Assembly: GCA_938035525.1 (NCBI GenBank)
Contig: CALHOI010000036.1
Coordinates: 1-64,000 of the forward strand
Length of the DNA: 64,000 nt
Reading direction: 5' to 3'
Origin: an uncultured Granulosicoccaceae bacterium
Lineage (GTDB): Bacteria > Pseudomonadota > Gammaproteobacteria > Granulosicoccales > Granulosicoccaceae
The notes under the pieces were generated by a model. It did no database searches and was not told where the DNA came from. It saw nothing but the letters and a program-made list of their open reading frames with translations. Positions 1 through 64,000 of this stretch are shown piece after piece. Position 1 is the stretch's first letter. Each line of letters opens with the position of its first letter. The translations under genes were made by a program, and so were the position numbers.

Positions 1-303
1 TGGTGCCGAGAAGAGGACTTGTACGCGCAATGCAATTGCTCTCACGAGCATATGCTCCCCAGCGCACAGCAAAAAGCATTGGTACTTATCTGTGGAGATG
101 GTGCCGAGAAGAGGAGGTAACGCGCAGTGCAACTGGCGCCGCGCAGCGGGTCTCACGAGATGCTCCCCAGCACACAACAAAAGAATAGAAGTTAGTCTGT
201 GGTAGTGGTGCCGAGAAGAGGACTTGTACGCGCAATGCAATTGCTCTCACGAGCATATGCTCCCCAGCGCACAGCAAAAAGCATTGGTACTTATCTGTGG
301 AGA
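1..303 (-). repeat. Tandem array of ~100-bp units (1-98, 99-205, 206-303) each beginning (plus strand) with the complement of the tRNA-Leu 3' end and CCA; array continues off the window edge
   Basis: tggtgccgagaagagga occurs at 1, 99, 206 and in the tRNA itself at 304. Units 1-98 and 206-303 are identical; 99-205 is diverged. Confidence 0.9.
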
Positions 304-391
304 TGGTGCCGAGAAGAGGACTTGAACCTCCACGAGCATAAGCTCACTAGCACCTGAAGCTAGCGCGTCTACCAATTCCGCCACCTCGGCA
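304..391 (-). tRNA. tRNA-Leu, anticodon CAG, CCA encoded
   Basis: Reverse complement TGCCGAGGTGGCGGAATTGGTAGACGCGCTAGCTTCAGGTGCTAGTGAGCTTATGCTCGTGGAGGTTCAAGTCCTCTTCTCGGCACCA: 7-bp acceptor stem, loop TTCAGGT, long variable arm, T-arm, CCA. Confidence 0.95.
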
Positions 392-428
392 AAGGTCGGG
401 TACTTCTGGAAATCGGGTAAGGAGGGCG

Positions 429-457
429 AATGTACCTAAGCGCGCCCAACCTGTCAA
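429..457 (-). promoter_or_regulatory. Putative sigma70 promoter of tRNA-Leu
   Basis: Minus strand TTGACA (457-452), 17-nt spacer, TACATT (434-429), followed by GC-rich CGCCC discriminator as in stringently controlled tRNA promoters. Confidence 0.6.
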
Positions 458-528
458 CGATGATCGACACCAAATAAGTTAAAAGTCACTTTTAGCGCAA
501 CGATGTCATACGCTGTAAACTGCCCCCC

Positions 529-3519
529 ATGAGTAAACCTAAACGCAAAAAGAACAAGAATCCCGTTGACCCACACCTGGCCAGAGAACAGGCCAAGTAC
601 GGGGAGCCGATTGCCAGCCGAGAACACATTCTCACGTTGTTGCGTCAGGAAAAAGCACCCATCAAATTTGACTCTCTGGCACAAAAGCTTGGTTTAACTG
701 ATGACCCGAAAGGGCTCGACGCGCTCAGTCGTCGAGTGCGGGCCATGCTGCGCGACGGTCAGCTGATCGAGAACCGTAAGCGCGGGTTTGTTCCGGTAGA
801 TGCAGACGCGCTAATTGCTGGCCGCATTACTGCCCACCCCGATGGCTTTGGTTTTCTGGTGCCAGAGAAAAACGATGGCAAGGGAGATGTTTATCTTAAC
901 GGCAAGCAAATGCGGTTGGTTCTGCATGGTGATCGCGTTGTTGTCGCCTTGAGTGGCGTTGATCGCCGGGGACGCCGCGAAGGTCGCATTGTTGATGTCA
1001 TGGAGCGGGCCAATAAATCGGTGGTAGGTCGTTTTCTGGAAGAAAAGGGTGTCATCGTGATTGCGCCGGATAACAAGCGGATTCACCAGGATGTGATGAT
1101 TCCAGAAACCGAGCGGAGCACAGCCGTGCATGGCGACATCGTGGTCGCTGAAATTGTAGAGCAGCCCGATAAGCACAACCCACCGGTGGGTAAGGTGGTC
1201 GAAGTGCTTGGTAAGCACATGGAAGCGGGTATGGAAATCGATATGTCCTTACGCAGCCACGACATACCCTTTGAATGGCCGCAAGAGGTGCTTGATCAGG
1301 CAAATGGTTTTGTCACGGCCGTTGAAGACAAAGACAAGATGGGCCGCAAGGATGTAACACGCTTACCACTAGTGACAATCGACGGGGCCGATGCTCGCGA
1401 TTTTGATGATGCCGTGTATTGCGAAAAAACATCCTCTGGCTGGCGCTTGTTGGTAGCGATTGCCGATGTTGCGCATTACGTTGGTTTGGATACACCGTTG
1501 GATAAAGAAGCAGAAAATCGCGGTACCTCCGTGTACTTTCCGGGTCGCGTGGTTCCCATGTTGCCCGAGGTCTTGTCCAATGGCTTGTGTTCGATTAATC
1601 CGGAAGTTGAAAGGCTTTGCATGTTATGTGAAATGACCTTAGACGAATCCGGTGGTATTAAGCGGGCGCGGTTTTACAATGGCGTGATGTTGTCTCACGC
1701 TCGCCTGACGTACTCTCAGGTCAACGAAATACTAACCAAGCCACAAAGCAAGTTACACGACACCTACGCCGAAGTTGTTCCGCATTTAAAATCGTTGCAT
1801 GAGCTGTACGGTGTGTTGTCGGCCAGTCGGAGTAGTCGCGGGGTAATTGAGTTTGCATCAACCGAAACACGCATATTGTTCGACGATGAAAAAAAGATCA
1901 GCGAGATAGTCCCGATTGTTCGCAACGATGCGCATAAATTAATTGAAGAGTGCATGATTCTGGCTAACGTGGCTGCCGCCGGTTTTCTGGAGCAGCATAG
2001 CGTTCCTGCCTTGTATCGTGTTCACCATGGCCCTAAATCAGACAAGCTCGAAGACTTGCGAGCCTTTTTATCGTTGCGCGGATTAACGCTGGGTGGTGGT
2101 GATCAACCAAGCGCTTTAGACTATGCGGTGCTAAGTAATCAAATAGATGATCGTGCCGATAAAAGTGTGATTTCCACCGTGATGTTGCGATCAATGCAGC
2201 AGGCCGTTTACCAACCTAAAAACGAAGGGCACTTTGGTTTGGCCTTGTCGCAGTACGCGCACTTCACATCCCCAATTAGGCGTTACCCGGATTTACTGGT
2301 TCACCGAGCCATCAAACATGTGCTCAAACGCGACAGCATCATTAACTATCGCTATTCAAAGGAACACATGAACGCGCTGGGTGAAAGCTGCTCCACCACC
2401 GAACGCCGTGCTGAAGAAGCCACTCGGGATGTGGTGAGCTGGCTTAAATGTGAATACATGCAAGACCATATTGGCAGCGAGTACCCAGGCGTCATTACCG
2501 CTGTGACCTCTTTCGGCTTATTTATTGAGTTGTCGGATATTCATGTGGAAGGCTTGCTGCACGTGACCAATTTGTCGCACGATTACTATCGTTACGAACA
2601 GGCAGCGCAAGCCATGGTCGGGGAGCGCACGGGTAAGCAGTATCGCCTTGGTGATTCCATTGATGTGCGTGTTGAGGCGGTTAATCTGGAAGATCGTAAA
2701 ATAGATTTCGCCGAGGTGGGTGTGGGTACTGGTAAATCAGGCAAGCCGAAAAAACGCAAGTCTGCGCGTGCCGGTGAAGAGCAGCAGAGTTACACAAAGC
2801 CTGCAAATGAAAAGCGTAAGCCACCTAAAAAAGAACAAAAAGCCAAACAGAAGAAGCGCAAGAAAGACGAGTGGGATAATTGGGAGAAACAACAGGGGCT
2901 GGCCGAAACCCCGGCAACTGAAAAAACCAAAGCCTCGAAAGATGAGCCGAAAAAAACCACCGCCAAAAAGAAAAGCACCAAAAAAGTATCTTCCAGTAAG
3001 GTAAGTTCTAAGGAGGCGAGTTCTAAGAAGGCCGGTTCTAAGAAGGTAAGCGCAAAGAAAGCCACTTCAAAGAAAAGCCAATCCAAAAAAGCGACTGCGA
3101 AAAAGGCTTCAGGAAAAGTTAACAAGAAGACAGCTGCAAAAAAGGCAGCAAATAAAAAGAAAGTAGCATCGAAGAAAAGCACCACGACCAAGACCACTAA
3201 AAAGGACAGCAATAAAAAAGTCACCAAGAAAGCGTCGTCAAAATTGAATGCAAAGAAAAAAGCTGCATCCAAAAAAACAGCGTCTAAAAAATCGGCGAAG
3301 AAAGTCACTGCCAAGAAGCAGGCGGCAAAAGCGGGCACCATGAAAAAGGCCGTAACGAAGAAAAGCACGGCCAAGCGCACCGCAAAAAAATCGACCGCCA
3401 GCAAGCGCACAGCCAAAAAATCAGTGGCGAAAAAAGAATCCAAAAAAACCACTACAAAGAAGCTCGCTAAAAAGAAGTCATCAGGCCGAGGCGGTAAGCG
3501 CCAAGGTGGTAAGGCATGA
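529..3519 (+). CDS. rnr: Ribonuclease R with very long Lys-rich C-terminal tail
   Basis: RNB domain ([28 protein letters not shown]) and S1 domain; C-terminus from ~aa 740 is lysine-rich; followed by rlmB. Confidence 0.95.
3001..3120 (+). repeat. 15-bp tandem repeats encoding H1-like pentapeptides ([15 protein letters not shown]...) in rnr tail
   Basis: Eight consecutive 15-bp blocks from 3001: gtaagttctaaggag/gcgagttctaagaag/gccggttctaagaag/gtaagcgcaaagaaa/... Confidence 0.85.
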
Positions 3520-3569
3520 GCAAGCCACAACTGACCTTGCCATTGCCACGCGAACACTGACAAAACCTG

Positions 3570-4310
3570 ATGTCGCAGATTTCCTATGTTGGCGGTATGC
3601 ATGCGGTAAAAGCTTTGTTGAAAGCTAATGCTGCTGATACGCGTTCGTTAATGATTCAAAAAGGTCGGCGCGATTCACGGGTTCGCTCGATAGTTTCATT
3701 GGCACAAAAAGCCGGCATTGTGGTTCACGAGGTGTCTAAACACGAGCTGGACCAATACGCCGGTGCCATTGAACATCAAGGGGTGCTGGCTGAATTTGTG
3801 GGTGAGCCGGTGGGCAATGAGCAGGGATTATTTGAGCTTCTGGACTCGGCCTCGCAGCCGGTGCTGGTGCTGGTATTGGACGGGCTGCAAGACCCTCACA
3901 ATTTTGGTGCGTGTTTGCGCAGCTCGGATGCCACAGGGGTTGATGCGGTGGTGGTGCCGACTGATAACAGTGTGGGGATAACGCCGGTGGTACGCAAAGT
4001 TGCCTCTGGTGCCGCCGAAACCATGCCGGTTTTTCAGGTAACCAACCTGCAGCGGGCTTTAAAAAAGCTCAAAGCGGCCGGAGTCTGGGTTTACGGTGCT
4101 GCCGGTGAGGCAGATACGCCTATCTATGATCTTGATTTAACAGGCTCTGTGGCCCTGGTTATGGGGTCTGAGGGTGCTGGGCTGAGGCGCTTGACAAAAG
4201 AGGCCTGCGACGGCTTGTTCAACCTCCCAATGCAGGGCAGTGTCTCCAGTTTGAACGTCTCGGTGGCCACTGGCGTCAGTCTTTTTGAGGTTTGTCGCCA
4301 GCGGCGCTGA
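3570..4310 (+). CDS. rlmB: 23S rRNA (guanosine-2'-O-)-methyltransferase RlmB (SpoU family)
   Basis: LDGLQDPHNFGACLRSSDATGVDAVVVP and VMGSEGAGLRRLTKEACD SpoU motifs; adjacent to rnr. Confidence 0.93.
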   Translation: MSQISYVGGMHAVKALLKANAADTRSLMIQKGRRDSRVRSIVSLAQKAGIVVHEVSKHELDQYAGAIEHQGVLAEFVGEPVGNEQGLFELLDSASQPVLVLVLDGLQDPHNFGACLRSSDATGVDAVVVPTDNSVGITPVVRKVASGAAETMPVFQVTNLQRALKKLKAAGVWVYGAAGEADTPIYDLDLTGSVALVMGSEGAGLRRLTKEACDGLFNLPMQGSVSSLNVSVATGVSLFEVCRQRR

Positions 4311-4337
4311 GATTGGGTGAATAGCGAAGCAGATTCG

Positions 4338-4366
4338 TTGTCACCGGCGCACTTTTGGGTTAAAAT
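4338..4366 (+). promoter_or_regulatory. Putative sigma70 promoter upstream of rpsF
   Basis: TTGTCA (4338-4343), 17-nt spacer, TAAAAT (4361-4366). Confidence 0.5.
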
Positions 4367-4438
4367 TGTCCGGCTAAGCAGTACGGCAATATTGCCATTC
4401 TCCTTGTTCCGGCTTGCACACACGAGCAAACCGGACAA
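4366..4438 (+). promoter_or_regulatory. Structured rpsF leader, candidate S6:S18 autoregulatory element
   Basis: Hairpin TTGT-U-CCGG (4404-4412) / CCGGACAA (4431-4438) with inner TTGC/GCAA; an alternative perfect 5' arm TTGTCCGG lies at 4366-4373; ends 18 bp before the ATG. Confidence 0.5.
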
Positions 4439-4456
4439 AACCCATAGGGAGCAGAA

Positions 4457-4906
4457 ATGCGACATTACGAAATCGTGTTCCTCGTCCATCCGGATCAGAG
4501 CGAACAAGTGCCCGCCATGGTAGAACGCTATCGCGGCATCATCGAAGCAGAAGAGGGCGTAGTACACCGCCAGGAAGATTGGGGTCGTCGCCAGTTGGCC
4601 TACCCGATCAATAAAGTCTACAAAGCGCACTACACCCTGCTTAATATCGAGTGCAACCAAACTGCACTTGACGAACTAACCAGTGCGTTCAAATTTAACG
4701 ACGCCGTTATCCGCCACATGGTGCTTTCCACCAGCGGGCCTGTCACTGCCGCGTCACCTCTGATCAAGAAAGAAGAAACCCGTGGTGATGAAGAGCGTCG
4801 TGCACGCAGTGCCGACAGCGAGTCTTTTTCGGCTGACGATGATTCTGCTAGCGAGTCGGCTGATGTCGATGACGCGCCTGAAGAATCAGCAGCGCCAGCC
4901 ACTTAA
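4457..4906 (+). CDS. rpsF: 30S ribosomal protein S6 with acidic C-terminal extension
   Basis: [25 protein letters not shown]; followed by rpsR. Confidence 0.95.
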
Positions 4907-4923
4907 CGCATTGGAGTTTAATT

Positions 4924-5148
4924 ATGTCTCGTTATTTTCGTCGTCGTAAGTATTGCCGTTTTACCGCTGAAGGTATCACCGAAATAGATTACAAAGACCT
5001 TGAACTGCTCAAAGGCTTTGTTACCGAAACTGGCAAAATTGTACCGAGCCGCATAACCGGTACAAAAGCGCGTTATCAGCGCCAGTTATCGACTGCTATC
5101 AAGCGTGCGCGCTACATTGCTTTGTTGCCTTACACTGATCAGCACTAG
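4924..5148 (+). CDS. rpsR: 30S ribosomal protein S18
   Basis: [67 protein letters not shown]. Confidence 0.97.
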
Positions 5149-5235
5149 GAGTCAAAACGTTAGCTCAGGCTGCGTCAAGAGTGATCACATAGGCAACCAT
5201 ACAGACAATCCATTTAGTAACAGAGTGCGAGTATC

Positions 5236-6153
5236 GTGTTAGGTATCGCTCAAATTACTGAACGTGGGTTAGTAGCCTCGGTGTTGGTGATTGCGGCTAT
5301 TGCGTTTCTTGGGGTGCTGGCATTTGATTTAAGTGCTTTTTTTGCACTGCTCGCATCAACAGTAACAGCAATGTTCAGTGCGGCGGCTCTGGTGTTTGTG
5401 TTACTGAGGCATCAGGAAAATGCCGCACTGACCACTGCCATGGCAGCCGGTGTTTTGGTTGTTATTGCGTCTGTGCTCGTTACGCGTTCTTACATGCCGG
5501 TGTTATTGTGCACAGGCTTTGTTTGGCTCAGCGCTTTATTGGTTGCGGCGGTGCTTCGCGCCACCGTCAGTTTGAAGCTGGCCGTTCTTTGCGTTGTCCC
5601 TGTGACAGTGGTGGCTGGCGTATTAACAACGATGTACAAGCCAGAGATAACGCACTTCTGGCAATCAGAGATGAGCAAGGCACTGTCAACGCTTAGCGCG
5701 GCAGAGCGGCAAGAGTTGAGCGACCAGAATTTTGAGCAAGTGCGCGAGTACTTTCTCATTCAAGTTGGTTCCTTGCTGGTCACCCTGACGTTTTATGCGG
5801 TGTTGGGCGCATTATTTATCGCCAGACACTGGCAGGCTCAGTTATTCAATGTAGGTGGCTTCCAGCAGGAGTTTCACACATTGCGCATGGGCAAGGAGGC
5901 AGTGCTGGTGTTTATTGCAGCGATTGTTCTGGGGCAGGTGTTTGCCAGCTCGTTTTTCCAGTCCATCGCTTTTGCATTGCTTATGGTTTTTTTTGTACAA
6001 GGCTTATCAGTGTTGCATTGCCTGACAAAGCAACGCGGTTTAAGCAAGGGTTGGTTGACCGGAACATACATCATGTTGATGTGGCCACCAACAATGGTTT
6101 TACTTAGCGTACTCGGGGTATTTGATAACTTTTTCCGGCTGCGCAATATTTGA
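5236..6153 (+). CDS. DUF2232-type multi-pass membrane protein
   Basis: GTG start; hydrophobic; position between rpsR and rplI is typical. Confidence 0.75.
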   Translation: MLGIAQITERGLVASVLVIAAIAFLGVLAFDLSAFFALLASTVTAMFSAAALVFVLLRHQENAALTTAMAAGVLVVIASVLVTRSYMPVLLCTGFVWLSALLVAAVLRATVSLKLAVLCVVPVTVVAGVLTTMYKPEITHFWQSEMSKALSTLSAAERQELSDQNFEQVREYFLIQVGSLLVTLTFYAVLGALFIARHWQAQLFNVGGFQQEFHTLRMGKEAVLVFIAAIVLGQVFASSFFQSIAFALLMVFFVQGLSVLHCLTKQRGLSKGWLTGTYIMLMWPPTMVLLSVLGVFDNFFRLRNI

Positions 6154-6172
6154 ATTTGTATCGGGGATACAC

Positions 6173-6628
6173 ATGCAAGTCATACTATTAGAAAAAATCG
6201 ACAACGTGGGCGCTTTAGGCGATCTGGTTGATGTTAAATCCGGTTTTGCACGCAACTTTCTTTTGCCTCAAGGCAAAGCCGAAATGGCGACCAAAACCAA
6301 CATCGAAGCGTTTCAGGCGCGCCGAGCTGAGCTTGAAAAAATTCAAGCTGAGACGCTGGCGGCTGCACAAACACGCGCAGAAAAACTGGAAGGCCTGGTG
6401 GTTTCGATTACGTCACGCAGTGGTACCGAAGGCAAGTTGTTTGGCTCTGTAGGCACCGAAGAAATCAGGGCAGCGATTGCCGAGTCTGGCACCGAAGTAG
6501 AGAAAAAAGAAATCCGCATGCCTGATGGTCCATTGCGAAATGTTGGTGAGCACCCAATTTCTTTGCACTTACATGCCGATGTTGATGCCCAAATCACGGT
6601 CAACGTGATTGGCGAAGAAGCCGAGTAA
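6173..6628 (+). CDS. rplI: 50S ribosomal protein L9 (start set to internal ATG)
   Basis: MQVILLEKIDNVGALGDLVDVKSGFARNFLLPQGKA. Confidence 0.95.
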   Translation: MQVILLEKIDNVGALGDLVDVKSGFARNFLLPQGKAEMATKTNIEAFQARRAELEKIQAETLAAAQTRAEKLEGLVVSITSRSGTEGKLFGSVGTEEIRAAIAESGTEVEKKEIRMPDGPLRNVGEHPISLHLHADVDAQITVNVIGEEAE

Positions 6629-6688
6629 TACCTTCGTCAAACACTTACGCTTGGTTGTTTAATTTTTAAGCAACCTGTTGATTGATCA

Positions 6689-6722
6689 ACCCACGCATTA
6701 ATCAACGGTGCGTGGGTGTTTG
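6689..6722 (+). terminator. Probable terminator hairpin between rplI and dnaB
   Basis: acccacgca...tgcgtgggt followed by gtttgtgt. Confidence 0.45.
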
Positions 6723-6812
6723 TGTCGAACTTGTTTGTGTTGAACTAATGAGTTTTGGCTTTGCAGCTGTTACAGTGGTCGACCGTAAAGATCACCGTAG
6801 CGAGGCTCACTG

Positions 6813-8237
6813 ATGGCATTTACCCCCGACGACTTTGCCGTTGAGTTTGAGTCAACCGCAGAGCTTGCGCAACAACTGAGCGCGGCACGCATGCCGCCAC
6901 ATTCCATTGAGGCTGAACAAGCCGTGCTTGGTTGTTTGTTGCTCAATGCAGAAGCCTTCGACAAAATTTCAGAGACCGTTACCGAACAAGACTTCTATCA
7001 GTACAACCACCGTCTGATCTTCAGAGCCGTCAATTCGCTTGTTAGCGAAAATCTGGCACCCGATGTTGTGACCGTTGCCGGGCAGTTGCAAACCATGGGG
7101 TTACTCGAAGAAGCCAACGGTATTCACTACATTGGTGCCATCGCTCAGGAAACGCCCAGTGTTGCCAATATAAAAGCCTATGCAGATATCGTTCGTGAGC
7201 GCTCAGTTTTACGTCAGTTAATTGGGGTTGCCAACGAAATTGCAGACAGCGCGTTTGATAATGAGGGTCGCAGTACCAAAGACTTGCTTGATCAGGCCGA
7301 ATCAAAAGTGTTTGCCATTGCTGATCAAACCAGTCGCAGTGGTGGTGGTGGTTTTACCAACATCAAAGCTGTGTTGTCGACAGCCATCGAACGCATTAAT
7401 ACACTGTACGAATCTGACGCACTAATCACGGGTTTATCAACCGGCTTTGACGAGCTTGATGAAAAAACCAGTGGCTTACAAAAATCTGACCTTATTATTG
7501 TTGCGGGTCGACCTTCGATGGGCAAGACCACGTTCGCAATGAACCTGGCTGAGCATGCTGCGTTGACCGCCGATGCACCTGTGGCGGTTTTCAGTATGGA
7601 AATGCCCGCGGAGCAACTGGGCATGAGGTTAATTTCCTCGCTGGGCCGAGTCGAATTACAAAAACTGCGTACAGGCAATTTGGCAGAACAGGATTGGCCA
7701 AGAGTCACATCAGCCATTACATTGCTCAATCAAAAGCGCAATTTATTTATCGATGACACACCGGCGCTAACACCGGTCGAATTGCGAGCTCGATGCCGAA
7801 GGCTGGCACGCGAACATGGTATTAGCATGATAGTCATTGATTACCTGCAACTCATGCAAGTCTCAGGTGGTGGAGAGAACCGCGCAACCGAAATCTCCGA
7901 AATTTCACGCTCGCTTAAAGCGTTAGCCAAAGAGCTGAATGTGCCGGTTATCGCTTTATCGCAGCTCAATCGAAGTTTGGAGCAACGACCCGATAAACGC
8001 CCGGTTATGTCGGACCTGCGTGAATCAGGCGCAATAGAGCAAGACGCCGATGTCATTATCTTCATTTACCGTGACGAGGTCTATAACCCCGAAGACGAGC
8101 AGAGCAAAGGCAAGGCGGAAATTCTGATTCGAAAACAACGTAATGGACCTATCGGTTCCGTGGTCTTAACCTTTCTAGGCAAATACACCCGATTCGAAAA
8201 TTACTCGCCAGAGGTTTATTCGGGGGAGTTCAGTTAG
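6813..8237 (+). CDS. dnaB: Replicative DNA helicase DnaB
   Basis: PPHSIEAEQAVLGCLL, IIVAGRPSMGKTTFAMNLAE, VIDYLQLM, SDLRESGAIEQDADVI. Confidence 0.97.
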   Translation: MAFTPDDFAVEFESTAELAQQLSAARMPPHSIEAEQAVLGCLLLNAEAFDKISETVTEQDFYQYNHRLIFRAVNSLVSENLAPDVVTVAGQLQTMGLLEEANGIHYIGAIAQETPSVANIKAYADIVRERSVLRQLIGVANEIADSAFDNEGRSTKDLLDQAESKVFAIADQTSRSGGGGFTNIKAVLSTAIERINTLYESDALITGLSTGFDELDEKTSGLQKSDLIIVAGRPSMGKTTFAMNLAEHAALTADAPVAVFSMEMPAEQLGMRLISSLGRVELQKLRTGNLAEQDWPRVTSAITLLNQKRNLFIDDTPALTPVELRARCRRLAREHGISMIVIDYLQLMQVSGGGENRATEISEISRSLKALAKELNVPVIALSQLNRSLEQRPDKRPVMSDLRESGAIEQDADVIIFIYRDEVYNPEDEQSKGKAEILIRKQRNGPIGSVVLTFLGKYTRFENYSPEVYSGEFS

Positions 8238-8238
8238 C

Positions 8239-9300
8239 GTGCACACCCGTGCTGTGCGTATCCGCATCGATCTTGGGGCTGTTCTACATAATTTTGCGTT
8301 AGCCAGGCAACTTGCAGGCAAGCAAAAACTCTTTGCCGTTGTTAAAGCGGATGCTTATGGTCACGGTGCCGTGCCAGTGGCCAAGGCTCTGGAAAGTACA
8401 GCTGATGGATTCGCTGTAGTAACACTCAATGAGGCGGTGCAGCTACGCGAAGCCAGTATTAGCAAACCTGTGTTGGTACTGCAGGGTGTCAGCGTGTTGT
8501 CCGACTTTGACGCTTTTGTTTCTCATCATTTGTGGCCGGTGATTCATTGTGAAGAACAGCTTGATTGGTTAATGGACTTCACGGGTTGTCAGCAATTACA
8601 ACCCTGGCTCAAAGTGGACAGTGGGATGGGTCGCCTGGGTTTTCAGGCAGGCCGTGCAAGCGCTATTTTGCAGTCACAAAAGACGCTTAATTGGTACGGT
8701 GCGTTAACGCATTTTGCTTGTGCAGATGATCCTGCATCGAACAGTACCAGTGATCAAATTGAATGCTTTCGCACAGTGTGCGGCGATAACATTGGGCAAA
8801 TGAGCATGGCCAATTCTGCCGCGATTATTTCGTCCAAGGCCTCGCAAGCCGATTGGGCACGTCCCGGCATCATGTTATACGGTTCCAACCCGGTTGACCC
8901 GCAGCAGACACAGGAGCTGCCTTTGAAAAGCGCCATGCGAGTCAGCGCACCCGTTCTTAGCGTAAAAAATCATGAGCCAGGCGATGCCATTGGTTATGCG
9001 GCCAGTTACGTGTGCCCCAAAGCCATGCAGGTGGCGCATGTGGCGGTAGGGTATGGCGACGGGTTGCCGCGTCGGCTCGATAGCACGGCCAGTGTGTCAG
9101 TAAATGGTCAGATTTGTCCCATCATAGGCCGCGTGTCAATGGATTCGATAGCCATTGATGTTGGGCGGGCGATGGTGAAAAGCGGTGACGAGGCCATTTT
9201 GTGGGGGCCGGAGCACCCGATAGAAATTTTGTCCGCTGCCGCTAGTACCATCAGTTATGAGCTGATGACGTCGATAAAAGGCCCTCGCGAGTACCTCTAG
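8239..9300 (+). CDS. alr: Alanine racemase
   Basis: AVVKADAYGHGAVPVAKAL PLP-lysine motif, VAVGYGDGLPR, GRVSMDSIAIDV. Confidence 0.93.
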   Translation: MHTRAVRIRIDLGAVLHNFALARQLAGKQKLFAVVKADAYGHGAVPVAKALESTADGFAVVTLNEAVQLREASISKPVLVLQGVSVLSDFDAFVSHHLWPVIHCEEQLDWLMDFTGCQQLQPWLKVDSGMGRLGFQAGRASAILQSQKTLNWYGALTHFACADDPASNSTSDQIECFRTVCGDNIGQMSMANSAAIISSKASQADWARPGIMLYGSNPVDPQQTQELPLKSAMRVSAPVLSVKNHEPGDAIGYAASYVCPKAMQVAHVAVGYGDGLPRRLDSTASVSVNGQICPIIGRVSMDSIAIDVGRAMVKSGDEAILWGPEHPIEILSAAASTISYELMTSIKGPREYL

Positions 9301-9443
9301 TCATATTTGGATAACCTAACCGAGGGAATATTACCGGCCAATCTGCAGAATTGACCTACCACCCGCGCCACACTATGGTTAAGCTTTGTGGCGTGTAATG
9401 CTTGGGTAATCGCCTTCGACTAACTTAGTGGGTACCATGCTGG

Positions 9444-9779
9444 TCAGGCGTCACGCTCAAGTAATTCGAGTTTGTTTGGCTTGTCTTCCCACTCCTTGGC
9501 ATCCGCAGGCGGGTCTTTCTGGATGGTGATAACCGGCCACAGCGCGGATAGCTCGGCGTTGAGGGCCAGAAAGGGTTCGTCTTCTGGTTTCATGTCTTCT
9601 TCGGCGACAATCGCGTTGATGGGACATTCAGGCTCGCAAAGAGAGCAATCAATGCACTCTTCGGGGTCGATAACGAGAAAATTGGGACCTTCGTGAAAGC
9701 AGTCTACTGGGCAGACTTCAACGCAATCAGTGTACTTACACTTGATGCAGTTCTCAGTAACGATGAAGGTCATGGTCAA
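9444..9779 (-). CDS. fdxA: 7Fe ferredoxin
   Basis: [54 protein letters not shown]. Confidence 0.93.
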
Positions 9780-9916
9780 TCTCTCACGGGTTTGGCTTGG
9801 TAGTTGCAGATAGTACCAAAATTGTCTGTAGCTTGGGCATGGAGCTGGCGGATTCCAGTATGGAGTCCTGCTGCCATCAGATGGAAATTTAAGCAGCTAA
9901 ATAAGCTGGAGTAAAA

Positions 9917-10834
9917 ATGAAGCAAATTAAAAAAGCCGTGTTTCCAGTGGCTGGTATGGGAACACGTTTCCTACCCGCAACAAAAGCTAATCCAAAAGAA
10001 ATGCTGCCGGTGGTGGACAAGCCGCTTATTCAATACGCTGCTGAAGAAGCTGTCGCAGCGGGTATTGATACGCTGATATTTGTTACGGGCCGTAACAAAC
10101 GTTCTATAGAGGATCACTTTGACACAGCTTACGAGCTCGAACGTGAGCTTGAATCCAAAGGCAAAGAAAAGATGCTTGCTGTGCTGAGAGACATTTTGCC
10201 ACCGCATGTTAACTGTGTTTTTATTCGTCAATCTGAAGCGCTTGGTTTGGGTCATGCTGTGTTGTGCGCCAAACCTGTTGTTAACAATGAGCCCTTCGCT
10301 GTTATCCTGGCAGATGATCTGATTAACTTCAGTGAACAGTCTTGCTTAAGCCAGATGGTCGATGTGTTTAACTATCAGCACTGTTCGGTGTTGGGTACTG
10401 AGCCTGTGCCTAAAGAAGATGTTAGCTCTTACGGCATTGTGGCTGGCAGTGAAGTGAAGCCGGGTTTAATGGAAGTGTCAGGCATTGTGGAAAAACCACC
10501 AGTGCATGAAGCGCCAAGCAATGTAGCCGTCGTTGGGCGCTATATCTTAACGCCACGTATTTTTCATCTGCTGGAGAACACCAAGCGCGGCGCGGGTAAC
10601 GAAATTCAACTTACCGATGCAATCGCCGAGCTATTATCTGAACAGCGCGTGCTGTCTTATAATTTTGAAGGACGTCGATTCGACTGTGGCAGCAAGTTAG
10701 GCTACTTAAAGGCTCAAGTTGAATTTGCGCTTGAGCACGAAGAAGTCGGAGCAGAGTTCGCTGATTACCTTGATGAATTGCACAAGAATTTAGGCAGTAA
10801 AGTGGTGCCTATGGCGAAAAAAACCGGTAAGTAA
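9917..10834 (+). CDS. galU: UTP-glucose-1-phosphate uridylyltransferase
   Basis: [41 protein letters not shown]. Confidence 0.94.
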
Positions 10835-10876
10835 GCCCGGCTGGTAAACTGTGTGTTAATCGTAAGTGATTGCGGT

Positions 10877-10907
10877 AAAAAAAACCGGCCTCTGAGCCGG
10901 TTTTTTT
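10877..10907 (+). terminator. Rho-independent terminator after galU
   Basis: aaaaaaccggcctctgagccggttttttt. Confidence 0.85.
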
Positions 10908-10936
10908 ATGCGTAACGAAAAGAAAGGAGCGCAAAG

Positions 10937-12145
10937 TTGGACACAAAATTCGAAGCATATTTAAAAGATACGCTCAATGGGATTCACCACGAAGGTCTGT
11001 GGAAGTCGGAACGGCCGTTAACCTCGGCGCAGTCTGGTGTTGTGTCTGTAGCGGCCGAATCTGGTGTTCGTAATGAGGTTATTAATCTGTGCGCCAACAA
11101 CTACCTTGGCTTGGCAAATCACCCCGCACTGATCGATGCCGCTAAATCTGCCATGGATGATTTTGGCTATGGGATGGCCAGCGTCAGATTCATCTGTGGA
11201 ACACACGAATTGCATACCGAGCTTGAACATCAGTTAGCGTCGTTTCTGCAAAAGGACGATGCCATACTCTTTGCAGCTTGTTTCGATGCTAACGGCGGTT
11301 TGTTTGAACCCTTGTTGGGGCCAGAGGATGCAATCATTTCTGATGAATTAAACCATGCCTCAATTATTGATGGCATTCGGCTTTGCAAAGCAAAAAGATA
11401 CCGTTACAAAAATTCGGACATGGAAGATCTTGAATCGCAATTGAAACAGGCCAGACGTGACGGCGCTCGTTTTACCATGATTGCCACCGATGGCGTGTTT
11501 TCCATGGATGGTTATTTGGCTGACCTTGCCACTATCACCGAACTTGCTGAACAGTACGAAGCACTTGTTATGGTCGACGATTGTCATGCAACCGGTTTTA
11601 TGGGACCGCAAGGCAGGGGTACGGCTGCCCACTTTGGTGTTAATGACAAAGTAGACGTGGTGACTGGTACCTTGGGCAAAGCTCTCGGTGGCGCTATAGG
11701 TGGTTACGTGGCGGGTAAGCAGCCCATTATTGATTTACTGCGCCAGCGTGCTCGACCTTATTTGTTTTCCAATGCATTACCACCCAGTGTTTTGGCCGCC
11801 TCCATTGAAGCCCTGCGCTTGGTGCAAGAAGGAGACACGCTTCGCAGTCAGCTTTTTAGTAATGCCGCTTATTGGCGTGATGGGCTCGAAAAACTGGGTT
11901 TTATGCTTAACCCTGGCGAACACCCGATTATTCCAGTGATGTTGGGAGATGCGCAGCTTTCGCAGCAACTGGCCGGCCGGCTTTTTGAAAAAGGTATTTA
12001 TGTCTCAGGGTTTTTCTTTCCGGTTGTACCCAAAGGCACGGCACGCATCAGAACACAAATGAACGCGTCACTGAGCCACGCTGATCTCGATAGAGCACTG
12101 GATGCGTTTGCGCAAGCGGGACGCGAAGTAGGAGTGCTTGCATGA
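10937..12145 (+). CDS. kbl: 2-amino-3-ketobutyrate CoA ligase (TTG start)
   Basis: [31 protein letters not shown]; overlaps tdh by 4 bp. Confidence 0.94.
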
Positions 12146-13209
12146 GTGGCGACACACAGGCATCAATGAAAGCACTGGTTAAGGCACATGCTAAAGAAAG
12201 CCTGTGGTTACAAGATGTACCAGTACCTGAACCCGGTGACGATGATGTGCTTATCCGTATCAACAAAACAGGTATTTGTGGCACAGATTGTCATATCTGG
12301 AATTGGGATGAGTGGGCCGCTAAAACCGTTCCTGTTCCGTTAATAGTGGGTCATGAGTTTGCCGGAGAAATTGTTGAACTCGGGCGAAACGTTAAAGGCT
12401 TATCAGTCGGGCAACGTGTCAGCGGTGAAGGTCACCTGGTGGGCAATGAGTCCAGACAATCCCGTTCGGGTAAATTTCATCTCGATCCAGAAACACGTGG
12501 CATTGGGGTTAATGAGCCTGGCGCGTTTGCCGAGTATTTAAGGCTCGATGCTTTTAATGTGGTTGCTTTACCAGATGATGTCAGCGACGATATCGGCGCC
12601 ATTCTTGACCCACTGGGAAATGCGGTGCACACGGCATTGAGTTTTGATCTTGTTAGTGAGGATGTGCTGATAACCGGTGCTGGCCCCATTGGCATCATGG
12701 CAGCTGCGGTTGCTCGACACGCAGGCGCGCGACACGTTGTTATTACCGATGTAAATGAGGCCAGGCTGAAACTTGCAGCCCAAGTGGCTGACTTAATCCC
12801 GGTTAATGTGGCTACCGAAGACCTACAAGATGTGATGAACAAACTTGGGTTAAAAGAGGGTTTTGATGTTGGCATGGAGATGTCTGGCAATCAGCAGGCG
12901 CTTGATCAAATGATCGAGGCCATGGTCATGGGTGGCCGCATTGCCATGCTTGGCATACCACCAGGTAAAAGCCCGGTTGACTGGTCGCGCATTGTGATTA
13001 AAGCCAATAATCTTAAAGGTGTATACGGGCGAGAAATATTTGAAACCTGGTACAAGATGATCGCCATGTTGCAAAACGGTCTTGATGTATCGAAGGTCAT
13101 CACGCATCGATACTCTGCCAAGGACTTTGAAATCGGCTTTGCACAAATGCTTGGCGGGTCCAGTGGCAAGGTTGTGCTGGATTGGACGGCGGTTAATTCG
13201 GCCGACTAG
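12142..13209 (+). CDS. tdh: L-threonine 3-dehydrogenase
   Basis: Zn-dependent MDR family: [27 protein letters not shown]; operon with kbl. Confidence 0.94.
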
Positions 13210-13243
13210 TTCTTTCGATGAAGCACAATCCTTCCTTTATATA

Positions 13244-13266
13244 ACGGATAGCGATCAGCTATCCGT
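13244..13266. terminator. Hairpin between convergent tdh and the flavoprotein gene
   Basis: acggatagc-gatca-gctatccgt perfect 9-bp stem; no strong U tract. Confidence 0.4.
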
Positions 13267-13281
13267 CAGTTTCCCGGTTGT

Positions 13282-15705
13282 TTACGCCCGCAGTTTTTCA
13301 TTTTCTGGGTCAAACAACGGCTCGGCAACCACGGTTGCTTTCACCTCATTACCCAGAACTCTAACGCTAAGCGCGGTGCCAGGCGCTGCTTTGTCTGAAT
13401 TGACATAACCCAGTGCAACACTTTTGTTGAGCCGATAACCAAAGCCGCCACTGGTGCAGTAACCAATAATATTGTCGCCATCCATGATAGTGCTGCCGTA
13501 GATGGCATCGTAATCGGTGTTGCCAAGTTCTAATTGTACAAACGACAAGGCTGTGCCTTTTTGCTGTATCTCAAGCAGTGCTGCTTTACCTGGAAATTCA
13601 GTTTCTTTATCCAGTTTTATGAATCGATCAAGCCCTGCCATAATTGGCGATGTTTCGTGATCGAGTTCGGCTTGCATCGCACGATAGCCTTTTTCCAGTC
13701 GCATACCGTCCATTGCATACTGACCAAAGTCGCGCAAGTCGATACCAACGTTAGAGGCTGATTCGAACAAGGCCTTGTACACGTCCAGCGCTGCGCTGTT
13801 GGTAACGTGTAGCTCCCAACCCAGCTCACCAATGTAGTTAACGCGCAGTGCCATTAGTTTATGTCCAGCCACACTGACTTGTTGCATTGAAAGCCATTTG
13901 AAGTTGGCATTATCCAGTGGCGCATCGCAGATGGGTTGCAAAACATCCCGCGACTTTGGACCTGCCAACACGATGGTACTGTTGTTGTCGGTAATGTCTT
14001 GAACGCTAATTGAGGAGCCCTCTGGTAAGGCTTTTTCCAGCCAATCCAGATCGTGCACTCGTGATGGTGCACCACCGATTAACAAGTAGTGATCGTCGCT
14101 GATACCGGTGATTGTCATCTCACAACCAATGCCACCATTGGGGTAACAGAAATAACTTAGTGAGAGTCTGCCGGGAGAGGGCACACGCCCTGCAATTTGT
14201 GCGTCCAGCCATTGTGCTGCACCAGCGCCTTTGACTTCAAATTTTGCGAATCCGCATAAGTCGAGTACCCCTGCGTGTGTTGCCACATGTAAAGCTTCCC
14301 GTTTGGCGGCTTCAAAAAATCCACCGTGCCCGTAGCTTGGCTCTGCATTAACATTGTCATCTGCCTGTGCAAACCACATGGGACGCTCATAACCACCGCG
14401 TGCACCGTATTGTGCGTTCTTTGCTTTTAAGGTGTCGTGAAGCGGGCTGGTTAATCGTGGGCGACCGCCGGGCCATTCGTCATGTGGGAAGAAGATCGCG
14501 TACTCTTGACCATACAGCTCTTTGGCTCGATCAACCACGTAATCCTGGTCGGCGTAATCACCAAACCGACGTGAGTCCATTGTCCACATGTCCCACTCGG
14601 GGCGTCCATCGATAATCCATTCGGCCATGGTTTTGCCGGCACCGCCGCCTTGGCAAATGCCAAAGCTGAAGCTGTTGCAGTGGTATACGTTTTCAAGTCC
14701 TTTTGCCGGACCAACATTAGGTATGCCGTCTGGCGTATAGGGAATAGGGCCGTTAATAACACGCTGCACCCCAACGCTGCCCAGTATGGGTAAGCGCTCG
14801 CAGGCTTGTTCGATGTACCACTCAAGGCGTTCAAGGTCGTCAGGGTAGAGCTGATACGCAAAGTTTTCCGGCAGTTTGCCATCGGCCCAATGCGGGGTTG
14901 CCTGTTTTTCATATGGCCCTAATATAAGACCGGTTTTTTCCTGCCGTAAGTAGTAAGAGTCGTCGGGGTCGCGAATCAATGGCATCAATGAATCCATTTG
15001 TTCAAGCTCTGGTACCGATTCTGTCACCAGATACTGGTGCTGCATTGAAACAACGGGCAGGTATTGCCCGAATAACTCACTGACCTCACCAGCACGGTAG
15101 CCGGCTGCATTGACAACATGTTCGCAGGTATACGCGTTTTCGGGGGTGGTGACCTTCCAAAGTTTTCCAACTCGCTCAACCGCGGTGACTCGGGTAAAGC
15201 GTTTTATCTCAGCACCCATTTTACGAGACGCCGCTGCCAGAGCTTGCGTCAGTTGGCTGGGATCGATGTCGCCATCATGTGGGTCCCATAAACCGCCAAT
15301 GAGACCCTCTGTGCTCATCAGTGGCAGACGTTCTTGCATTTGCTCAGGACTCAGTAGCTCGTAGCCCAGACCCATTGCGTTGGCCATGTCATGTACGTGC
15401 TGAAATTCCTGCCAGCGCGCCTCTCCCTGAGCCAGGCGAATTGAACCTGTTTGGTGATAGTTAATTGGGTAGGCCGGGTCTTTAGCCAGCTTTGCATATA
15501 ACTCAGTGCTGTAATGCTGGAGCTTGATAATATTTCGGCTGCCTGAAAACGTGGGGATGTTACCTGCAGCATGCCAGGTGGAACCGGACGTGAGTTCGTC
15601 CATTTCCAGTAGCAGTGTGTCGGTCCAGCCACGTAGTGCGAGATGGTACTGGGCACTGCATCCGGCGACACCGCCACCAATAATCAGAACTTTTGCGTCG
15701 GCCAT
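13282..15705 (-). CDS. FAD-dependent oxidoreductase with C-terminal GcvT-like domain (dimethylglycine/sarcosine dehydrogenase family)
   Basis: VLIIGGGVAGCSAQYHLALRGW, SGSTWHAAGNIPTF, plus aminomethyltransferase-like C-terminal half. Confidence 0.88.
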   Translation of the reverse strand: MADAKVLIIGGGVAGCSAQYHLALRGWTDTLLLEMDELTSGSTWHAAGNIPTFSGSRNIIKLQHYSTELYAKLAKDPAYPINYHQTGSIRLAQGEARWQEFQHVHDMANAMGLGYELLSPEQMQERLPLMSTEGLIGGLWDPHDGDIDPSQLTQALAAASRKMGAEIKRFTRVTAVERVGKLWKVTTPENAYTCEHVVNAAGYRAGEVSELFGQYLPVVSMQHQYLVTESVPELEQMDSLMPLIRDPDDSYYLRQEKTGLILGPYEKQATPHWADGKLPENFAYQLYPDDLERLEWYIEQACERLPILGSVGVQRVINGPIPYTPDGIPNVGPAKGLENVYHCNSFSFGICQGGGAGKTMAEWIIDGRPEWDMWTMDSRRFGDYADQDYVVDRAKELYGQEYAIFFPHDEWPGGRPRLTSPLHDTLKAKNAQYGARGGYERPMWFAQADDNVNAEPSYGHGGFFEAAKREALHVATHAGVLDLCGFAKFEVKGAGAAQWLDAQIAGRVPSPGRLSLSYFCYPNGGIGCEMTITGISDDHYLLIGGAPSRVHDLDWLEKALPEGSSISVQDITDNNSTIVLAGPKSRDVLQPICDAPLDNANFKWLSMQQVSVAGHKLMALRVNYIGELGWELHVTNSAALDVYKALFESASNVGIDLRDFGQYAMDGMRLEKGYRAMQAELDHETSPIMAGLDRFIKLDKETEFPGKAALLEIQQKGTALSFVQLELGNTDYDAIYGSTIMDGDNIIGYCTSGGFGYRLNKSVALGYVNSDKAAPGTALSVRVLGNEVKATVVAEPLFDPENEKLRA

Positions 15706-15851
15706 AGGGGGTAGAAATCCAAATAAGGTGAGTTTGAGACTACAATATTATCTCGCGAATCGTAGGTCAGGGGCCAGATAGGCTTAACTTATGGCGACAA
15801 TTCTTTGATTGGCGAAGGCACTTCTCACCTTAAACTGACCATCAGCGCACA

Positions 15852-17039
15852 ATGAATCCAGCAAGCAAAGCAATCAGCGCCATATTCGGGGTGTTCTTTC
15901 TGCAATCGGCCGTGTTGGGCAATTGGATTCCGCGCATACCTGATTTAAAAGTATCACTGGGGCTCAGCGATGCTGCGCTTGGATTGTGCTTGCTGGCTAT
16001 ACCGCTGGGTACTGTCGTTGGCCTGGTGCTGTCGGGCGGGATCATTGAGCGAACCGGTTTAAGGCGTGCCTGCCAGATTTTTTTACCGGCCTGGGCCATC
16101 TCTTTTGTGTTCCCGGCCGTGGCGCAGTCGCCGTTGGGCTTTGCGGTGTTCCTGTTTTTCAGTGGTGCTGTGCTGGGTTTAACCGAGGTGGCCATGAACA
16201 CAGAAGCTGATCGCATTGAGCTTGTGTTTAAAAAGCGCATCATGTCGCGTTGCCATGGTTTTTGGAGCCTTGGTTCAATGGCGGGTGCACTGCTCGGAGG
16301 TGTGATTGCGCAATTGGGAACCACCGTATTAATTCATTTTTGCCTGGTTATGCCACTGATCGCCGTGCTGGGATTCTGGGTTGCATCCAGACTACCGCAA
16401 ACCAAATCAGTGGTTGCGGCCGATGCCCACGGCTCGTCATCGCATTTTAGCCTGCCGTCCAAAGCCATATTACTGCTGTGCGTTATGCCTATGGGCATCA
16501 TGGTAATAGAAGGTGCTTTTATAGATTGGTCCGCTGTGTTTGTGCGTACATTGCTCGATGCATCGCCGTTGGTTATCAGTATTATTTATTCTTTTTTCGC
16601 GGCAGTCATGGCAGCGGTTCGACTCAGCGGGGATGCTATCGGGGAGCGCTTCGCTGCCAAACAGATAGTTCAGGTGTCTGGCGTGGCAGCGTCGCTGGGA
16701 ATTGTTATTTTTGCCAGTGCACCCAATGTAGGTGTTGCCATGCTAGGCGCGGCTTTAAGCGGGATGGGAGTTGCAATCGTGTACCCGCTGGCGATGACGG
16801 CAGCGGCCCGTCGACCTGGCACACCCGCCGATAATGTTGCCGCGATGACCATGGTGTCGTTCACTGCATTTTTGTTGGCACCGCCGCTTATTGGCTTCGT
16901 TTCTGATGTATTCGGTTTACGCATCGCACTGTTAATGCTCGCTCCAATAGCGGCATCGACCGCCTTACTCGCCTCGGAAGCGACGCCACAGAATGCACCG
17001 CTCAACAACGGTGCTGTTGCTAAAAGGGGCGGCAGTTAA
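15852..17039 (+). CDS. MFS transporter
   Basis: ~12 hydrophobic segments; MFS-like N-terminal GNWIPRIPDLKVSLGLSDAALGLCLLAIPLG. Confidence 0.8.
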   Translation: MNPASKAISAIFGVFFLQSAVLGNWIPRIPDLKVSLGLSDAALGLCLLAIPLGTVVGLVLSGGIIERTGLRRACQIFLPAWAISFVFPAVAQSPLGFAVFLFFSGAVLGLTEVAMNTEADRIELVFKKRIMSRCHGFWSLGSMAGALLGGVIAQLGTTVLIHFCLVMPLIAVLGFWVASRLPQTKSVVAADAHGSSSHFSLPSKAILLLCVMPMGIMVIEGAFIDWSAVFVRTLLDASPLVISIIYSFFAAVMAAVRLSGDAIGERFAAKQIVQVSGVAASLGIVIFASAPNVGVAMLGAALSGMGVAIVYPLAMTAAARRPGTPADNVAAMTMVSFTAFLLAPPLIGFVSDVFGLRIALLMLAPIAASTALLASEATPQNAPLNNGAVAKRGGS

Positions 17040-17072
17040 CTTCAGCTGGCTTTGGCCCGCATGTAATGAGCG

Positions 17073-17726
17073 TCAAATTTCTATTAGGTGATTCGGCAAC
17101 TCATCGGGACGGCCATGTTCGGCCGGAAAGTGTTCGTGGAGCACCTGTTTGCAGTGTTCAACGGTGTTGGAAAATCCGGTAGCGATATTGCCAGAGCGCA
17201 TATGAGAAATAAAATCATTGACGCATTGGTTCCAGACGCGGTTATCAACGACATCAGCTATGCCTTTGTCGACAATGATTTCGACATAGTGCTCGGCAAC
17301 CGATACAAAAATTAGTACACCGGTGTTGCCTTTGGTCAGGTGCAGGTTTTGCAGAAAAAACTGCTCGTGTGCATGCCGGCGAGCACGATGCAATTTGACC
17401 GATTTAGGGATAAGCCAGAAACGTAACGGGGAATAAAAGAACAGGCTTGCCAGCCCTAAAAACACGAGTACTTGAATTGGGTACAGCGCAGACAAGGCCA
17501 ATACCGACTCATCCTGATACGTCCAGCCGCCCGTTGTTAGTGTCAGGTATAAAAAATACCAGCCGGGAATACTCAGTGCTGCCAGGGCAGCCCACAGTAA
17601 GGGTATGTAACGATAGTCATCACTTTGTTGTGCAATGACCGTGACTATTTCCGCGCTGGTGCCAGATTCTGCATCGTGGATTTGTGCGCGCAAAGCCTCT
17701 TTTTGTGTTTCATCTAAAAATGCCAT
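17073..17726 (-). CDS. TPM-domain membrane protein
   Basis: GNTGVLIFVSVAEHYVEIIVDKGIADVV; start (17724-17726) overlaps the stop of the upstream TPM gene. Confidence 0.75.
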   Translation of the reverse strand: MAFLDETQKEALRAQIHDAESGTSAEIVTVIAQQSDDYRYIPLLWAALAALSIPGWYFLYLTLTTGGWTYQDESVLALSALYPIQVLVFLGLASLFFYSPLRFWLIPKSVKLHRARRHAHEQFFLQNLHLTKGNTGVLIFVSVAEHYVEIIVDKGIADVVDNRVWNQCVNDFISHMRSGNIATGFSNTVEHCKQVLHEHFPAEHGRPDELPNHLIEI

Positions 17727-18592
17727 TACCAACTTCCCGATGCGCCACCGCCGCCAAAGCTGCCGCCACCGCCGCTGAAGCCACCACCAAAGCCGCCGCG
17801 ACCCATGCTGCCACCGGCGCCATACATGCCGCCGCCGCGCCCGCCACGGCCGCCCCCGTTTATATTGGGAAAGAAGAAGTAGATGAGTGCGAATACAGCC
17901 AGACCGATGGTTATGCCGATAAAGATATTGCTGCTGAGCACTGTCACGAACAGTCCGGCAAAACTACCCGGAAATGCCGCAGAAGCGGCGCGTTGCAATC
18001 CGCGTCCGCGAAGCAGCGCAGGTACTGCAATCATGCCAATGAAAAATAACGGGATGAAGTCGAATGGCTTATTGTTATGTTGACGTCGTGTTATGGGTTC
18101 GGCTTTGTACTCACCAACAACTGCTTGCAGAATGCCATTAATACCTGACTTTATGCCGCCAGGGTAATCGTCCTCCTTAAATGCGGGTAGCATGTTGCGC
18201 CGGATAATTTGCCCAGCCAGTCCGTCCGGTAACGCGCCCTCCAAACCATATCCCACTTCGATTCTGACTTTACGTTCATTGGGTGCAACCAATAGAATCA
18301 CGCCGTTGTTTTTCTCTTCGGTGCCGATGCCCCATGTGCGGCCCAGGCGCAGGGCATAGTCTGAATCGGCATAGCCTTCGAGTGAATTAACGGTGACAAC
18401 AATGACTTGGTTGGATGTTTGTTCTTCGTGTTCGGCTAGTTGCTGAGTCAGAGACGCTTCATCTTCTGGACTTAACAGATTTGCCTGATCAACAACCCGC
18501 CCATTGAGTGCTGGAAAGTCGGGTGTGGATTGTGCCAGTACCTGTGCGAACATTATGGTACCGACACATAACAATGCGGCCTTTGAAAGCAT
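17726..18592 (-). CDS. TPM-domain (YgcG-like) protein with Gly-rich C-terminus
   Basis: GRVVDQANLLSPEDEASL..., VILLVAPNERKVRIEVGYGLEGALPD, GGGGSFGGGGASGSW tail. Confidence 0.85.
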   Translation of the reverse strand: MLSKAALLCVGTIMFAQVLAQSTPDFPALNGRVVDQANLLSPEDEASLTQQLAEHEEQTSNQVIVVTVNSLEGYADSDYALRLGRTWGIGTEEKNNGVILLVAPNERKVRIEVGYGLEGALPDGLAGQIIRRNMLPAFKEDDYPGGIKSGINGILQAVVGEYKAEPITRRQHNNKPFDFIPLFFIGMIAVPALLRGRGLQRAASAAFPGSFAGLFVTVLSSNIFIGITIGLAVFALIYFFFPNINGGGRGGRGGGMYGAGGSMGRGGFGGGFSGGGGSFGGGGASGSW

Positions 18593-18610
18593 GACTGGTT
18601 ATCGGGTGAT

Positions 18611-19276
18611 TTAGTTGGTGTTGAAATCAACTGTTGGGGTTTGGGTTTCGCTTGCCGATACAGCAAACGTTTCTTTGGCCGTGTTTTCTGAGTACATGAA
18701 CTTTCTCCACCAGCGGCCAGGAATGGTACGCAGTTCGGTATTGTATTGCTGGACTGCTGTTATGTAGTCGCCTCTGGCAACCGCAATGCGATTTTCCGTG
18801 CCTTCTAGCTGATTTTGCAAGGCAAGAAAGTTTTCGTTTGATTTTAAATCAGGGTAGCGCTCCGCGACCAGCATAAGCTTGGACAAGGCTCCGCCCAAGC
18901 CGGCCTGATTTTGTTGAAACAACTCGAAAGCCGCAGGATCGGAAAGCATCTCTGGTGAGACGTTCATTTGAGATACTTTTGCGCGGGCTTCAGTGACCTC
19001 AATGAAGACGTCTTTTTCCTGTGCGGCAAAACCTTTTACGGTTTCGATTAAATTAGGCACCAGATCGGCACGCCGTTTGTACTGGTTTTGTACTTCACTC
19101 CAGGCACCGTCGACGGCTTCGTCGTAGGTTGGGATATTGTTGATACCACAACCACCAAGGAACAAGAGCGATACCAGAGATACCAGCAGGGTGGTGAATT
19201 TTGTAGTCAGTTTCGTAGTCACTTTCGTAGTCGTTGTTGCAACCATAGCGCTCATGATGGAAGTCTCCAAATGCAT
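18611..19276 (-). CDS. lemA: LemA family protein
   Basis: YDEAVDGAWSEVQNQYKRRADLVPNLIETVKGFAAQEKDVF; N-terminal repeat TTKVTTKLTTKFTT before lipobox LFLGGC. Confidence 0.92.
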   Translation of the reverse strand: MHLETSIMSAMVATTTTKVTTKLTTKFTTLLVSLVSLLFLGGCGINNIPTYDEAVDGAWSEVQNQYKRRADLVPNLIETVKGFAAQEKDVFIEVTEARAKVSQMNVSPEMLSDPAAFELFQQNQAGLGGALSKLMLVAERYPDLKSNENFLALQNQLEGTENRIAVARGDYITAVQQYNTELRTIPGRWWRKFMYSENTAKETFAVSASETQTPTVDFNTN

Positions 19277-19343
19277 AAAGTCATGATAACAGGAAGCGTA
19301 ATCTCATTGAGACTTGAGTGTCTCATGCGTGTAACAATACCGT

Positions 19344-21260
19344 ATGCTTAGCTTAAACAATGTCGCATGCCGGCGAGGTACCGATCTGCTGTTCGACCGT
19401 GTCTCGGTGGTTATTCACCGAGGACAAAAAGTGGGCCTCACTGGCGCAAATGGATGTGGTAAATCGTCACTATTTGCCATGGTTCAGGGTGAGCTTGAGC
19501 CGGACGATGGCGATATATCCTTACAGCAGGGTATTAGCGTCACGCATGTTGCTCAGGAATCACACAGCTCAGAAGCTCCTGCCATTGAATTCGTTATTGA
19601 TGGTGATAAACGGTTACGATCGGTCGAGCAAGCGTTGCAAGGTGTTAAAGAAGACGGCGAGAAACACGCAGAGCTACTGGCTGACTACGATCAGGCAGGT
19701 GGCTACAGTGTGAAGGCGCGCGCCGGTGCTTTGCTCAATGGCCTCGGTTTTTTAACTGAGCAGCATCAGTTACCTGTTTCAGATTTTTCCGGTGGCTGGC
19801 GCATGCGGCTTAATTTGGCGCAGGCTTTAATGAGCCCCAGTGATTTGCTGCTGCTCGATGAGCCAACCAATCACCTTGACCTGGACGCGGTACTTTGGCT
19901 GGAAAACTGGCTGCGCGCACGTGAAGGCACGCTATTGATGATTTCGCACGACCGAGAATTTCTTGATCGTATTACCACGCATACACTTCATATAGAACAA
20001 AAAACCGCGACGCTATTTACCGGCAACTACTCATCGTTTGAGCAGCAACGGGCGGCTCGATTAGCAAATCAGCAAGCCATGTACGTCAAGCAACAACAAA
20101 CCATGGCACAAATGCAATCCTTTGTTGATCGCTTTCGTGCAAAAGCCACCAAAGCCAAACAGGCACAAAGTCGATTAAAAATGCTGGAGCGTATGACCAC
20201 GCTGGCACCAGCGCATGTTGATTCACCGTTTCAGTTTTCGTTTCGTGAGCCTGATGCCTTGCCAAGCCCTTTGGTGTTGCTGCGAAATGCAGATATCGGC
20301 TACGACAACACCGCCATTCTGGGCAACATCAATTTCAGCGTACAGAGCGGTGAGCGTATAGGTTTGTTGGGTGCAAACGGGGCTGGTAAGTCCACCCTGA
20401 TAAAAGCCATAGTGGGTGACTTGGCCTTACTCAATGGCGAACGCTTGCCTGCACAAAAGCTGGCGCTTGGTTATTTTGCTCAGCATCAAGTGGATCAATT
20501 GCGCGATGAGCACACAGCCTTACAGGCCTTAATGGCAGTAGACCCGCTTATCAGCGACAGTGAAGCGCGTAATTACCTTGGCGGGTTTGGTTTTTCTGGT
20601 GATCAGGCTTTGCAAAGCGCCAAAACAATGTCAGGTGGTGAGCGGGCACGGCTAGCACTTGCACTAATCGTGTATGCCAAACCAAATCTTTTACTGCTTG
20701 ATGAGCCAACTAACCATCTGGACATACAAATGCGCGACGCCCTTGCTGAAGCATTGCAACAATACAGTGGCGCGCTGCTGGTCATATCGCACGATCGCAG
20801 TTTATTACGCTCTGTCGTGGACGATTTGCAGTTGGTGGCCGACGGCTCGGTGCAGCCGTTTGATGATGATCTTGATGGTTATGCACGCTGGCTTGCTGAC
20901 TATCGCAGTAAATCGGGCAGTCGAGGACAAAACGATGACGGTGTTGTCACAATGAGTGAAACCGTTGTTGATCGTAAACAGCAAAAGCGTGATGAGGCCC
21001 AGGCGCGTGCCAAACTGCGCCCCTTACGTAAAGCCATAGAAAAATCTGAGCGACAACTGGAGCAATGGGTAACTCAACTGTCAGAAACACGTAACAGTTT
21101 GGCATCCAATGAGCTATACAATTCTGAGAACAAATCAAAGTTGGCAGAGCTATTGGCTCTGGAAGTACAACAGAAAACCAAGGTGTCTGAACTGGAAGAC
21201 CAACTGCTGGAAAACATGCAGGCACTGGAGCAGGCCGAAATCGATGGTGCTGCAGAATAA
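19344..21260 (+). CDS. ABC-F family ATPase
   Basis: Two ATPase cassettes (GANGCGKSSL, GANGAGKSTL), LLLLDEPTNHLDLDAV and LLLLDEPTNHLDIQ, no TM. Confidence 0.93.
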   Translation: MLSLNNVACRRGTDLLFDRVSVVIHRGQKVGLTGANGCGKSSLFAMVQGELEPDDGDISLQQGISVTHVAQESHSSEAPAIEFVIDGDKRLRSVEQALQGVKEDGEKHAELLADYDQAGGYSVKARAGALLNGLGFLTEQHQLPVSDFSGGWRMRLNLAQALMSPSDLLLLDEPTNHLDLDAVLWLENWLRAREGTLLMISHDREFLDRITTHTLHIEQKTATLFTGNYSSFEQQRAARLANQQAMYVKQQQTMAQMQSFVDRFRAKATKAKQAQSRLKMLERMTTLAPAHVDSPFQFSFREPDALPSPLVLLRNADIGYDNTAILGNINFSVQSGERIGLLGANGAGKSTLIKAIVGDLALLNGERLPAQKLALGYFAQHQVDQLRDEHTALQALMAVDPLISDSEARNYLGGFGFSGDQALQSAKTMSGGERARLALALIVYAKPNLLLLDEPTNHLDIQMRDALAEALQQYSGALLVISHDRSLLRSVVDDLQLVADGSVQPFDDDLDGYARWLADYRSKSGSRGQNDDGVVTMSETVVDRKQQKRDEAQARAKLRPLRKAIEKSERQLEQWVTQLSETRNSLASNELYNSENKSKLAELLALEVQQKTKVSELEDQLLENMQALEQAEIDGAAE

Positions 21261-21276
21261 ATAATCAGGAGACGTT

Positions 21277-21990
21277 ATGAATCGCTTAATCGGCTTAGTT
21301 TTATTGTTGAGTACCTCTGTGTCACAGGCCGCATCGTTCAACACGCTGGATGCGCTTGACCAAGCACAATTTGTTAAGTTCTCAGAAAACGTGGCTGCTG
21401 CAATTCAGTACAAGGGAGTGACCCCGCCAGAGCCGCTGGGTATTTTAGGTTTTGATGTGGGTTTAAGCGTGTCTTACACCACCATTGAAACCGATGCAAT
21501 ATTTGATCTGGCCAGTGAAGGTGATTTTGATGTAGCCGGTATCGCTTTGCCGCGTCTTACGGTACACAAAGGACTGCCGTTTGGTATCGATGTTGGTGCT
21601 TCTGTCAGTGCCGCACCAGGAACCGACATCAGAGTGCTTGGTGCAGAAATCCGCTATGCCATTCTGGAAGGTAATGTCGCTTTGCCGGCGGTGGGCGTAC
21701 GAGCCAGTGGAACCGTCTTGCAGGGCGTGGATGAGCTGGACATGCAAAACATCGGTGTGGATATTTCTGTGTCCAAAGGTTTTCTGATGCTCACACCTTA
21801 TGCTGGTTTGGGTGTGGTTCGCACCACTGCCACGCCTGTGGACACGGAAACCCTGGCAGAAGAAACGTTAAGCCAGACCAAAATGTTTGCGGGTTTAAAT
21901 GTCAATCTGGCGTTATTGAATTTGACACTTGAGGCTGACAAAACCGGCGATCATAGTTCCGGTAGTTTGAAAGTCGGCTTTCGCTTCTAA
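21277..21990 (+). CDS. Putative outer-membrane beta-barrel protein
   Basis: Signal peptide ending SQA; alternating strands, C-terminal GSLKVGFRF. Confidence 0.6.
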   Translation: MNRLIGLVLLLSTSVSQAASFNTLDALDQAQFVKFSENVAAAIQYKGVTPPEPLGILGFDVGLSVSYTTIETDAIFDLASEGDFDVAGIALPRLTVHKGLPFGIDVGASVSAAPGTDIRVLGAEIRYAILEGNVALPAVGVRASGTVLQGVDELDMQNIGVDISVSKGFLMLTPYAGLGVVRTTATPVDTETLAEETLSQTKMFAGLNVNLALLNLTLEADKTGDHSSGSLKVGFRF

Positions 21991-22033
21991 ACCTATCCAG
22001 TGTTAAATTCCTCAGTAAAACTATTGCATTGAT

Positions 22034-22303
22034 GTGTCCCAGGAAAATCAACCGAAAGACATAGAATCGCAGCGCAATGGCAATGCGAAGCAAGACGTGC
22101 TGCCTGAACGAAGCGGCACAGGTTTTTTTGCTGTTATGCAAAGTGTTGGCGCAGCCATGCTTGGCGTTCAATCTTCTAAAAACAAAGAGCGGGACTTTAC
22201 CCACGGTAAGCCCATTCACTTTATTGTGGGTGGGGTTATCGGTACTCTCATTTTTTTGTTGTGTATCTGGCTTTTGGTTAAGTATTTAATCGCGTCGAGC
22301 TAA
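22034..22303 (+). CDS. DUF2970-type small membrane protein
   Basis: FFAVMQSVGAAMLGVQSSKNKERDFTHGKPIHFIVGGVIGTLIFL; GTG start. Confidence 0.7.
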   Translation: MSQENQPKDIESQRNGNAKQDVLPERSGTGFFAVMQSVGAAMLGVQSSKNKERDFTHGKPIHFIVGGVIGTLIFLLCIWLLVKYLIASS

Positions 22304-22345
22304 GCCGCTGTTTGCAGCTGCAAAACAGTGTCTACAAAGCATTGT

Positions 22346-23515
22346 CTAATAGGGTAATCCAACATAGTTGGTAGCAAGGCTGGCCTGTGCCGACTCACTC
22401 TCACGTAAGAAGTCCAGTTCGGCTGATTGGATTTGCAAATCGAAGTCGCTTTGATCAGGAAAGCGGTGCAACATGGTGGTCATCCACCAGCTGAATCGTT
22501 CTACTTTCCACACGCGTTTAAGTGCCGTTTGCGAATAAGTGTCCAGCAATTGATGGTCTTTTTCTGCATACCATTGTTTGAGGGCAGTAAACAGGTAGTG
22601 TACATCAGAGGCAGCTGTGTTCAAGCCTTTTGCACCGGTTGGGGGGACGATGTGCGCTGCATCACCACACAAAAACAAGCGCCCCCACTGCATGGGTTCG
22701 CACACAAACGAACGTAGTGGGGCGATTGATTTTTCTATTGATGGGCCGCTTTCCAATGTATCGGCAAATTTTTCCGGGATGCGTTTTTTTAACTCATCCC
22801 AGAACTGTGCGTCGGACCAATTATCAATATGATCATTGGTATCGCACTGCAAGTAGTATCGACTAAGGCGCTCGTTGCGCATAGAACATAATGCAAACCC
22901 TCTGTCCGAATTTGCGTAGATAAGCTCTTCGTGTACTGGTTTCGTTTCCGACAATATACCCAGCCAACCAAACGGATAGTTTTTTTCGTATTCACGGCGA
23001 GCCTCTGGCGGTATGGTCTGGCGGCTAACGCCGTGAAATCCGTCGCAGCCCGCTATGTAATCGCAGTCGATGTGCACCTGCTTGCCATCGACAATACAAT
23101 CGATACTCGGTGAGCTGCTTTTTGCATTGTTGATGACAACGTCTTCCACGTTAAACAGTGTTTTTCCATTAACCGCTTCTCTGGCGTCGTACAAATCGCG
23201 TGTTAATTCTGTTTGTCCGTAAACGGTGACAGGGTGAGCTGTGTATTTGCTGAACGGAATGGCAAATGATTCACCTTTGTAGGCGATGACAGTACCATCG
23301 TGGGTAAAGGATTCAGCTTGTAGACGGTCCGCCGCACCGGCTTTTACCATTAAGTCGACAATGCCTCGCTCCAGCACGCCAGCCCGAATGCGAGACAACA
23401 CGTATTCGCGTGTTTTCCTTTCCAACACAATGGCATCAATGCCTGATTGATGCAGCAGTTGAGCCAACAACAATCCGGAAGGACCGCCACCAATGATGGC
23501 TACATTAACTCGCAT
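22346..23515 (-). CDS. pobA: 4-hydroxybenzoate 3-monooxygenase
   Basis: VAIIGGGPSGLLLAQLLHQSGIDAIVLER, LCGDAAHIVPPTGAKGLN. Confidence 0.9.
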   Translation of the reverse strand: MRVNVAIIGGGPSGLLLAQLLHQSGIDAIVLERKTREYVLSRIRAGVLERGIVDLMVKAGAADRLQAESFTHDGTVIAYKGESFAIPFSKYTAHPVTVYGQTELTRDLYDAREAVNGKTLFNVEDVVINNAKSSSPSIDCIVDGKQVHIDCDYIAGCDGFHGVSRQTIPPEARREYEKNYPFGWLGILSETKPVHEELIYANSDRGFALCSMRNERLSRYYLQCDTNDHIDNWSDAQFWDELKKRIPEKFADTLESGPSIEKSIAPLRSFVCEPMQWGRLFLCGDAAHIVPPTGAKGLNTAASDVHYLFTALKQWYAEKDHQLLDTYSQTALKRVWKVERFSWWMTTMLHRFPDQSDFDLQIQSAELDFLRESESAQASLATNYVGLPY

Positions 23516-23548
23516 AACTTAAAGGCTGATTTATGAGTGGCGCTTTAT

Positions 23549-25036
23549 TCATAACTTAAACCACGCTGTTTTTAAATCTATGTATTTGTCAAACGCGTGC
23601 AGCGATTTATCGTGGCCGTTACCGGATTGTTTGACACTGCCCATGGGAACGCTGATGTCGGCTCCGCCGTAAGTGTTTACGTGAACCACACCAGTGCGCA
23701 TGGCGCGCGTCATTCTGTGGGCACGACTGAAATCGCTAGTCCATAAACCGCCAGCCAAGCCGAAGTCTGTGCTGTTAGCCAGTTCAATTGCCTCGGCCTC
23801 GTCTTGGAATGTTGTTACTGCCAACACGGGTCCAAAGACTTCCTGCTGGGCAAGTGTATCTTGCTTTTTAACATTGGTGATAATGGTGGGTTCCATGTAG
23901 TAGCCACCGGTTTGTTTATGTAATTGCTTACCACCAGCATACAAAGTAGCACCTTCGCTTTGAGCGATTTCTACAAACTTTAGGTTTTGTGCTAGTTGTG
24001 CTGCATTGTTTACGGCCCCACTGTTTATGGTTATATCCAGGGGGTTGCCCACTTTCATGGCAGCAGCAGCCTGTGCCAGCGCTGCTACGAAGTCATCGTG
24101 TATCGATTGTTCAACCAGCAATCGAGAGCCGGCCACACACACTTGCCCTGAGTTTCTAAAAATACCGGCGGCGCTTACCGTTGCTGCCTGTTCCAGATTT
24201 TTGGTATCGGCAAATACAACATTCGCAGACTTACCACCCAGTTCGAGATAACAACGTTTTAAATTAGAGCGAGCTGAGGCCTCCAACAGGCGTCGACCGG
24301 TTGCTCCAGAACCGGTGAACACCATGACATCCACATCCATTGAGTGAGACAGGACTTCACCAACGTCTATACCCTTGCCAGTAACAACATTTAAAACACC
24401 ATCTGGCAGACCTGCTTGCAAACCAAGTTCACCCAAACGCAGCAAAGACAACGATGCCATTTCAGATGGCTTTAGAACAACGGAATTACCAGCAGCCAGT
24501 GCCGGGCCAAGTTTCCATGCCGCAATCATTAACGGGAAATTCCACGGAATAATGGCCGCCACAACGCCAATAGGTTCGTTGTGCACTAAGCCTAAAAACT
24601 CTGGTGCAGTAGGTGCGATTTGCCCATAGAGTTTATCAATGGCTTCAGCGTAATATCGTATGGTTGCTGCAGCTGATCCGCATTCAGCTTTAAAAGCCAT
24701 ACTGATTTCGGTGCCATTATCACGTACACCCAGCACGGCAAGTTCCAGGGCTTCGGCTTCGATTAAGTCAGCCCACTTTAATAGTATTTTTTTACGCTCT
24801 GCTGGTGGCATGTTGCGCCAACGACCATCGTCGAACGCTTGTCGCGCCGCAGTCACTGCCAAGTCTGCATCGTTCTTTGTTGCCGCCGCTATGGTCGTTA
24901 AGTGGCTGCCATCTATTGGTGAAAGAACATCAAGTGTTTGCTCAGACTGGCTGGGTTTGATCTGGCCGTCTATCAATAATCCGCGAGGCGCAATGGCGGT
25001 GTCGCTTAGCGCGTTAATTTTGTTTTGGTCAAGCAA
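23549..25036 (-). CDS. NAD(P)-dependent aldehyde dehydrogenase
   Basis: LELGGKSANVVFADT, FRNSGQVCVAGSRLLVE. Confidence 0.92.
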   Translation of the reverse strand: MLDQNKINALSDTAIAPRGLLIDGQIKPSQSEQTLDVLSPIDGSHLTTIAAATKNDADLAVTAARQAFDDGRWRNMPPAERKKILLKWADLIEAEALELAVLGVRDNGTEISMAFKAECGSAAATIRYYAEAIDKLYGQIAPTAPEFLGLVHNEPIGVVAAIIPWNFPLMIAAWKLGPALAAGNSVVLKPSEMASLSLLRLGELGLQAGLPDGVLNVVTGKGIDVGEVLSHSMDVDVMVFTGSGATGRRLLEASARSNLKRCYLELGGKSANVVFADTKNLEQAATVSAAGIFRNSGQVCVAGSRLLVEQSIHDDFVAALAQAAAAMKVGNPLDITINSGAVNNAAQLAQNLKFVEIAQSEGATLYAGGKQLHKQTGGYYMEPTIITNVKKQDTLAQQEVFGPVLAVTTFQDEAEAIELANSTDFGLAGGLWTSDFSRAHRMTRAMRTGVVHVNTYGGADISVPMGSVKQSGNGHDKSLHAFDKYIDLKTAWFKL

Positions 25037-25251
25037 TTTTACTGTTCCGATTCACTTTCCGATTCACTTATTGTCCAATTGACCATGTGACTTTGGTGAT
25101 TGGTCATGTCACTTGTTGAGCAGCGATGCAATGGCTTGAAGAAACACCGATGCAAGCGCCAGAACGTTGACCGAAAAAGCCCTTTCTGTCAACATCTAAA
25201 CGCGTTTGGGCCGCGGGCCCGGCTGAACCCCACAGAACGAGTTTCCCTACC

Positions 25252-26607
25252 ATGAAAAACGAAAACTTTTTAAAAGCCAATAATGCCCGTCACATGTGGC
25301 ATCCCATGGCGCACCCGGCGGACTCACTAAAAAATGAACCCAGAATAATAACCGGTGGGCAGGGAGTCAGAATCACCGATGTTGATGGCAGTGAAACCAT
25401 CGACGCGGTAGGCGGATTGTGGAATGTCAATCTTGGTTACTCTGCCGATGTGGTTAAAGACGCTATTAGTGCTCAGTTGCAGCAATTGCCTTATTACTCA
25501 ACGTTTCGAGGTACGTCAAATGATGCCGTCATCGAGCTAAGCTTTATGTTGCGCGAATTCTTTGAACCTGATGGCTTAACTCGCGCCTTTTTTACCAGTG
25601 GTGGTTCAGACAGTGTTGAAATTGCTTTACGCCTGGCAAGGCAGTTCCATAAAGTTCGTGGTGAGGCAGGCAGAACAAAATACCTGTCCTTAAAAAAGGG
25701 GTATCACGGAACCCATACCGGAGGTGCGTCGGTTAATGGTAATGCAAACTTTCGAACACAGTACGAACCACTCATGCCCGGTTGCTTTCACATTCCCGCT
25801 CCTTATACCTATCGAAACCCTTTTAACGAAACCGATCCTGCCAAGCTTGCCCAACTTTGTCTTGCTGCATTAGAAGATGAAATCAATTATCAAGGCGCAA
25901 GCACCATCGCAGCATTTATCATGGAGCCGGTATTGGGTGCAGGTGGTGTCATTGTGCCGCACGAGAGTTTCATGCCGGGCGTGCGAGCCCTGTGTGATAA
26001 ACACGGCATATTGCTGATCGCCGATGAAGTAATAACCGGTTACGGGCGTACTGGTAGCTGGAGTGGTTCGCGACACTGGGGTGTAAAGCCTGATTTTTCT
26101 TGTACGGCTAAAGCCATCACTAACGGGTATTTTCCTTTTGGTGCTGTGATGATCAGCGATCACATTGCCGAAGTATTTGAAAACGACGATACCGGCAAAG
26201 CGGCCATAGGCAGTGGTTACACGTACTCGGGTCATCCAGTGGGTGCGGCAGCTGCTATTGCCTGTTTACAGGAAACCCAAAGGCTTAAAGTCAATGAAAA
26301 TGCAGCGGCACGCGGCACTCAAATGATGGCAGGCTTACTGCAGCTGCAACAAAAACACGCGGTCATTGGTGATGTTCGCGGTGGAGCAGGCTTAATGAAC
26401 GCACTCGAGCTGGTTTCAGACCGTGATACCAAAGCCGTATTGGATGCAGCAACTATTGGCAACATTCAAAATGCAGTTTACGACCATGGCGTTATGGTGA
26501 GAGTGTCTGGACCTAACATGATTATGTCTCCACCGTTGGTTGTCACAGAGGATGATGTGACACAAATTTTATCGGCCATTGATAAAGGCTTCAGTGCTGC
26601 TGCTTAG
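25252..26607 (+). CDS. Class III (omega) aminotransferase
   Basis: GGLWNVNLGYS, LIADEVITGYGRTGSW, PDFSCTAKAITNGYFPFGAVMIS. Confidence 0.9.
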   Translation: MKNENFLKANNARHMWHPMAHPADSLKNEPRIITGGQGVRITDVDGSETIDAVGGLWNVNLGYSADVVKDAISAQLQQLPYYSTFRGTSNDAVIELSFMLREFFEPDGLTRAFFTSGGSDSVEIALRLARQFHKVRGEAGRTKYLSLKKGYHGTHTGGASVNGNANFRTQYEPLMPGCFHIPAPYTYRNPFNETDPAKLAQLCLAALEDEINYQGASTIAAFIMEPVLGAGGVIVPHESFMPGVRALCDKHGILLIADEVITGYGRTGSWSGSRHWGVKPDFSCTAKAITNGYFPFGAVMISDHIAEVFENDDTGKAAIGSGYTYSGHPVGAAAAIACLQETQRLKVNENAAARGTQMMAGLLQLQQKHAVIGDVRGGAGLMNALELVSDRDTKAVLDAATIGNIQNAVYDHGVMVRVSGPNMIMSPPLVVTEDDVTQILSAIDKGFSAAA

Positions 26608-26830
26608 CAGGCACGATGTCGGTGCACCAGTATCGATACGTAAAGCTTGCGTGAACCTCGTGTTGCATAGCGCATGTAATAAGCGCAAATTGTCAAAAAT
26701 TGCGTGATTAAACTGTTAGCAAATGTGATATCCGGGTCGTTTTATTTGGATTTAGTGCGCTCACACCACATTATTGAGCTGAGGTACGCAGATAGTTGTA
26801 CCGCTTTTTGTCCACTGAATAGGAAGCCCC

Positions 26831-27346
26831 ATGGTCGATCAGACTAAAAGAACCACGTTAAAGCGCGTTGCCGGTATTGGCGTAGGTGCTGTTGCCGCAA
26901 CAACATCTACTGGCGTTTTATCCAAGTTATCAACCAGCGTAGGTGCGGCCACAAATGCTGATGCACTGCGCGCAAACTCGGTTTACGGCGACATCATAGA
27001 CATTCAAGTGTCTACACGAATTTCTCCTGTTAAGAATGATCTTGAAGTTGTGTTAACTAACATCAGCCCGACCGACACCACTATTACGCAACTTACCCCA
27101 ACGCAAATTACTACCGCGCGCGGTCTGTTTGATTTTGATGCCTTACTAAAAGACGGTAAGTTGCGTTTGCCGGCAGGTGCCAGTGTTAGTGTGCCTATGC
27201 AGCCGCACGCCGTTGTGCTCGATGGCAGCAGTGTTTCAAAACGCACATTTCAACTCTCTGATGCGCTAAGAAAGAATATGTCGATTGTGACTGACGGCGA
27301 TTCGTTAGCAGCGCTAACCATACTGGACGGAACGCTCGTCAGTTAG
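26831..27346 (+). CDS. Hypothetical exported protein with Tat-like N-terminus
   Basis: MVDQTKRTTLKRVAGIGVGAVAATTST; single ORF followed by terminator. Confidence 0.6.
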   Translation: MVDQTKRTTLKRVAGIGVGAVAATTSTGVLSKLSTSVGAATNADALRANSVYGDIIDIQVSTRISPVKNDLEVVLTNISPTDTTITQLTPTQITTARGLFDFDALLKDGKLRLPAGASVSVPMQPHAVVLDGSSVSKRTFQLSDALRKNMSIVTDGDSLAALTILDGTLVS

Positions 27347-27361
27347 TGCTGGGTTTTGTTC

Positions 27362-27391
27362 AACTAACCCAGCGTTAACTAACCCAGCGTT
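27362..27391 (+). repeat. 15-bp direct tandem duplication aactaacccagcgtt x2
   Basis: Perfect duplication; each copy has a TAA in frame with the upstream ORF. Confidence 0.9.
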
Positions 27392-27438
27392 AACTATTTA
27401 GCCAAGACGCTCAGGCGATCGCTCTGGCTAAGCAGATT

Positions 27439-27472
27439 AAAAAAACGCCCCAGCTTGTGGGGCGTTTTTTAT
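27439..27472. terminator. Bidirectional rho-independent terminator
   Basis: aaaaaacgccccagcttgtggggcgtttttta between convergent genes. Confidence 0.9.
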
Positions 27473-27496
27473 TTGCTTCAAAGTAAAAACGCTTAA

Positions 27497-30295
27497 TTAT
27501 AGCGCTTCAATTTTCTCAAGCTGTTTTTTCAATTGCGCCAAAGCACCTTCAGCGTCGCTGAGCTTTAATTTTTCGGCATCGACTACTTTAGCCGGTGCTT
27601 TATCGGTAAAGCCTGGGTTACCAAGCTTGGCCGTCAGGCGTTTTACCTCACCTGTTAAGCGATCAATTTCTTTATTGAGTCGCTTTAATTCGGCTTCTTT
27701 ATCAATCAAGCCCGCCATAGGAATCAGCAGCTGCATATGATCGACCAGCGCTATGGCAGAATCTGGCTTATCATCATTTGGGCTTAGTACTTCAATATCG
27801 GCCAGGCGTGCCACAAACGATAGCAGGCTGCGGTGTTCATTTAATTTGGCCACATCATCGCTGTTTGCATCAACGACTTTCAGGTCGAGCTTTTTGCCGG
27901 GGTTGATGTTCATTTCTGAACGTATTTTTCGAACGCCCATGACCACACGCTTTACCCATTCAATGTCGTCCAGTGCCTTTTGGTCAATTTTGTTAGCGTC
28001 ACTTTTAGGGTAGGGTTGCAAAGATATACTGGGGCCGCTTTTGCCAGCCAGAGGCGCAACTTGCTGCCAAAGTTCTTCGGTAATGAACGGCATTATCGGG
28101 TGCGTCAGGCGCAGTGTGGCCTCAAGCACGCGAACCAGCGTTGTGCGCGTTGCGTGCTTTTGCGCATCACTTGCATCACCGGTTAACACCGGTTTGGCTA
28201 ATTCAAGGTACCAGTCGCAGTACTCGTTCCAGACAAACTCGTACATGGCAGTTGAAGCCAAATCAAAGCGGTAGTCAGCTATATGTTCGGCAACGGTAGC
28301 TTCGGTATGCTGTAGTTGACTGATTATCCAACGATCAATGGTGTTGAGCTCAACGCCGGCTTTACTGGCATCGAGCCCTTCGGTGTTCATTAGTACATAT
28401 CGGGTGGCGTTATACAGCTTGTTGCAAAAGTTGCGATAACCTTCAACCCGTTTCATGTCGAAACGAATATCGCGACCATTGGAGGCCAGCGAGGCAAACG
28501 TAAACCGTAACGCATCGGTCCCGTAAGAGGCAATCCCGTCGGGAAAGTCTTTGCGCGTCTGTTTTTCTATTTTAGGGCCGGTGCGATCTTGCATCAGATT
28601 GCTGGTGCGCTTAGTGACCAGGTCTTCAAGTTCGATACCGTCGATGATGTCGAGTGGGTCAAGCACGTTGCCTTTTGACTTAGACATTTTCTGACCGTCG
28701 GTGTCACGCACCAGGCCGTGCATGTATACGTCTTTAAACGGTACTTCGCCATCCATAAAGTAGGTGCCAAACATAATCATGCGGGCAACCCAGAAAAAGA
28801 TGATGTCGTGACCGGTAACCAGAACCGAACCTGGATAAAAGTCGTCGAGTGCTTTGGTTTTTTCGGGCCAGCCCAATGTTGAGAACGGCCACAGGGCAGA
28901 GCTAAACCAGGTATCGAGCACGTCTTCTTCCTGACGCAGTTTGATGTTGTCGTTAAGTGAATATTTTTTGCGCACGGCGGCTTCGTTTTCCGCAACGTAG
29001 ATATTGTCTTGTTCGTCGTACCAGGCAGGTATGCGATGCCCCCACCAGATTTGCCGGCTGATGCACCAGTCCTGAATATTCTCAAGCCATTGGTAATAAG
29101 TGTTGGCATGGTTCTCTGGAACAAAACGCACTTTACCGGTTTTAACCGCAGCAAGCGACGGATCGGTAATCGCGCTCTTGCCGCCAGGCCTGCCATCGGG
29201 TTGTTTGTCGCGGGTTAAATCAACGTACCATTGGTCGGTAAGGTATGGCTCTACCACTGTGCCCGATTTATCACCTCGTGGCACCATGAGCTTGTGCGGA
29301 TCGATTTTGTCGAGCAGGCCAAGTGCTTCTATATCGGCAACCACTTTTTTACGTGCATCGTACCGGTCAAGGCCACGGTACGCTTCGGGCACGTTTTCAT
29401 TGAGCGTGGCACTGATATCAAGAATGTTGATGATATCCAGGTTGTGTCGCTGCCCAATGGCGTAGTCATTGAAATCGTGTGCGGGTGTTATTTTTACGCA
29501 GCCAGAGCCAAACTCAGGATCAACATAATCGTCTGCAATGATGGGTATTTCGCGGCCAACCAAGGGCAGGGTAACCGTTTTACCAATCCATGCAGTGAAG
29601 CGCTCGTCGTCTGGGTGAACGGCAATCGCGGTATCACCCAACATGGTCTCTGGTCTTGTGGTTGCAACAGTGACATGACCGCTACCATCGGTCAGTGGGT
29701 ATTTAAAGTGCCATAGCGAACCGTTTTCTTCGGTTGGTATCACTTCCAGGTCTGACAGGGACGTGTGCATGACCGGATCCCAGTTAACCAGGCGTTTGCC
29801 ACGGTAAATAATGCCGTCGTCGAACAAGCGAATGAACACATGCTGCACCGCATCAGACATTCCCTCGTCCATGGTAAAGCGTTCACGCGACCAATCAGGC
29901 GATGCACCGAGGCGGCGTAGCTGCTTGGTGATGGTGCCGCCGGATTCTTCTTTCCAGCTCCATACACGGTCAATGAATTTTTCGCGGCCTAACGCATGGC
30001 GATCGGTGTTTTCGCGAGCCAGTTGTCGTTCAACCACCATTTGCGTTGCAATGCCGGCATGATCGCAACCCGGTTGCCACAAAGTATTGAAGCCACACAT
30101 TCGGTGATAACGAATCAGGGAGTCCATGATGGTGTCCTGGAACGCGTGCCCCATGTGTAAGGTGCCGGTTACGTTCGGCGGTGGGATCATGATGCAGTAG
30201 GGGTCCCCATCGCCACTGGGTGCGAAATAGCCGTTATCCTCCCAGGTCTGGTACCAACGTTGTTCGATAGACTTGGGGTCGTAGGATTTATCCAT
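27497..30295 (-). CDS. valS: Valyl-tRNA synthetase
   Basis: [30 protein letters not shown]; holC-pepA upstream. Confidence 0.97.
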
Positions 30296-30310
30296 GGATG
30301 TGCAGCGGGG

Positions 30311-30691
30311 TCAGGTTTGTTGTTTCAATCGAGTTAGCAGATGTCGAATATCTTTACGCAATTCGACGATATGTCGATCAACGACTTCGTCAATCATAAG
30401 CTCAATTGCATCTGAGCTGTCATCATTGGGCGCATTAATTTCCTCCGAATCACCCATCTTGAGATCCAATTGGCGCTCAGGGCTGGGTTGGGGATCGCCT
30501 TCTTCCTCTTCATTTTCAAGGATGTGGTCGTGTAAGACGAACTTTACCGGGTCGCTTTGCTGCAGCTGTTCCAGCTCGCGCAGCACCTCGCGACCCAGTC
30601 GGCTGCTTTGAATGATGGATTCGTTACCGGATTCGACCACGGCATTGAGTACTGGCACGCTATCGTCTTCTTCGTGTCTCATGGTTATCAC
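30311..30691 (-). CDS. Hypothetical acidic protein between holC and valS
   Basis: Collinear ORF, IELMIDEVVDRHIVELRKDIRHLLTRLKQQ. Confidence 0.65.
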   Translation of the reverse strand: MITMRHEEDDSVPVLNAVVESGNESIIQSSRLGREVLRELEQLQQSDPVKFVLHDHILENEEEEGDPQPSPERQLDLKMGDSEEINAPNDDSSDAIELMIDEVVDRHIVELRKDIRHLLTRLKQQT

Positions 30692-30788
30692 TCTTTAGTT
30701 AGCTTTTGGTCTGTTTCTACCGCCTGTCAAAGGCAAGTATCTGCGGACCTCACTTGAAAAATGACTTAAGTAACCAGTGAGTATAGGA

Positions 30789-31223
30789 CTACATTTTATG
30801 GTGTTGTAGCGGATAACCCCGCTGTTGGTAGAATCGGTAGCGATCGCGGCCACTTTCGCGCACATTTTCGGCCTGATTGACCACCTCAAGTGTGCGTTCG
30901 AAGCGACTAAAAAAAGGTGGCACTGTACTGGCCAAATTGATCAGAACGCGCCTGTCATTGCCTGGTTCGCCCTTTGAAAGATGCACCGGTTCAGAATCTA
31001 CGGTGCTGGCAGCCTCGTTTGGTGCCAGCAGTCGGTGTGGTACAAAGCTGTCGGGCCGAAATTGCCAGAGTTGCTCGTCCAGCTGGGTGAGCAATTCGGC
31101 ATCGTCCGAGTGGATGAACACCGGCTTATCGTGGCGAAAAGCTTTCTCAGCCAGTTTGCAGACAAGCAAGATGCGATTAAGCAGCTCGTTATCGGATAAA
31201 ACATAGAAATCAACGCGTGTCAT
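30789..31223 (-). CDS. holC: DNA polymerase III chi subunit
   Basis: TRVDFYVL...ACKLAEKAFRH-like start, between pepA and valS. Confidence 0.88.
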   Translation of the reverse strand: MTRVDFYVLSDNELLNRILLVCKLAEKAFRHDKPVFIHSDDAELLTQLDEQLWQFRPDSFVPHRLLAPNEAASTVDSEPVHLSKGEPGNDRRVLINLASTVPPFFSRFERTLEVVNQAENVRESGRDRYRFYQQRGYPLQHHKM

Positions 31224-31250
31224 TTTAGTTTCCCGCTCATTAGTTTCCGA

Positions 31251-32729
31251 CTAAGCATTCGACAAAACGTATTCCATGAGTAGGGGCACAGGGCGCCCTG
31301 TTGCGCCTTTGGCCGCACCACCGAGCCAGGCCACACCAGCGATGTCCAGGTGTGCCCACTTATAGTTGTTGGCAAAGCGCGATAAAAAACACCCGGCTGT
31401 GATTGCGCCAGCGGGGCTGCCGCCAATGTTACCCATATCAGCAAAGTTTGAATCCAATTGGGATTGGTATTCGTCCCACAGCGGTAATTCCCAGGCTAAG
31501 TCACCTGTTGTTTGTCCTGCTTCGTAAAGTGTGTCTGCTAACTCACTGTCGTTACTCATAATTGCGGAGGACACTTTGCCCAGTGCGACCACACAAGCGC
31601 CGGTTAAGGTAGCAACGTCGATGACGGCTGCAGGTTTATAGCGTTCAACGTAGCTGAGTGAGTCGCACAACACCAACCGACCTTCGGCATCGGTATTGAG
31701 AATTTCAACGGTTTGTCCCGACATGGTGGTAACCACATCACCCGGTCGTGATGCATTGCCATCGGGCATGTTTTCGGCTGCGGCAACCACACCGATGACA
31801 TTGCATTTTGGTGATAGCTCGCTGATGGCTTTCATTGCGCCAAAGACACTGGCAGCACCGCACATATCAAATTTCATTTCGTCCATGGCAGCAGAAGGTT
31901 TGATGGAAATGCCGCCTGTATCAAACGTCACTCCTTTACCCAGCAGCACGGTGGGTTTTTTCTTTGAATCGGTGCCGCGATACTCCATGCAGATGAGCCG
32001 GGCTTCTTGCCTACTACCTTGTGAGACAGACAGAAAAGCGCCCATGCCCAGCTTTTTCATTTGAGCTTCAGTGAGAATTTTGGTTGTCATTTTAGAGTTG
32101 GTTTTGGCCAAAGCCTTCGCTTTATTTGCCAGGTACACCGGTGTGCAAATATTGGGTGCCAGGTTGCCTAAATCTCGAGCCAAGGCCTGACCGTTGGCAA
32201 TAGCGACACCTTGTGCAGCTGCTTTGGCACTGGCTCGTGTCTCAGATTTTGGCACTACGATGATGCATTTTTTCAGTGTGGGTGCAGGCGATTTCTTTGC
32301 AGAATGTAAATCGAATGTGTATTGCGACTGAACCAATGTTTGCGCCAGTGTTTGCACATGCCAGGCCGTGTCGACATTTTTTACCAACACGGATTTTTCT
32401 AAATGGATTATGGCCAGCGAAGACCCGCTGTCTTTTAGGGTCGTTGCAATCGTTTCGCAGTAGGTACGAAATTGCGCTCGTGATGATTTATTAGGTTCGG
32501 CCGCGCCAACCAGCATCACGCGATCACTGGCCACTTTTTTTAATTCGAACAGCATTAGAGCGCTGGCATGCTCGGCCTTTGCATCACCACGCTTTACTGC
32601 CCGGGAAATGGCGTTGTCGCAGCGCTTATTGATATCGGCACAAACACCGGAGATTTTTTTATGCAGTGGAACAACCAGCGTCGCGTTGGTTTGCTTAGCA
32701 GGTGCGGTCGCGGAAACTTTTATATCCAT
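31251..32729 (-). CDS. pepA: Leucyl aminopeptidase (M17)
   Basis: LLGKGVTFDTGGISIKPSAAMDEMKFDM, NTDAEGRLVL. Confidence 0.95.
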   Translation of the reverse strand: MDIKVSATAPAKQTNATLVVPLHKKISGVCADINKRCDNAISRAVKRGDAKAEHASALMLFELKKVASDRVMLVGAAEPNKSSRAQFRTYCETIATTLKDSGSSLAIIHLEKSVLVKNVDTAWHVQTLAQTLVQSQYTFDLHSAKKSPAPTLKKCIIVVPKSETRASAKAAAQGVAIANGQALARDLGNLAPNICTPVYLANKAKALAKTNSKMTTKILTEAQMKKLGMGAFLSVSQGSRQEARLICMEYRGTDSKKKPTVLLGKGVTFDTGGISIKPSAAMDEMKFDMCGAASVFGAMKAISELSPKCNVIGVVAAAENMPDGNASRPGDVVTTMSGQTVEILNTDAEGRLVLCDSLSYVERYKPAAVIDVATLTGACVVALGKVSSAIMSNDSELADTLYEAGQTTGDLAWELPLWDEYQSQLDSNFADMGNIGGSPAGAITAGCFLSRFANNYKWAHLDIAGVAWLGGAAKGATGRPVPLLMEYVLSNA

Positions 32730-32867
32730 TATTTAACACTCACGATGTGGTTAGATGCCAATTTTGCCCGTGTTGACTAGTTTAATGTGTCTGAATGTTG
32801 TCGTCACCTAAGCGGCGAGCGATAGGAAGTGCTAGATTCTGATCCAATGGTTTAATTTTTCACACTT

Positions 32868-33968
32868 GTGCGCATACTCGATCGTTATTTGATGAAGGAG
32901 ATGGGGGTGACCTGGATTGCGGTCACTCTGGTGCTTTTGGTCATCATGATAGGCAACGTGCTGGCCCGTGGGCTCAGCAAAGTCACCGATGGTGCAATCT
33001 CTGCCGATGTTTTATTGATACTGGTCGCGGTGCAATCCATCAGCTTGTTGGTCACGCTCATCCCGCTTGGGCTCTATCTGGGTATTCTGTTGGCACACGG
33101 TCGCTTCTATCGAGACAACGAAATGACCGTTATGCAGGCAACTGGCTCTGGCTGGATAGATTTACTGCGACCAACCGCCATTATCGGCATGATTGGCGTG
33201 CTACTCATTGCGGCCTTAACCATATTTGCCTCACCGTGGGCGGCGCGATACGAGCAACTGATAAAGAAAGAATTTCAGGAAAAATCTGCCATCAGCTTGT
33301 TGTCACCGGGTAAATTCATCGAATCCAGTGATGGCAGCACGGTGTTGTTCGTGCGCGGAATCTCGGCTGATAAATCTCAGTTTAACGACGTGTTTATGTA
33401 CCGCAAGCAGGAGAAAGCCCCACCGGTTATCGATACCGCACGCATAGCTTCGTACCAGGTCAATGAGAGTACCGGTGATGAGTTTTTAATATTCAGTGAT
33501 GGTCAAACCAGTATGGGGCAGCCCGGAGATGCTGACTATACGGTCACCGAATTTAAACGCCAGGGAGTATTGCGACCCAAAACCGAGCTCGCTGAACCCC
33601 GATTGCAGCGTCGCAGTAAAACGCTGAAGCAGCTTTGGGCCAGTGACGACCTGGTTGATCGTGCCGAAGTGCAGTGGCGCATTTCCATTCCGTTGGCGGC
33701 ATTGTTACTGGCGCTGTTGGCGGTACCGCTAAGTTATACATCGCCGCGTGAAGGGCGATTCGGTAAAATTGCTATCGCCATACTTATTTATATTCCTTAT
33801 GCAAACTTGTTGGTTCTGGCGCGCAAGTGGATAGCGAACGGAACCATTTCTCCGTGGGTTGGTTTGTGGCCCGTGCATATAGCCGTGTTGTTGTTAGTGA
33901 TTTATCTATTGATTAAGCGCGTTGGCTGGAGTTGGTTTAAAGACTCGCGTAAAGCGGCAGCAACATAG
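32868..33968 (+). CDS. lptF: LPS export permease LptF
   Basis: YjgP/YjgQ family; paired with lptG and divergent from pepA. Confidence 0.92.
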   Translation: MRILDRYLMKEMGVTWIAVTLVLLVIMIGNVLARGLSKVTDGAISADVLLILVAVQSISLLVTLIPLGLYLGILLAHGRFYRDNEMTVMQATGSGWIDLLRPTAIIGMIGVLLIAALTIFASPWAARYEQLIKKEFQEKSAISLLSPGKFIESSDGSTVLFVRGISADKSQFNDVFMYRKQEKAPPVIDTARIASYQVNESTGDEFLIFSDGQTSMGQPGDADYTVTEFKRQGVLRPKTELAEPRLQRRSKTLKQLWASDDLVDRAEVQWRISIPLAALLLALLAVPLSYTSPREGRFGKIAIAILIYIPYANLLVLARKWIANGTISPWVGLWPVHIAVLLLVIYLLIKRVGWSWFKDSRKAAAT

Positions 33969-33980
33969 GGCAACAGCATC

Positions 33981-35096
33981 ATGTTTGGCATTTTAGATCG
34001 ATATATAGGTCGCTCCATTCTCACTACCAGTATGCTGGTGTTACTGACTTTAGTTGCATTGGCTGGGATATTTGGATTTATCAGTGAGTTAGACGATGTT
34101 GGTAAAGGAAATTATTCACTTACCAATGCTGCGCAGTACATCTTTCTCACTTTACCGAGTAAAGCCTACCTGCTATTTGCACCGGCCGTTTTACTCGGTA
34201 GCTTACTCGGGCTCGGCGCTATGGCATCCAACAGCGAATTAACCGTTATGCGCGCAGCTGGTATCTCTAACGGCAGAATCATTCGCGCTGTTTTAATGAC
34301 TGGTGTTGCATTAATGCTGCTAATTGCTTTGTTGGGCGAAACCATCATGCCCAAAGCCGAGCAAATAGCAGAAGAGATACGTTTAACAGCGCTTGAAAAA
34401 CGCTTATCCGTGAAGGGCAGAAACGGTTTATGGATAAAATCAGGTACGCGATACGTCAATATTTCAACGGTAATGCCAGATTTCACCTTGCTCGACGTTC
34501 ACGTTCACGAATTTGATGGTGTTGAACTGCTTAATTCTATTCAGGCGGCTCGCGCGGTTAAATCTGCCGACAACAATTCCAATGATTGGTTGTTGCAAGA
34601 CATAGAAATCACAAAATTCAGTGGTGAAGACGTAAAAACGGAGCGTGTTGATGAGCAGTTGTGGAGTGACATAACAGGCGAAGCTAACACGGGCGCAGCG
34701 TTGCCAAGTTTGGTGAGTGTTGATGTGCTAAAAAGCCTGAAAGGGTCATCTGAAAGCCTTTCAGCCCGAAACTTGTACGATCAAATACAGTATTTAAAAG
34801 ACAATCAACTCGATAGTCGTAACGTCGAACTGGCGTTTTGGTCCAAAATTGCCAGCCCGTTTGCCACTATCGTGATGTTGATGTTGTCGTTGCCGTTTGT
34901 TTTTGCATCCCAACGATCTGGGGGGGCTGGTCAAAAGATTTTTATCGGGATTATGTTGGGTATTGTTTATGTACTTGTTAACAAACTGTTAACGCAATTG
35001 GCTTTAGCAAACGGCATGTCGCCATTGGTTAGCGCGGCATTACCGCTAATATGTTTTCTGGTTGTTGCTATCTTGGGTATACAACGAAGCGCTTAA
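33981..35096 (+). CDS. lptG: LPS export permease LptG
   Basis: FGILDRYIGRSILTTSMLVLLTLVALAGIFGFISELDDVGKGNY. Confidence 0.92.
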   Translation: MFGILDRYIGRSILTTSMLVLLTLVALAGIFGFISELDDVGKGNYSLTNAAQYIFLTLPSKAYLLFAPAVLLGSLLGLGAMASNSELTVMRAAGISNGRIIRAVLMTGVALMLLIALLGETIMPKAEQIAEEIRLTALEKRLSVKGRNGLWIKSGTRYVNISTVMPDFTLLDVHVHEFDGVELLNSIQAARAVKSADNNSNDWLLQDIEITKFSGEDVKTERVDEQLWSDITGEANTGAALPSLVSVDVLKSLKGSSESLSARNLYDQIQYLKDNQLDSRNVELAFWSKIASPFATIVMLMLSLPFVFASQRSGGAGQKIFIGIMLGIVYVLVNKLLTQLALANGMSPLVSAALPLICFLVVAILGIQRSA

Positions 35097-35183
35097 CTAA
35101 CGTCTGCGTAGACTTCACTTTATAAACTTAATAAATCGCGAAATAAAGCGATGCATAGGTTTGATTTATTTCTTAAGAAGTAT

Positions 35184-35630
35184 TTATAACTCTTTGTTTT
35201 TAAATATAATTCTTGTTCTCGATAAACTGTCGTGTGGCGCTTTTCCTTGCTTTGAAAGCAATGCCGCAAGCAAGGTAAAACCAAACAGTAAAGTCGCAAT
35301 GACATAGCGCAACAGACACTGTTTATAAGTTAATTGCTCGCTTGTCTCACTGATAACTTGTATTCGCCAGGCTTGCATACCCAATGTTTGTCCCGACTTG
35401 CGCCAAAACCAACTAAAGAACATAAATCCGACTGCGTATAGCAATAGATAAAACAGTGGATTTGTTATGGCTTGACCCTTGTTGAACACCATCGCAATGC
35501 TTGTAACGACGAAAAACACTGCAATCAACAAAAATGTATCGTAAACAAATGCGGCAAGCCGCCGAAAAACAAAAGGCTGTAAAGATGAATTGTTTTGCAT
35601 GATTATTTTTTGAATATATACCTGAAACAC
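35184..35630 (-). CDS. RDD family membrane protein
   Basis: FRRLAAFVYDTFLLIAVFFV, WRKSGQTLGMQAWRIQVI; likely start at the second Met (35600). Confidence 0.8.
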   Translation of the reverse strand: MFQVYIQKIIMQNNSSLQPFVFRRLAAFVYDTFLLIAVFFVVTSIAMVFNKGQAITNPLFYLLLYAVGFMFFSWFWRKSGQTLGMQAWRIQVISETSEQLTYKQCLLRYVIATLLFGFTLLAALLSKQGKAPHDSLSRTRIIFKNKEL

Positions 35631-35948
35631 TGTGTATACAGATAAATAATGAAATCCGATAGCTTTGTGGTTTGTATAAAAATGACGGTTTGATTTGTAA
35701 AATCAGTAAGTTCAACTAAATTAATTTTATAAAAAATATAACTTGTAGTTGAAATAAGTATGAACTATGTGGACAATGCGCACCGTAGAAGTTGAAGTTA
35801 TGTTGTTTGCTTGAACTTGAATTTATTCGATTCGCTTGCTTGGATGCATGCAATCAAGTGATTCTAAAATGCTGTTCAACGAATGTATTGATGCGTTGGC
35901 CTGTATTTTGGATGTTAGTACGTAGTCATCTTTATTGACTGCTGAGGA

Positions 35949-35977
35949 GTCAGGATTTCCAGGCTCCTGATTTTTTG
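35949..35977 (+). terminator. Terminator-like hairpin in the leader of the H1-like gene
   Basis: TCAGGA (35950-35955) / TCCTGA (35965-35970) then TTTTTT. Confidence 0.5.
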
Positions 35978-36017
35978 TTTAATTATTTGTTTAACATTCA
36001 TTCGTCAGGAGTTATCC

Positions 36018-36485
36018 ATGGCTCGAATCAGTAAACCGGCAAAAGCATCACCTGCTAAAGCTGGAAAAAAGAAAGCAGCCCGTAAAAAGGCTGGAAAGAA
36101 GAAGTCAACGGCACGCCGTAAAAAGGCCGCTGGCAAGAAAAAGGCTACTAAGAAGAAAGCCAAGAAAAAAGTAACCAAGAAACGCGCTACCAAGAAAAAG
36201 GCAGCGGGTAAGAAGCGCGCCAAGAAGAAATCGGCGGGCAAAAAACGCGCTAAGAAGAAGTCAGCCGGTAAGAAACGCGCCAAGAAGAAGGCAGCTGGCA
36301 AGAAGCGCGCTAAGAAAAAGGCAGCTGGTAAGAAGCGCGCCAAGAAGAAGGCCGCTGGTAAAAAGCGTGCCAAGAAGAAGGCCGCTGGTAAGAAGCGCGC
36401 TAAGAAGAAGTCAGCTGGAAAGAAGCGTGCCAAGAAGAAGGCCGCTAAAAAGAAGAGTAAGAAGAAACGTTCTAAGAAGAAGTAA
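36018..36485 (+). CDS. Histone H1-like Lys/Ala-rich DNA-binding protein
   Basis: 155 aa, mostly K/A/R/G; eight AGKKRAKKK(A/S) repeats. Confidence 0.85.
   Translation: MARISKPAKASPAKAGKKKAARKKAGKKKSTARRKKAAGKKKATKKKAKKKVTKKRATKKKAAGKKRAKKKSAGKKRAKKKSAGKKRAKKKAAGKKRAKKKAAGKKRAKKKAAGKKRAKKKAAGKKRAKKKSAGKKRAKKKAAKKKSKKKRSKKK
36204..36443 (+). repeat. Eight tandem 30-bp coding repeats in the H1-like gene
   Basis: gctggtaagaagcgcgccaagaagaaggca-like units in register from 36204. Confidence 0.9.
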
Positions 36486-36675
36486 CTTTTTACTCTCGTA
36501 CCTTAGTTTCGGTACAAAACTGGACCATGGCGGCGTTTGCCCGCCGTGGTTCGGTTCCACACAGTTTTTTCAACCTATCTCTGCCACACTCCACGCTTCA
36601 AATAATCACGTCTCGGACGCGCACGTCTTAGATGCGCTCGCCTCGCATAAACGCGTCGGCAACGGCGCTTAGTCG

Positions 36676-37956
36676 TTAAAGTAACGATTCGGAGAAATGC
36701 GCAAACGGAATAACCATCACTTCCTCTGATGCCTGAGCGCCGGCACTCTCATAGGCGAGTTCCACGAAACAATTGGCGTGATGGAGGGATGTAACCACAT
36801 GCGAATCCTGTATGCCGGTTGTGGAAACCGACCAAAGGCCGTTTTCTTCCAGTGTGAGCACTCCGCGTTGATATTCCACTCTGCCAGGCATTTTAGTCAG
36901 CGTTGTTTTTAGCGTGGCTTTGATTCGGGGTAATTCTTTCACGGGTTGCCCGGTTAATAGTTGAAGTGCTGGCAGTACAAACACCATGCAAGTTATGGCA
37001 GCAGAAACTGGGTTGCCGGGCAAACCGAAATAGGCGTTATTTTTTGCCAGATTTCCAAACGTCAGTGGTCGGCCAGGTTTCATGGCAATTTTCCACATGT
37101 GTAATTCGCCCATTTGTTCCAGCACCGGGCGCACAAAATCGGCATCACCAACAGAAACCCCTCCCGAAGATATAACCACATCTGCATCCATGCTTAGCGT
37201 AAATACCTCTTGCAGTGCCTCTGGTGTGTCTTTAACAATGCCCAAGTCGTTAATGTCAACGGCAGGCGATTTTAAAATGCCGCTGATTAAAGCTCGATTA
37301 GCATCGTAAATATGTCCGCGTTGCAGCTTATCCTGTGGTTTAGCCAATTCATCACCTGTCGAAAAAACCGCTATTTTTATGGGGCGAATAACCTCAACTT
37401 CAGTGAAACCATGTGATGTTAACGTGGCTATTTGAGCAGCAGCCAAACGTTGGCCGCGTTGCATCAGTGAAGCACCTTTTGTGCTGTCCGAGCCTGCCGC
37501 TCGCACGTGATGAGATATGTCTGAGTGTTGATTGATGGTGATGGTGTTGTTATTCACCGAGACGTTTTCTTGCTGAACTACGGTGTCGGCAAAATCCGGT
37601 ACGCGTGCACCGGTGGTTATGCGATGGCATTCGTTGGCATTGGCGTGATCTTCACTTGGATGCCCCGCCAGCGACTGCGCGCTGATCTGCAATTTGTTTT
37701 CGCGTTCAGCATGTCGATACGCATATCCATCCATCGCCGATGCTCTGAACGACGGTACATTAATGGGTGAATCAACATCGCAAGCCAGAATTCGTCCGTA
37801 TGCTGTATCCATTGCCACAGATTCTTTGTCAGTGATTTTGAGCAGACGGGCAGCGATGATTTCCTTGGCTGCCTGAATGCTGATTGAATTTGGATCGGAA
37901 TCATCTTTTTTTGCGGGCTTACCCGTTACTTGGCTAGTGTGTTTCGTGTCGGTCAT
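36676..37956 (-). CDS. moeA: Molybdopterin molybdenumtransferase (MoeA family), first copy; start trimmed to MTDTKHTSQ
   Basis: FRASAMDGYAYR, FSTGDEL, VISSGGVSVGDADFV, FGLPGNPVSA. Confidence 0.9.
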   Translation of the reverse strand: MTDTKHTSQVTGKPAKKDDSDPNSISIQAAKEIIAARLLKITDKESVAMDTAYGRILACDVDSPINVPSFRASAMDGYAYRHAERENKLQISAQSLAGHPSEDHANANECHRITTGARVPDFADTVVQQENVSVNNNTITINQHSDISHHVRAAGSDSTKGASLMQRGQRLAAAQIATLTSHGFTEVEVIRPIKIAVFSTGDELAKPQDKLQRGHIYDANRALISGILKSPAVDINDLGIVKDTPEALQEVFTLSMDADVVISSGGVSVGDADFVRPVLEQMGELHMWKIAMKPGRPLTFGNLAKNNAYFGLPGNPVSAAITCMVFVLPALQLLTGQPVKELPRIKATLKTTLTKMPGRVEYQRGVLTLEENGLWSVSTTGIQDSHVVTSLHHANCFVELAYESAGAQASEEVMVIPFAHFSESLL

Positions 37957-37994
37957 GGCGTCTGTGCGAAGTTCAATGGTTTGTTTGCTAACAT

Positions 37995-38927
37995 GTGTAC
38001 ATGCAAAGCGCGACCGAAGAGCACAAGCCTGTACTTGATAAGGACGCACGTCGTCTGCTGTTACAGTTCGGCGACATGCTGCTCGTGGAGCGCGGATTAA
38101 GCAAGCACACAGTATCTGCATACGAATCTGATATCAAACTGTTTGGTTTGTATTTGCAAAACACCACCGCAACACTCAAAAAAGCAGACAGATCAGATGT
38201 CATGGCTTTTTTGGGTAGCCGTGTCGAATCCGGTGGTAGTGCCCGCAGTGCCGCACGTATGTTGTCGGCACTGCGTCGTTTTTATGGTTTTTTGCTTCGC
38301 GAACGATTCATCAGCGACGATCCCACCGTGCTCATTGATGCGCCGACCATTGGTCGCCCATTGCCATCCACCTTGAGCGAAACCGAAGTCCGCAAATTAC
38401 TGAAAGCGCCGGTTGTCAGCACCGACATTGGTTTGCGCGATCGGGCCATGCTTGAGCTACTGTATGCCTGTGGTTTGCGAGTCACCGAACTCGTTACGCT
38501 TCAGGTTGATCAAGTCAATTTGAATCAAGGTGTTGTCAGGGTTTGGGGTAAGGGCAACAAAGAGCGGCTGGTACCAATGGGTGAAGCGGCAAGTGATTGG
38601 GTTGCACGTTATACGAAAAATTCTCGCGATAACCTGGTGAAAGGCGTATCCAGTACTTTGTTTTTATCGCTCAGAGGCCGAGAGATGACCAGACAGAGCT
38701 TTTGGCATCGTATTAAGGTCTATGGCTCAGTTGCGGGAATCAATGCGCATTTGTCGCCTCACACGCTTAGACACGCATTTGCAACACATTTGGTCAATAA
38801 CGATGCCGATTTACGGGTGGTTCAGCTATTGCTAGGACACAGTGATCTGTCCACAACGCAAATCTACACGCATGTTGCCCGCGAACGGCTTAAATATTTG
38901 CATTCTTTGCATCATCCGCGAGGTTAA
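37995..38927 (+). CDS. xerD: Tyrosine recombinase XerD
   Basis: ELLYACGLRVTELVTL, LSPHTLRHAFATHLVNNDADLRVVQLLLGHSDLSTTQIYTHV. Confidence 0.93.
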   Translation: MYMQSATEEHKPVLDKDARRLLLQFGDMLLVERGLSKHTVSAYESDIKLFGLYLQNTTATLKKADRSDVMAFLGSRVESGGSARSAARMLSALRRFYGFLLRERFISDDPTVLIDAPTIGRPLPSTLSETEVRKLLKAPVVSTDIGLRDRAMLELLYACGLRVTELVTLQVDQVNLNQGVVRVWGKGNKERLVPMGEAASDWVARYTKNSRDNLVKGVSSTLFLSLRGREMTRQSFWHRIKVYGSVAGINAHLSPHTLRHAFATHLVNNDADLRVVQLLLGHSDLSTTQIYTHVARERLKYLHSLHHPRG

Positions 38928-39014
38928 TTTGTTAATCAGTGCGACATACGTGTGCGACGATGAACCTTTATGCTAAAAAAGACTCTATACATTAATCATT
39001 TTCAGGCGCTCCTC

Positions 39015-39899
39015 ATGATCAAGTCACGTTCTATTCATGCTCTACTCGTCGGCGCGTTGTTTATCAGCTCGCCTGCATTCGTTCTTGCGCAGTCAACTGA
39101 TACCGAAGCCGCACCTGATGCAGCTGCCGATTCAGCGCAACCCTCCGATATGCAAGAGCACACCGGGCAAGACATGGCCACAATGGATAACGAATCCGAC
39201 CCTGCCGATGGCATTCTGGACGGCACGGGTGACGAGCAACATAAAGCCATTTACGAGGCTTTTTTGGAGCGCTTTCCTGGCGTACCGGTCGAATCATTCA
39301 CTGCCGCTCCTTACGACGGTCTGTTTGAGGTCATCACCGAAGGTCGCATCATTTATGTAGACGCCGCCATGAAAACCTTGTTTCAAGGTGAGATTATTGA
39401 CCTTGATACTGGAACCAACATGACCGAATCACGGCTGTCGGGTATTCACATGGGGTTAATCAACAGCGTGGGTGAAGACAACATGCTGGTGTACAAGCCG
39501 CATGGTGAAGATACCGGTCGTTCGATCACCGTATTTACTGATATCAATTGTGGTTATTGCCGTTTGTTGCACAGCGAAATCGATACGTTGCTACAAGCAG
39601 GCGTCAGTGTTCGCTACCTCATGTTCCCAAGAGCAGGGCTTGATACCGATTCGTCCGTGGCGCTTGAAAGCGTTTGGTGTGATGCCGATCCGCAAGCTGC
39701 GATGACATCTGCCAAGGCAGGTGAGCCTATCCAGCACAATGAGTGCGAGACGCCTATCGAGCAGCACTATGCGCTTGCCGGTCAAGTTGGCCTGCGCGGC
39801 ACGCCGTTAATCTATCTGGACAGCGGCACAGCGATTCCAGGTTATCGCGAAGCAAAAGTGCTGGTTGAAATGATCAATAGCTCTGAACCAATGCAGTAA
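39015..39899 (+). CDS. dsbC: DsbC-like thiol:disulfide interchange protein
   Basis: Signal peptide; ITVFTDINCGYCRLLHSEI CGYC motif; GTPLIYLDSGTAIPGY. Confidence 0.88.
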   Translation: MIKSRSIHALLVGALFISSPAFVLAQSTDTEAAPDAAADSAQPSDMQEHTGQDMATMDNESDPADGILDGTGDEQHKAIYEAFLERFPGVPVESFTAAPYDGLFEVITEGRIIYVDAAMKTLFQGEIIDLDTGTNMTESRLSGIHMGLINSVGEDNMLVYKPHGEDTGRSITVFTDINCGYCRLLHSEIDTLLQAGVSVRYLMFPRAGLDTDSSVALESVWCDADPQAAMTSAKAGEPIQHNECETPIEQHYALAGQVGLRGTPLIYLDSGTAIPGYREAKVLVEMINSSEPMQ

Positions 39900-39957
39900 C
39901 CATTAACCAAAAAAAGCATATTCGTATGTCCACATGCGTGTATGCACACATGTCCTA

Positions 39958-40539
39958 ATGTCAAAAAGTGCATTCACCCAACAGCTCATCAGAACCACTT
40001 CAGTGGTTCTGATGGTTTGGTTGACTAGCACCTTGCTTGTCCCGGCCTACGCCGACCAGAATGATCAGTCCCTCGATCGCTACTTTGAGCAATTGCAAAA
40101 GGCCGATTCAAACGCGCAGACTCAAGACATTCAAAACAAGATTTGGCAGGCTTGGCTCAGTGCACCTGATTCCAATTCCACTTACCTGATGTCGCAGCTG
40201 AATGCTGCTATGTCGTTGGGCCAGCACGAGCTGGCTTTGCAGCTATCAGATCAGCTTGTAGATTCCACGCCGCTATTTGCAGAGGCGTGGAACAAGCGCG
40301 CCACCTTGCATTATTTAATGGGTAATCACGGAAAATCGGTTGCCGATATTAAACAAACACTGGCGCTTGAACCCCGCCACTTTGGCGCGCTTTCAGGCTT
40401 AGGATTAATATTCATGTCTGCAGGTCGATATGAGGCGGCGTTGGAGGCGTTTAACAAGGTGTTGGAAATCAGTCCTGCTTCTGATAACGCCCGTGGGAGT
40501 GTTGCCCGAGCCAGATCACTTATTGGTGATGACATCTGA
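39958..40539 (+). CDS. TPR-repeat exported protein
   Basis: Signal peptide ...LLVPAYA; ALSGLGLIFMSAGRYEAALEAFNKVLEISP. Confidence 0.75.
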   Translation: MSKSAFTQQLIRTTSVVLMVWLTSTLLVPAYADQNDQSLDRYFEQLQKADSNAQTQDIQNKIWQAWLSAPDSNSTYLMSQLNAAMSLGQHELALQLSDQLVDSTPLFAEAWNKRATLHYLMGNHGKSVADIKQTLALEPRHFGALSGLGLIFMSAGRYEAALEAFNKVLEISPASDNARGSVARARSLIGDDI

Positions 40540-40690
40540 GCCATTGCAGCCGGTACACTTAATACTTGCGTTTGCTGTGTGTGCACTTGCGCGTAATCAG
40601 CGCTCAGGCATTGCGGTTGTGAACAAAATTAAATCCTAGCGTCTGTGCTAATTCTATAAGCTACACAAAATAAAAAAACAAAGAGCTGTT

Positions 40691-41707
40691 GTGAAGCCTC
40701 GCCGAATTGCCATTGCCCTATGCGTATCCGCCACGTCAGCCCTGATTTTATCATCCATGGTTGTATCATCCTTGGCCGCAGCGGCCGACATGCCTTCGGG
40801 CTTTTTTTTCAAGCAGCGTGCATTCGACCCCATTAAGTTGCAAACCGGCTTGCCAGAGCCCGCCGGACGGTTAGGAAGCAACAATCAAAGCAAAAACGAG
40901 CTGCAAATATCGTTGTTGCACAACAATGTTTTTATGGGTGGGCTTGCCAATAGCGAACGCTTACTTCTGGATGGTGAAAGCACACAGCTTAACGTGCGAA
41001 TCAGCAGGCGCATCAATGCCTGTTGGCAGGTCAACGCAGCAACCGCGTATTTGGCCCATTCATCTGGCTGGTTTGATCAACCGGTGGATGATTGGCACCG
41101 GGTATTTGGATTGCCAGATGCACAGCGCGGCGACTGGCCTAACAACCAATTGCAATACGCCTACGAAAAAAACGGCGAACTGCAGTCCTTAGCAGGTGAG
41201 GTACACGGGTTTGGCGACGTGCAGTTGCAGGTACAAAGAAGTGTCGGTTGTCACGACCACACCACCTTGTTTCGTTTAGGCGCAAAGCTACCGCTGGGTA
41301 AGTCGGAAAACTTCTTGGGCAGTGGTGGGCTCGATGTTTTTATCGATGCGCAATTACCCTGGCGTGCATTTGGCTCGCACTCCCGCTGGCAATGGTCGGG
41401 CAGTGCAGGTTTGTTGTTTGCTGGAAACAATGACCTGCTGGCCGAGCAAAACCCGGTTTCCGCTTTTGGTGCGTTGGGTGTTAATGCCACAATGACACCA
41501 ACGCTAACCTTTATCGGTCAGCTTGATTGGCATTCGCCTGTGTTTAACAGTCAGCTTCGAGAGCTTGGCAAGATGGGTAACCAGTTGAGTTTGGGATTTC
41601 GGTATAACGGTGCGCGCAGCAGCTACGAGCTGAGTTTTTCAGAAGATGTGGCCATCGATACAGCACCGGATATCGTAGTGCGATTTGCCTGGATCGCAAG
41701 GAATTAG
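40691..41707 (+). CDS. DUF3187-like outer-membrane protein
   Basis: GTG start; signal peptide; beta-strand-rich; FRYNGARSSYELSFSEDVAIDTAPDIVVRF. Confidence 0.6.
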   Translation: MKPRRIAIALCVSATSALILSSMVVSSLAAAADMPSGFFFKQRAFDPIKLQTGLPEPAGRLGSNNQSKNELQISLLHNNVFMGGLANSERLLLDGESTQLNVRISRRINACWQVNAATAYLAHSSGWFDQPVDDWHRVFGLPDAQRGDWPNNQLQYAYEKNGELQSLAGEVHGFGDVQLQVQRSVGCHDHTTLFRLGAKLPLGKSENFLGSGGLDVFIDAQLPWRAFGSHSRWQWSGSAGLLFAGNNDLLAEQNPVSAFGALGVNATMTPTLTFIGQLDWHSPVFNSQLRELGKMGNQLSLGFRYNGARSSYELSFSEDVAIDTAPDIVVRFAWIARN

Positions 41708-41733
41708 GAATTAAAGGGTCAGAGTAAAAATAG

Positions 41734-44163
41734 CTAACGGGCCTTGAACAAGATGTGAAAAACATCATCGTACGATGCTGCAAAATGCACCTTTAAACCC
41801 TTAACAATATGCTTGGGTAATTCTTTTACATCACCCTGATTGGCATCGGGCAAAATCACTTGTTTGATACCAACTCGCCGGGCGGCGATGAGCTTTTCAC
41901 GTATTCCACCAACCGGTAGCACTTTACCTGTTAGCGTTATCTCGCCTGTCATGGCAAAGTCTTTCTTGATCGGTTTGTTCAGGGCGAGCGATAGCAACGC
42001 CGTGGTCATGCTAATGCCGGCACTGGGACCGTCTTTGGGTGTTGCGCCTTCAGGCACGTGTAAGTGCAGGGCATTAGTCATGTAGTACTCTGGGTCAACC
42101 CCGTAGCGTTTGCTGTTTGTAGTAACAAAGCTATGTGCTATTTGCGCTGACTCTGTCATCACTTTACCCAATTGGCCAGTGAGTTTAATGCTGCGATCTT
42201 TGCCATGCACGCGTGTGGCCTCTATTGGCAGAGTGGCACCACCCATGGCCGTCCACGCAAGGCCTGTTACCACACCCACACCGCTTAAACGTTTTTCATT
42301 TTTAAACGGTGGCTCACCAACAAAATCGCTGAGATTCTTGCCTGAAACGCTCACGCTTTTCTCTTTGCCCAGCAGTTTCACAACGCTTTTTCGCAAAATG
42401 CGACTGAGCAATTTCTCAAGGTTTCGCACGCCGGCTTCGCGAGCATAGCCTTCAATCAGGGTTCGTAATGCGGATTCGGAAATTTTAATCTGGCCTTTTT
42501 TAACCTTATTGCGTTCAAGCAATCTTGGCCAAAGGTGTTTTTGAGCGATCTCCAGTTTTTCTTCGGTGATGTAGCCACCAAGGCGAATCATGTCCATACG
42601 ATCAAGCAGTGGTCTTGGAATGGTATCGAGCTGGTTTGCGGTGCAAATAAATAGCACCTTAGAAAGATCGACACGCAAATCGAGGTAGTGATCCAGAAAC
42701 TCGCTGTTTTGTTCCGGGTCCAGCACTTCAAGCATGGCCGAAGCAGGGTCTCCCTGATAGGACTGACCCATTTTGTCTATTTCATCGAGCATGATAACCG
42801 GATTACACACGTCGACTTCTTTGAGTGCCTGAACCAGTTTGCCTGGCATCGCCCCAATGTAAGTTCTGCGGTGGCCTTTGATCTCGGCCTCATCGCGCAT
42901 ACCGCCGACGCTAAAGCGATAAAATTTGCGGCCAAGGCTCTCGGCAATCGATTTACCGATGGACGTTTTACCCACGCCTGGCGGTCCAACAAACAACAGT
43001 ATCGAACCACTGACTTCGCCACGGAATGCGCCCATGGCCAAAAATTCCAGGATGCGATCTTTTATGTCGGCCAGGCCCGCGTGGTCGCGATTGAGTATGG
43101 TCCGGGCTGAACGTAAATTGAATTTGTCTTTTGAGTAGCCGCCCCACGGCACGGCACATAGCCAGTCAACATAGTTGCGCGTCACGCCGTATTCTGGGGA
43201 GCCGGTTTCAAGCACCGACATTTTCTTGATTTCTTCATCGAAACGGTTTTGCACGTGCTCAGGCGGATCACGCTTTTCCATGCGAGCTTTGAATTCGTCG
43301 ACATCAGACGTACGATCATCTTTGGCAATGCCAAGCTCTCTTTGAATAATTTTGAGTTCTTCGCGCAGAAAGAATTCCCGCTGGTGTTTGGTCATTTTTT
43401 GCTCGACTTCGGAACGTATTTCGCTCTGTAGCCGCGCAACTTCCAGTTCTTTTTGTAACAACACCAGCACTTTTTGCATGCGTTTTTGTAGCTGCACAGT
43501 GTTGAGAATTTTCTGTAAATCGCTACCCGATGCAGTGGTAATAGCAGCAGCAAAATCTGCCAGTGGCGACGGCTCGTTCAGATTAAAGTGATTTAAAAAG
43601 TTTTTAAGCTCTTCGTTGTACAGTGGGTTAAGTGGTATGAGCTCTTTAATCGATTGGATTAAGGCCATCGCATAGGCTTTAATCTCAGGCGTTTTTACCA
43701 CTTTTTCGGGTGGGTAAGTCACTTGGGCGGCGAAGGGTGGTTCGCGATTCATCCACTCTTGCAACTTGAAGCGTTGCAGACCTTGAGCAATGAATTGAAT
43801 TTTTCCATTGCTGCTGACCACGTTATGCAGTTTGACCACGCAACCAATCTTGGCAAAGTCGTCGGGATTGGCTGCCGCGCCTTCCTGATCACCGGCGTAA
43901 CACAGTCCCAGTAGTTGCGAGTCCATCTTGGCCAGCGACGCAAACGTTTCTTGCCAAGGGTCTTCATCTATAACCAAAGGCTGCACCTGTGCCGGAAAAA
44001 ACGGTCGTTCGAAAATCGGCAGCAGCAGCAAGCGATCAGGCAAATTTTGATCGGGCAGAATCAAGCCGGTCTGCTGTTCGAAATCTGCGCTGAGCGTTTC
44101 GTCGACGCCAGATTCGTCTGAGTCGTCCAGTACTATGGTGTCATCGTTATCGTTGTTATTCAT
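41734..44163 (-). CDS. lon: ATP-dependent protease Lon
   Basis: FVGPPGVGKTSIGKSIAESLGRKF; catalytic PKDGPSAGISM. Confidence 0.96.
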   Translation of the reverse strand: MNNNDNDDTIVLDDSDESGVDETLSADFEQQTGLILPDQNLPDRLLLLPIFERPFFPAQVQPLVIDEDPWQETFASLAKMDSQLLGLCYAGDQEGAAANPDDFAKIGCVVKLHNVVSSNGKIQFIAQGLQRFKLQEWMNREPPFAAQVTYPPEKVVKTPEIKAYAMALIQSIKELIPLNPLYNEELKNFLNHFNLNEPSPLADFAAAITTASGSDLQKILNTVQLQKRMQKVLVLLQKELEVARLQSEIRSEVEQKMTKHQREFFLREELKIIQRELGIAKDDRTSDVDEFKARMEKRDPPEHVQNRFDEEIKKMSVLETGSPEYGVTRNYVDWLCAVPWGGYSKDKFNLRSARTILNRDHAGLADIKDRILEFLAMGAFRGEVSGSILLFVGPPGVGKTSIGKSIAESLGRKFYRFSVGGMRDEAEIKGHRRTYIGAMPGKLVQALKEVDVCNPVIMLDEIDKMGQSYQGDPASAMLEVLDPEQNSEFLDHYLDLRVDLSKVLFICTANQLDTIPRPLLDRMDMIRLGGYITEEKLEIAQKHLWPRLLERNKVKKGQIKISESALRTLIEGYAREAGVRNLEKLLSRILRKSVVKLLGKEKSVSVSGKNLSDFVGEPPFKNEKRLSGVGVVTGLAWTAMGGATLPIEATRVHGKDRSIKLTGQLGKVMTESAQIAHSFVTTNSKRYGVDPEYYMTNALHLHVPEGATPKDGPSAGISMTTALLSLALNKPIKKDFAMTGEITLTGKVLPVGGIREKLIAARRVGIKQVILPDANQGDVKELPKHIVKGLKVHFAASYDDVFHILFKAR

Positions 44164-44367
44164 ACCGCGTTAGATTGCCTGTCTGGGGTTACCCGTCTGG
44201 TCGATATGCGCCGGGGTGCATTAGGGGTGCATTAGAAGATATGCAATATTGTCTTCTTTTCAAGGCGCGTGCCGCCCCGGGGGCGATAAGCCGATTTTTT
44301 ATGGTTTGATGACAATCTGGCCGGCACATCACAGCCACGATGCCTGCTTCTTGACTAAAACAGAGGG

Positions 44368-46377
44368 TTAGTCGTCGGCTAACATGTCCATTAGCCCCTG
44401 CAAAGCCTGTTTTCCAGCCACTCGCTGGGCTCCGGTGTCGACAACACCTGCCTGACCCAGAATCACAACATCTTCTTCTGGCAGATCGTCTAAAAAACGG
44501 CTGGGCTCACACGCGGTTAGTTCGCCATACTTCTGACGCGACTTTGCCCGTGTAAACGTCAATGTATGACGGGCTCTTGTCATGCCCACATAGGCCAGTC
44601 TACGCTCTTCTTCCAGCGCGCCTTCCTCCACGCTGTTGCTATGTGGCAAGATTTCCTCTTCCATTCCGACCATGAAAACGTGAGGAAATTCCAAGCCTTT
44701 TGCCGCATGAAATGTCATGAGTTGAACCTGGTCTTGATGCGAGTCTTCTTCTTGTCGCGAAAGCATATCCTGTAAACACAACCGTGAAACGGCATCGCTT
44801 AAGGGCACATCGTTGCCGTCATCGTCTTTTAAGATGCGGCTTAACCAACTTAAAAATTCTTCGGTGTTGGCAATAGCGCGTTCGGCTTGTTGTGGCGTAT
44901 CGCTGTTTCGTTCCAGCCAGCCGCTGTAGTCCATGTCGTTAAACAGGCAGTTGATCACATCCATGGTGTTGCCACGTTCAGCGTTATCAGCGGTTAATGT
45001 CAGCCAGTTAGCAAAGCGTTGCAATCGGTGTAATGGTTTACCGGACAAAGCTTCAGTGATGCCCATGCTGTGGCAAGCCGCAAATAAAGTTGAGCCGGAT
45101 TGACGAGCGTATTCGCCCAATTTGGCTAGCGTGGTGGGTCCGATTTCGCGCCTTGGTGTATTGATGCAACGCAAAAATGCCGTGTCGTCGTCGGGATTAA
45201 CCAGCAGTTTGAGGTAGGCCAGCATGTCTTTGATTTCGGTTCGATCAAAAAACGAATTCCCACCACTGATGGCATAGGCAATTTGCTTTTCGCGCAGAGC
45301 CTGCTCAAACACCCGCGACTGAAAATTACTGCGATACAAAATAGCGTAATCACCGAAGCGCCGGCCTTTTTGAAAATGTTGCGTCATGATTTCTGCAACG
45401 ACCCATTCGGCTTCATCGATGCCGTGCCGACAAATTGATATGCGCAGTTCATCGCCTATACCCAACGCGCTCCACAGCTTTTTTTCAAACACATGAGGGT
45501 TATGGCTGATCACCTCGTTGGCACAACGCAAAATACGCTGGCTTGAGCGGTAGTTTTGTTCTAGTTTGATGACTCGCAAGTTTGGGTAGTCGGTTTGTAG
45601 TGCGAGTAGGTTTTCGGGTCTGGCACCGCGCCACGAATAAATAGATTGGTCGTCATCGCCAACGGCGGTAAGAGCACCAAAGCGATCAACCAGCAGCCGG
45701 ATAATTTCGTACTGAGCGGCGTTGGTGTCCTGATACTCATCAATGAGCAAGTGTCGTGTTCTGTTGCTCCAGCGTTCCTGGACTTCCGGGTGTTCTCGCA
45801 GCAGTTTAACGGGCAGGCTGATGAGATCGTCAAAGTCGACCGCGTTGCAGGCCCGCAGCAAGCGATCGTAGTCGGCGTAAAGCAGGGCGGCCACACGGGT
45901 TTGATCATCGGACGATTCGCCTAGCGCCTGCTCAGGGGATACGAATGTGCTTTTCCAGTTCGATATTATTGATTGTGCAACGCGTTCTTCCATCGCGCTA
46001 TTCTGCTCACTGATAATGGCACGCAACGCCGACATGGAATCGGATTGGTCCATGATGGTGAAGCCTTTGCGCAAACCAATATGTGTACCATCTTTGTGCA
46101 GCATATTCAGGCCAAGGCGATGGAAAGTGGATATCGATAAACCCCTGATGGCCTTGGCATCAACCTTTTTACGCAGCCTTTCGCGCATCTCCATGGCCGC
46201 TTTGTTTGTAAACGTAACGGCAATAATGGAATGCGGTGAGTATTGCTTTTCGTTCAATAAGTAAGCAATTTTTTCAGTGATAACACCGGTTTTGCCACTG
46301 CCTGCGCCGGCCAGCACGAGTACCGGTGTCTCGGTGTGCAATACGGCTGCTTTTTGTTGAGGGTTAAGATGATTCAT
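44368..46377 (-). CDS. rep: ATP-dependent DNA helicase Rep (UvrD/Rep family)
   Basis: LNPQQKAAVLHTETPVLVLAGAGSGKTGVITEKIAYLL, VGDDDQSIYSWRGA. Confidence 0.92.
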   Translation of the reverse strand: MNHLNPQQKAAVLHTETPVLVLAGAGSGKTGVITEKIAYLLNEKQYSPHSIIAVTFTNKAAMEMRERLRKKVDAKAIRGLSISTFHRLGLNMLHKDGTHIGLRKGFTIMDQSDSMSALRAIISEQNSAMEERVAQSIISNWKSTFVSPEQALGESSDDQTRVAALLYADYDRLLRACNAVDFDDLISLPVKLLREHPEVQERWSNRTRHLLIDEYQDTNAAQYEIIRLLVDRFGALTAVGDDDQSIYSWRGARPENLLALQTDYPNLRVIKLEQNYRSSQRILRCANEVISHNPHVFEKKLWSALGIGDELRISICRHGIDEAEWVVAEIMTQHFQKGRRFGDYAILYRSNFQSRVFEQALREKQIAYAISGGNSFFDRTEIKDMLAYLKLLVNPDDDTAFLRCINTPRREIGPTTLAKLGEYARQSGSTLFAACHSMGITEALSGKPLHRLQRFANWLTLTADNAERGNTMDVINCLFNDMDYSGWLERNSDTPQQAERAIANTEEFLSWLSRILKDDDGNDVPLSDAVSRLCLQDMLSRQEEDSHQDQVQLMTFHAAKGLEFPHVFMVGMEEEILPHSNSVEEGALEEERRLAYVGMTRARHTLTFTRAKSRQKYGELTACEPSRFLDDLPEEDVVILGQAGVVDTGAQRVAGKQALQGLMDMLADD

Positions 46378-46561
46378 GGGTGTAACATGGCAAGTGGAGC
46401 GCTAGTCTATCGAGTTCCGAGACAAAGATCATCGTTGACAAAGCGTGAAAACAAAGTTTCAACCTCTGCACACAAGTGCCGGGCTGGCAACCGCTTTATA
46501 CTGCCGTCTCAACTGACAATAAAGCGATTTGCGAAACAGCGTTAGCAACAGAAAACCAAAC

Positions 46562-47428
46562 ATGAATACAGGTGATATTGAAAAATCCGATGCTGACAAA
46601 GCTGATCTTGATACCGTCGATCTTGATACAGCCAGAGCGGTTGCCATCAAGGCGGCGGATGCAGCGCAAGAGACCATAAAATCGCACGAGTCCAGCGGTG
46701 ACTGGTCGGTCAGTTATAAGGCCGATGACAGTCCAGTGACCGAGGTTGATGTGGCCACAGAGCACGCGATAAAATCGGTGTTAACCAAGCACATGCCAGA
46801 CGCCGCATTTTACGGTGAGGAAACCGGGCACAGTGCTGGGCAGGTTTCTTCATCTAGCCCATCCCTGTGGTTGGTCGACCCTATCGACGGGACTAAAAGT
46901 TTTATTCGCAACATGCCATTTTATTCAACGCAAATTGCGCTACAACACGCAGGTGATTTGTGTGTTGGCGTGTCCAATGCACCGGCTTTTGGCGAGCGCA
47001 TGATTGCCAGTAAAGGTTTTGGTTGCTGGTTAAATAATGAAAGGGTTTCTTGTCGGCAAACCACATCGTTAGCTGAGGCGTTTTTATCTACTGGCAATCT
47101 TGATCGACTGGCAAAACAGGCGCAAAGCTGGCAGATGTTTGGCCAAATTGTACAAAGCGTCAGACGAGTAAGAGGCTACGGCGATTTCTGCCATTACCAT
47201 CAGTTGTGTTGTGGGCAGACCGACTTGATCATTGAATCCGACGTCAACATTCTGGATATAGCCGCGCTGAGTGTTGGTATTCGTGAAGCCGGTGGCGTAA
47301 TAACCGATCTTGTCGGACGAGCGGTGTCACTGGAAACACGATCGGTGCTCGCAGCCGGTACCCCAGAACTGCATGCAGAAGTGCTGGCAATGCTAAAGCC
47401 ATGCTTTGTTGAAAGCACTAGTGCATAA
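46562..47428 (+). CDS. Inositol monophosphatase-family phosphatase (HisN-like)
   Basis: GEETGHSAG..., WLVDPIDGTKSFIRNMPFYSTQIAL. ATG at 46562 taken as start. Confidence 0.88.
   Translation: MNTGDIEKSDADKADLDTVDLDTARAVAIKAADAAQETIKSHESSGDWSVSYKADDSPVTEVDVATEHAIKSVLTKHMPDAAFYGEETGHSAGQVSSSSPSLWLVDPIDGTKSFIRNMPFYSTQIALQHAGDLCVGVSNAPAFGERMIASKGFGCWLNNERVSCRQTTSLAEAFLSTGNLDRLAKQAQSWQMFGQIVQSVRRVRGYGDFCHYHQLCCGQTDLIIESDVNILDIAALSVGIREAGGVITDLVGRAVSLETRSVLAAGTPELHAEVLAMLKPCFVESTSA
46586..46630 (+). repeat. 15-bp-period coding repeat, SDADK/ADLDT/VDLDT
   Basis: tccgatgctgacaaa gctgatcttgatacc gtcgatcttgataca. Confidence 0.8.
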
Positions 47429-48158
47429 AAATGCCGCCGTTAACCGATAACTCAGTGCCAGTGATGTAGCTGGCATTGTCATCTACTAAAAATCGAACCG
47501 CTCTGGCAATATCTTCAGGCTCACCAACCCGACCCACCGGAATCGAATTAATTATTTCGTTACGTAAGTCATCTGGTATGGCTGCAACCATCGATGTATT
47601 AATAAAGCCGGGAGACACTGTGTTTACCGTGATGCCGTATCGTGCTGTTTCCTGCGCCAGTGCTTTGGTAAAACCGTGCACGCCGGCTTTTGCAGCACTG
47701 TAGTTGGTTTGCCCGAATTGTCCACGCTGTGCGTTCACCGATGATATGTTCACTATGCGGCCGAAGCGATGCTGTTGCATTGACTCGATCAATGGTTTGC
47801 ACACATTAAACAATGAACTCAGGTTGGTATTGATGACGGCCTGCCATTGTTCACTGGTCATCTTTTTGATGGTTGCGTCCCGAGTGATACCGGCATTGTT
47901 CACCAGCACGTCAACGCGACCAAATTGTTCGATAAGGATTTGTGCCATGCGCTGACAGTCCGTTTCGCTTGAAACATCCGCAGGCGCTAGCGCACATGTA
48001 TACCCAAGTTGCGAAAATGCCTGCTGCCAGTCAAGCGCTTGCGCTTTTAAATCGGGAAGGTAGTTGGCTACAACCTGATACCCATCTGCTGCAAGTTGAG
48101 AACATATTGCTGCGCCAAGCCCGCTTGTGCCTCCGGTAACCAGTGCAACTTTACTCAT
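47418..48158 (-). CDS. phbB: Acetoacetyl-CoA reductase (SDR family)
   Basis: ALVTGGTSGLGAAIC, NNAGITRDATIKKMTSEQW, YSAAKAGVHGFTKALAQE. Confidence 0.9.
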   Translation of the reverse strand: MSKVALVTGGTSGLGAAICSQLAADGYQVVANYLPDLKAQALDWQQAFSQLGYTCALAPADVSSETDCQRMAQILIEQFGRVDVLVNNAGITRDATIKKMTSEQWQAVINTNLSSLFNVCKPLIESMQQHRFGRIVNISSVNAQRGQFGQTNYSAAKAGVHGFTKALAQETARYGITVNTVSPGFINTSMVAAIPDDLRNEIINSIPVGRVGEPEDIARAVRFLVDDNASYITGTELSVNGGIFMH

Positions 48159-48175
48159 GATGTGTCCTGTTCGTT

Positions 48176-49372
48176 TTATGCTTGCGGGTTTTCAACAGCC
48201 AGTGCAACGCCTTGACCACCACCTATGCACAAAGTGGCCAAACCACGACGAACATTGCGCCTTTGCATTTCGTGAATCAGGGTGACCAGAATACGGGCAC
48301 CCGATGCGCCTATTGGATGGCCCAGGGCAATCGCACCGCCGTTAACATTGACACGACTTTCATCCAGGCCGAGTTCACGCAGCACGGTTAAAGATTGAGC
48401 CGCGAAGGCTTCGTTTGATTCTATTAGGTCTAGGTCTTCGAGTGCCCAACCGGCGCGCTCCAGGCATTTGTGCACTGCGGGTACTGGGCCATAGCCCATG
48501 ATAGCCGGGTCGACCCCGGCAGTGGCGCTGGCTTTGATAACCGCCAGTGGTTTTAGACCTTGGCTTCTTGCCTGAGAGGCACTCATAACAATAACCGCAG
48601 CGGCACCGTCGTTAATACCGGACGCATTAGCCGCGGTAACCGAGCCTTCGCGTTGGAATGCAGCGCGCAGCGCGCCAATTTTTTCTATTGATGAATCGGG
48701 CTTGGGGTATTCATCACGGTTAAACACAATGGGATCGCCGCGCCGTTGCGGTACTTCAACAGGCACGATTTCGTCGGCAAATTTGTCGCTCGCCGCAGCC
48801 GCTTTTGCTTGCGATTCAATCGCGAAAGCGTCCTGTTCTTCGCGACTGATACTGTATTTTTCTGCCAGATTTTCGGCTGTTTGGCCCATGTGATAGTTGT
48901 TGATGGCGCACCACAAGCCATCACTGATCATGGTGTCCACCATTTCCCAATTACCCATACGCTGGCCCGAGCGTGACGCAGGCAGTGCATGCACGGCGGC
49001 GCTCATGTTTTCCTGGCCGCCGGCAATGATTGTGGATGCATTGCCGGCCAGAATGGCCTGCCGAGCCAAGGCAATCGCATCCAGCCCGCTACCACAAACG
49101 CGATTGATGGTTAATGCTGGCACGGTGTCTGGCAATCCGCCATTTAAAGCCGCTTGCCTGGCCGTATTCTGACCTGCAGCGGCGGTCAAAACATGACCAA
49201 GTATCACATCGTCGACGCTTTCTGGCTTAATGTTGCTTGCGGTAATCAAAGCGCGAATAACAGTGGCACCCAGCTCGCTGGCCGGCACGCTGGACAGTGA
49301 CCCACCAAAGCTGCCCACTGGGGTGCGTCGCGCCGCAACAATGACCGCTTCTTCAATGGGTGTATCCGACAT
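48176..49372 (-). CDS. phbA: Acetyl-CoA acetyltransferase (thiolase)
   Basis: [59 protein letters not shown]. Start trimmed to [10 protein letters not shown]. Confidence 0.92.
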
Positions 49373-49453
49373 GAGTAACTTTCCCTGGCAAAGACGCAAG
49401 TTTAACGCAAAAAAATCGGCCAGCCGGGATTGGTGCAGCTTCAACAGCGCTCA

Positions 49454-49469
49454 TGTGATAATCTTCGCA
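49454..49469. promoter_or_regulatory. Near-consensus CRP-type site TGTGA-TAATCT-TCGCA
   Basis: One mismatch from TGTGA-N6-TCACA; between the thiolase and cyclase genes. Confidence 0.35.
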
Positions 49470-49515
49470 TCAGATATCCCACGTGTCACAGCGTTGTGAT
49501 GTTCGAGTCAAAAAC

Positions 49516-49590
49516 AGTCATCTGAAAAGCAGTCAACTGAAAGTCAGGCGGCTGAAAAAAAGTCAACCAAAAAATAGTCAACAGAGTTCA
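49516..49590 (+). repeat. Five degenerate 15-bp tandem units, consensus agtcaactgaaaaac
   Basis: agtcatctgaaaagc/agtcaactgaaagtc/aggcggctgaaaaaa/agtcaaccaaaaaat/agtcaacagagttca. Confidence 0.75.
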
Positions 49591-49591
49591 T

Positions 49592-50878
49592 TTGTTCTTG
49601 ATTATTCCTTACTACAACCCCTCACGCCGCAACGTCACCTTCTCTTTGTTTTTGCTGCTCGCGCTGTTGTTGTTGGTGCTCACTGGTTTGGGCGTGTTTC
49701 GAATGTATTTCAGTTTTGACTGGACTGGCGGACAAGACCAGTCGGGTCAGCTGTTCACACTTAAAGTTCGCGGTGGTAACTCCTACAATCTGTTTGAAGC
49801 CGACCCTTTTGGCGCGGTGTTCTGGAGCACTCGTTTAATCACGGTCTTGCTGGCTTTGGCGCTACCATGGTTTCGTTTAATAGGTGGCTCACTGTTGGCG
49901 TTAATGGCAGCAGCGGCGGTTTTTACTTTGCATTTGCAGCAGAGTCCGGCTGTACCAACCATTCCATTGGAATTTGAGTTGCTGATTATTCTGGTGTTGT
50001 ACGTGCTTTACGTACTGCTGCAATACTTTGCTGAAATTCGCGATCGCAAGCGCTTCACCAATTTGCTAAGTCAGTATGTGCCCCCCGAATTAGCCAGTGC
50101 CTACAGTCGTAACCCGAAAAGCATGGGTCTTGATGGTGAGGAACGAGAAATCTCAGTGTTGTTCTGTGACGTTATTGGGTTCGCTGCATTGTCAGAACAA
50201 ATGGAGTCCAGACAAGTGGCGCAGTTTCTAAACGGTTTTTTCTCGCATGTCAGTAAAGTCGTGGTTCGCCATCGTGGCACCATCGACAAGTTTATGGGTG
50301 ACAGTGTCATGGCTATATGGGGCGCGCCGGCACCCACGCGTACACATGCATTTGATGCCTTATCCGCGGCCATGGATATTCAAGCTGAAGTCAACGAGCT
50401 TAATGCGCAATTTGTGAAGCAAGGTTTGCCTGATATTAAATTCGGTATTGGTATTAGTACCGGAATGGCAACCGTGGGTCCGTTGGGTTCTGAGTTTCGG
50501 ATGGACTACACCGTAGTGGGAGACACGGTCAATGTTGCTCAACGACTTGAATCTCAAACACGCAAGTATCAAGTGCCAATTGTTGTGTCGGATAAAACCG
50601 CCGCCGCCTTACCCGATATGTTGTTTCGCGAATTGGACACCGTTGCGGTAAAGGGTCGTCGTAAACCAGTCACGATGTTGCAGCCATTGTGTGAATATAA
50701 CAGTGCCGACGAACAAACCAAGCAGCACTTAACTTTACACCGGCAGGCCATGGAGGCCAGTAAAGCAGGTGACTGGGCCAAAGCTACCACGATGTTCACT
50801 CGTTTGCGCGACGAATGGGGCCCAGCAGACATGTACGATTTGTACCTTAACGGTATAAAACAAGCAGCGTCTTCCTAA
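49592..50878 (+). CDS. Membrane-anchored class III adenylate/guanylate cyclase
   Basis: N-terminal hydrophobic segments; EISVLFCDVIGFAALSEQ, IDKFMGDSVMAIWGAP, RMDYTVVGDTVNVAQRLE; start codon (TTG) uncertain. Confidence 0.9.
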   Translation: MFLIIPYYNPSRRNVTFSLFLLLALLLLVLTGLGVFRMYFSFDWTGGQDQSGQLFTLKVRGGNSYNLFEADPFGAVFWSTRLITVLLALALPWFRLIGGSLLALMAAAAVFTLHLQQSPAVPTIPLEFELLIILVLYVLYVLLQYFAEIRDRKRFTNLLSQYVPPELASAYSRNPKSMGLDGEEREISVLFCDVIGFAALSEQMESRQVAQFLNGFFSHVSKVVVRHRGTIDKFMGDSVMAIWGAPAPTRTHAFDALSAAMDIQAEVNELNAQFVKQGLPDIKFGIGISTGMATVGPLGSEFRMDYTVVGDTVNVAQRLESQTRKYQVPIVVSDKTAAALPDMLFRELDTVAVKGRRKPVTMLQPLCEYNSADEQTKQHLTLHRQAMEASKAGDWAKATTMFTRLRDEWGPADMYDLYLNGIKQAASS

Positions 50879-51663
50879 CGCTGATTTGCGGTTGTTTTTG
50901 TTGTTGACGTTGTTGTTGCTTGGTTTGTCGGGTTTGAACCTTTTGACGATTGCTCATCAGCTTGTTGGTTCACCCACGTTTGTCCGTTGAAGTGTTCCTG
51001 TGGTTGAAAGTCGGTTTTGTATTGCATCTTCTGGCAACCATCAACCCAGTAACCAAGGTACAGATAGGGGAGGGTCATGACGGTGCATAGCTCTATTTGC
51101 TTAAGTATGCAGAATTTACCTAAACCTCGGTCGTTGTAGTCTGGGTCAAAAAACGTATACACAGCCGATAACCCGTCAGTAGTTGCATCAGTAACCGCAA
51201 CGCCAACCAGTTTTTTGTTATCCCTGACTTCAACAAACAATGTTTCGCCCCACGGGTTTAACAAGAAACGCTCGAAATCTTCCGGCTCAGGTTTATCCAT
51301 GCCACCACCAGGGTGGCGGGCGTCGAGGTATCGTTTGTATAAATCAAAATATTCATCATTGAAACGAGCTGGCGCGTAGTCAACGCTTAAATCAATGTTG
51401 GCTTTGAGATTGCGTTTATCGGTCCGGCGTGGCGCGAAAGATTGCGTAAGAATACGTACGGGTACACACGCATTACAGTCGTTGCAACCGGGTCGGTAGA
51501 CATATTCGCCGGAACGACGAAAACCACGTTTTATAAGCTGGTTGTAAACTGCGCGAGGCTGAGGGTGGTGCGGGTCGGCGTAAATGTTGATTGCCTGACG
51601 ATTGTCCAGATAACTGCAGTCGTTGACTGAGCCTTGGTAAAGTTTAATGCGTTGCTGGACCAT
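50875..51663 (-). CDS. bpt: Aspartate/glutamate leucyltransferase (Bpt/Ate family)
   Basis: YRPGCNDCNACVPVRI, YLGYWVDGCQKMQYKTDFQPQE. Confidence 0.92.
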   Translation of the reverse strand: MVQQRIKLYQGSVNDCSYLDNRQAINIYADPHHPQPRAVYNQLIKRGFRRSGEYVYRPGCNDCNACVPVRILTQSFAPRRTDKRNLKANIDLSVDYAPARFNDEYFDLYKRYLDARHPGGGMDKPEPEDFERFLLNPWGETLFVEVRDNKKLVGVAVTDATTDGLSAVYTFFDPDYNDRGLGKFCILKQIELCTVMTLPYLYLGYWVDGCQKMQYKTDFQPQEHFNGQTWVNQQADEQSSKGSNPTNQATTTSTTKTTANQR

Positions 51664-51852
51664 TACAGTAATGGTAGCAGACTGGAACCGCATGCTTCAT
51701 GAACTAGAAAACCATGACTTAATTCACACAATTGTTTTATATTACGACGCAGTTACTGGAAGGCCACTAGTTTTAACAAACGTGTAACTTAGCTACCTAT
51801 ACAATCTTCGCACTCCTAAGAATTGATCGGGTGTTTGTGACCCGTTAGGACT

Positions 51853-52350
51853 ATGCAATTTCGGCAGTACTATGGGCGTAAGTCAATGAATCCACACATT
51901 AACGAATACTTGTCAGCAGCTTTTAGTGCTGTTGCTGAAAAAGCGGTGAAGCAAATCAGCTTTCCAACCGCATTGCGTGCGTTGATCGAGATCGCCATGT
52001 TTGCTGGTGTTTTCGCAGCGGCCGGCTATATCAGCCTGGGTCTGTCATTGAGTGCCATGCTCGCTCCTATGGTGCCGGTTATATTTGTGATTATGGTGGC
52101 GAGCGTTGCCAGTGGCGTTTATCGCCGCGATATCACCAATTCGATCATGAATATTTATGTGCATTCGGCTTACGGTTTCTTGCTTGCCAGTATTGGGTTT
52201 TTGTTAACAATAGGCCTGTTTTTTCCGGCTTTTGTGGATAAAAAGTTTATTTTCTTCTTCCTGTTTTTCTCCTTTTTTGTCAGCAATACGGTTCGCCCGC
52301 TGGTTAGTGGTACCGACTTCATGGACGGCGGCGGTCGCCGTACCAACTAG
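51853..52350 (+). CDS. Hypothetical membrane protein
   Basis: Several hydrophobic segments; start may be ATG at 51886. Confidence 0.6.
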   Translation: MQFRQYYGRKSMNPHINEYLSAAFSAVAEKAVKQISFPTALRALIEIAMFAGVFAAAGYISLGLSLSAMLAPMVPVIFVIMVASVASGVYRRDITNSIMNIYVHSAYGFLLASIGFLLTIGLFFPAFVDKKFIFFFLFFSFFVSNTVRPLVSGTDFMDGGGRRTN

Positions 52351-52449
52351 GCTAACGTCAGAAAAACAAGCAGTATTGCGGGTGGGTATTTATACGTAGT
52401 GATACTACGTAGCTAGATTGACCATTCTCTGTTTAAGCTAGTTTGTTCC

Positions 52450-53886
52450 TCAAGTATCTTTGCGCAGTATCTTTTTTGCGTGCTCTGCCAACGAGTTTCG
52501 TAGTGCGTCTTCATTTGGCATCCAATCAATTTCGCGCATGATGGCATCGAATCCCGATGCACTAAGCCATGGGGCGTCGTCGTTGTATAACTTCTCAATA
52601 ACGTAGCTGCGCCAGTCTTCCTGTTCGCCATCGCTGAGCGTTTGCGGGTAGTTGCGGGCTCGATATCTGAGTAGCAACTGATCAGCTCTTTTGTCATCGA
52701 AGAGGCCGCTAAATTGCGTCAGCTGCGATGGTTCACTTTGACGAATTTTGCTAAAGCGTTGCTTGTCGCCTTGTGAAAAGAACTCACCGGAGTACAAAGA
52801 CCCATCAACATCATCGGACACCTCATCGAATGTACGTGTCATGGCCTGGCGAATCGTTTCGGCAAACTCATCGGTGCATCGTTGTGCCAGTTGCTCGGCG
52901 CGTTTGGTTTGCCGGTCTAAATTAATATTGAGTCTTTCCGCATCTGCGGGTCGCATCGTTTTAAGCGGTACCAGCACTGGGCATTTGTTTATTTGTATGG
53001 TGCGTAAATGCAATCGCGGGTCGTCGCCCAATGCTTCTTGTGTGCTGAACACGGCGGTGGCGATTTGTTCGGCACTTAAATCAAATAGCTGATTTGGGTC
53101 GGTGCGCATGTCAAGCACAATCACACCGTTTTGATTAACAGGGTGACGCGCTATGGGCACCACAATACTGGTGTGCCCGAATTCGGCCGGAATCATGCCA
53201 GAGACATGCACACAGGGTTTACGTTGTTTGTAGTTCAGGATGCTGGCAACACTTTTTTTATCGCGATGATTGAACGCATAGTCGAACAGGCGAGGTTGTT
53301 TCTGTTTGAGTAGTTGCGCCATGCCGATGGTGGCCTCAACATCCGACATGGCGTCATGAGCATGTGTGTGCGCAATGCCGTTAGCTGCCGACAACAGTTC
53401 AAGTCGATTTGTCGGCTTACCGTCTTCGCTGACGGGCCAGTTAATGCCATCTGGTCGCAGTGCGCGCGCCAGGCGCACAATATCGAGTAAATCCCAGCGA
53501 GAGTTTCCGTCCTTCCATTCGTATTCGTAAGGGTCATGAAAATTACGAAACAAGGTGTGTCTTGTAAACTCGTCGTCGAAGCGAATATTGTTGTATCCAA
53601 TTGAACAGGTGCCAGGGAGTCCAAGTTCAGCAACGACTTTGGCAATGAATTCGGGCTCAACTAATCCCTGTGCATCGATCTCATCAGGTTGCATGCCTGT
53701 GACTCGACAAGCGTGTGGGTTTGGCAAGTAGTCGGATGGTGGCTTGCAATAAAGAATAATCGGCTCACCAATGGGCTCCAGATTGAGGTTGGTGCGCAGA
53801 CCGGCAAACTGGGCCGGTTTATCCCAGGCGGCAGACAGACCGAAGGTTTCGTAGTCAAACCAATAAAAGCTTGGCTCATTCACCAC
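52450..53886 (-). CDS. sbcB: Exodeoxyribonuclease I
   Basis: FYWFDYETFGLSAAWDKPAQFAGLRTNLNL, HDAMSDVEATIGMA. Confidence 0.94.
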   Translation of the reverse strand: MVNEPSFYWFDYETFGLSAAWDKPAQFAGLRTNLNLEPIGEPIILYCKPPSDYLPNPHACRVTGMQPDEIDAQGLVEPEFIAKVVAELGLPGTCSIGYNNIRFDDEFTRHTLFRNFHDPYEYEWKDGNSRWDLLDIVRLARALRPDGINWPVSEDGKPTNRLELLSAANGIAHTHAHDAMSDVEATIGMAQLLKQKQPRLFDYAFNHRDKKSVASILNYKQRKPCVHVSGMIPAEFGHTSIVVPIARHPVNQNGVIVLDMRTDPNQLFDLSAEQIATAVFSTQEALGDDPRLHLRTIQINKCPVLVPLKTMRPADAERLNINLDRQTKRAEQLAQRCTDEFAETIRQAMTRTFDEVSDDVDGSLYSGEFFSQGDKQRFSKIRQSEPSQLTQFSGLFDDKRADQLLLRYRARNYPQTLSDGEQEDWRSYVIEKLYNDDAPWLSASGFDAIMREIDWMPNEDALRNSLAEHAKKILRKDT

Positions 53887-53946
53887 TTGCTATTCATCGC
53901 AGTCATGTCGTCCTTTGCTTGTTATCACTTGCATGTCACCGCCGCG

Positions 53947-54474
53947 TTACCATTTTAAGTCGTCAGGGACTTGGTAGTCGGCGTAGTCTTCATCGTCGTC
54001 CGACTGGTTGTCAGAGCTTGGCGTAATAACTACCCACTCTGGGTTAAGCGCCTGAACCTTCTCGCCCGTTTGCGCGGGAACCAAATAGGTTGCGCCGTTT
54101 AGTCGTGTAATAACTAACGAACCATCCACCAGTTTTTCGCGAATGGCATCGCTAACAAACATTTGTTTTATACGCTTACCGACGACGTAGCTGTGTGATG
54201 ATTCGCCGGTAGTGTTGTCTATTTTTTCAGCCTCTATGATTGTTTTAATTTCGGCTTTGATGCGTTTACGTTCAGCTATGGCCTCACGTTTAGCAATGTT
54301 CTCCCGTTCCATTGTGGAGGGCCCAGCTGCATTTTTGCTGCCTGAGTGACCAACAGAGTGTTGGCTTGCCCGCTTGGCTGGTTTTGAATTGTTAGGGAGT
54401 TTTGATTTTTTTCGGGGTGCAGCGGTTTCTTTGAATCCCGCTTTAAGCATTTGTTCGCGTAGTGAATCGGACAT
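53947..54474 (-). CDS. DUF2058-type protein (YaiL-like)
   Basis: MSDSLREQMLKAGF start; VVITP... C-terminal region. Confidence 0.75.
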   Translation of the reverse strand: MSDSLREQMLKAGFKETAAPRKKSKLPNNSKPAKRASQHSVGHSGSKNAAGPSTMERENIAKREAIAERKRIKAEIKTIIEAEKIDNTTGESSHSYVVGKRIKQMFVSDAIREKLVDGSLVITRLNGATYLVPAQTGEKVQALNPEWVVITPSSDNQSDDDEDYADYQVPDDLKW

Positions 54475-54565
54475 GGTGATTGTGGGTAAATTGTTACCGG
54501 GAAAGCTTAGCACACGGCTTCGATTGGATGCCGTTTAAGATGCTGTGCAACCTTTTTTAGCGGTT

Positions 54566-54607
54566 AGTTAAGTGTCTTTAGTTTAGTGTCTTTAGTTAAG
54601 TGTCTTG
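54566..54607. repeat. Three 14-bp tandem units agttaagtgtcttt at the 3' end of the alpha/beta hydrolase gene
   Basis: agttaagtgtcttt agtttagtgtcttt agttaagtgtcttg; includes the stop codon. Confidence 0.9.
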
Positions 54608-55420
54608 GTTTGTTGTTTCACCGACTGCCTGGACGCTGGGTTCTGAAGTCAGAAACTCGTTGCACAATCGAGTGAACACGGCGGGTTTTTCGGCATGGGG
54701 CCAATGGCCGGTGCCGCCGATTTCTTTAAACTGAGGGTGCCTGAAATGAGTGCGGATAGGAAGCTCGTCTTGCGGCCCCAGATAATTGCTGTTGCCGCCC
54801 TTTATAAACAAGGTGGGCGCTGCAATTTTTTTTGTGAACGTTGGCGATTGCTGAATAGCTGGATAGTCGCGAGCCAGAGCATCCAGATCAAATCGCCACC
54901 GATACTCACCTTCCAGATCACGGTACAAGCTTTTTAACAGAAAGCCCCGCACACCGGCGTCATTGATGGATTGTCGCAATCGCTTTTCGGCATCACCTCG
55001 ATTTTGAATAGCATGCAAAGGCAACGCCTTCAGCGCTTCAAATATGGACTCGTGGTGTGGTGGGTAGAACCGGGGTGCAATGTCAACGATGATGAGCTTA
55101 TTAATAGTCAGAGCGTCCGGGTCGCCGGCCATTTGCATAGCGACTTTACCGCCTAGTGAGTGCCCCACAAGGTGACATTGGTCGATACCTTTTTCAGCCA
55201 AGTGGTGTAACACGGCCTTGGCCATCGAATCAAAGGTTAGCTTCTCTAAGGGGCCAGAGTGGCCGTGAGCTGGCAAGTCGAGGCGTATGACTTGAAAATG
55301 CCTTTCTAAATGTAGGGCTATTGATCGAAAATTATCAGCGTCACCAAACAATCCGTGCAGAATCACCAACGGCAAGCCTTGTCCGGACACCTCTTGATGG
55401 ATATAAGGATACGGGTTCAT
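54596..55420 (-). CDS. Alpha/beta hydrolase (YbfF-like esterase)
   Basis: LPLVILHGLFGDADNF, CHLVGHSLGGKVAMQMA, GTGHWPHAEKP; start trimmed to MNPYPY. Confidence 0.88.
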   Translation of the reverse strand: MNPYPYIHQEVSGQGLPLVILHGLFGDADNFRSIALHLERHFQVIRLDLPAHGHSGPLEKLTFDSMAKAVLHHLAEKGIDQCHLVGHSLGGKVAMQMAGDPDALTINKLIIVDIAPRFYPPHHESIFEALKALPLHAIQNRGDAEKRLRQSINDAGVRGFLLKSLYRDLEGEYRWRFDLDALARDYPAIQQSPTFTKKIAAPTLFIKGGNSNYLGPQDELPIRTHFRHPQFKEIGGTGHWPHAEKPAVFTRLCNEFLTSEPSVQAVGETTNQDT

Positions 55421-55492
55421 GATGAGGTTACCATCCAGAGCGTTGTAGTTAGGGTAAAATGCATGTTGCCTCCTATTGAAAAAACCTGAGCC

Positions 55493-57121
55493 GTGTACGC
55501 AGAAGTCAATCAACGCGCTAAAGCGCTAATATCCGATGCAAACAGCGATTTCTTTTCAAGCAGACGTGTTGGTCTGGAGAAAGAGACGTTGCGCATTGAT
55601 GAACACGGCAAGATCGCGCAGTCGGACCATCCCGAGGCATTGGGTGCAGCACTGTGCCACCCGCACGTCACTACAGATTTTTCAGAATCACTGCTGGAGA
55701 TGGTAACACCTCCGTGTCCCAGCGTGAGTCAGGCGCTTGACTACATCGTTGGTATTCACCAGTTTATATTGCCGCGCCTGCAAACGGGTGAGGGCTTGTG
55801 GAACACCAGTATGCCTTGCGTTATTGGCGATGACGATAGCATCCGCATTGGGCAATACGGCCATTCGCACAATGGCACCATGAAGCAGGTGTATCGCCGT
55901 GGCCTGGGCTTACGATACGGACGCCGCATGCAAGCCATCGCCGGCATACATTTTAACTACTCCATGCCCGAAGCCAGTTGGCCAATCTGGCAAGCTTTGC
56001 ATAATGCGCAACCTTGTTCAAAGCATCCTATTTCAACCACCGGATACTTTCATATGACGCGAAACATGATGCGCATTGGGTGGTTGATTCCGTATTTGTT
56101 TGGTGCCTCCCCGGCGATCTGCCAAACTTTTTTACCGTCAGGACAAGACTCAGATTTAGCCACGCTTAACAAACATACCCGTTTCGCTCCACACGGTACA
56201 TCACTGCGAATGGGTGAAATAGGTTATCGCTACAAAGAAGACGCACCCATTGATTTATCGGTTCGACACGATAGCTTTAATAACTATTTGCAAGATATTT
56301 ATGCGCACGTTTCCACTGAACATTTGCCCTATAAACAAGCAGGTGTTAAAGACGAACACGGTCAATATCAGCAGCTCAACACCAATAAATTGCAAATTGA
56401 GAACGAGTACTACAGTAGTGTGCGACCCAAGCAAATACCTGAAAAAGGCGAAATGCCTTTGTTGGCGCTTAAGCGCAGTGGTATTCGTTATCTGGAGCTA
56501 CGATCAGTGGACGTCAACGTGTTTGACCCTGCTGGCATGCACGAGCAACAGCTTGCTATGCTCGAAATGCTTATGATTTTTGCCTGGTTAGCTGATAGCC
56601 CACCGTTGTTGCCAGCCGAAATGGATGTTAACAAGCAAAATATAAATGCAGTGGCACACAAAGGGCGAGAGCCGGGCTTAACTCTGGTGCGAAACAACGA
56701 AGCAATATCACTGGTTGACTGGGGTAAAGAGATACTGGAATCTTTAACACCTATTGCCAGTTGGATGGACGAACTTGCGCTTGTGTCTAAAGAGCCTACT
56801 GCCGGTAGCCTTTACACAGATGCCTTGCAGGCACAGCTGGCAAAACTCGACGATCCCACACTGACACCTTCTGCCAAAGTGATTGATGAACTCGATGAGC
56901 ACGGATCGTTTTTTAGTCTGGTCATGGCCTATTCTTCGGCACAAAAAGATGCACTGTTAAAGCAGGCAAGTGATGAAGCGCTGCAAAATAAGCTGCGACA
57001 GGCTGTTGTGGATTCGATTGCCGCGCAACAATTACTTGAAAAAAACAGCGTAGGAAGTTTTGACGATTTTCTGGCTGATTATTCGTCTCAGCTGGAGCGT
57101 TGGGACAGCATCGCATCATGA
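55493..57121 (+). CDS. gshA: Glutamate-cysteine ligase
   Basis: GLEKETLRIDEHGKIAQSDHPEALG, RYLELRSVDVNVFDP; GTG start. Confidence 0.94.
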   Translation: MYAEVNQRAKALISDANSDFFSSRRVGLEKETLRIDEHGKIAQSDHPEALGAALCHPHVTTDFSESLLEMVTPPCPSVSQALDYIVGIHQFILPRLQTGEGLWNTSMPCVIGDDDSIRIGQYGHSHNGTMKQVYRRGLGLRYGRRMQAIAGIHFNYSMPEASWPIWQALHNAQPCSKHPISTTGYFHMTRNMMRIGWLIPYLFGASPAICQTFLPSGQDSDLATLNKHTRFAPHGTSLRMGEIGYRYKEDAPIDLSVRHDSFNNYLQDIYAHVSTEHLPYKQAGVKDEHGQYQQLNTNKLQIENEYYSSVRPKQIPEKGEMPLLALKRSGIRYLELRSVDVNVFDPAGMHEQQLAMLEMLMIFAWLADSPPLLPAEMDVNKQNINAVAHKGREPGLTLVRNNEAISLVDWGKEILESLTPIASWMDELALVSKEPTAGSLYTDALQAQLAKLDDPTLTPSAKVIDELDEHGSFFSLVMAYSSAQKDALLKQASDEALQNKLRQAVVDSIAAQQLLEKNSVGSFDDFLADYSSQLERWDSIAS

Positions 57122-57128
57122 GACATTT

Positions 57129-57752
57129 ATGACCAACGCATTTCTACAGCAGCTCGAGGCCAAGCAGCAGCAGGTTGGTGCGGTGGTGCTTGCCGGTGGG
57201 CTTGCGCGTAGGATGGGTGGTCAGGACAAGGGGCTTATCGATGTTAACCAGCGTCCAATGGCCGACTGGGTGCTTGAATCTGTCAGGCCGCAAGTTCACG
57301 ATATTGTCATTAACGCCAATCGCAACCAGGGCGCTTATGCACAGCTCGGTTGCGAAGTGATTGCTGATCGGCATGCAGGCCACGTTGGACCTTTGGCTGG
57401 TCTCAGTGCGGCTATGCATTATTTTGGTCGCGACTATGTGTTTATGTGTCCGTGCGACTCGCCTTTTATTGATACTCGTCTTGTTGAGTTATTGGGTGGT
57501 GCGTGTCTTGATCAGCAGGCCGATATAGCGGTAGCGCACGACGGTGACCGGCTGCAGCCAGTTTTTTGCCTTGCGCATGTTCGATGTCTTGCATCACTCG
57601 ATGCCTACCTGGAATCCGGTGAGCGTAAAATAGATAAATGGTATGCCTCCCAAAATCAGATTGATGTGCCCTGCAACTCGGTATTGAATAGCTTTCGCAA
57701 TATCAACACCGAAGAAGAGCGAGCGCAAGCCGAAAGCGAATTGCCGTTATGA
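57129..57752 (+). CDS. mobA: Molybdenum cofactor guanylyltransferase
   Basis: VVLAGGLARRMGGQDKGLIDVNQRPM; start trimmed. Confidence 0.9.
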   Translation: MTNAFLQQLEAKQQQVGAVVLAGGLARRMGGQDKGLIDVNQRPMADWVLESVRPQVHDIVINANRNQGAYAQLGCEVIADRHAGHVGPLAGLSAAMHYFGRDYVFMCPCDSPFIDTRLVELLGGACLDQQADIAVAHDGDRLQPVFCLAHVRCLASLDAYLESGERKIDKWYASQNQIDVPCNSVLNSFRNINTEEERAQAESELPL

Positions 57753-59020
57753 CCATCGAAAAACTACCGTCCTGCGAAGACCCATTCGACAGCTTGTTAC
57801 CGGTAGAAGAAGCGCGAGCGCGACTCTCTGCTGCCTTGTCGGTGGTCTCACAAACGCAAGAGCTAAATCTTAAAGATGCGATTGGTCGGGTGCTGTGTGT
57901 TGACATTGAGTCGCCTGTGAACGTACCGGCGCACGCCAATTCGGCCATGGACGGTTATGCTATTTCAGCTGCGTCCATACCAGATGATGGTGTGTCCGAA
58001 CTACACATTGTTGGTACAGCATGGGCCGGTAAAGTATTCACTGGAAACGTGGAAGCCGGACAAGCTGTGCGGATTTTCACTGGTGCCATCATGCCCAGTG
58101 GTGCCGATACTGTTGTCATTCAGGAACATGTATCGGCAACGGACAAACATGTGACCATAGACAACCAGGTAGAGCCGGGTCGCAACGTGCGCTTGGCTGG
58201 TGAAGACGTCCAGCGCAATCAAATCATTTTAACCAAGGGTACGCAGCTCAATGCGGCAGAAGTTGGTGTGCTTGCCTCACTGGGCATTAATCGCGTCAGT
58301 GTTTACAGTAGGTTGCGTGTCGCGTTTTTTACCACTGGCGACGAACTCCAGGCTCTCGATGAGCATGCAGCCACTAAGCTCGAGCCCGGTATGTTGTTCG
58401 ACAGTAACCGCTATTCATTACACGCTATGTTGAGTCGCCTTGATGTTGATGTTTTAGATTTGGGTATTGTGCGCGACAACGCCGACGATACTCGAGCGGC
58501 TATGCAAAAAGCAGCCGAATCAGCCGATGTGATAGTGACGTCGGGTGGCGTGTCGGCCGGTGATGCCGATTTCGTGACCCAGGTATTTCATGAATTAGGG
58601 CAGGTCAGTTTCTGGAAATTGGCTATGCGCCCTGGGCGTCCTTTGGCGTTTGGTCAAATTGGTGATGCGTCTTTCTTCGGTTTGCCTGGTAACCCAGTGG
58701 CAGTTATGGTGACCTTTTTACAGTTTGTGCAGCCCGCCATCAAACAAATGATGGGTTTGAAAAGCACCAACCCTTACACGATCAACGCAACCTGCACATC
58801 AACGCTGCGAAAATCTGCTGGAAGGGTAGAGTATCAACGTGGTGTGCTTGCCAATGATGAGCAAGGTCAGCTGATCGTCAGATCAACGGGTAAGCAAGGT
58901 GCCGGGCGCATCAGCTCAATGAGCGCTGCCAATTGCCTTATAGTGATTGCTGCAGATAAGTCTGGGGTCAGTCCGGGCGACACCGTTGAGGTACAGCCAT
59001 TTATGGGTTTGTTTGGCTGA
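57749..59020 (+). CDS. moeA: Molybdopterin molybdenumtransferase, second MoeA-family copy
   Basis: HANSAMDGYAIS, FTTGDELQ, VTSGGVSAGDADFV, FGLPGNPVAVMV; overlaps mobA by 4 bp. Confidence 0.92.
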   Translation: MTIEKLPSCEDPFDSLLPVEEARARLSAALSVVSQTQELNLKDAIGRVLCVDIESPVNVPAHANSAMDGYAISAASIPDDGVSELHIVGTAWAGKVFTGNVEAGQAVRIFTGAIMPSGADTVVIQEHVSATDKHVTIDNQVEPGRNVRLAGEDVQRNQIILTKGTQLNAAEVGVLASLGINRVSVYSRLRVAFFTTGDELQALDEHAATKLEPGMLFDSNRYSLHAMLSRLDVDVLDLGIVRDNADDTRAAMQKAAESADVIVTSGGVSAGDADFVTQVFHELGQVSFWKLAMRPGRPLAFGQIGDASFFGLPGNPVAVMVTFLQFVQPAIKQMMGLKSTNPYTINATCTSTLRKSAGRVEYQRGVLANDEQGQLIVRSTGKQGAGRISSMSAANCLIVIAADKSGVSPGDTVEVQPFMGLFG

Positions 59021-59072
59021 ATGTTAATCGGCTGGCTTACCAGCTTAACTGTCTGCTTGCCCAACTAATTGC

Positions 59073-59150
59073 TCACTTGCTTTTTAATTACCTGCTTTTT
59101 AATTACCTGCTTTTCACTCAGCTGCTTTTTACTCACTTGCTAGTGACTCA
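59073..59150 (-). repeat. 15-bp-period array with an in-frame stop in every unit, after the P450 gene
   Basis: Minus-strand stops at 59148, 59133, 59118, 59103, 59088, 59073 (TGA,TGA,TGA,TAA,TAA,TGA), all in the P450 frame. Confidence 0.9.
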
Positions 59151-60365
59151 CCACCTGACGTACAAGTTCTCAAGTCCATGAAAATGAAAGCTGTCTTTCA
59201 GTTGCGGTTTGTCCTTCAGGCTTAAGTTGCCTAGTCGTTTAAACAGGGTGTTTATCGCAATTCTCATTTCCAGCTTTGCCAATGGCGTGCCCACGCAAAA
59301 GTGTAAGCCTGCGCCAAACGACACGTTTGCAGCATCGCGTCTGACTGGATTAAACGTATCGGCGTTTTCAAACTTGTTAGGGTCTCTGTTAGCGGCACCC
59401 AGAAGCAACGCTATTTGTTCACCTGGCTCTATGGTAATGCCTGGGTAAATGTCGACTGCTTCTTGAGCGTACCGTGTGAACAGATGCAACGGTGCGTCAA
59501 AGCGCATAGCTTCGGCAATGAGTTGGTCTGCCTGTTTATCATTATCTATCCAGTCAGTATGCCAATGTAAATTTAATAAGGTGTAAACAGCATTGCCCAA
59601 TTGATGCACAGTGGCTTCGTGCCCAGCGTTAAGTAGCAGCACCGCAGTGCTGACAATTTCATCGTCGCTAAGAGCGTCGGGTGTTTGCTGCACCATGTGA
59701 GACAGTAAATCGTGTGTTGGATTTTTGCGTTTGTCTGCAATTAAAGACAACAGCAACTGTCTGAATTCGGCGGCAGCCGTATTGGCCAGTTGCTCTTCTT
59801 CAACAGTTTGCGTCATGGTATAAACACGCACCATAGCGTGCGACCAATTAAGTAAGTTGTCACACTCGCTTGTTGGAACCCCAAGTAGCTTTGCTATAAC
59901 GATCACCGGTAGTGGCATAGCATATGAGGTTAATAAGTCGGTTTCGCCGTTTGATTCAAATTGATCTATTAATTGGTTGGCAAGCATTTCTATTTCAGCC
60001 TGCATTTCCTGAACACGGCGATTAGCAAACGCTTGATTAACGCTTTTCCTGATTCGCGTGTGCTTGGGAGGCTCGAGCTGTAACAGTGAGTGTTGCTCTA
60101 CCAAAGCAAAATCTTTTAAGTGTGGTGGGTGTGTTGGTTGGTTAAATCCTACTGGAGGCAGACGGGCAAAGCGAGCATCGCGCAGGCAGTCATTAACGGC
60201 GTCAAATTCGCACAGGCACCAAAAGCCGTAATCTTCCCAGAAAACGGGACCGCCGACCTGGTGTAAACGCTTGTAAAACGCGTACGGGTTTTGGTAGAAA
60301 TCCGCGTCTTTGGGGTTCTGTGCGAAGCGTCGCTTTGCATGCTCTTCGGGTATCATGGAGGCCAT
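59148..60365 (-). CDS. Cytochrome P450
   Basis: Heme loop FGAGLHFCVGTPLAKLE; I-helix NAGHEATVHQLGN. Start trimmed to MASMIPEEH. Confidence 0.92.
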   Translation of the reverse strand: MASMIPEEHAKRRFAQNPKDADFYQNPYAFYKRLHQVGGPVFWEDYGFWCLCEFDAVNDCLRDARFARLPPVGFNQPTHPPHLKDFALVEQHSLLQLEPPKHTRIRKSVNQAFANRRVQEMQAEIEMLANQLIDQFESNGETDLLTSYAMPLPVIVIAKLLGVPTSECDNLLNWSHAMVRVYTMTQTVEEEQLANTAAAEFRQLLLSLIADKRKNPTHDLLSHMVQQTPDALSDDEIVSTAVLLLNAGHEATVHQLGNAVYTLLNLHWHTDWIDNDKQADQLIAEAMRFDAPLHLFTRYAQEAVDIYPGITIEPGEQIALLLGAANRDPNKFENADTFNPVRRDAANVSFGAGLHFCVGTPLAKLEMRIAINTLFKRLGNLSLKDKPQLKDSFHFHGLENLYVRW

Positions 60366-60475
60366 GTTAAGCCAAAGTAGGCTGGGTTTGGGCCGCGACA
60401 AAATTTGGGCTAAATCGCCACCAATCGCCGACTTGCTCCCGAAGATCACTTTTATCCGCGTTCTGTTACCTGAAC

Positions 60476-60491
60476 TGTGACTGTAGTCACA
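60476..60491. promoter_or_regulatory. Perfect CRP/Vfr-type palindrome TGTGA-CTGTAG-TCACA
   Basis: tgtgactgtagtcaca in the divergent intergenic region, 85 bp before ATG 60576. Confidence 0.6.
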
Positions 60492-60575
60492 GGCCAGGGG
60501 CTCGGTTAGTTAGGCATCACAGGTAATCTAGTGCATAACTTGCAACACCAAAACACAGTCCAAAGAACCCCGTTC

Positions 60576-62273
60576 ATGACCAGCAGATTGCTACTGGTGG
60601 AACCATCCGCCACGATGCGCTACGTTCTAGAGAACTATGCGCAGTCGTTGGGTTTTGCGGTGGTTGCCATTGGTGACTACAAACAGGCCGAGGAAGCATT
60701 GCATCAGCAATTTCGCTCCTATGGCGGCGATTTTGCCGGCGTTTTGCTGGGCTGGTCGATTGTGCCTGACGAAGGCGCCGACGCATTAATCGCCACACTC
60801 GAAAGCCAGGATTTTGTTGATTTACCCGTGGTGGTTATGTCCACCGACATGCGCGCTGAAACTCGCGCCTGGGTTGCCGGTCGTGAGCACACGGCCGTGC
60901 TTGCGTGGAAAGAATATCAATCTATCGATGGTCTGTTGCAACGACTATTGCAATCCCCGGTAGACTCAAATGATACGTTTACCAGCAAATTTGATAATGC
61001 CGATATCAACGTGTTGATTGTTGACGATTCGGTTAGCATTCGATTTGCATTACGCGATTTATTTGAATTGCAAGGGTACAAAGTCAGTGTTGCCAGTGGT
61101 CACGACGAAGCCCTGGCAATAGCACAGCAGAATTCGTTTGATATTGCGGTACTTGATTTTTATTTACAGGACGGTACTGGCGATGTGCTTTGCCGTAAGC
61201 TGATTGCCGACCCCAAAACCGGTCACCTTACTTGCGCCATGTTAACGGGCACCTATGCAGACCACATTATAAAACGCAGCCTGCGAGCTGGTGCGGTCGA
61301 GTGCATGTTTAAAAACGAGTCCAGCGAATTGTTGCTAGCCCGCATCGACGCGCTAAGCCGATTTGTCAGGCAACGCAAAAAACTAGCCTCAGAACAACGA
61401 CGACTAGACGAATTAGTCGATGCACTTGCCGGGGCAACCATGGTTATTGATGCTAACGATGTAATTAGTTACGCAAGTCAGCAGGCCAGCAGTATGCTTG
61501 GTTTTGATTCTCAATCAAGTTTGCTTGGCTTGAATGCGGCGCAGATTGTTGATCTGGCCGCCGTTAAACGAGCCTCCGATGGCAAATTCCGAAACCAGTG
61601 GCGCGATGCTACCCAAGGTTTGGTCAACGTTGTTTATCGGCAGTTAGTGCTCGAAGATAGCCTCGACATCGTGCTTAACTTTAAGCTCATGCCTGGCGGT
61701 GCTGTAGCCTCGACACCCGCGGCAGTCAGCAGTCCTGCAACTGACATTGTCAATAGCCTGAAGTTGCCGCAAAGCAGCATGGCATTTGTATCAATGCTTA
61801 AAACATACCTTGATAATCTTAACCCGAACAGTGAATCGGTTAGCCTGTTAGTCATGGACACCTATGCTGCAACTGCCAATGGCGAGATGCAGCCCAGTAA
61901 TAACATTGACGGACTGCCTGAAATGATTGAAGCCGCTTTGAAAAATGTTTACAAGCGGGAAAATCACGTGGCTAAATTGGGTGACCATCGGTATGGTTTT
62001 TTATTAAGACACTCAACTGAACCGCAAGCGTACCTGCTAACCCGTAAAATCATGCAAGTCTATAACGCGCTGAACACAGGCGCTGATGGCATCTCACTAA
62101 GCTCTACGGGTTGCCTGCTGGGTGTGTCAGCCAACAAAGACAAATCGGCAGCACAGGTCCTGCGATTATCAGCACAGGGACTTGAGGTGGTTAATCAGCG
62201 TGGTAAAAACCAAGCCTTGTTGCTGGACCTGCGTCGTATGCTGCCAGTGTACGCGAGCACTCAAAAATCCTAA
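60576..62273 (+). CDS. Multi-domain signalling protein: degenerate receiver + receiver + PAS-like + degenerate GGDEF-like
   Basis: REC1 has GVLLGWSIVPDEG (no phospho-Asp); REC2 LIVDDSVSIR..VLDFYLQDGTG; C-terminal AKLGDHRYGFLL. Confidence 0.75.
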   Translation: MTSRLLLVEPSATMRYVLENYAQSLGFAVVAIGDYKQAEEALHQQFRSYGGDFAGVLLGWSIVPDEGADALIATLESQDFVDLPVVVMSTDMRAETRAWVAGREHTAVLAWKEYQSIDGLLQRLLQSPVDSNDTFTSKFDNADINVLIVDDSVSIRFALRDLFELQGYKVSVASGHDEALAIAQQNSFDIAVLDFYLQDGTGDVLCRKLIADPKTGHLTCAMLTGTYADHIIKRSLRAGAVECMFKNESSELLLARIDALSRFVRQRKKLASEQRRLDELVDALAGATMVIDANDVISYASQQASSMLGFDSQSSLLGLNAAQIVDLAAVKRASDGKFRNQWRDATQGLVNVVYRQLVLEDSLDIVLNFKLMPGGAVASTPAAVSSPATDIVNSLKLPQSSMAFVSMLKTYLDNLNPNSESVSLLVMDTYAATANGEMQPSNNIDGLPEMIEAALKNVYKRENHVAKLGDHRYGFLLRHSTEPQAYLLTRKIMQVYNALNTGADGISLSSTGCLLGVSANKDKSAAQVLRLSAQGLEVVNQRGKNQALLLDLRRMLPVYASTQKS

Positions 62274-62275
62274 AA

Positions 62276-62304
62276 AACTATCCCAGTATGCTTGGGCAGT
62301 TTTG
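62276..62304. terminator. Probable terminator between convergent genes
   Basis: aactatcccagtatgcttgggcagtttt. Confidence 0.4.
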
Positions 62305-62309
62305 TTCGT

Positions 62310-63872
62310 TTAGTGAAATACCGTCACCACACCACCAGTACCCGTATTACTGGTACCAATAAGTACAGTAGAGTTGTCTGCACTAAATGCAACGCTCTGT
62401 GCTAATCCAATACTTCTTGTTAGATTTAACGCCTCAGGCACACTGAATAAGTGTTGCCAGCCGGTGTCTTGATTGTCAAAGAAAGCCAGATTGGCATCGC
62501 TGCTGGCTTGCCAGCCGATGGCCATATTGTTTAAAGACGAATCGGCCGCCAGTCTCAGCTGTGCGCGAGCATTATTGGTTGGAGCAAGCTTGACACTGTC
62601 GGTGCCTATCCATTGTTCCCCAGATTTAGTCAAGCGCCATGCCACTGCGGCACGTTGACCATTGCTTTGGGTTTCCCATGCCGCCAGTGCTATCTGCTGA
62701 CCATTGGCAGAACTGCTAAGCGCGGTATCTACTGATGGTTCTATGACTGATAGAAATTGTTGCGAAGCCAGTTGCCAGGCTCCTGATGCGGCATTAAATT
62801 CACTTAAGTACAAACCACCGTTAAGCGCTGAAATGGTAAACACTTGAGTTAAGTCGCTGTTGCCGGCGAAGGCGGGCAGCCGTATGTGTTGCACGGGCAC
62901 CGACAAGAGCGCAGCTTGTGTCCACGATAACTGGCGACGATCATAAACCCACAAACGATTATAAAAATTGTTTGTATCGTTTGCTGATGGGTTGGCTTCT
63001 TGTACACCAAACACCAGCCGCTCGCCGTTACTCGAGAGTTTAATCCTGATAGAGCTGGTATCCCAACTTTGTGTGGCGCTGTTGGAGTTGAACGCATTGA
63101 TGGTTGCCGTTTCAATCCAGTTCTCGCCCAGCAAGTCGAATATCACCACTTGTGGTGCGTTGCGTTGTGATACCGAGACGATTGCCAGTGTTTCTCCCGT
63201 GGCGGAAACACTGACTCTCATATTACTGATGTCAGCCTTGCTGAAAGCTTGTGATGTTAATGTGCTGGCTTGTATCCATTGACTATTAACATTAAAAAAA
63301 ACAAGGGCACTGGCATTTAATGGGCTGCTAACCAGGGCTACCGTGCCATCAGCGTTAAGCGCAACATCATCACCGAAAGAAACACTCAGTTGATTGTCAT
63401 TGGCTGTTAAACCGCCGATCGCGTTAACCAGTAAATCACCAACTGGTTGTCGCTCTGAACTCAGGCAATTTTGTGCTGTACAGATTTCCACTCGATAGCT
63501 GGTGGAATCCCAGGCCAGTTGGTGTGGCTTTATAGTGTGGATGTACGATGATGTGGTTACATCATCGAGTGTCGTGAGCAATGTCTCTTGCTGGCTTACT
63601 ACGTTGTATTCGTACAGGCTAATCTGGGTGACTGCATCGCTTGAAGCGTTATCGCGATCAACCCACGATAGCTGTAATGCTCCCGGAGCTGCTGCAATGC
63701 TCAAGGTTGGTGCTGTAGGGGCAATCAGAATATCGTTACTAAGATCAGCTGTTGTATTGCTGTTGTCGTCAGCCAGGACGGCATCGGCGTCATTTTGCTC
63801 TTCTTGTACCATGCAACCGCATAGCATAGTAGCTGCAACTAAATAGCTGATCAGGCGATGCTTTGTTTGCAT
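62310..63872 (-). CDS. Putative lipoprotein, beta-propeller-like
   Basis: Signal with lipobox MLCGC; repeated ...SVSFGDDVALNADGTVALVSSP-like strands. Confidence 0.6.
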   Translation of the reverse strand: MQTKHRLISYLVAATMLCGCMVQEEQNDADAVLADDNSNTTADLSNDILIAPTAPTLSIAAAPGALQLSWVDRDNASSDAVTQISLYEYNVVSQQETLLTTLDDVTTSSYIHTIKPHQLAWDSTSYRVEICTAQNCLSSERQPVGDLLVNAIGGLTANDNQLSVSFGDDVALNADGTVALVSSPLNASALVFFNVNSQWIQASTLTSQAFSKADISNMRVSVSATGETLAIVSVSQRNAPQVVIFDLLGENWIETATINAFNSNSATQSWDTSSIRIKLSSNGERLVFGVQEANPSANDTNNFYNRLWVYDRRQLSWTQAALLSVPVQHIRLPAFAGNSDLTQVFTISALNGGLYLSEFNAASGAWQLASQQFLSVIEPSVDTALSSSANGQQIALAAWETQSNGQRAAVAWRLTKSGEQWIGTDSVKLAPTNNARAQLRLAADSSLNNMAIGWQASSDANLAFFDNQDTGWQHLFSVPEALNLTRSIGLAQSVAFSADNSTVLIGTSNTGTGGVVTVFH

Positions 63873-64000
63873 GATAAGTAATCTTTTACGCACTTGAATT
63901 GTTAGCTGCGATAGAGCTGCGGATCAAATAGAGCTGTTGATTAAAGGTGGTACCAGCGTCATCGGCGTAGCCTGGTATTCGGTTTAAGCCGTCTAGTAGA

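Follow-up and report, generated by a model that had tools for sequence, protein, structure and literature searches.

A tandem array of tRNA-tailed units, RtT-like in layout, behind tRNA-Leu(CAG) in an uncultured Granulosicoccaceae bacterium

Anatomy and setting of the tRNA-Leu(CAG) array

The stretch of DNA analysed here (the window) comprises 64,000 nt from an uncultured Granulosicoccaceae bacterium, and its first base is base 1 of contig C36. Close to this end, a tandem array is placed between a tRNA-Leu gene and a convergent HAD operon, with an rnr-like gene on the other side of the tRNA. The locus contains the following features.

529..3519, plus strand: rnr-like gene with RNB, CSD2, OB_RNB and S1 domains, divergent from the tRNA (open reading frame, Pfam)
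429..457, minus strand: predicted sigma-70-like promoter of the tRNA, TTGACA-17-TACATT (consensus scan)
304..390, minus strand: tRNA-Leu, anticodon CAG, CCA encoded (ARAGORN and Rfam RF00005, 51.6 bits)
206..303, minus strand: unit A, first copy, 98 nt, immediately 3′ of tRNA-Leu (repeat search, alignment with relatives)
206..225, minus strand: copy of the tRNA tail in the first unit, AAGTCCTCTTCTCGGCACCA (sequence)
229..243, also 24-38, minus strand: inserted hairpin CAATTGCATTGCGCG, which replaces the 5′ strand of the T-stem (pattern search)
260..268, also 55-63 and 163-171, minus strand: GCTGGGGAG, able to base-pair with CTTCTCGGC, the acceptor-strand copy in the same unit (sequence)
99..205, minus strand: unit B, 107 nt; resembles A in the tail, the CTGGGGAGCAT block and the inserted hairpin, and has otherwise diverged (repeat search, alignment with relatives)
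121-135, minus strand: unit B version of the inserted hairpin, CAGTTGCACTGCGCG (pattern search)
99..115, minus strand: copy of the tRNA tail in unit B, 17 nt identical (sequence)
1..98, minus strand: unit A, second copy, 98 nt, equal to 206-303, at the contig end and overlapping contig C46 (repeat search)
1..20, minus strand: copy of the tRNA tail in the third unit (sequence)

A repeat search and the sequence itself bore out an earlier sequence-only reading of three tRNA-tailed units (98, 107 and 98 nt, minus strand) 3′ of tRNA-Leu(CAG), including their resemblance to the variable arm and the replacement of a piece of the T-arm. Identity to the 3′ end of tRNA-Leu extends over 20 nt in A and 17 nt in B, with the CCA included in both. 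The proposed A-B-A pattern was also recovered, with identical outer units and a unit B that has diverged from A; positions 1-98 equal 206-303 exactly, and the identity continues beyond the unit (1-115 equals 206-320).

The array had been seen to run out of the window, and extending it upstream had been proposed as a way of counting units. We located its other side on contig C46, the first 114 bases of which equal the end of C36. On C46, an A unit ends in its CCA a few bases short of the stop codon of a HAD-hydrolase gene; this gene is convergent with the array and is followed by purA, hisZ, hflC, hflK and hflX. Together, the overlap and the position of this unit against the stop codon give A-B-A as the minimum array. 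Pfam annotation of the nearest genes on both sides of the copies revealed no integrase or element genes, all of them being housekeeping genes. Elsewhere in the window, positions 36190-36446 hold about 8.6 copies of a 30-bp repeat (CCAAGAAGAAGGCAGCTGGTAAGAAGCGCG).

Leu arrays in relatives and tail copies at other tRNA genes

Searching relatives for the unit, as the sequence-only reading had advised, revealed arrays in two further species of the window's genus (G014 and G020) and in a second genus. G014 carries a complete two-unit array between the tRNA and the downstream genes on a single contig; at the equivalent locus in G020 there is at least one unit, lying across two contigs that overlap by 120 bases. 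In the second genus (G027 and G035, plus a G032 copy that has decayed), the Leu units carry a variable arm of their own and a different inserted hairpin. By exact pattern, Leu units were found in 5 of 48 Granulosicoccaceae genomes, and tail copies also lie behind tRNA-Leu(CAG) in three more gammaproteobacterial MAGs. A search of the genome collection returned 53 matches, most of them away from tRNA genes, with the tRNA-Leu(CAG) arrays comprising 8 stretches from 7 genomes. A plasmid search with the unit gave zero matches, and a viral search for two consecutive tails gave one, away from any tRNA. The near-identical units seen in relatives support a turnover in which units would be copied inside the array.

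Two loci of different appearance were also recorded. In a Pseudomonadales MAG (L106:7224-7524), two tRNA-Leu(CAG) units carry an inverted copy of the T-arm and variable arm that is strongly complementary to the tRNA. At L066:3701-3875, a perfect hairpin (GCCGAGGAGGCCTCCTCGGC-ACCA) resembling an acceptor minihelix lies between tRNA-Leu(CAG) and the next gene.

An assembly artefact had been named as something that would undo the original observation, and two facts point that way: the array reaches the contig end in the window's genome (G000), and a unit spans the contig break in G020. Against this, the G014 array is complete within one contig from tRNA to downstream genes, the same layout is present in the complete genomes of G054 and E. 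coli K-12, and a misjoined copy of A could not account for unit B, which has a different sequence. We regard an artefact as scarcely credible.

The same layout recurs at other tRNA genes. In G000, tail-copy units were found at tRNA-Lys, -Phe (two), -Ala (two) and -Ser(GGA) as well as at Leu (for Lys, Phe, Ala and Ser(GGA), loci L108, L117, L127 and L131 on contigs C11, C17, C77 and C82), with the first copy 101-163 nt 3′ of the tRNA at the four non-Leu types. Five of the 26 tRNAs tested in this genome, Leu included, have a downstream copy of their own tail, compared with 0 in upstream controls. Among complete genomes, tail copies were found at 1 of 32 tRNAs in G023, from the window's genus, and at 4 of 34 in G054, from another family. 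Elsewhere in Gammaproteobacteria, comparable units stand at tRNA-Gln, -Tyr, -Ser, -Arg and -Met; each copies the tail of its own tRNA, and the tails of Ala and Phe units match the tRNA allele of their own species. Over the fetched loci, a set in which some Leu loci had been picked by pattern, 18 of 103 distinct tRNAs have an exact copy of their last 12 nt no more than 400 nt downstream, whereas upstream and reverse-complement controls gave 0 each; such copies are thus not due to chance. Most non-Leu units comprise an inverted T-arm copy and then a GC-rich body.

The copied tails had also prompted the suggestion of att-like remnants, that is, remains of integrative elements that used the tRNA-Leu sequence from T-loop to 3′ end as their attachment site. 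As at phage attachment sites, the tRNA is duplicated from the T-loop to the CCA, and in seven viral contigs GGTTCAAGTCCTCTTCTCGGCACCA-like cores are present with no accompanying tRNA gene, which indicates that phages do use the tRNA-Leu site. However, these cores contain slightly more of the T-loop than the units do, and have neither the variable-arm copy nor the hairpin. The Leu units, moreover, are tandem, geneless and about 100 bp long, the layout occurs at many tRNAs, including five different ones in a single genome, and the flanks examined, with rnr to one side and HAD, purA, hisZ, hflC, hflK and hflX to the other, contain no integrase. On this evidence, an origin from attachment sites appears very improbable.

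Structure of the units and comparison with RtT

Between species, the hairpin of the Leu units shows one compensatory change (G-C to A-U) among five sequences, a weak signal. Its 11-nt core is common to Leu and tRNA-Ala units in G014 and G020, a match reached by 1 and 2 of 1000 shuffles, but is not common to Leu and Ala units in G000. We rejected the idea that the hairpin is a dispersed genomic repeat: in a pattern search allowing at most one mismatch, it was almost confined to tRNA-linked units. In this it differs from the BIME/REP elements of Enterobacteria, which are likewise short GC hairpins in intergenic DNA but are dispersed and have no tRNA tail; some BIME/REP elements have been reported as rtT-like (PMC2965389).

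The GCTGGGGAG/CTTCTCGGC helix is paired in 92.5 percent of cells, yet is nearly invariant, and its pairing falls within the shuffle range. For this nearly invariant helix, shuffle tests of inverted-arm pairing with the unit's own tail gave z values of -0.7 and -1.35 in the G000 Leu units and near 0 in those of relatives, compared with -2.8 to -4.2 in the E. coli repeats. Complementarity to the unit's own tail or to the tRNA was not significant against shuffles for Granulosicoccaceae Leu units; complementarity to the tRNA went far beyond shuffles in Phe, Ser, Lys and most Ala units, and in the Leu units of MAG BS301. Free-energy folds of Leu units were no better than those of shuffles, except for the G035 unit. 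The notion that the T-arm replacement mimics a tRNA acceptor was dropped on the shuffle test of pairing.

The E. coli tyrT repeats (178 bp, RF00391), to which the array had been likened, are an old and poorly explained case, for which passages of PMC2965389 and PMC4986893 cite Bosl and Kersten (1991). RtT is an RNA of the tyrT operon for which involvement in the stringent response has been suggested (PMC2965389, PMC4986893), and it has a covarying tandem GA motif (PMC7657543). It has been detected beside tRNA-Asn and tRNA-Lys genes in A. pleuropneumoniae (PMC4986893), so RtT-type RNAs were already known at more than one tRNA. In our incomplete coverage of the literature, we found no account of a tail that tracks its own tRNA or of a short Leu form, and nothing specific on tRNA-tail repeats outside RtT.

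The tyrT/tyrV repeats of E. coli have the same layout as the units described here. In both systems, the tRNA gene is immediately followed by tandem units, near-identical within one genome, that have GC hairpins ahead of a terminal tail copied from the T-loop-to-CCA segment of the tRNA. The likeness drawn by the sequence-only reading is strengthened by recurrence of the layout at several G000 tRNAs and by a weak, full-length match of the tRNA-Ser unit to RtT. In an Rfam scan of 58.7 kb, the four E. coli copies scored 133-138 bits, and the sole other matches, both below the gathering score, were this tRNA-Ser unit (26.3 bits, E 0.0024 searched alone) and a tRNA-Arg unit of G054 (22 bits, E 0.03 searched alone). 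At E up to 1, RF00391 matched 115 of 369 gammaproteobacterial genomes, 23 of them above the cut-off, and in a sample of the phylum it also matched genomes of one family outside Gammaproteobacteria. Of 30 fetched loci with an RtT match, 23 adjoin tRNA-Gln, -Tyr or -Ser with a copied tail.

The Leu units differ from RtT in length (98-107 versus 178 nt), in having a single short hairpin and in following tRNA-Leu(CAG) rather than tRNA-Tyr. The RtT covariance model found no match in window 1-1500 at E up to 1, and the core motifs GGTTCGA, GCCCGNAGGG and GARTAATCC, present in 22-24 of 26 units at RtT-model loci, occur in none of 12 Leu units. Given the lack of a model match and of core motifs, and the weak support for the hairpin, we describe the Leu array as RtT-like in layout. 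A common origin of the Leu array and RtT is probable.

Proposed processing, possible origins and wider context of the array

By analogy with RtT, our preferred reading, to which we give about an even chance, treats the array as a short RtT-like trailer that would be co-transcribed with the tRNA and cleaved at every CCA, yielding small RNAs with CCA ends. Beginning at the tRNA promoter, transcription probably continues into the units; the tRNA 3′-maturation enzymes might then trim at the CCA of the tRNA and at every copied CCA, releasing the small RNAs, and unit number could shift through slippage or recombination between near-identical units. The model for co-transcription and trimming is E. 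coli RttR, whose annotated ends lie at +8 after tyrV and precisely at the CCA that closes the first repeat.

Several observations bear on the trailer reading. It is supported by the recurrence of the layout at five G000 tRNAs, the Ala and Phe tails that match the allele of their own species, the E. coli parallel, the RtT match of the tRNA-Ser unit, and the many RtT-model loci with a copied tail. The promoter-like site matches 10 of 12 consensus positions, with 0.2 such sites expected in shuffles, and no intrinsic terminator was found in window 1-700; both also count in its favour, and the latter bears on termination, one of the roles first suggested for the array. In 9 of 54 arrays, however, a terminator stands between tRNA and unit, which argues against co-transcription as a general rule. 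The hairpin core common to Leu and Ala units in G014 and G020 argues for the trailer reading, and the lack of such sharing between the Leu and Ala units of G000 against it, as do the missing RtT match and motifs, the non-significant inverted arm and the folds no better than those of shuffles. Separately, at L272, L282, L285, L287 and L293, the tail copy is followed by a second, identical or nearly identical trailer with its intrinsic terminator, which places the RtT-like body between two terminators.

A possible, though less likely, explanation is that the units are a functionless by-product of tandem and fold-back duplications that arose repeatedly at tRNA 3′ ends (template switching), with likeness to the tRNA kept by recency and gene conversion. 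Tandem duplication would be expected to repeat the trailer beyond the final copy, as is seen in about 20 of the 54 arrays. The absence of Leu units from most species of the genus, the decay of tails in some Ala, Phe and G032 Leu units, and the Leu folds also fit neutrality. Conversely, the divergence of the A and B spacers has spared the tail, the CTGGGGAGCAT block and the hairpin; the layout recurs at many tRNAs and families, and RtT motifs are conserved at different tRNAs.

Another candidate, which we consider unlikely, is a mobile element spreading between tRNA genes by inserting at the T-loop and adopting the tail of the new tRNA, with the Leu array as its minimal member. It would accommodate the RtT core motifs common to tRNA-Gln, -Tyr and -Ser units of different families, the inverted T-arm copies, and the presence in Leu and Ala units of G014 and G020 of a hairpin core nearly confined to tRNA-linked units. 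Nevertheless, no enzyme gene is known or was seen, a trailer repeated beyond the final copy suits local duplication, and vertical inheritance with loss could also produce the distribution.

More broadly, RtT may be one described member of a wide class of tRNA-tail elements that occur at many tRNAs, recur from the T-loop and keep the local tail, across Gammaproteobacteria and one or more further classes of the phylum, with the Leu array as a minimal form without the RtT core; this generalization is plausible, and we hold it with slightly less confidence than an even chance. A single genome spans the range between the RtT-matching unit at tRNA-Ser and the minimal units at tRNA-Leu, each with a tail matching its own tRNA. 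With this series, it becomes testable whether the copied tail serves as a processing stop, an aid to a terminator or a decoy, or is a neutral relic. As short-read assemblies can break at such arrays, copy numbers may be underestimated.

Finally, contig C29 of the window's genome carries three low-scoring tRNAs (Asn, Asp and Lys by ARAGORN; L138:2404-2950), perhaps a phage-type tRNA cluster, in surroundings that contain more fragments ending in a T-arm and CCA-like sequence.
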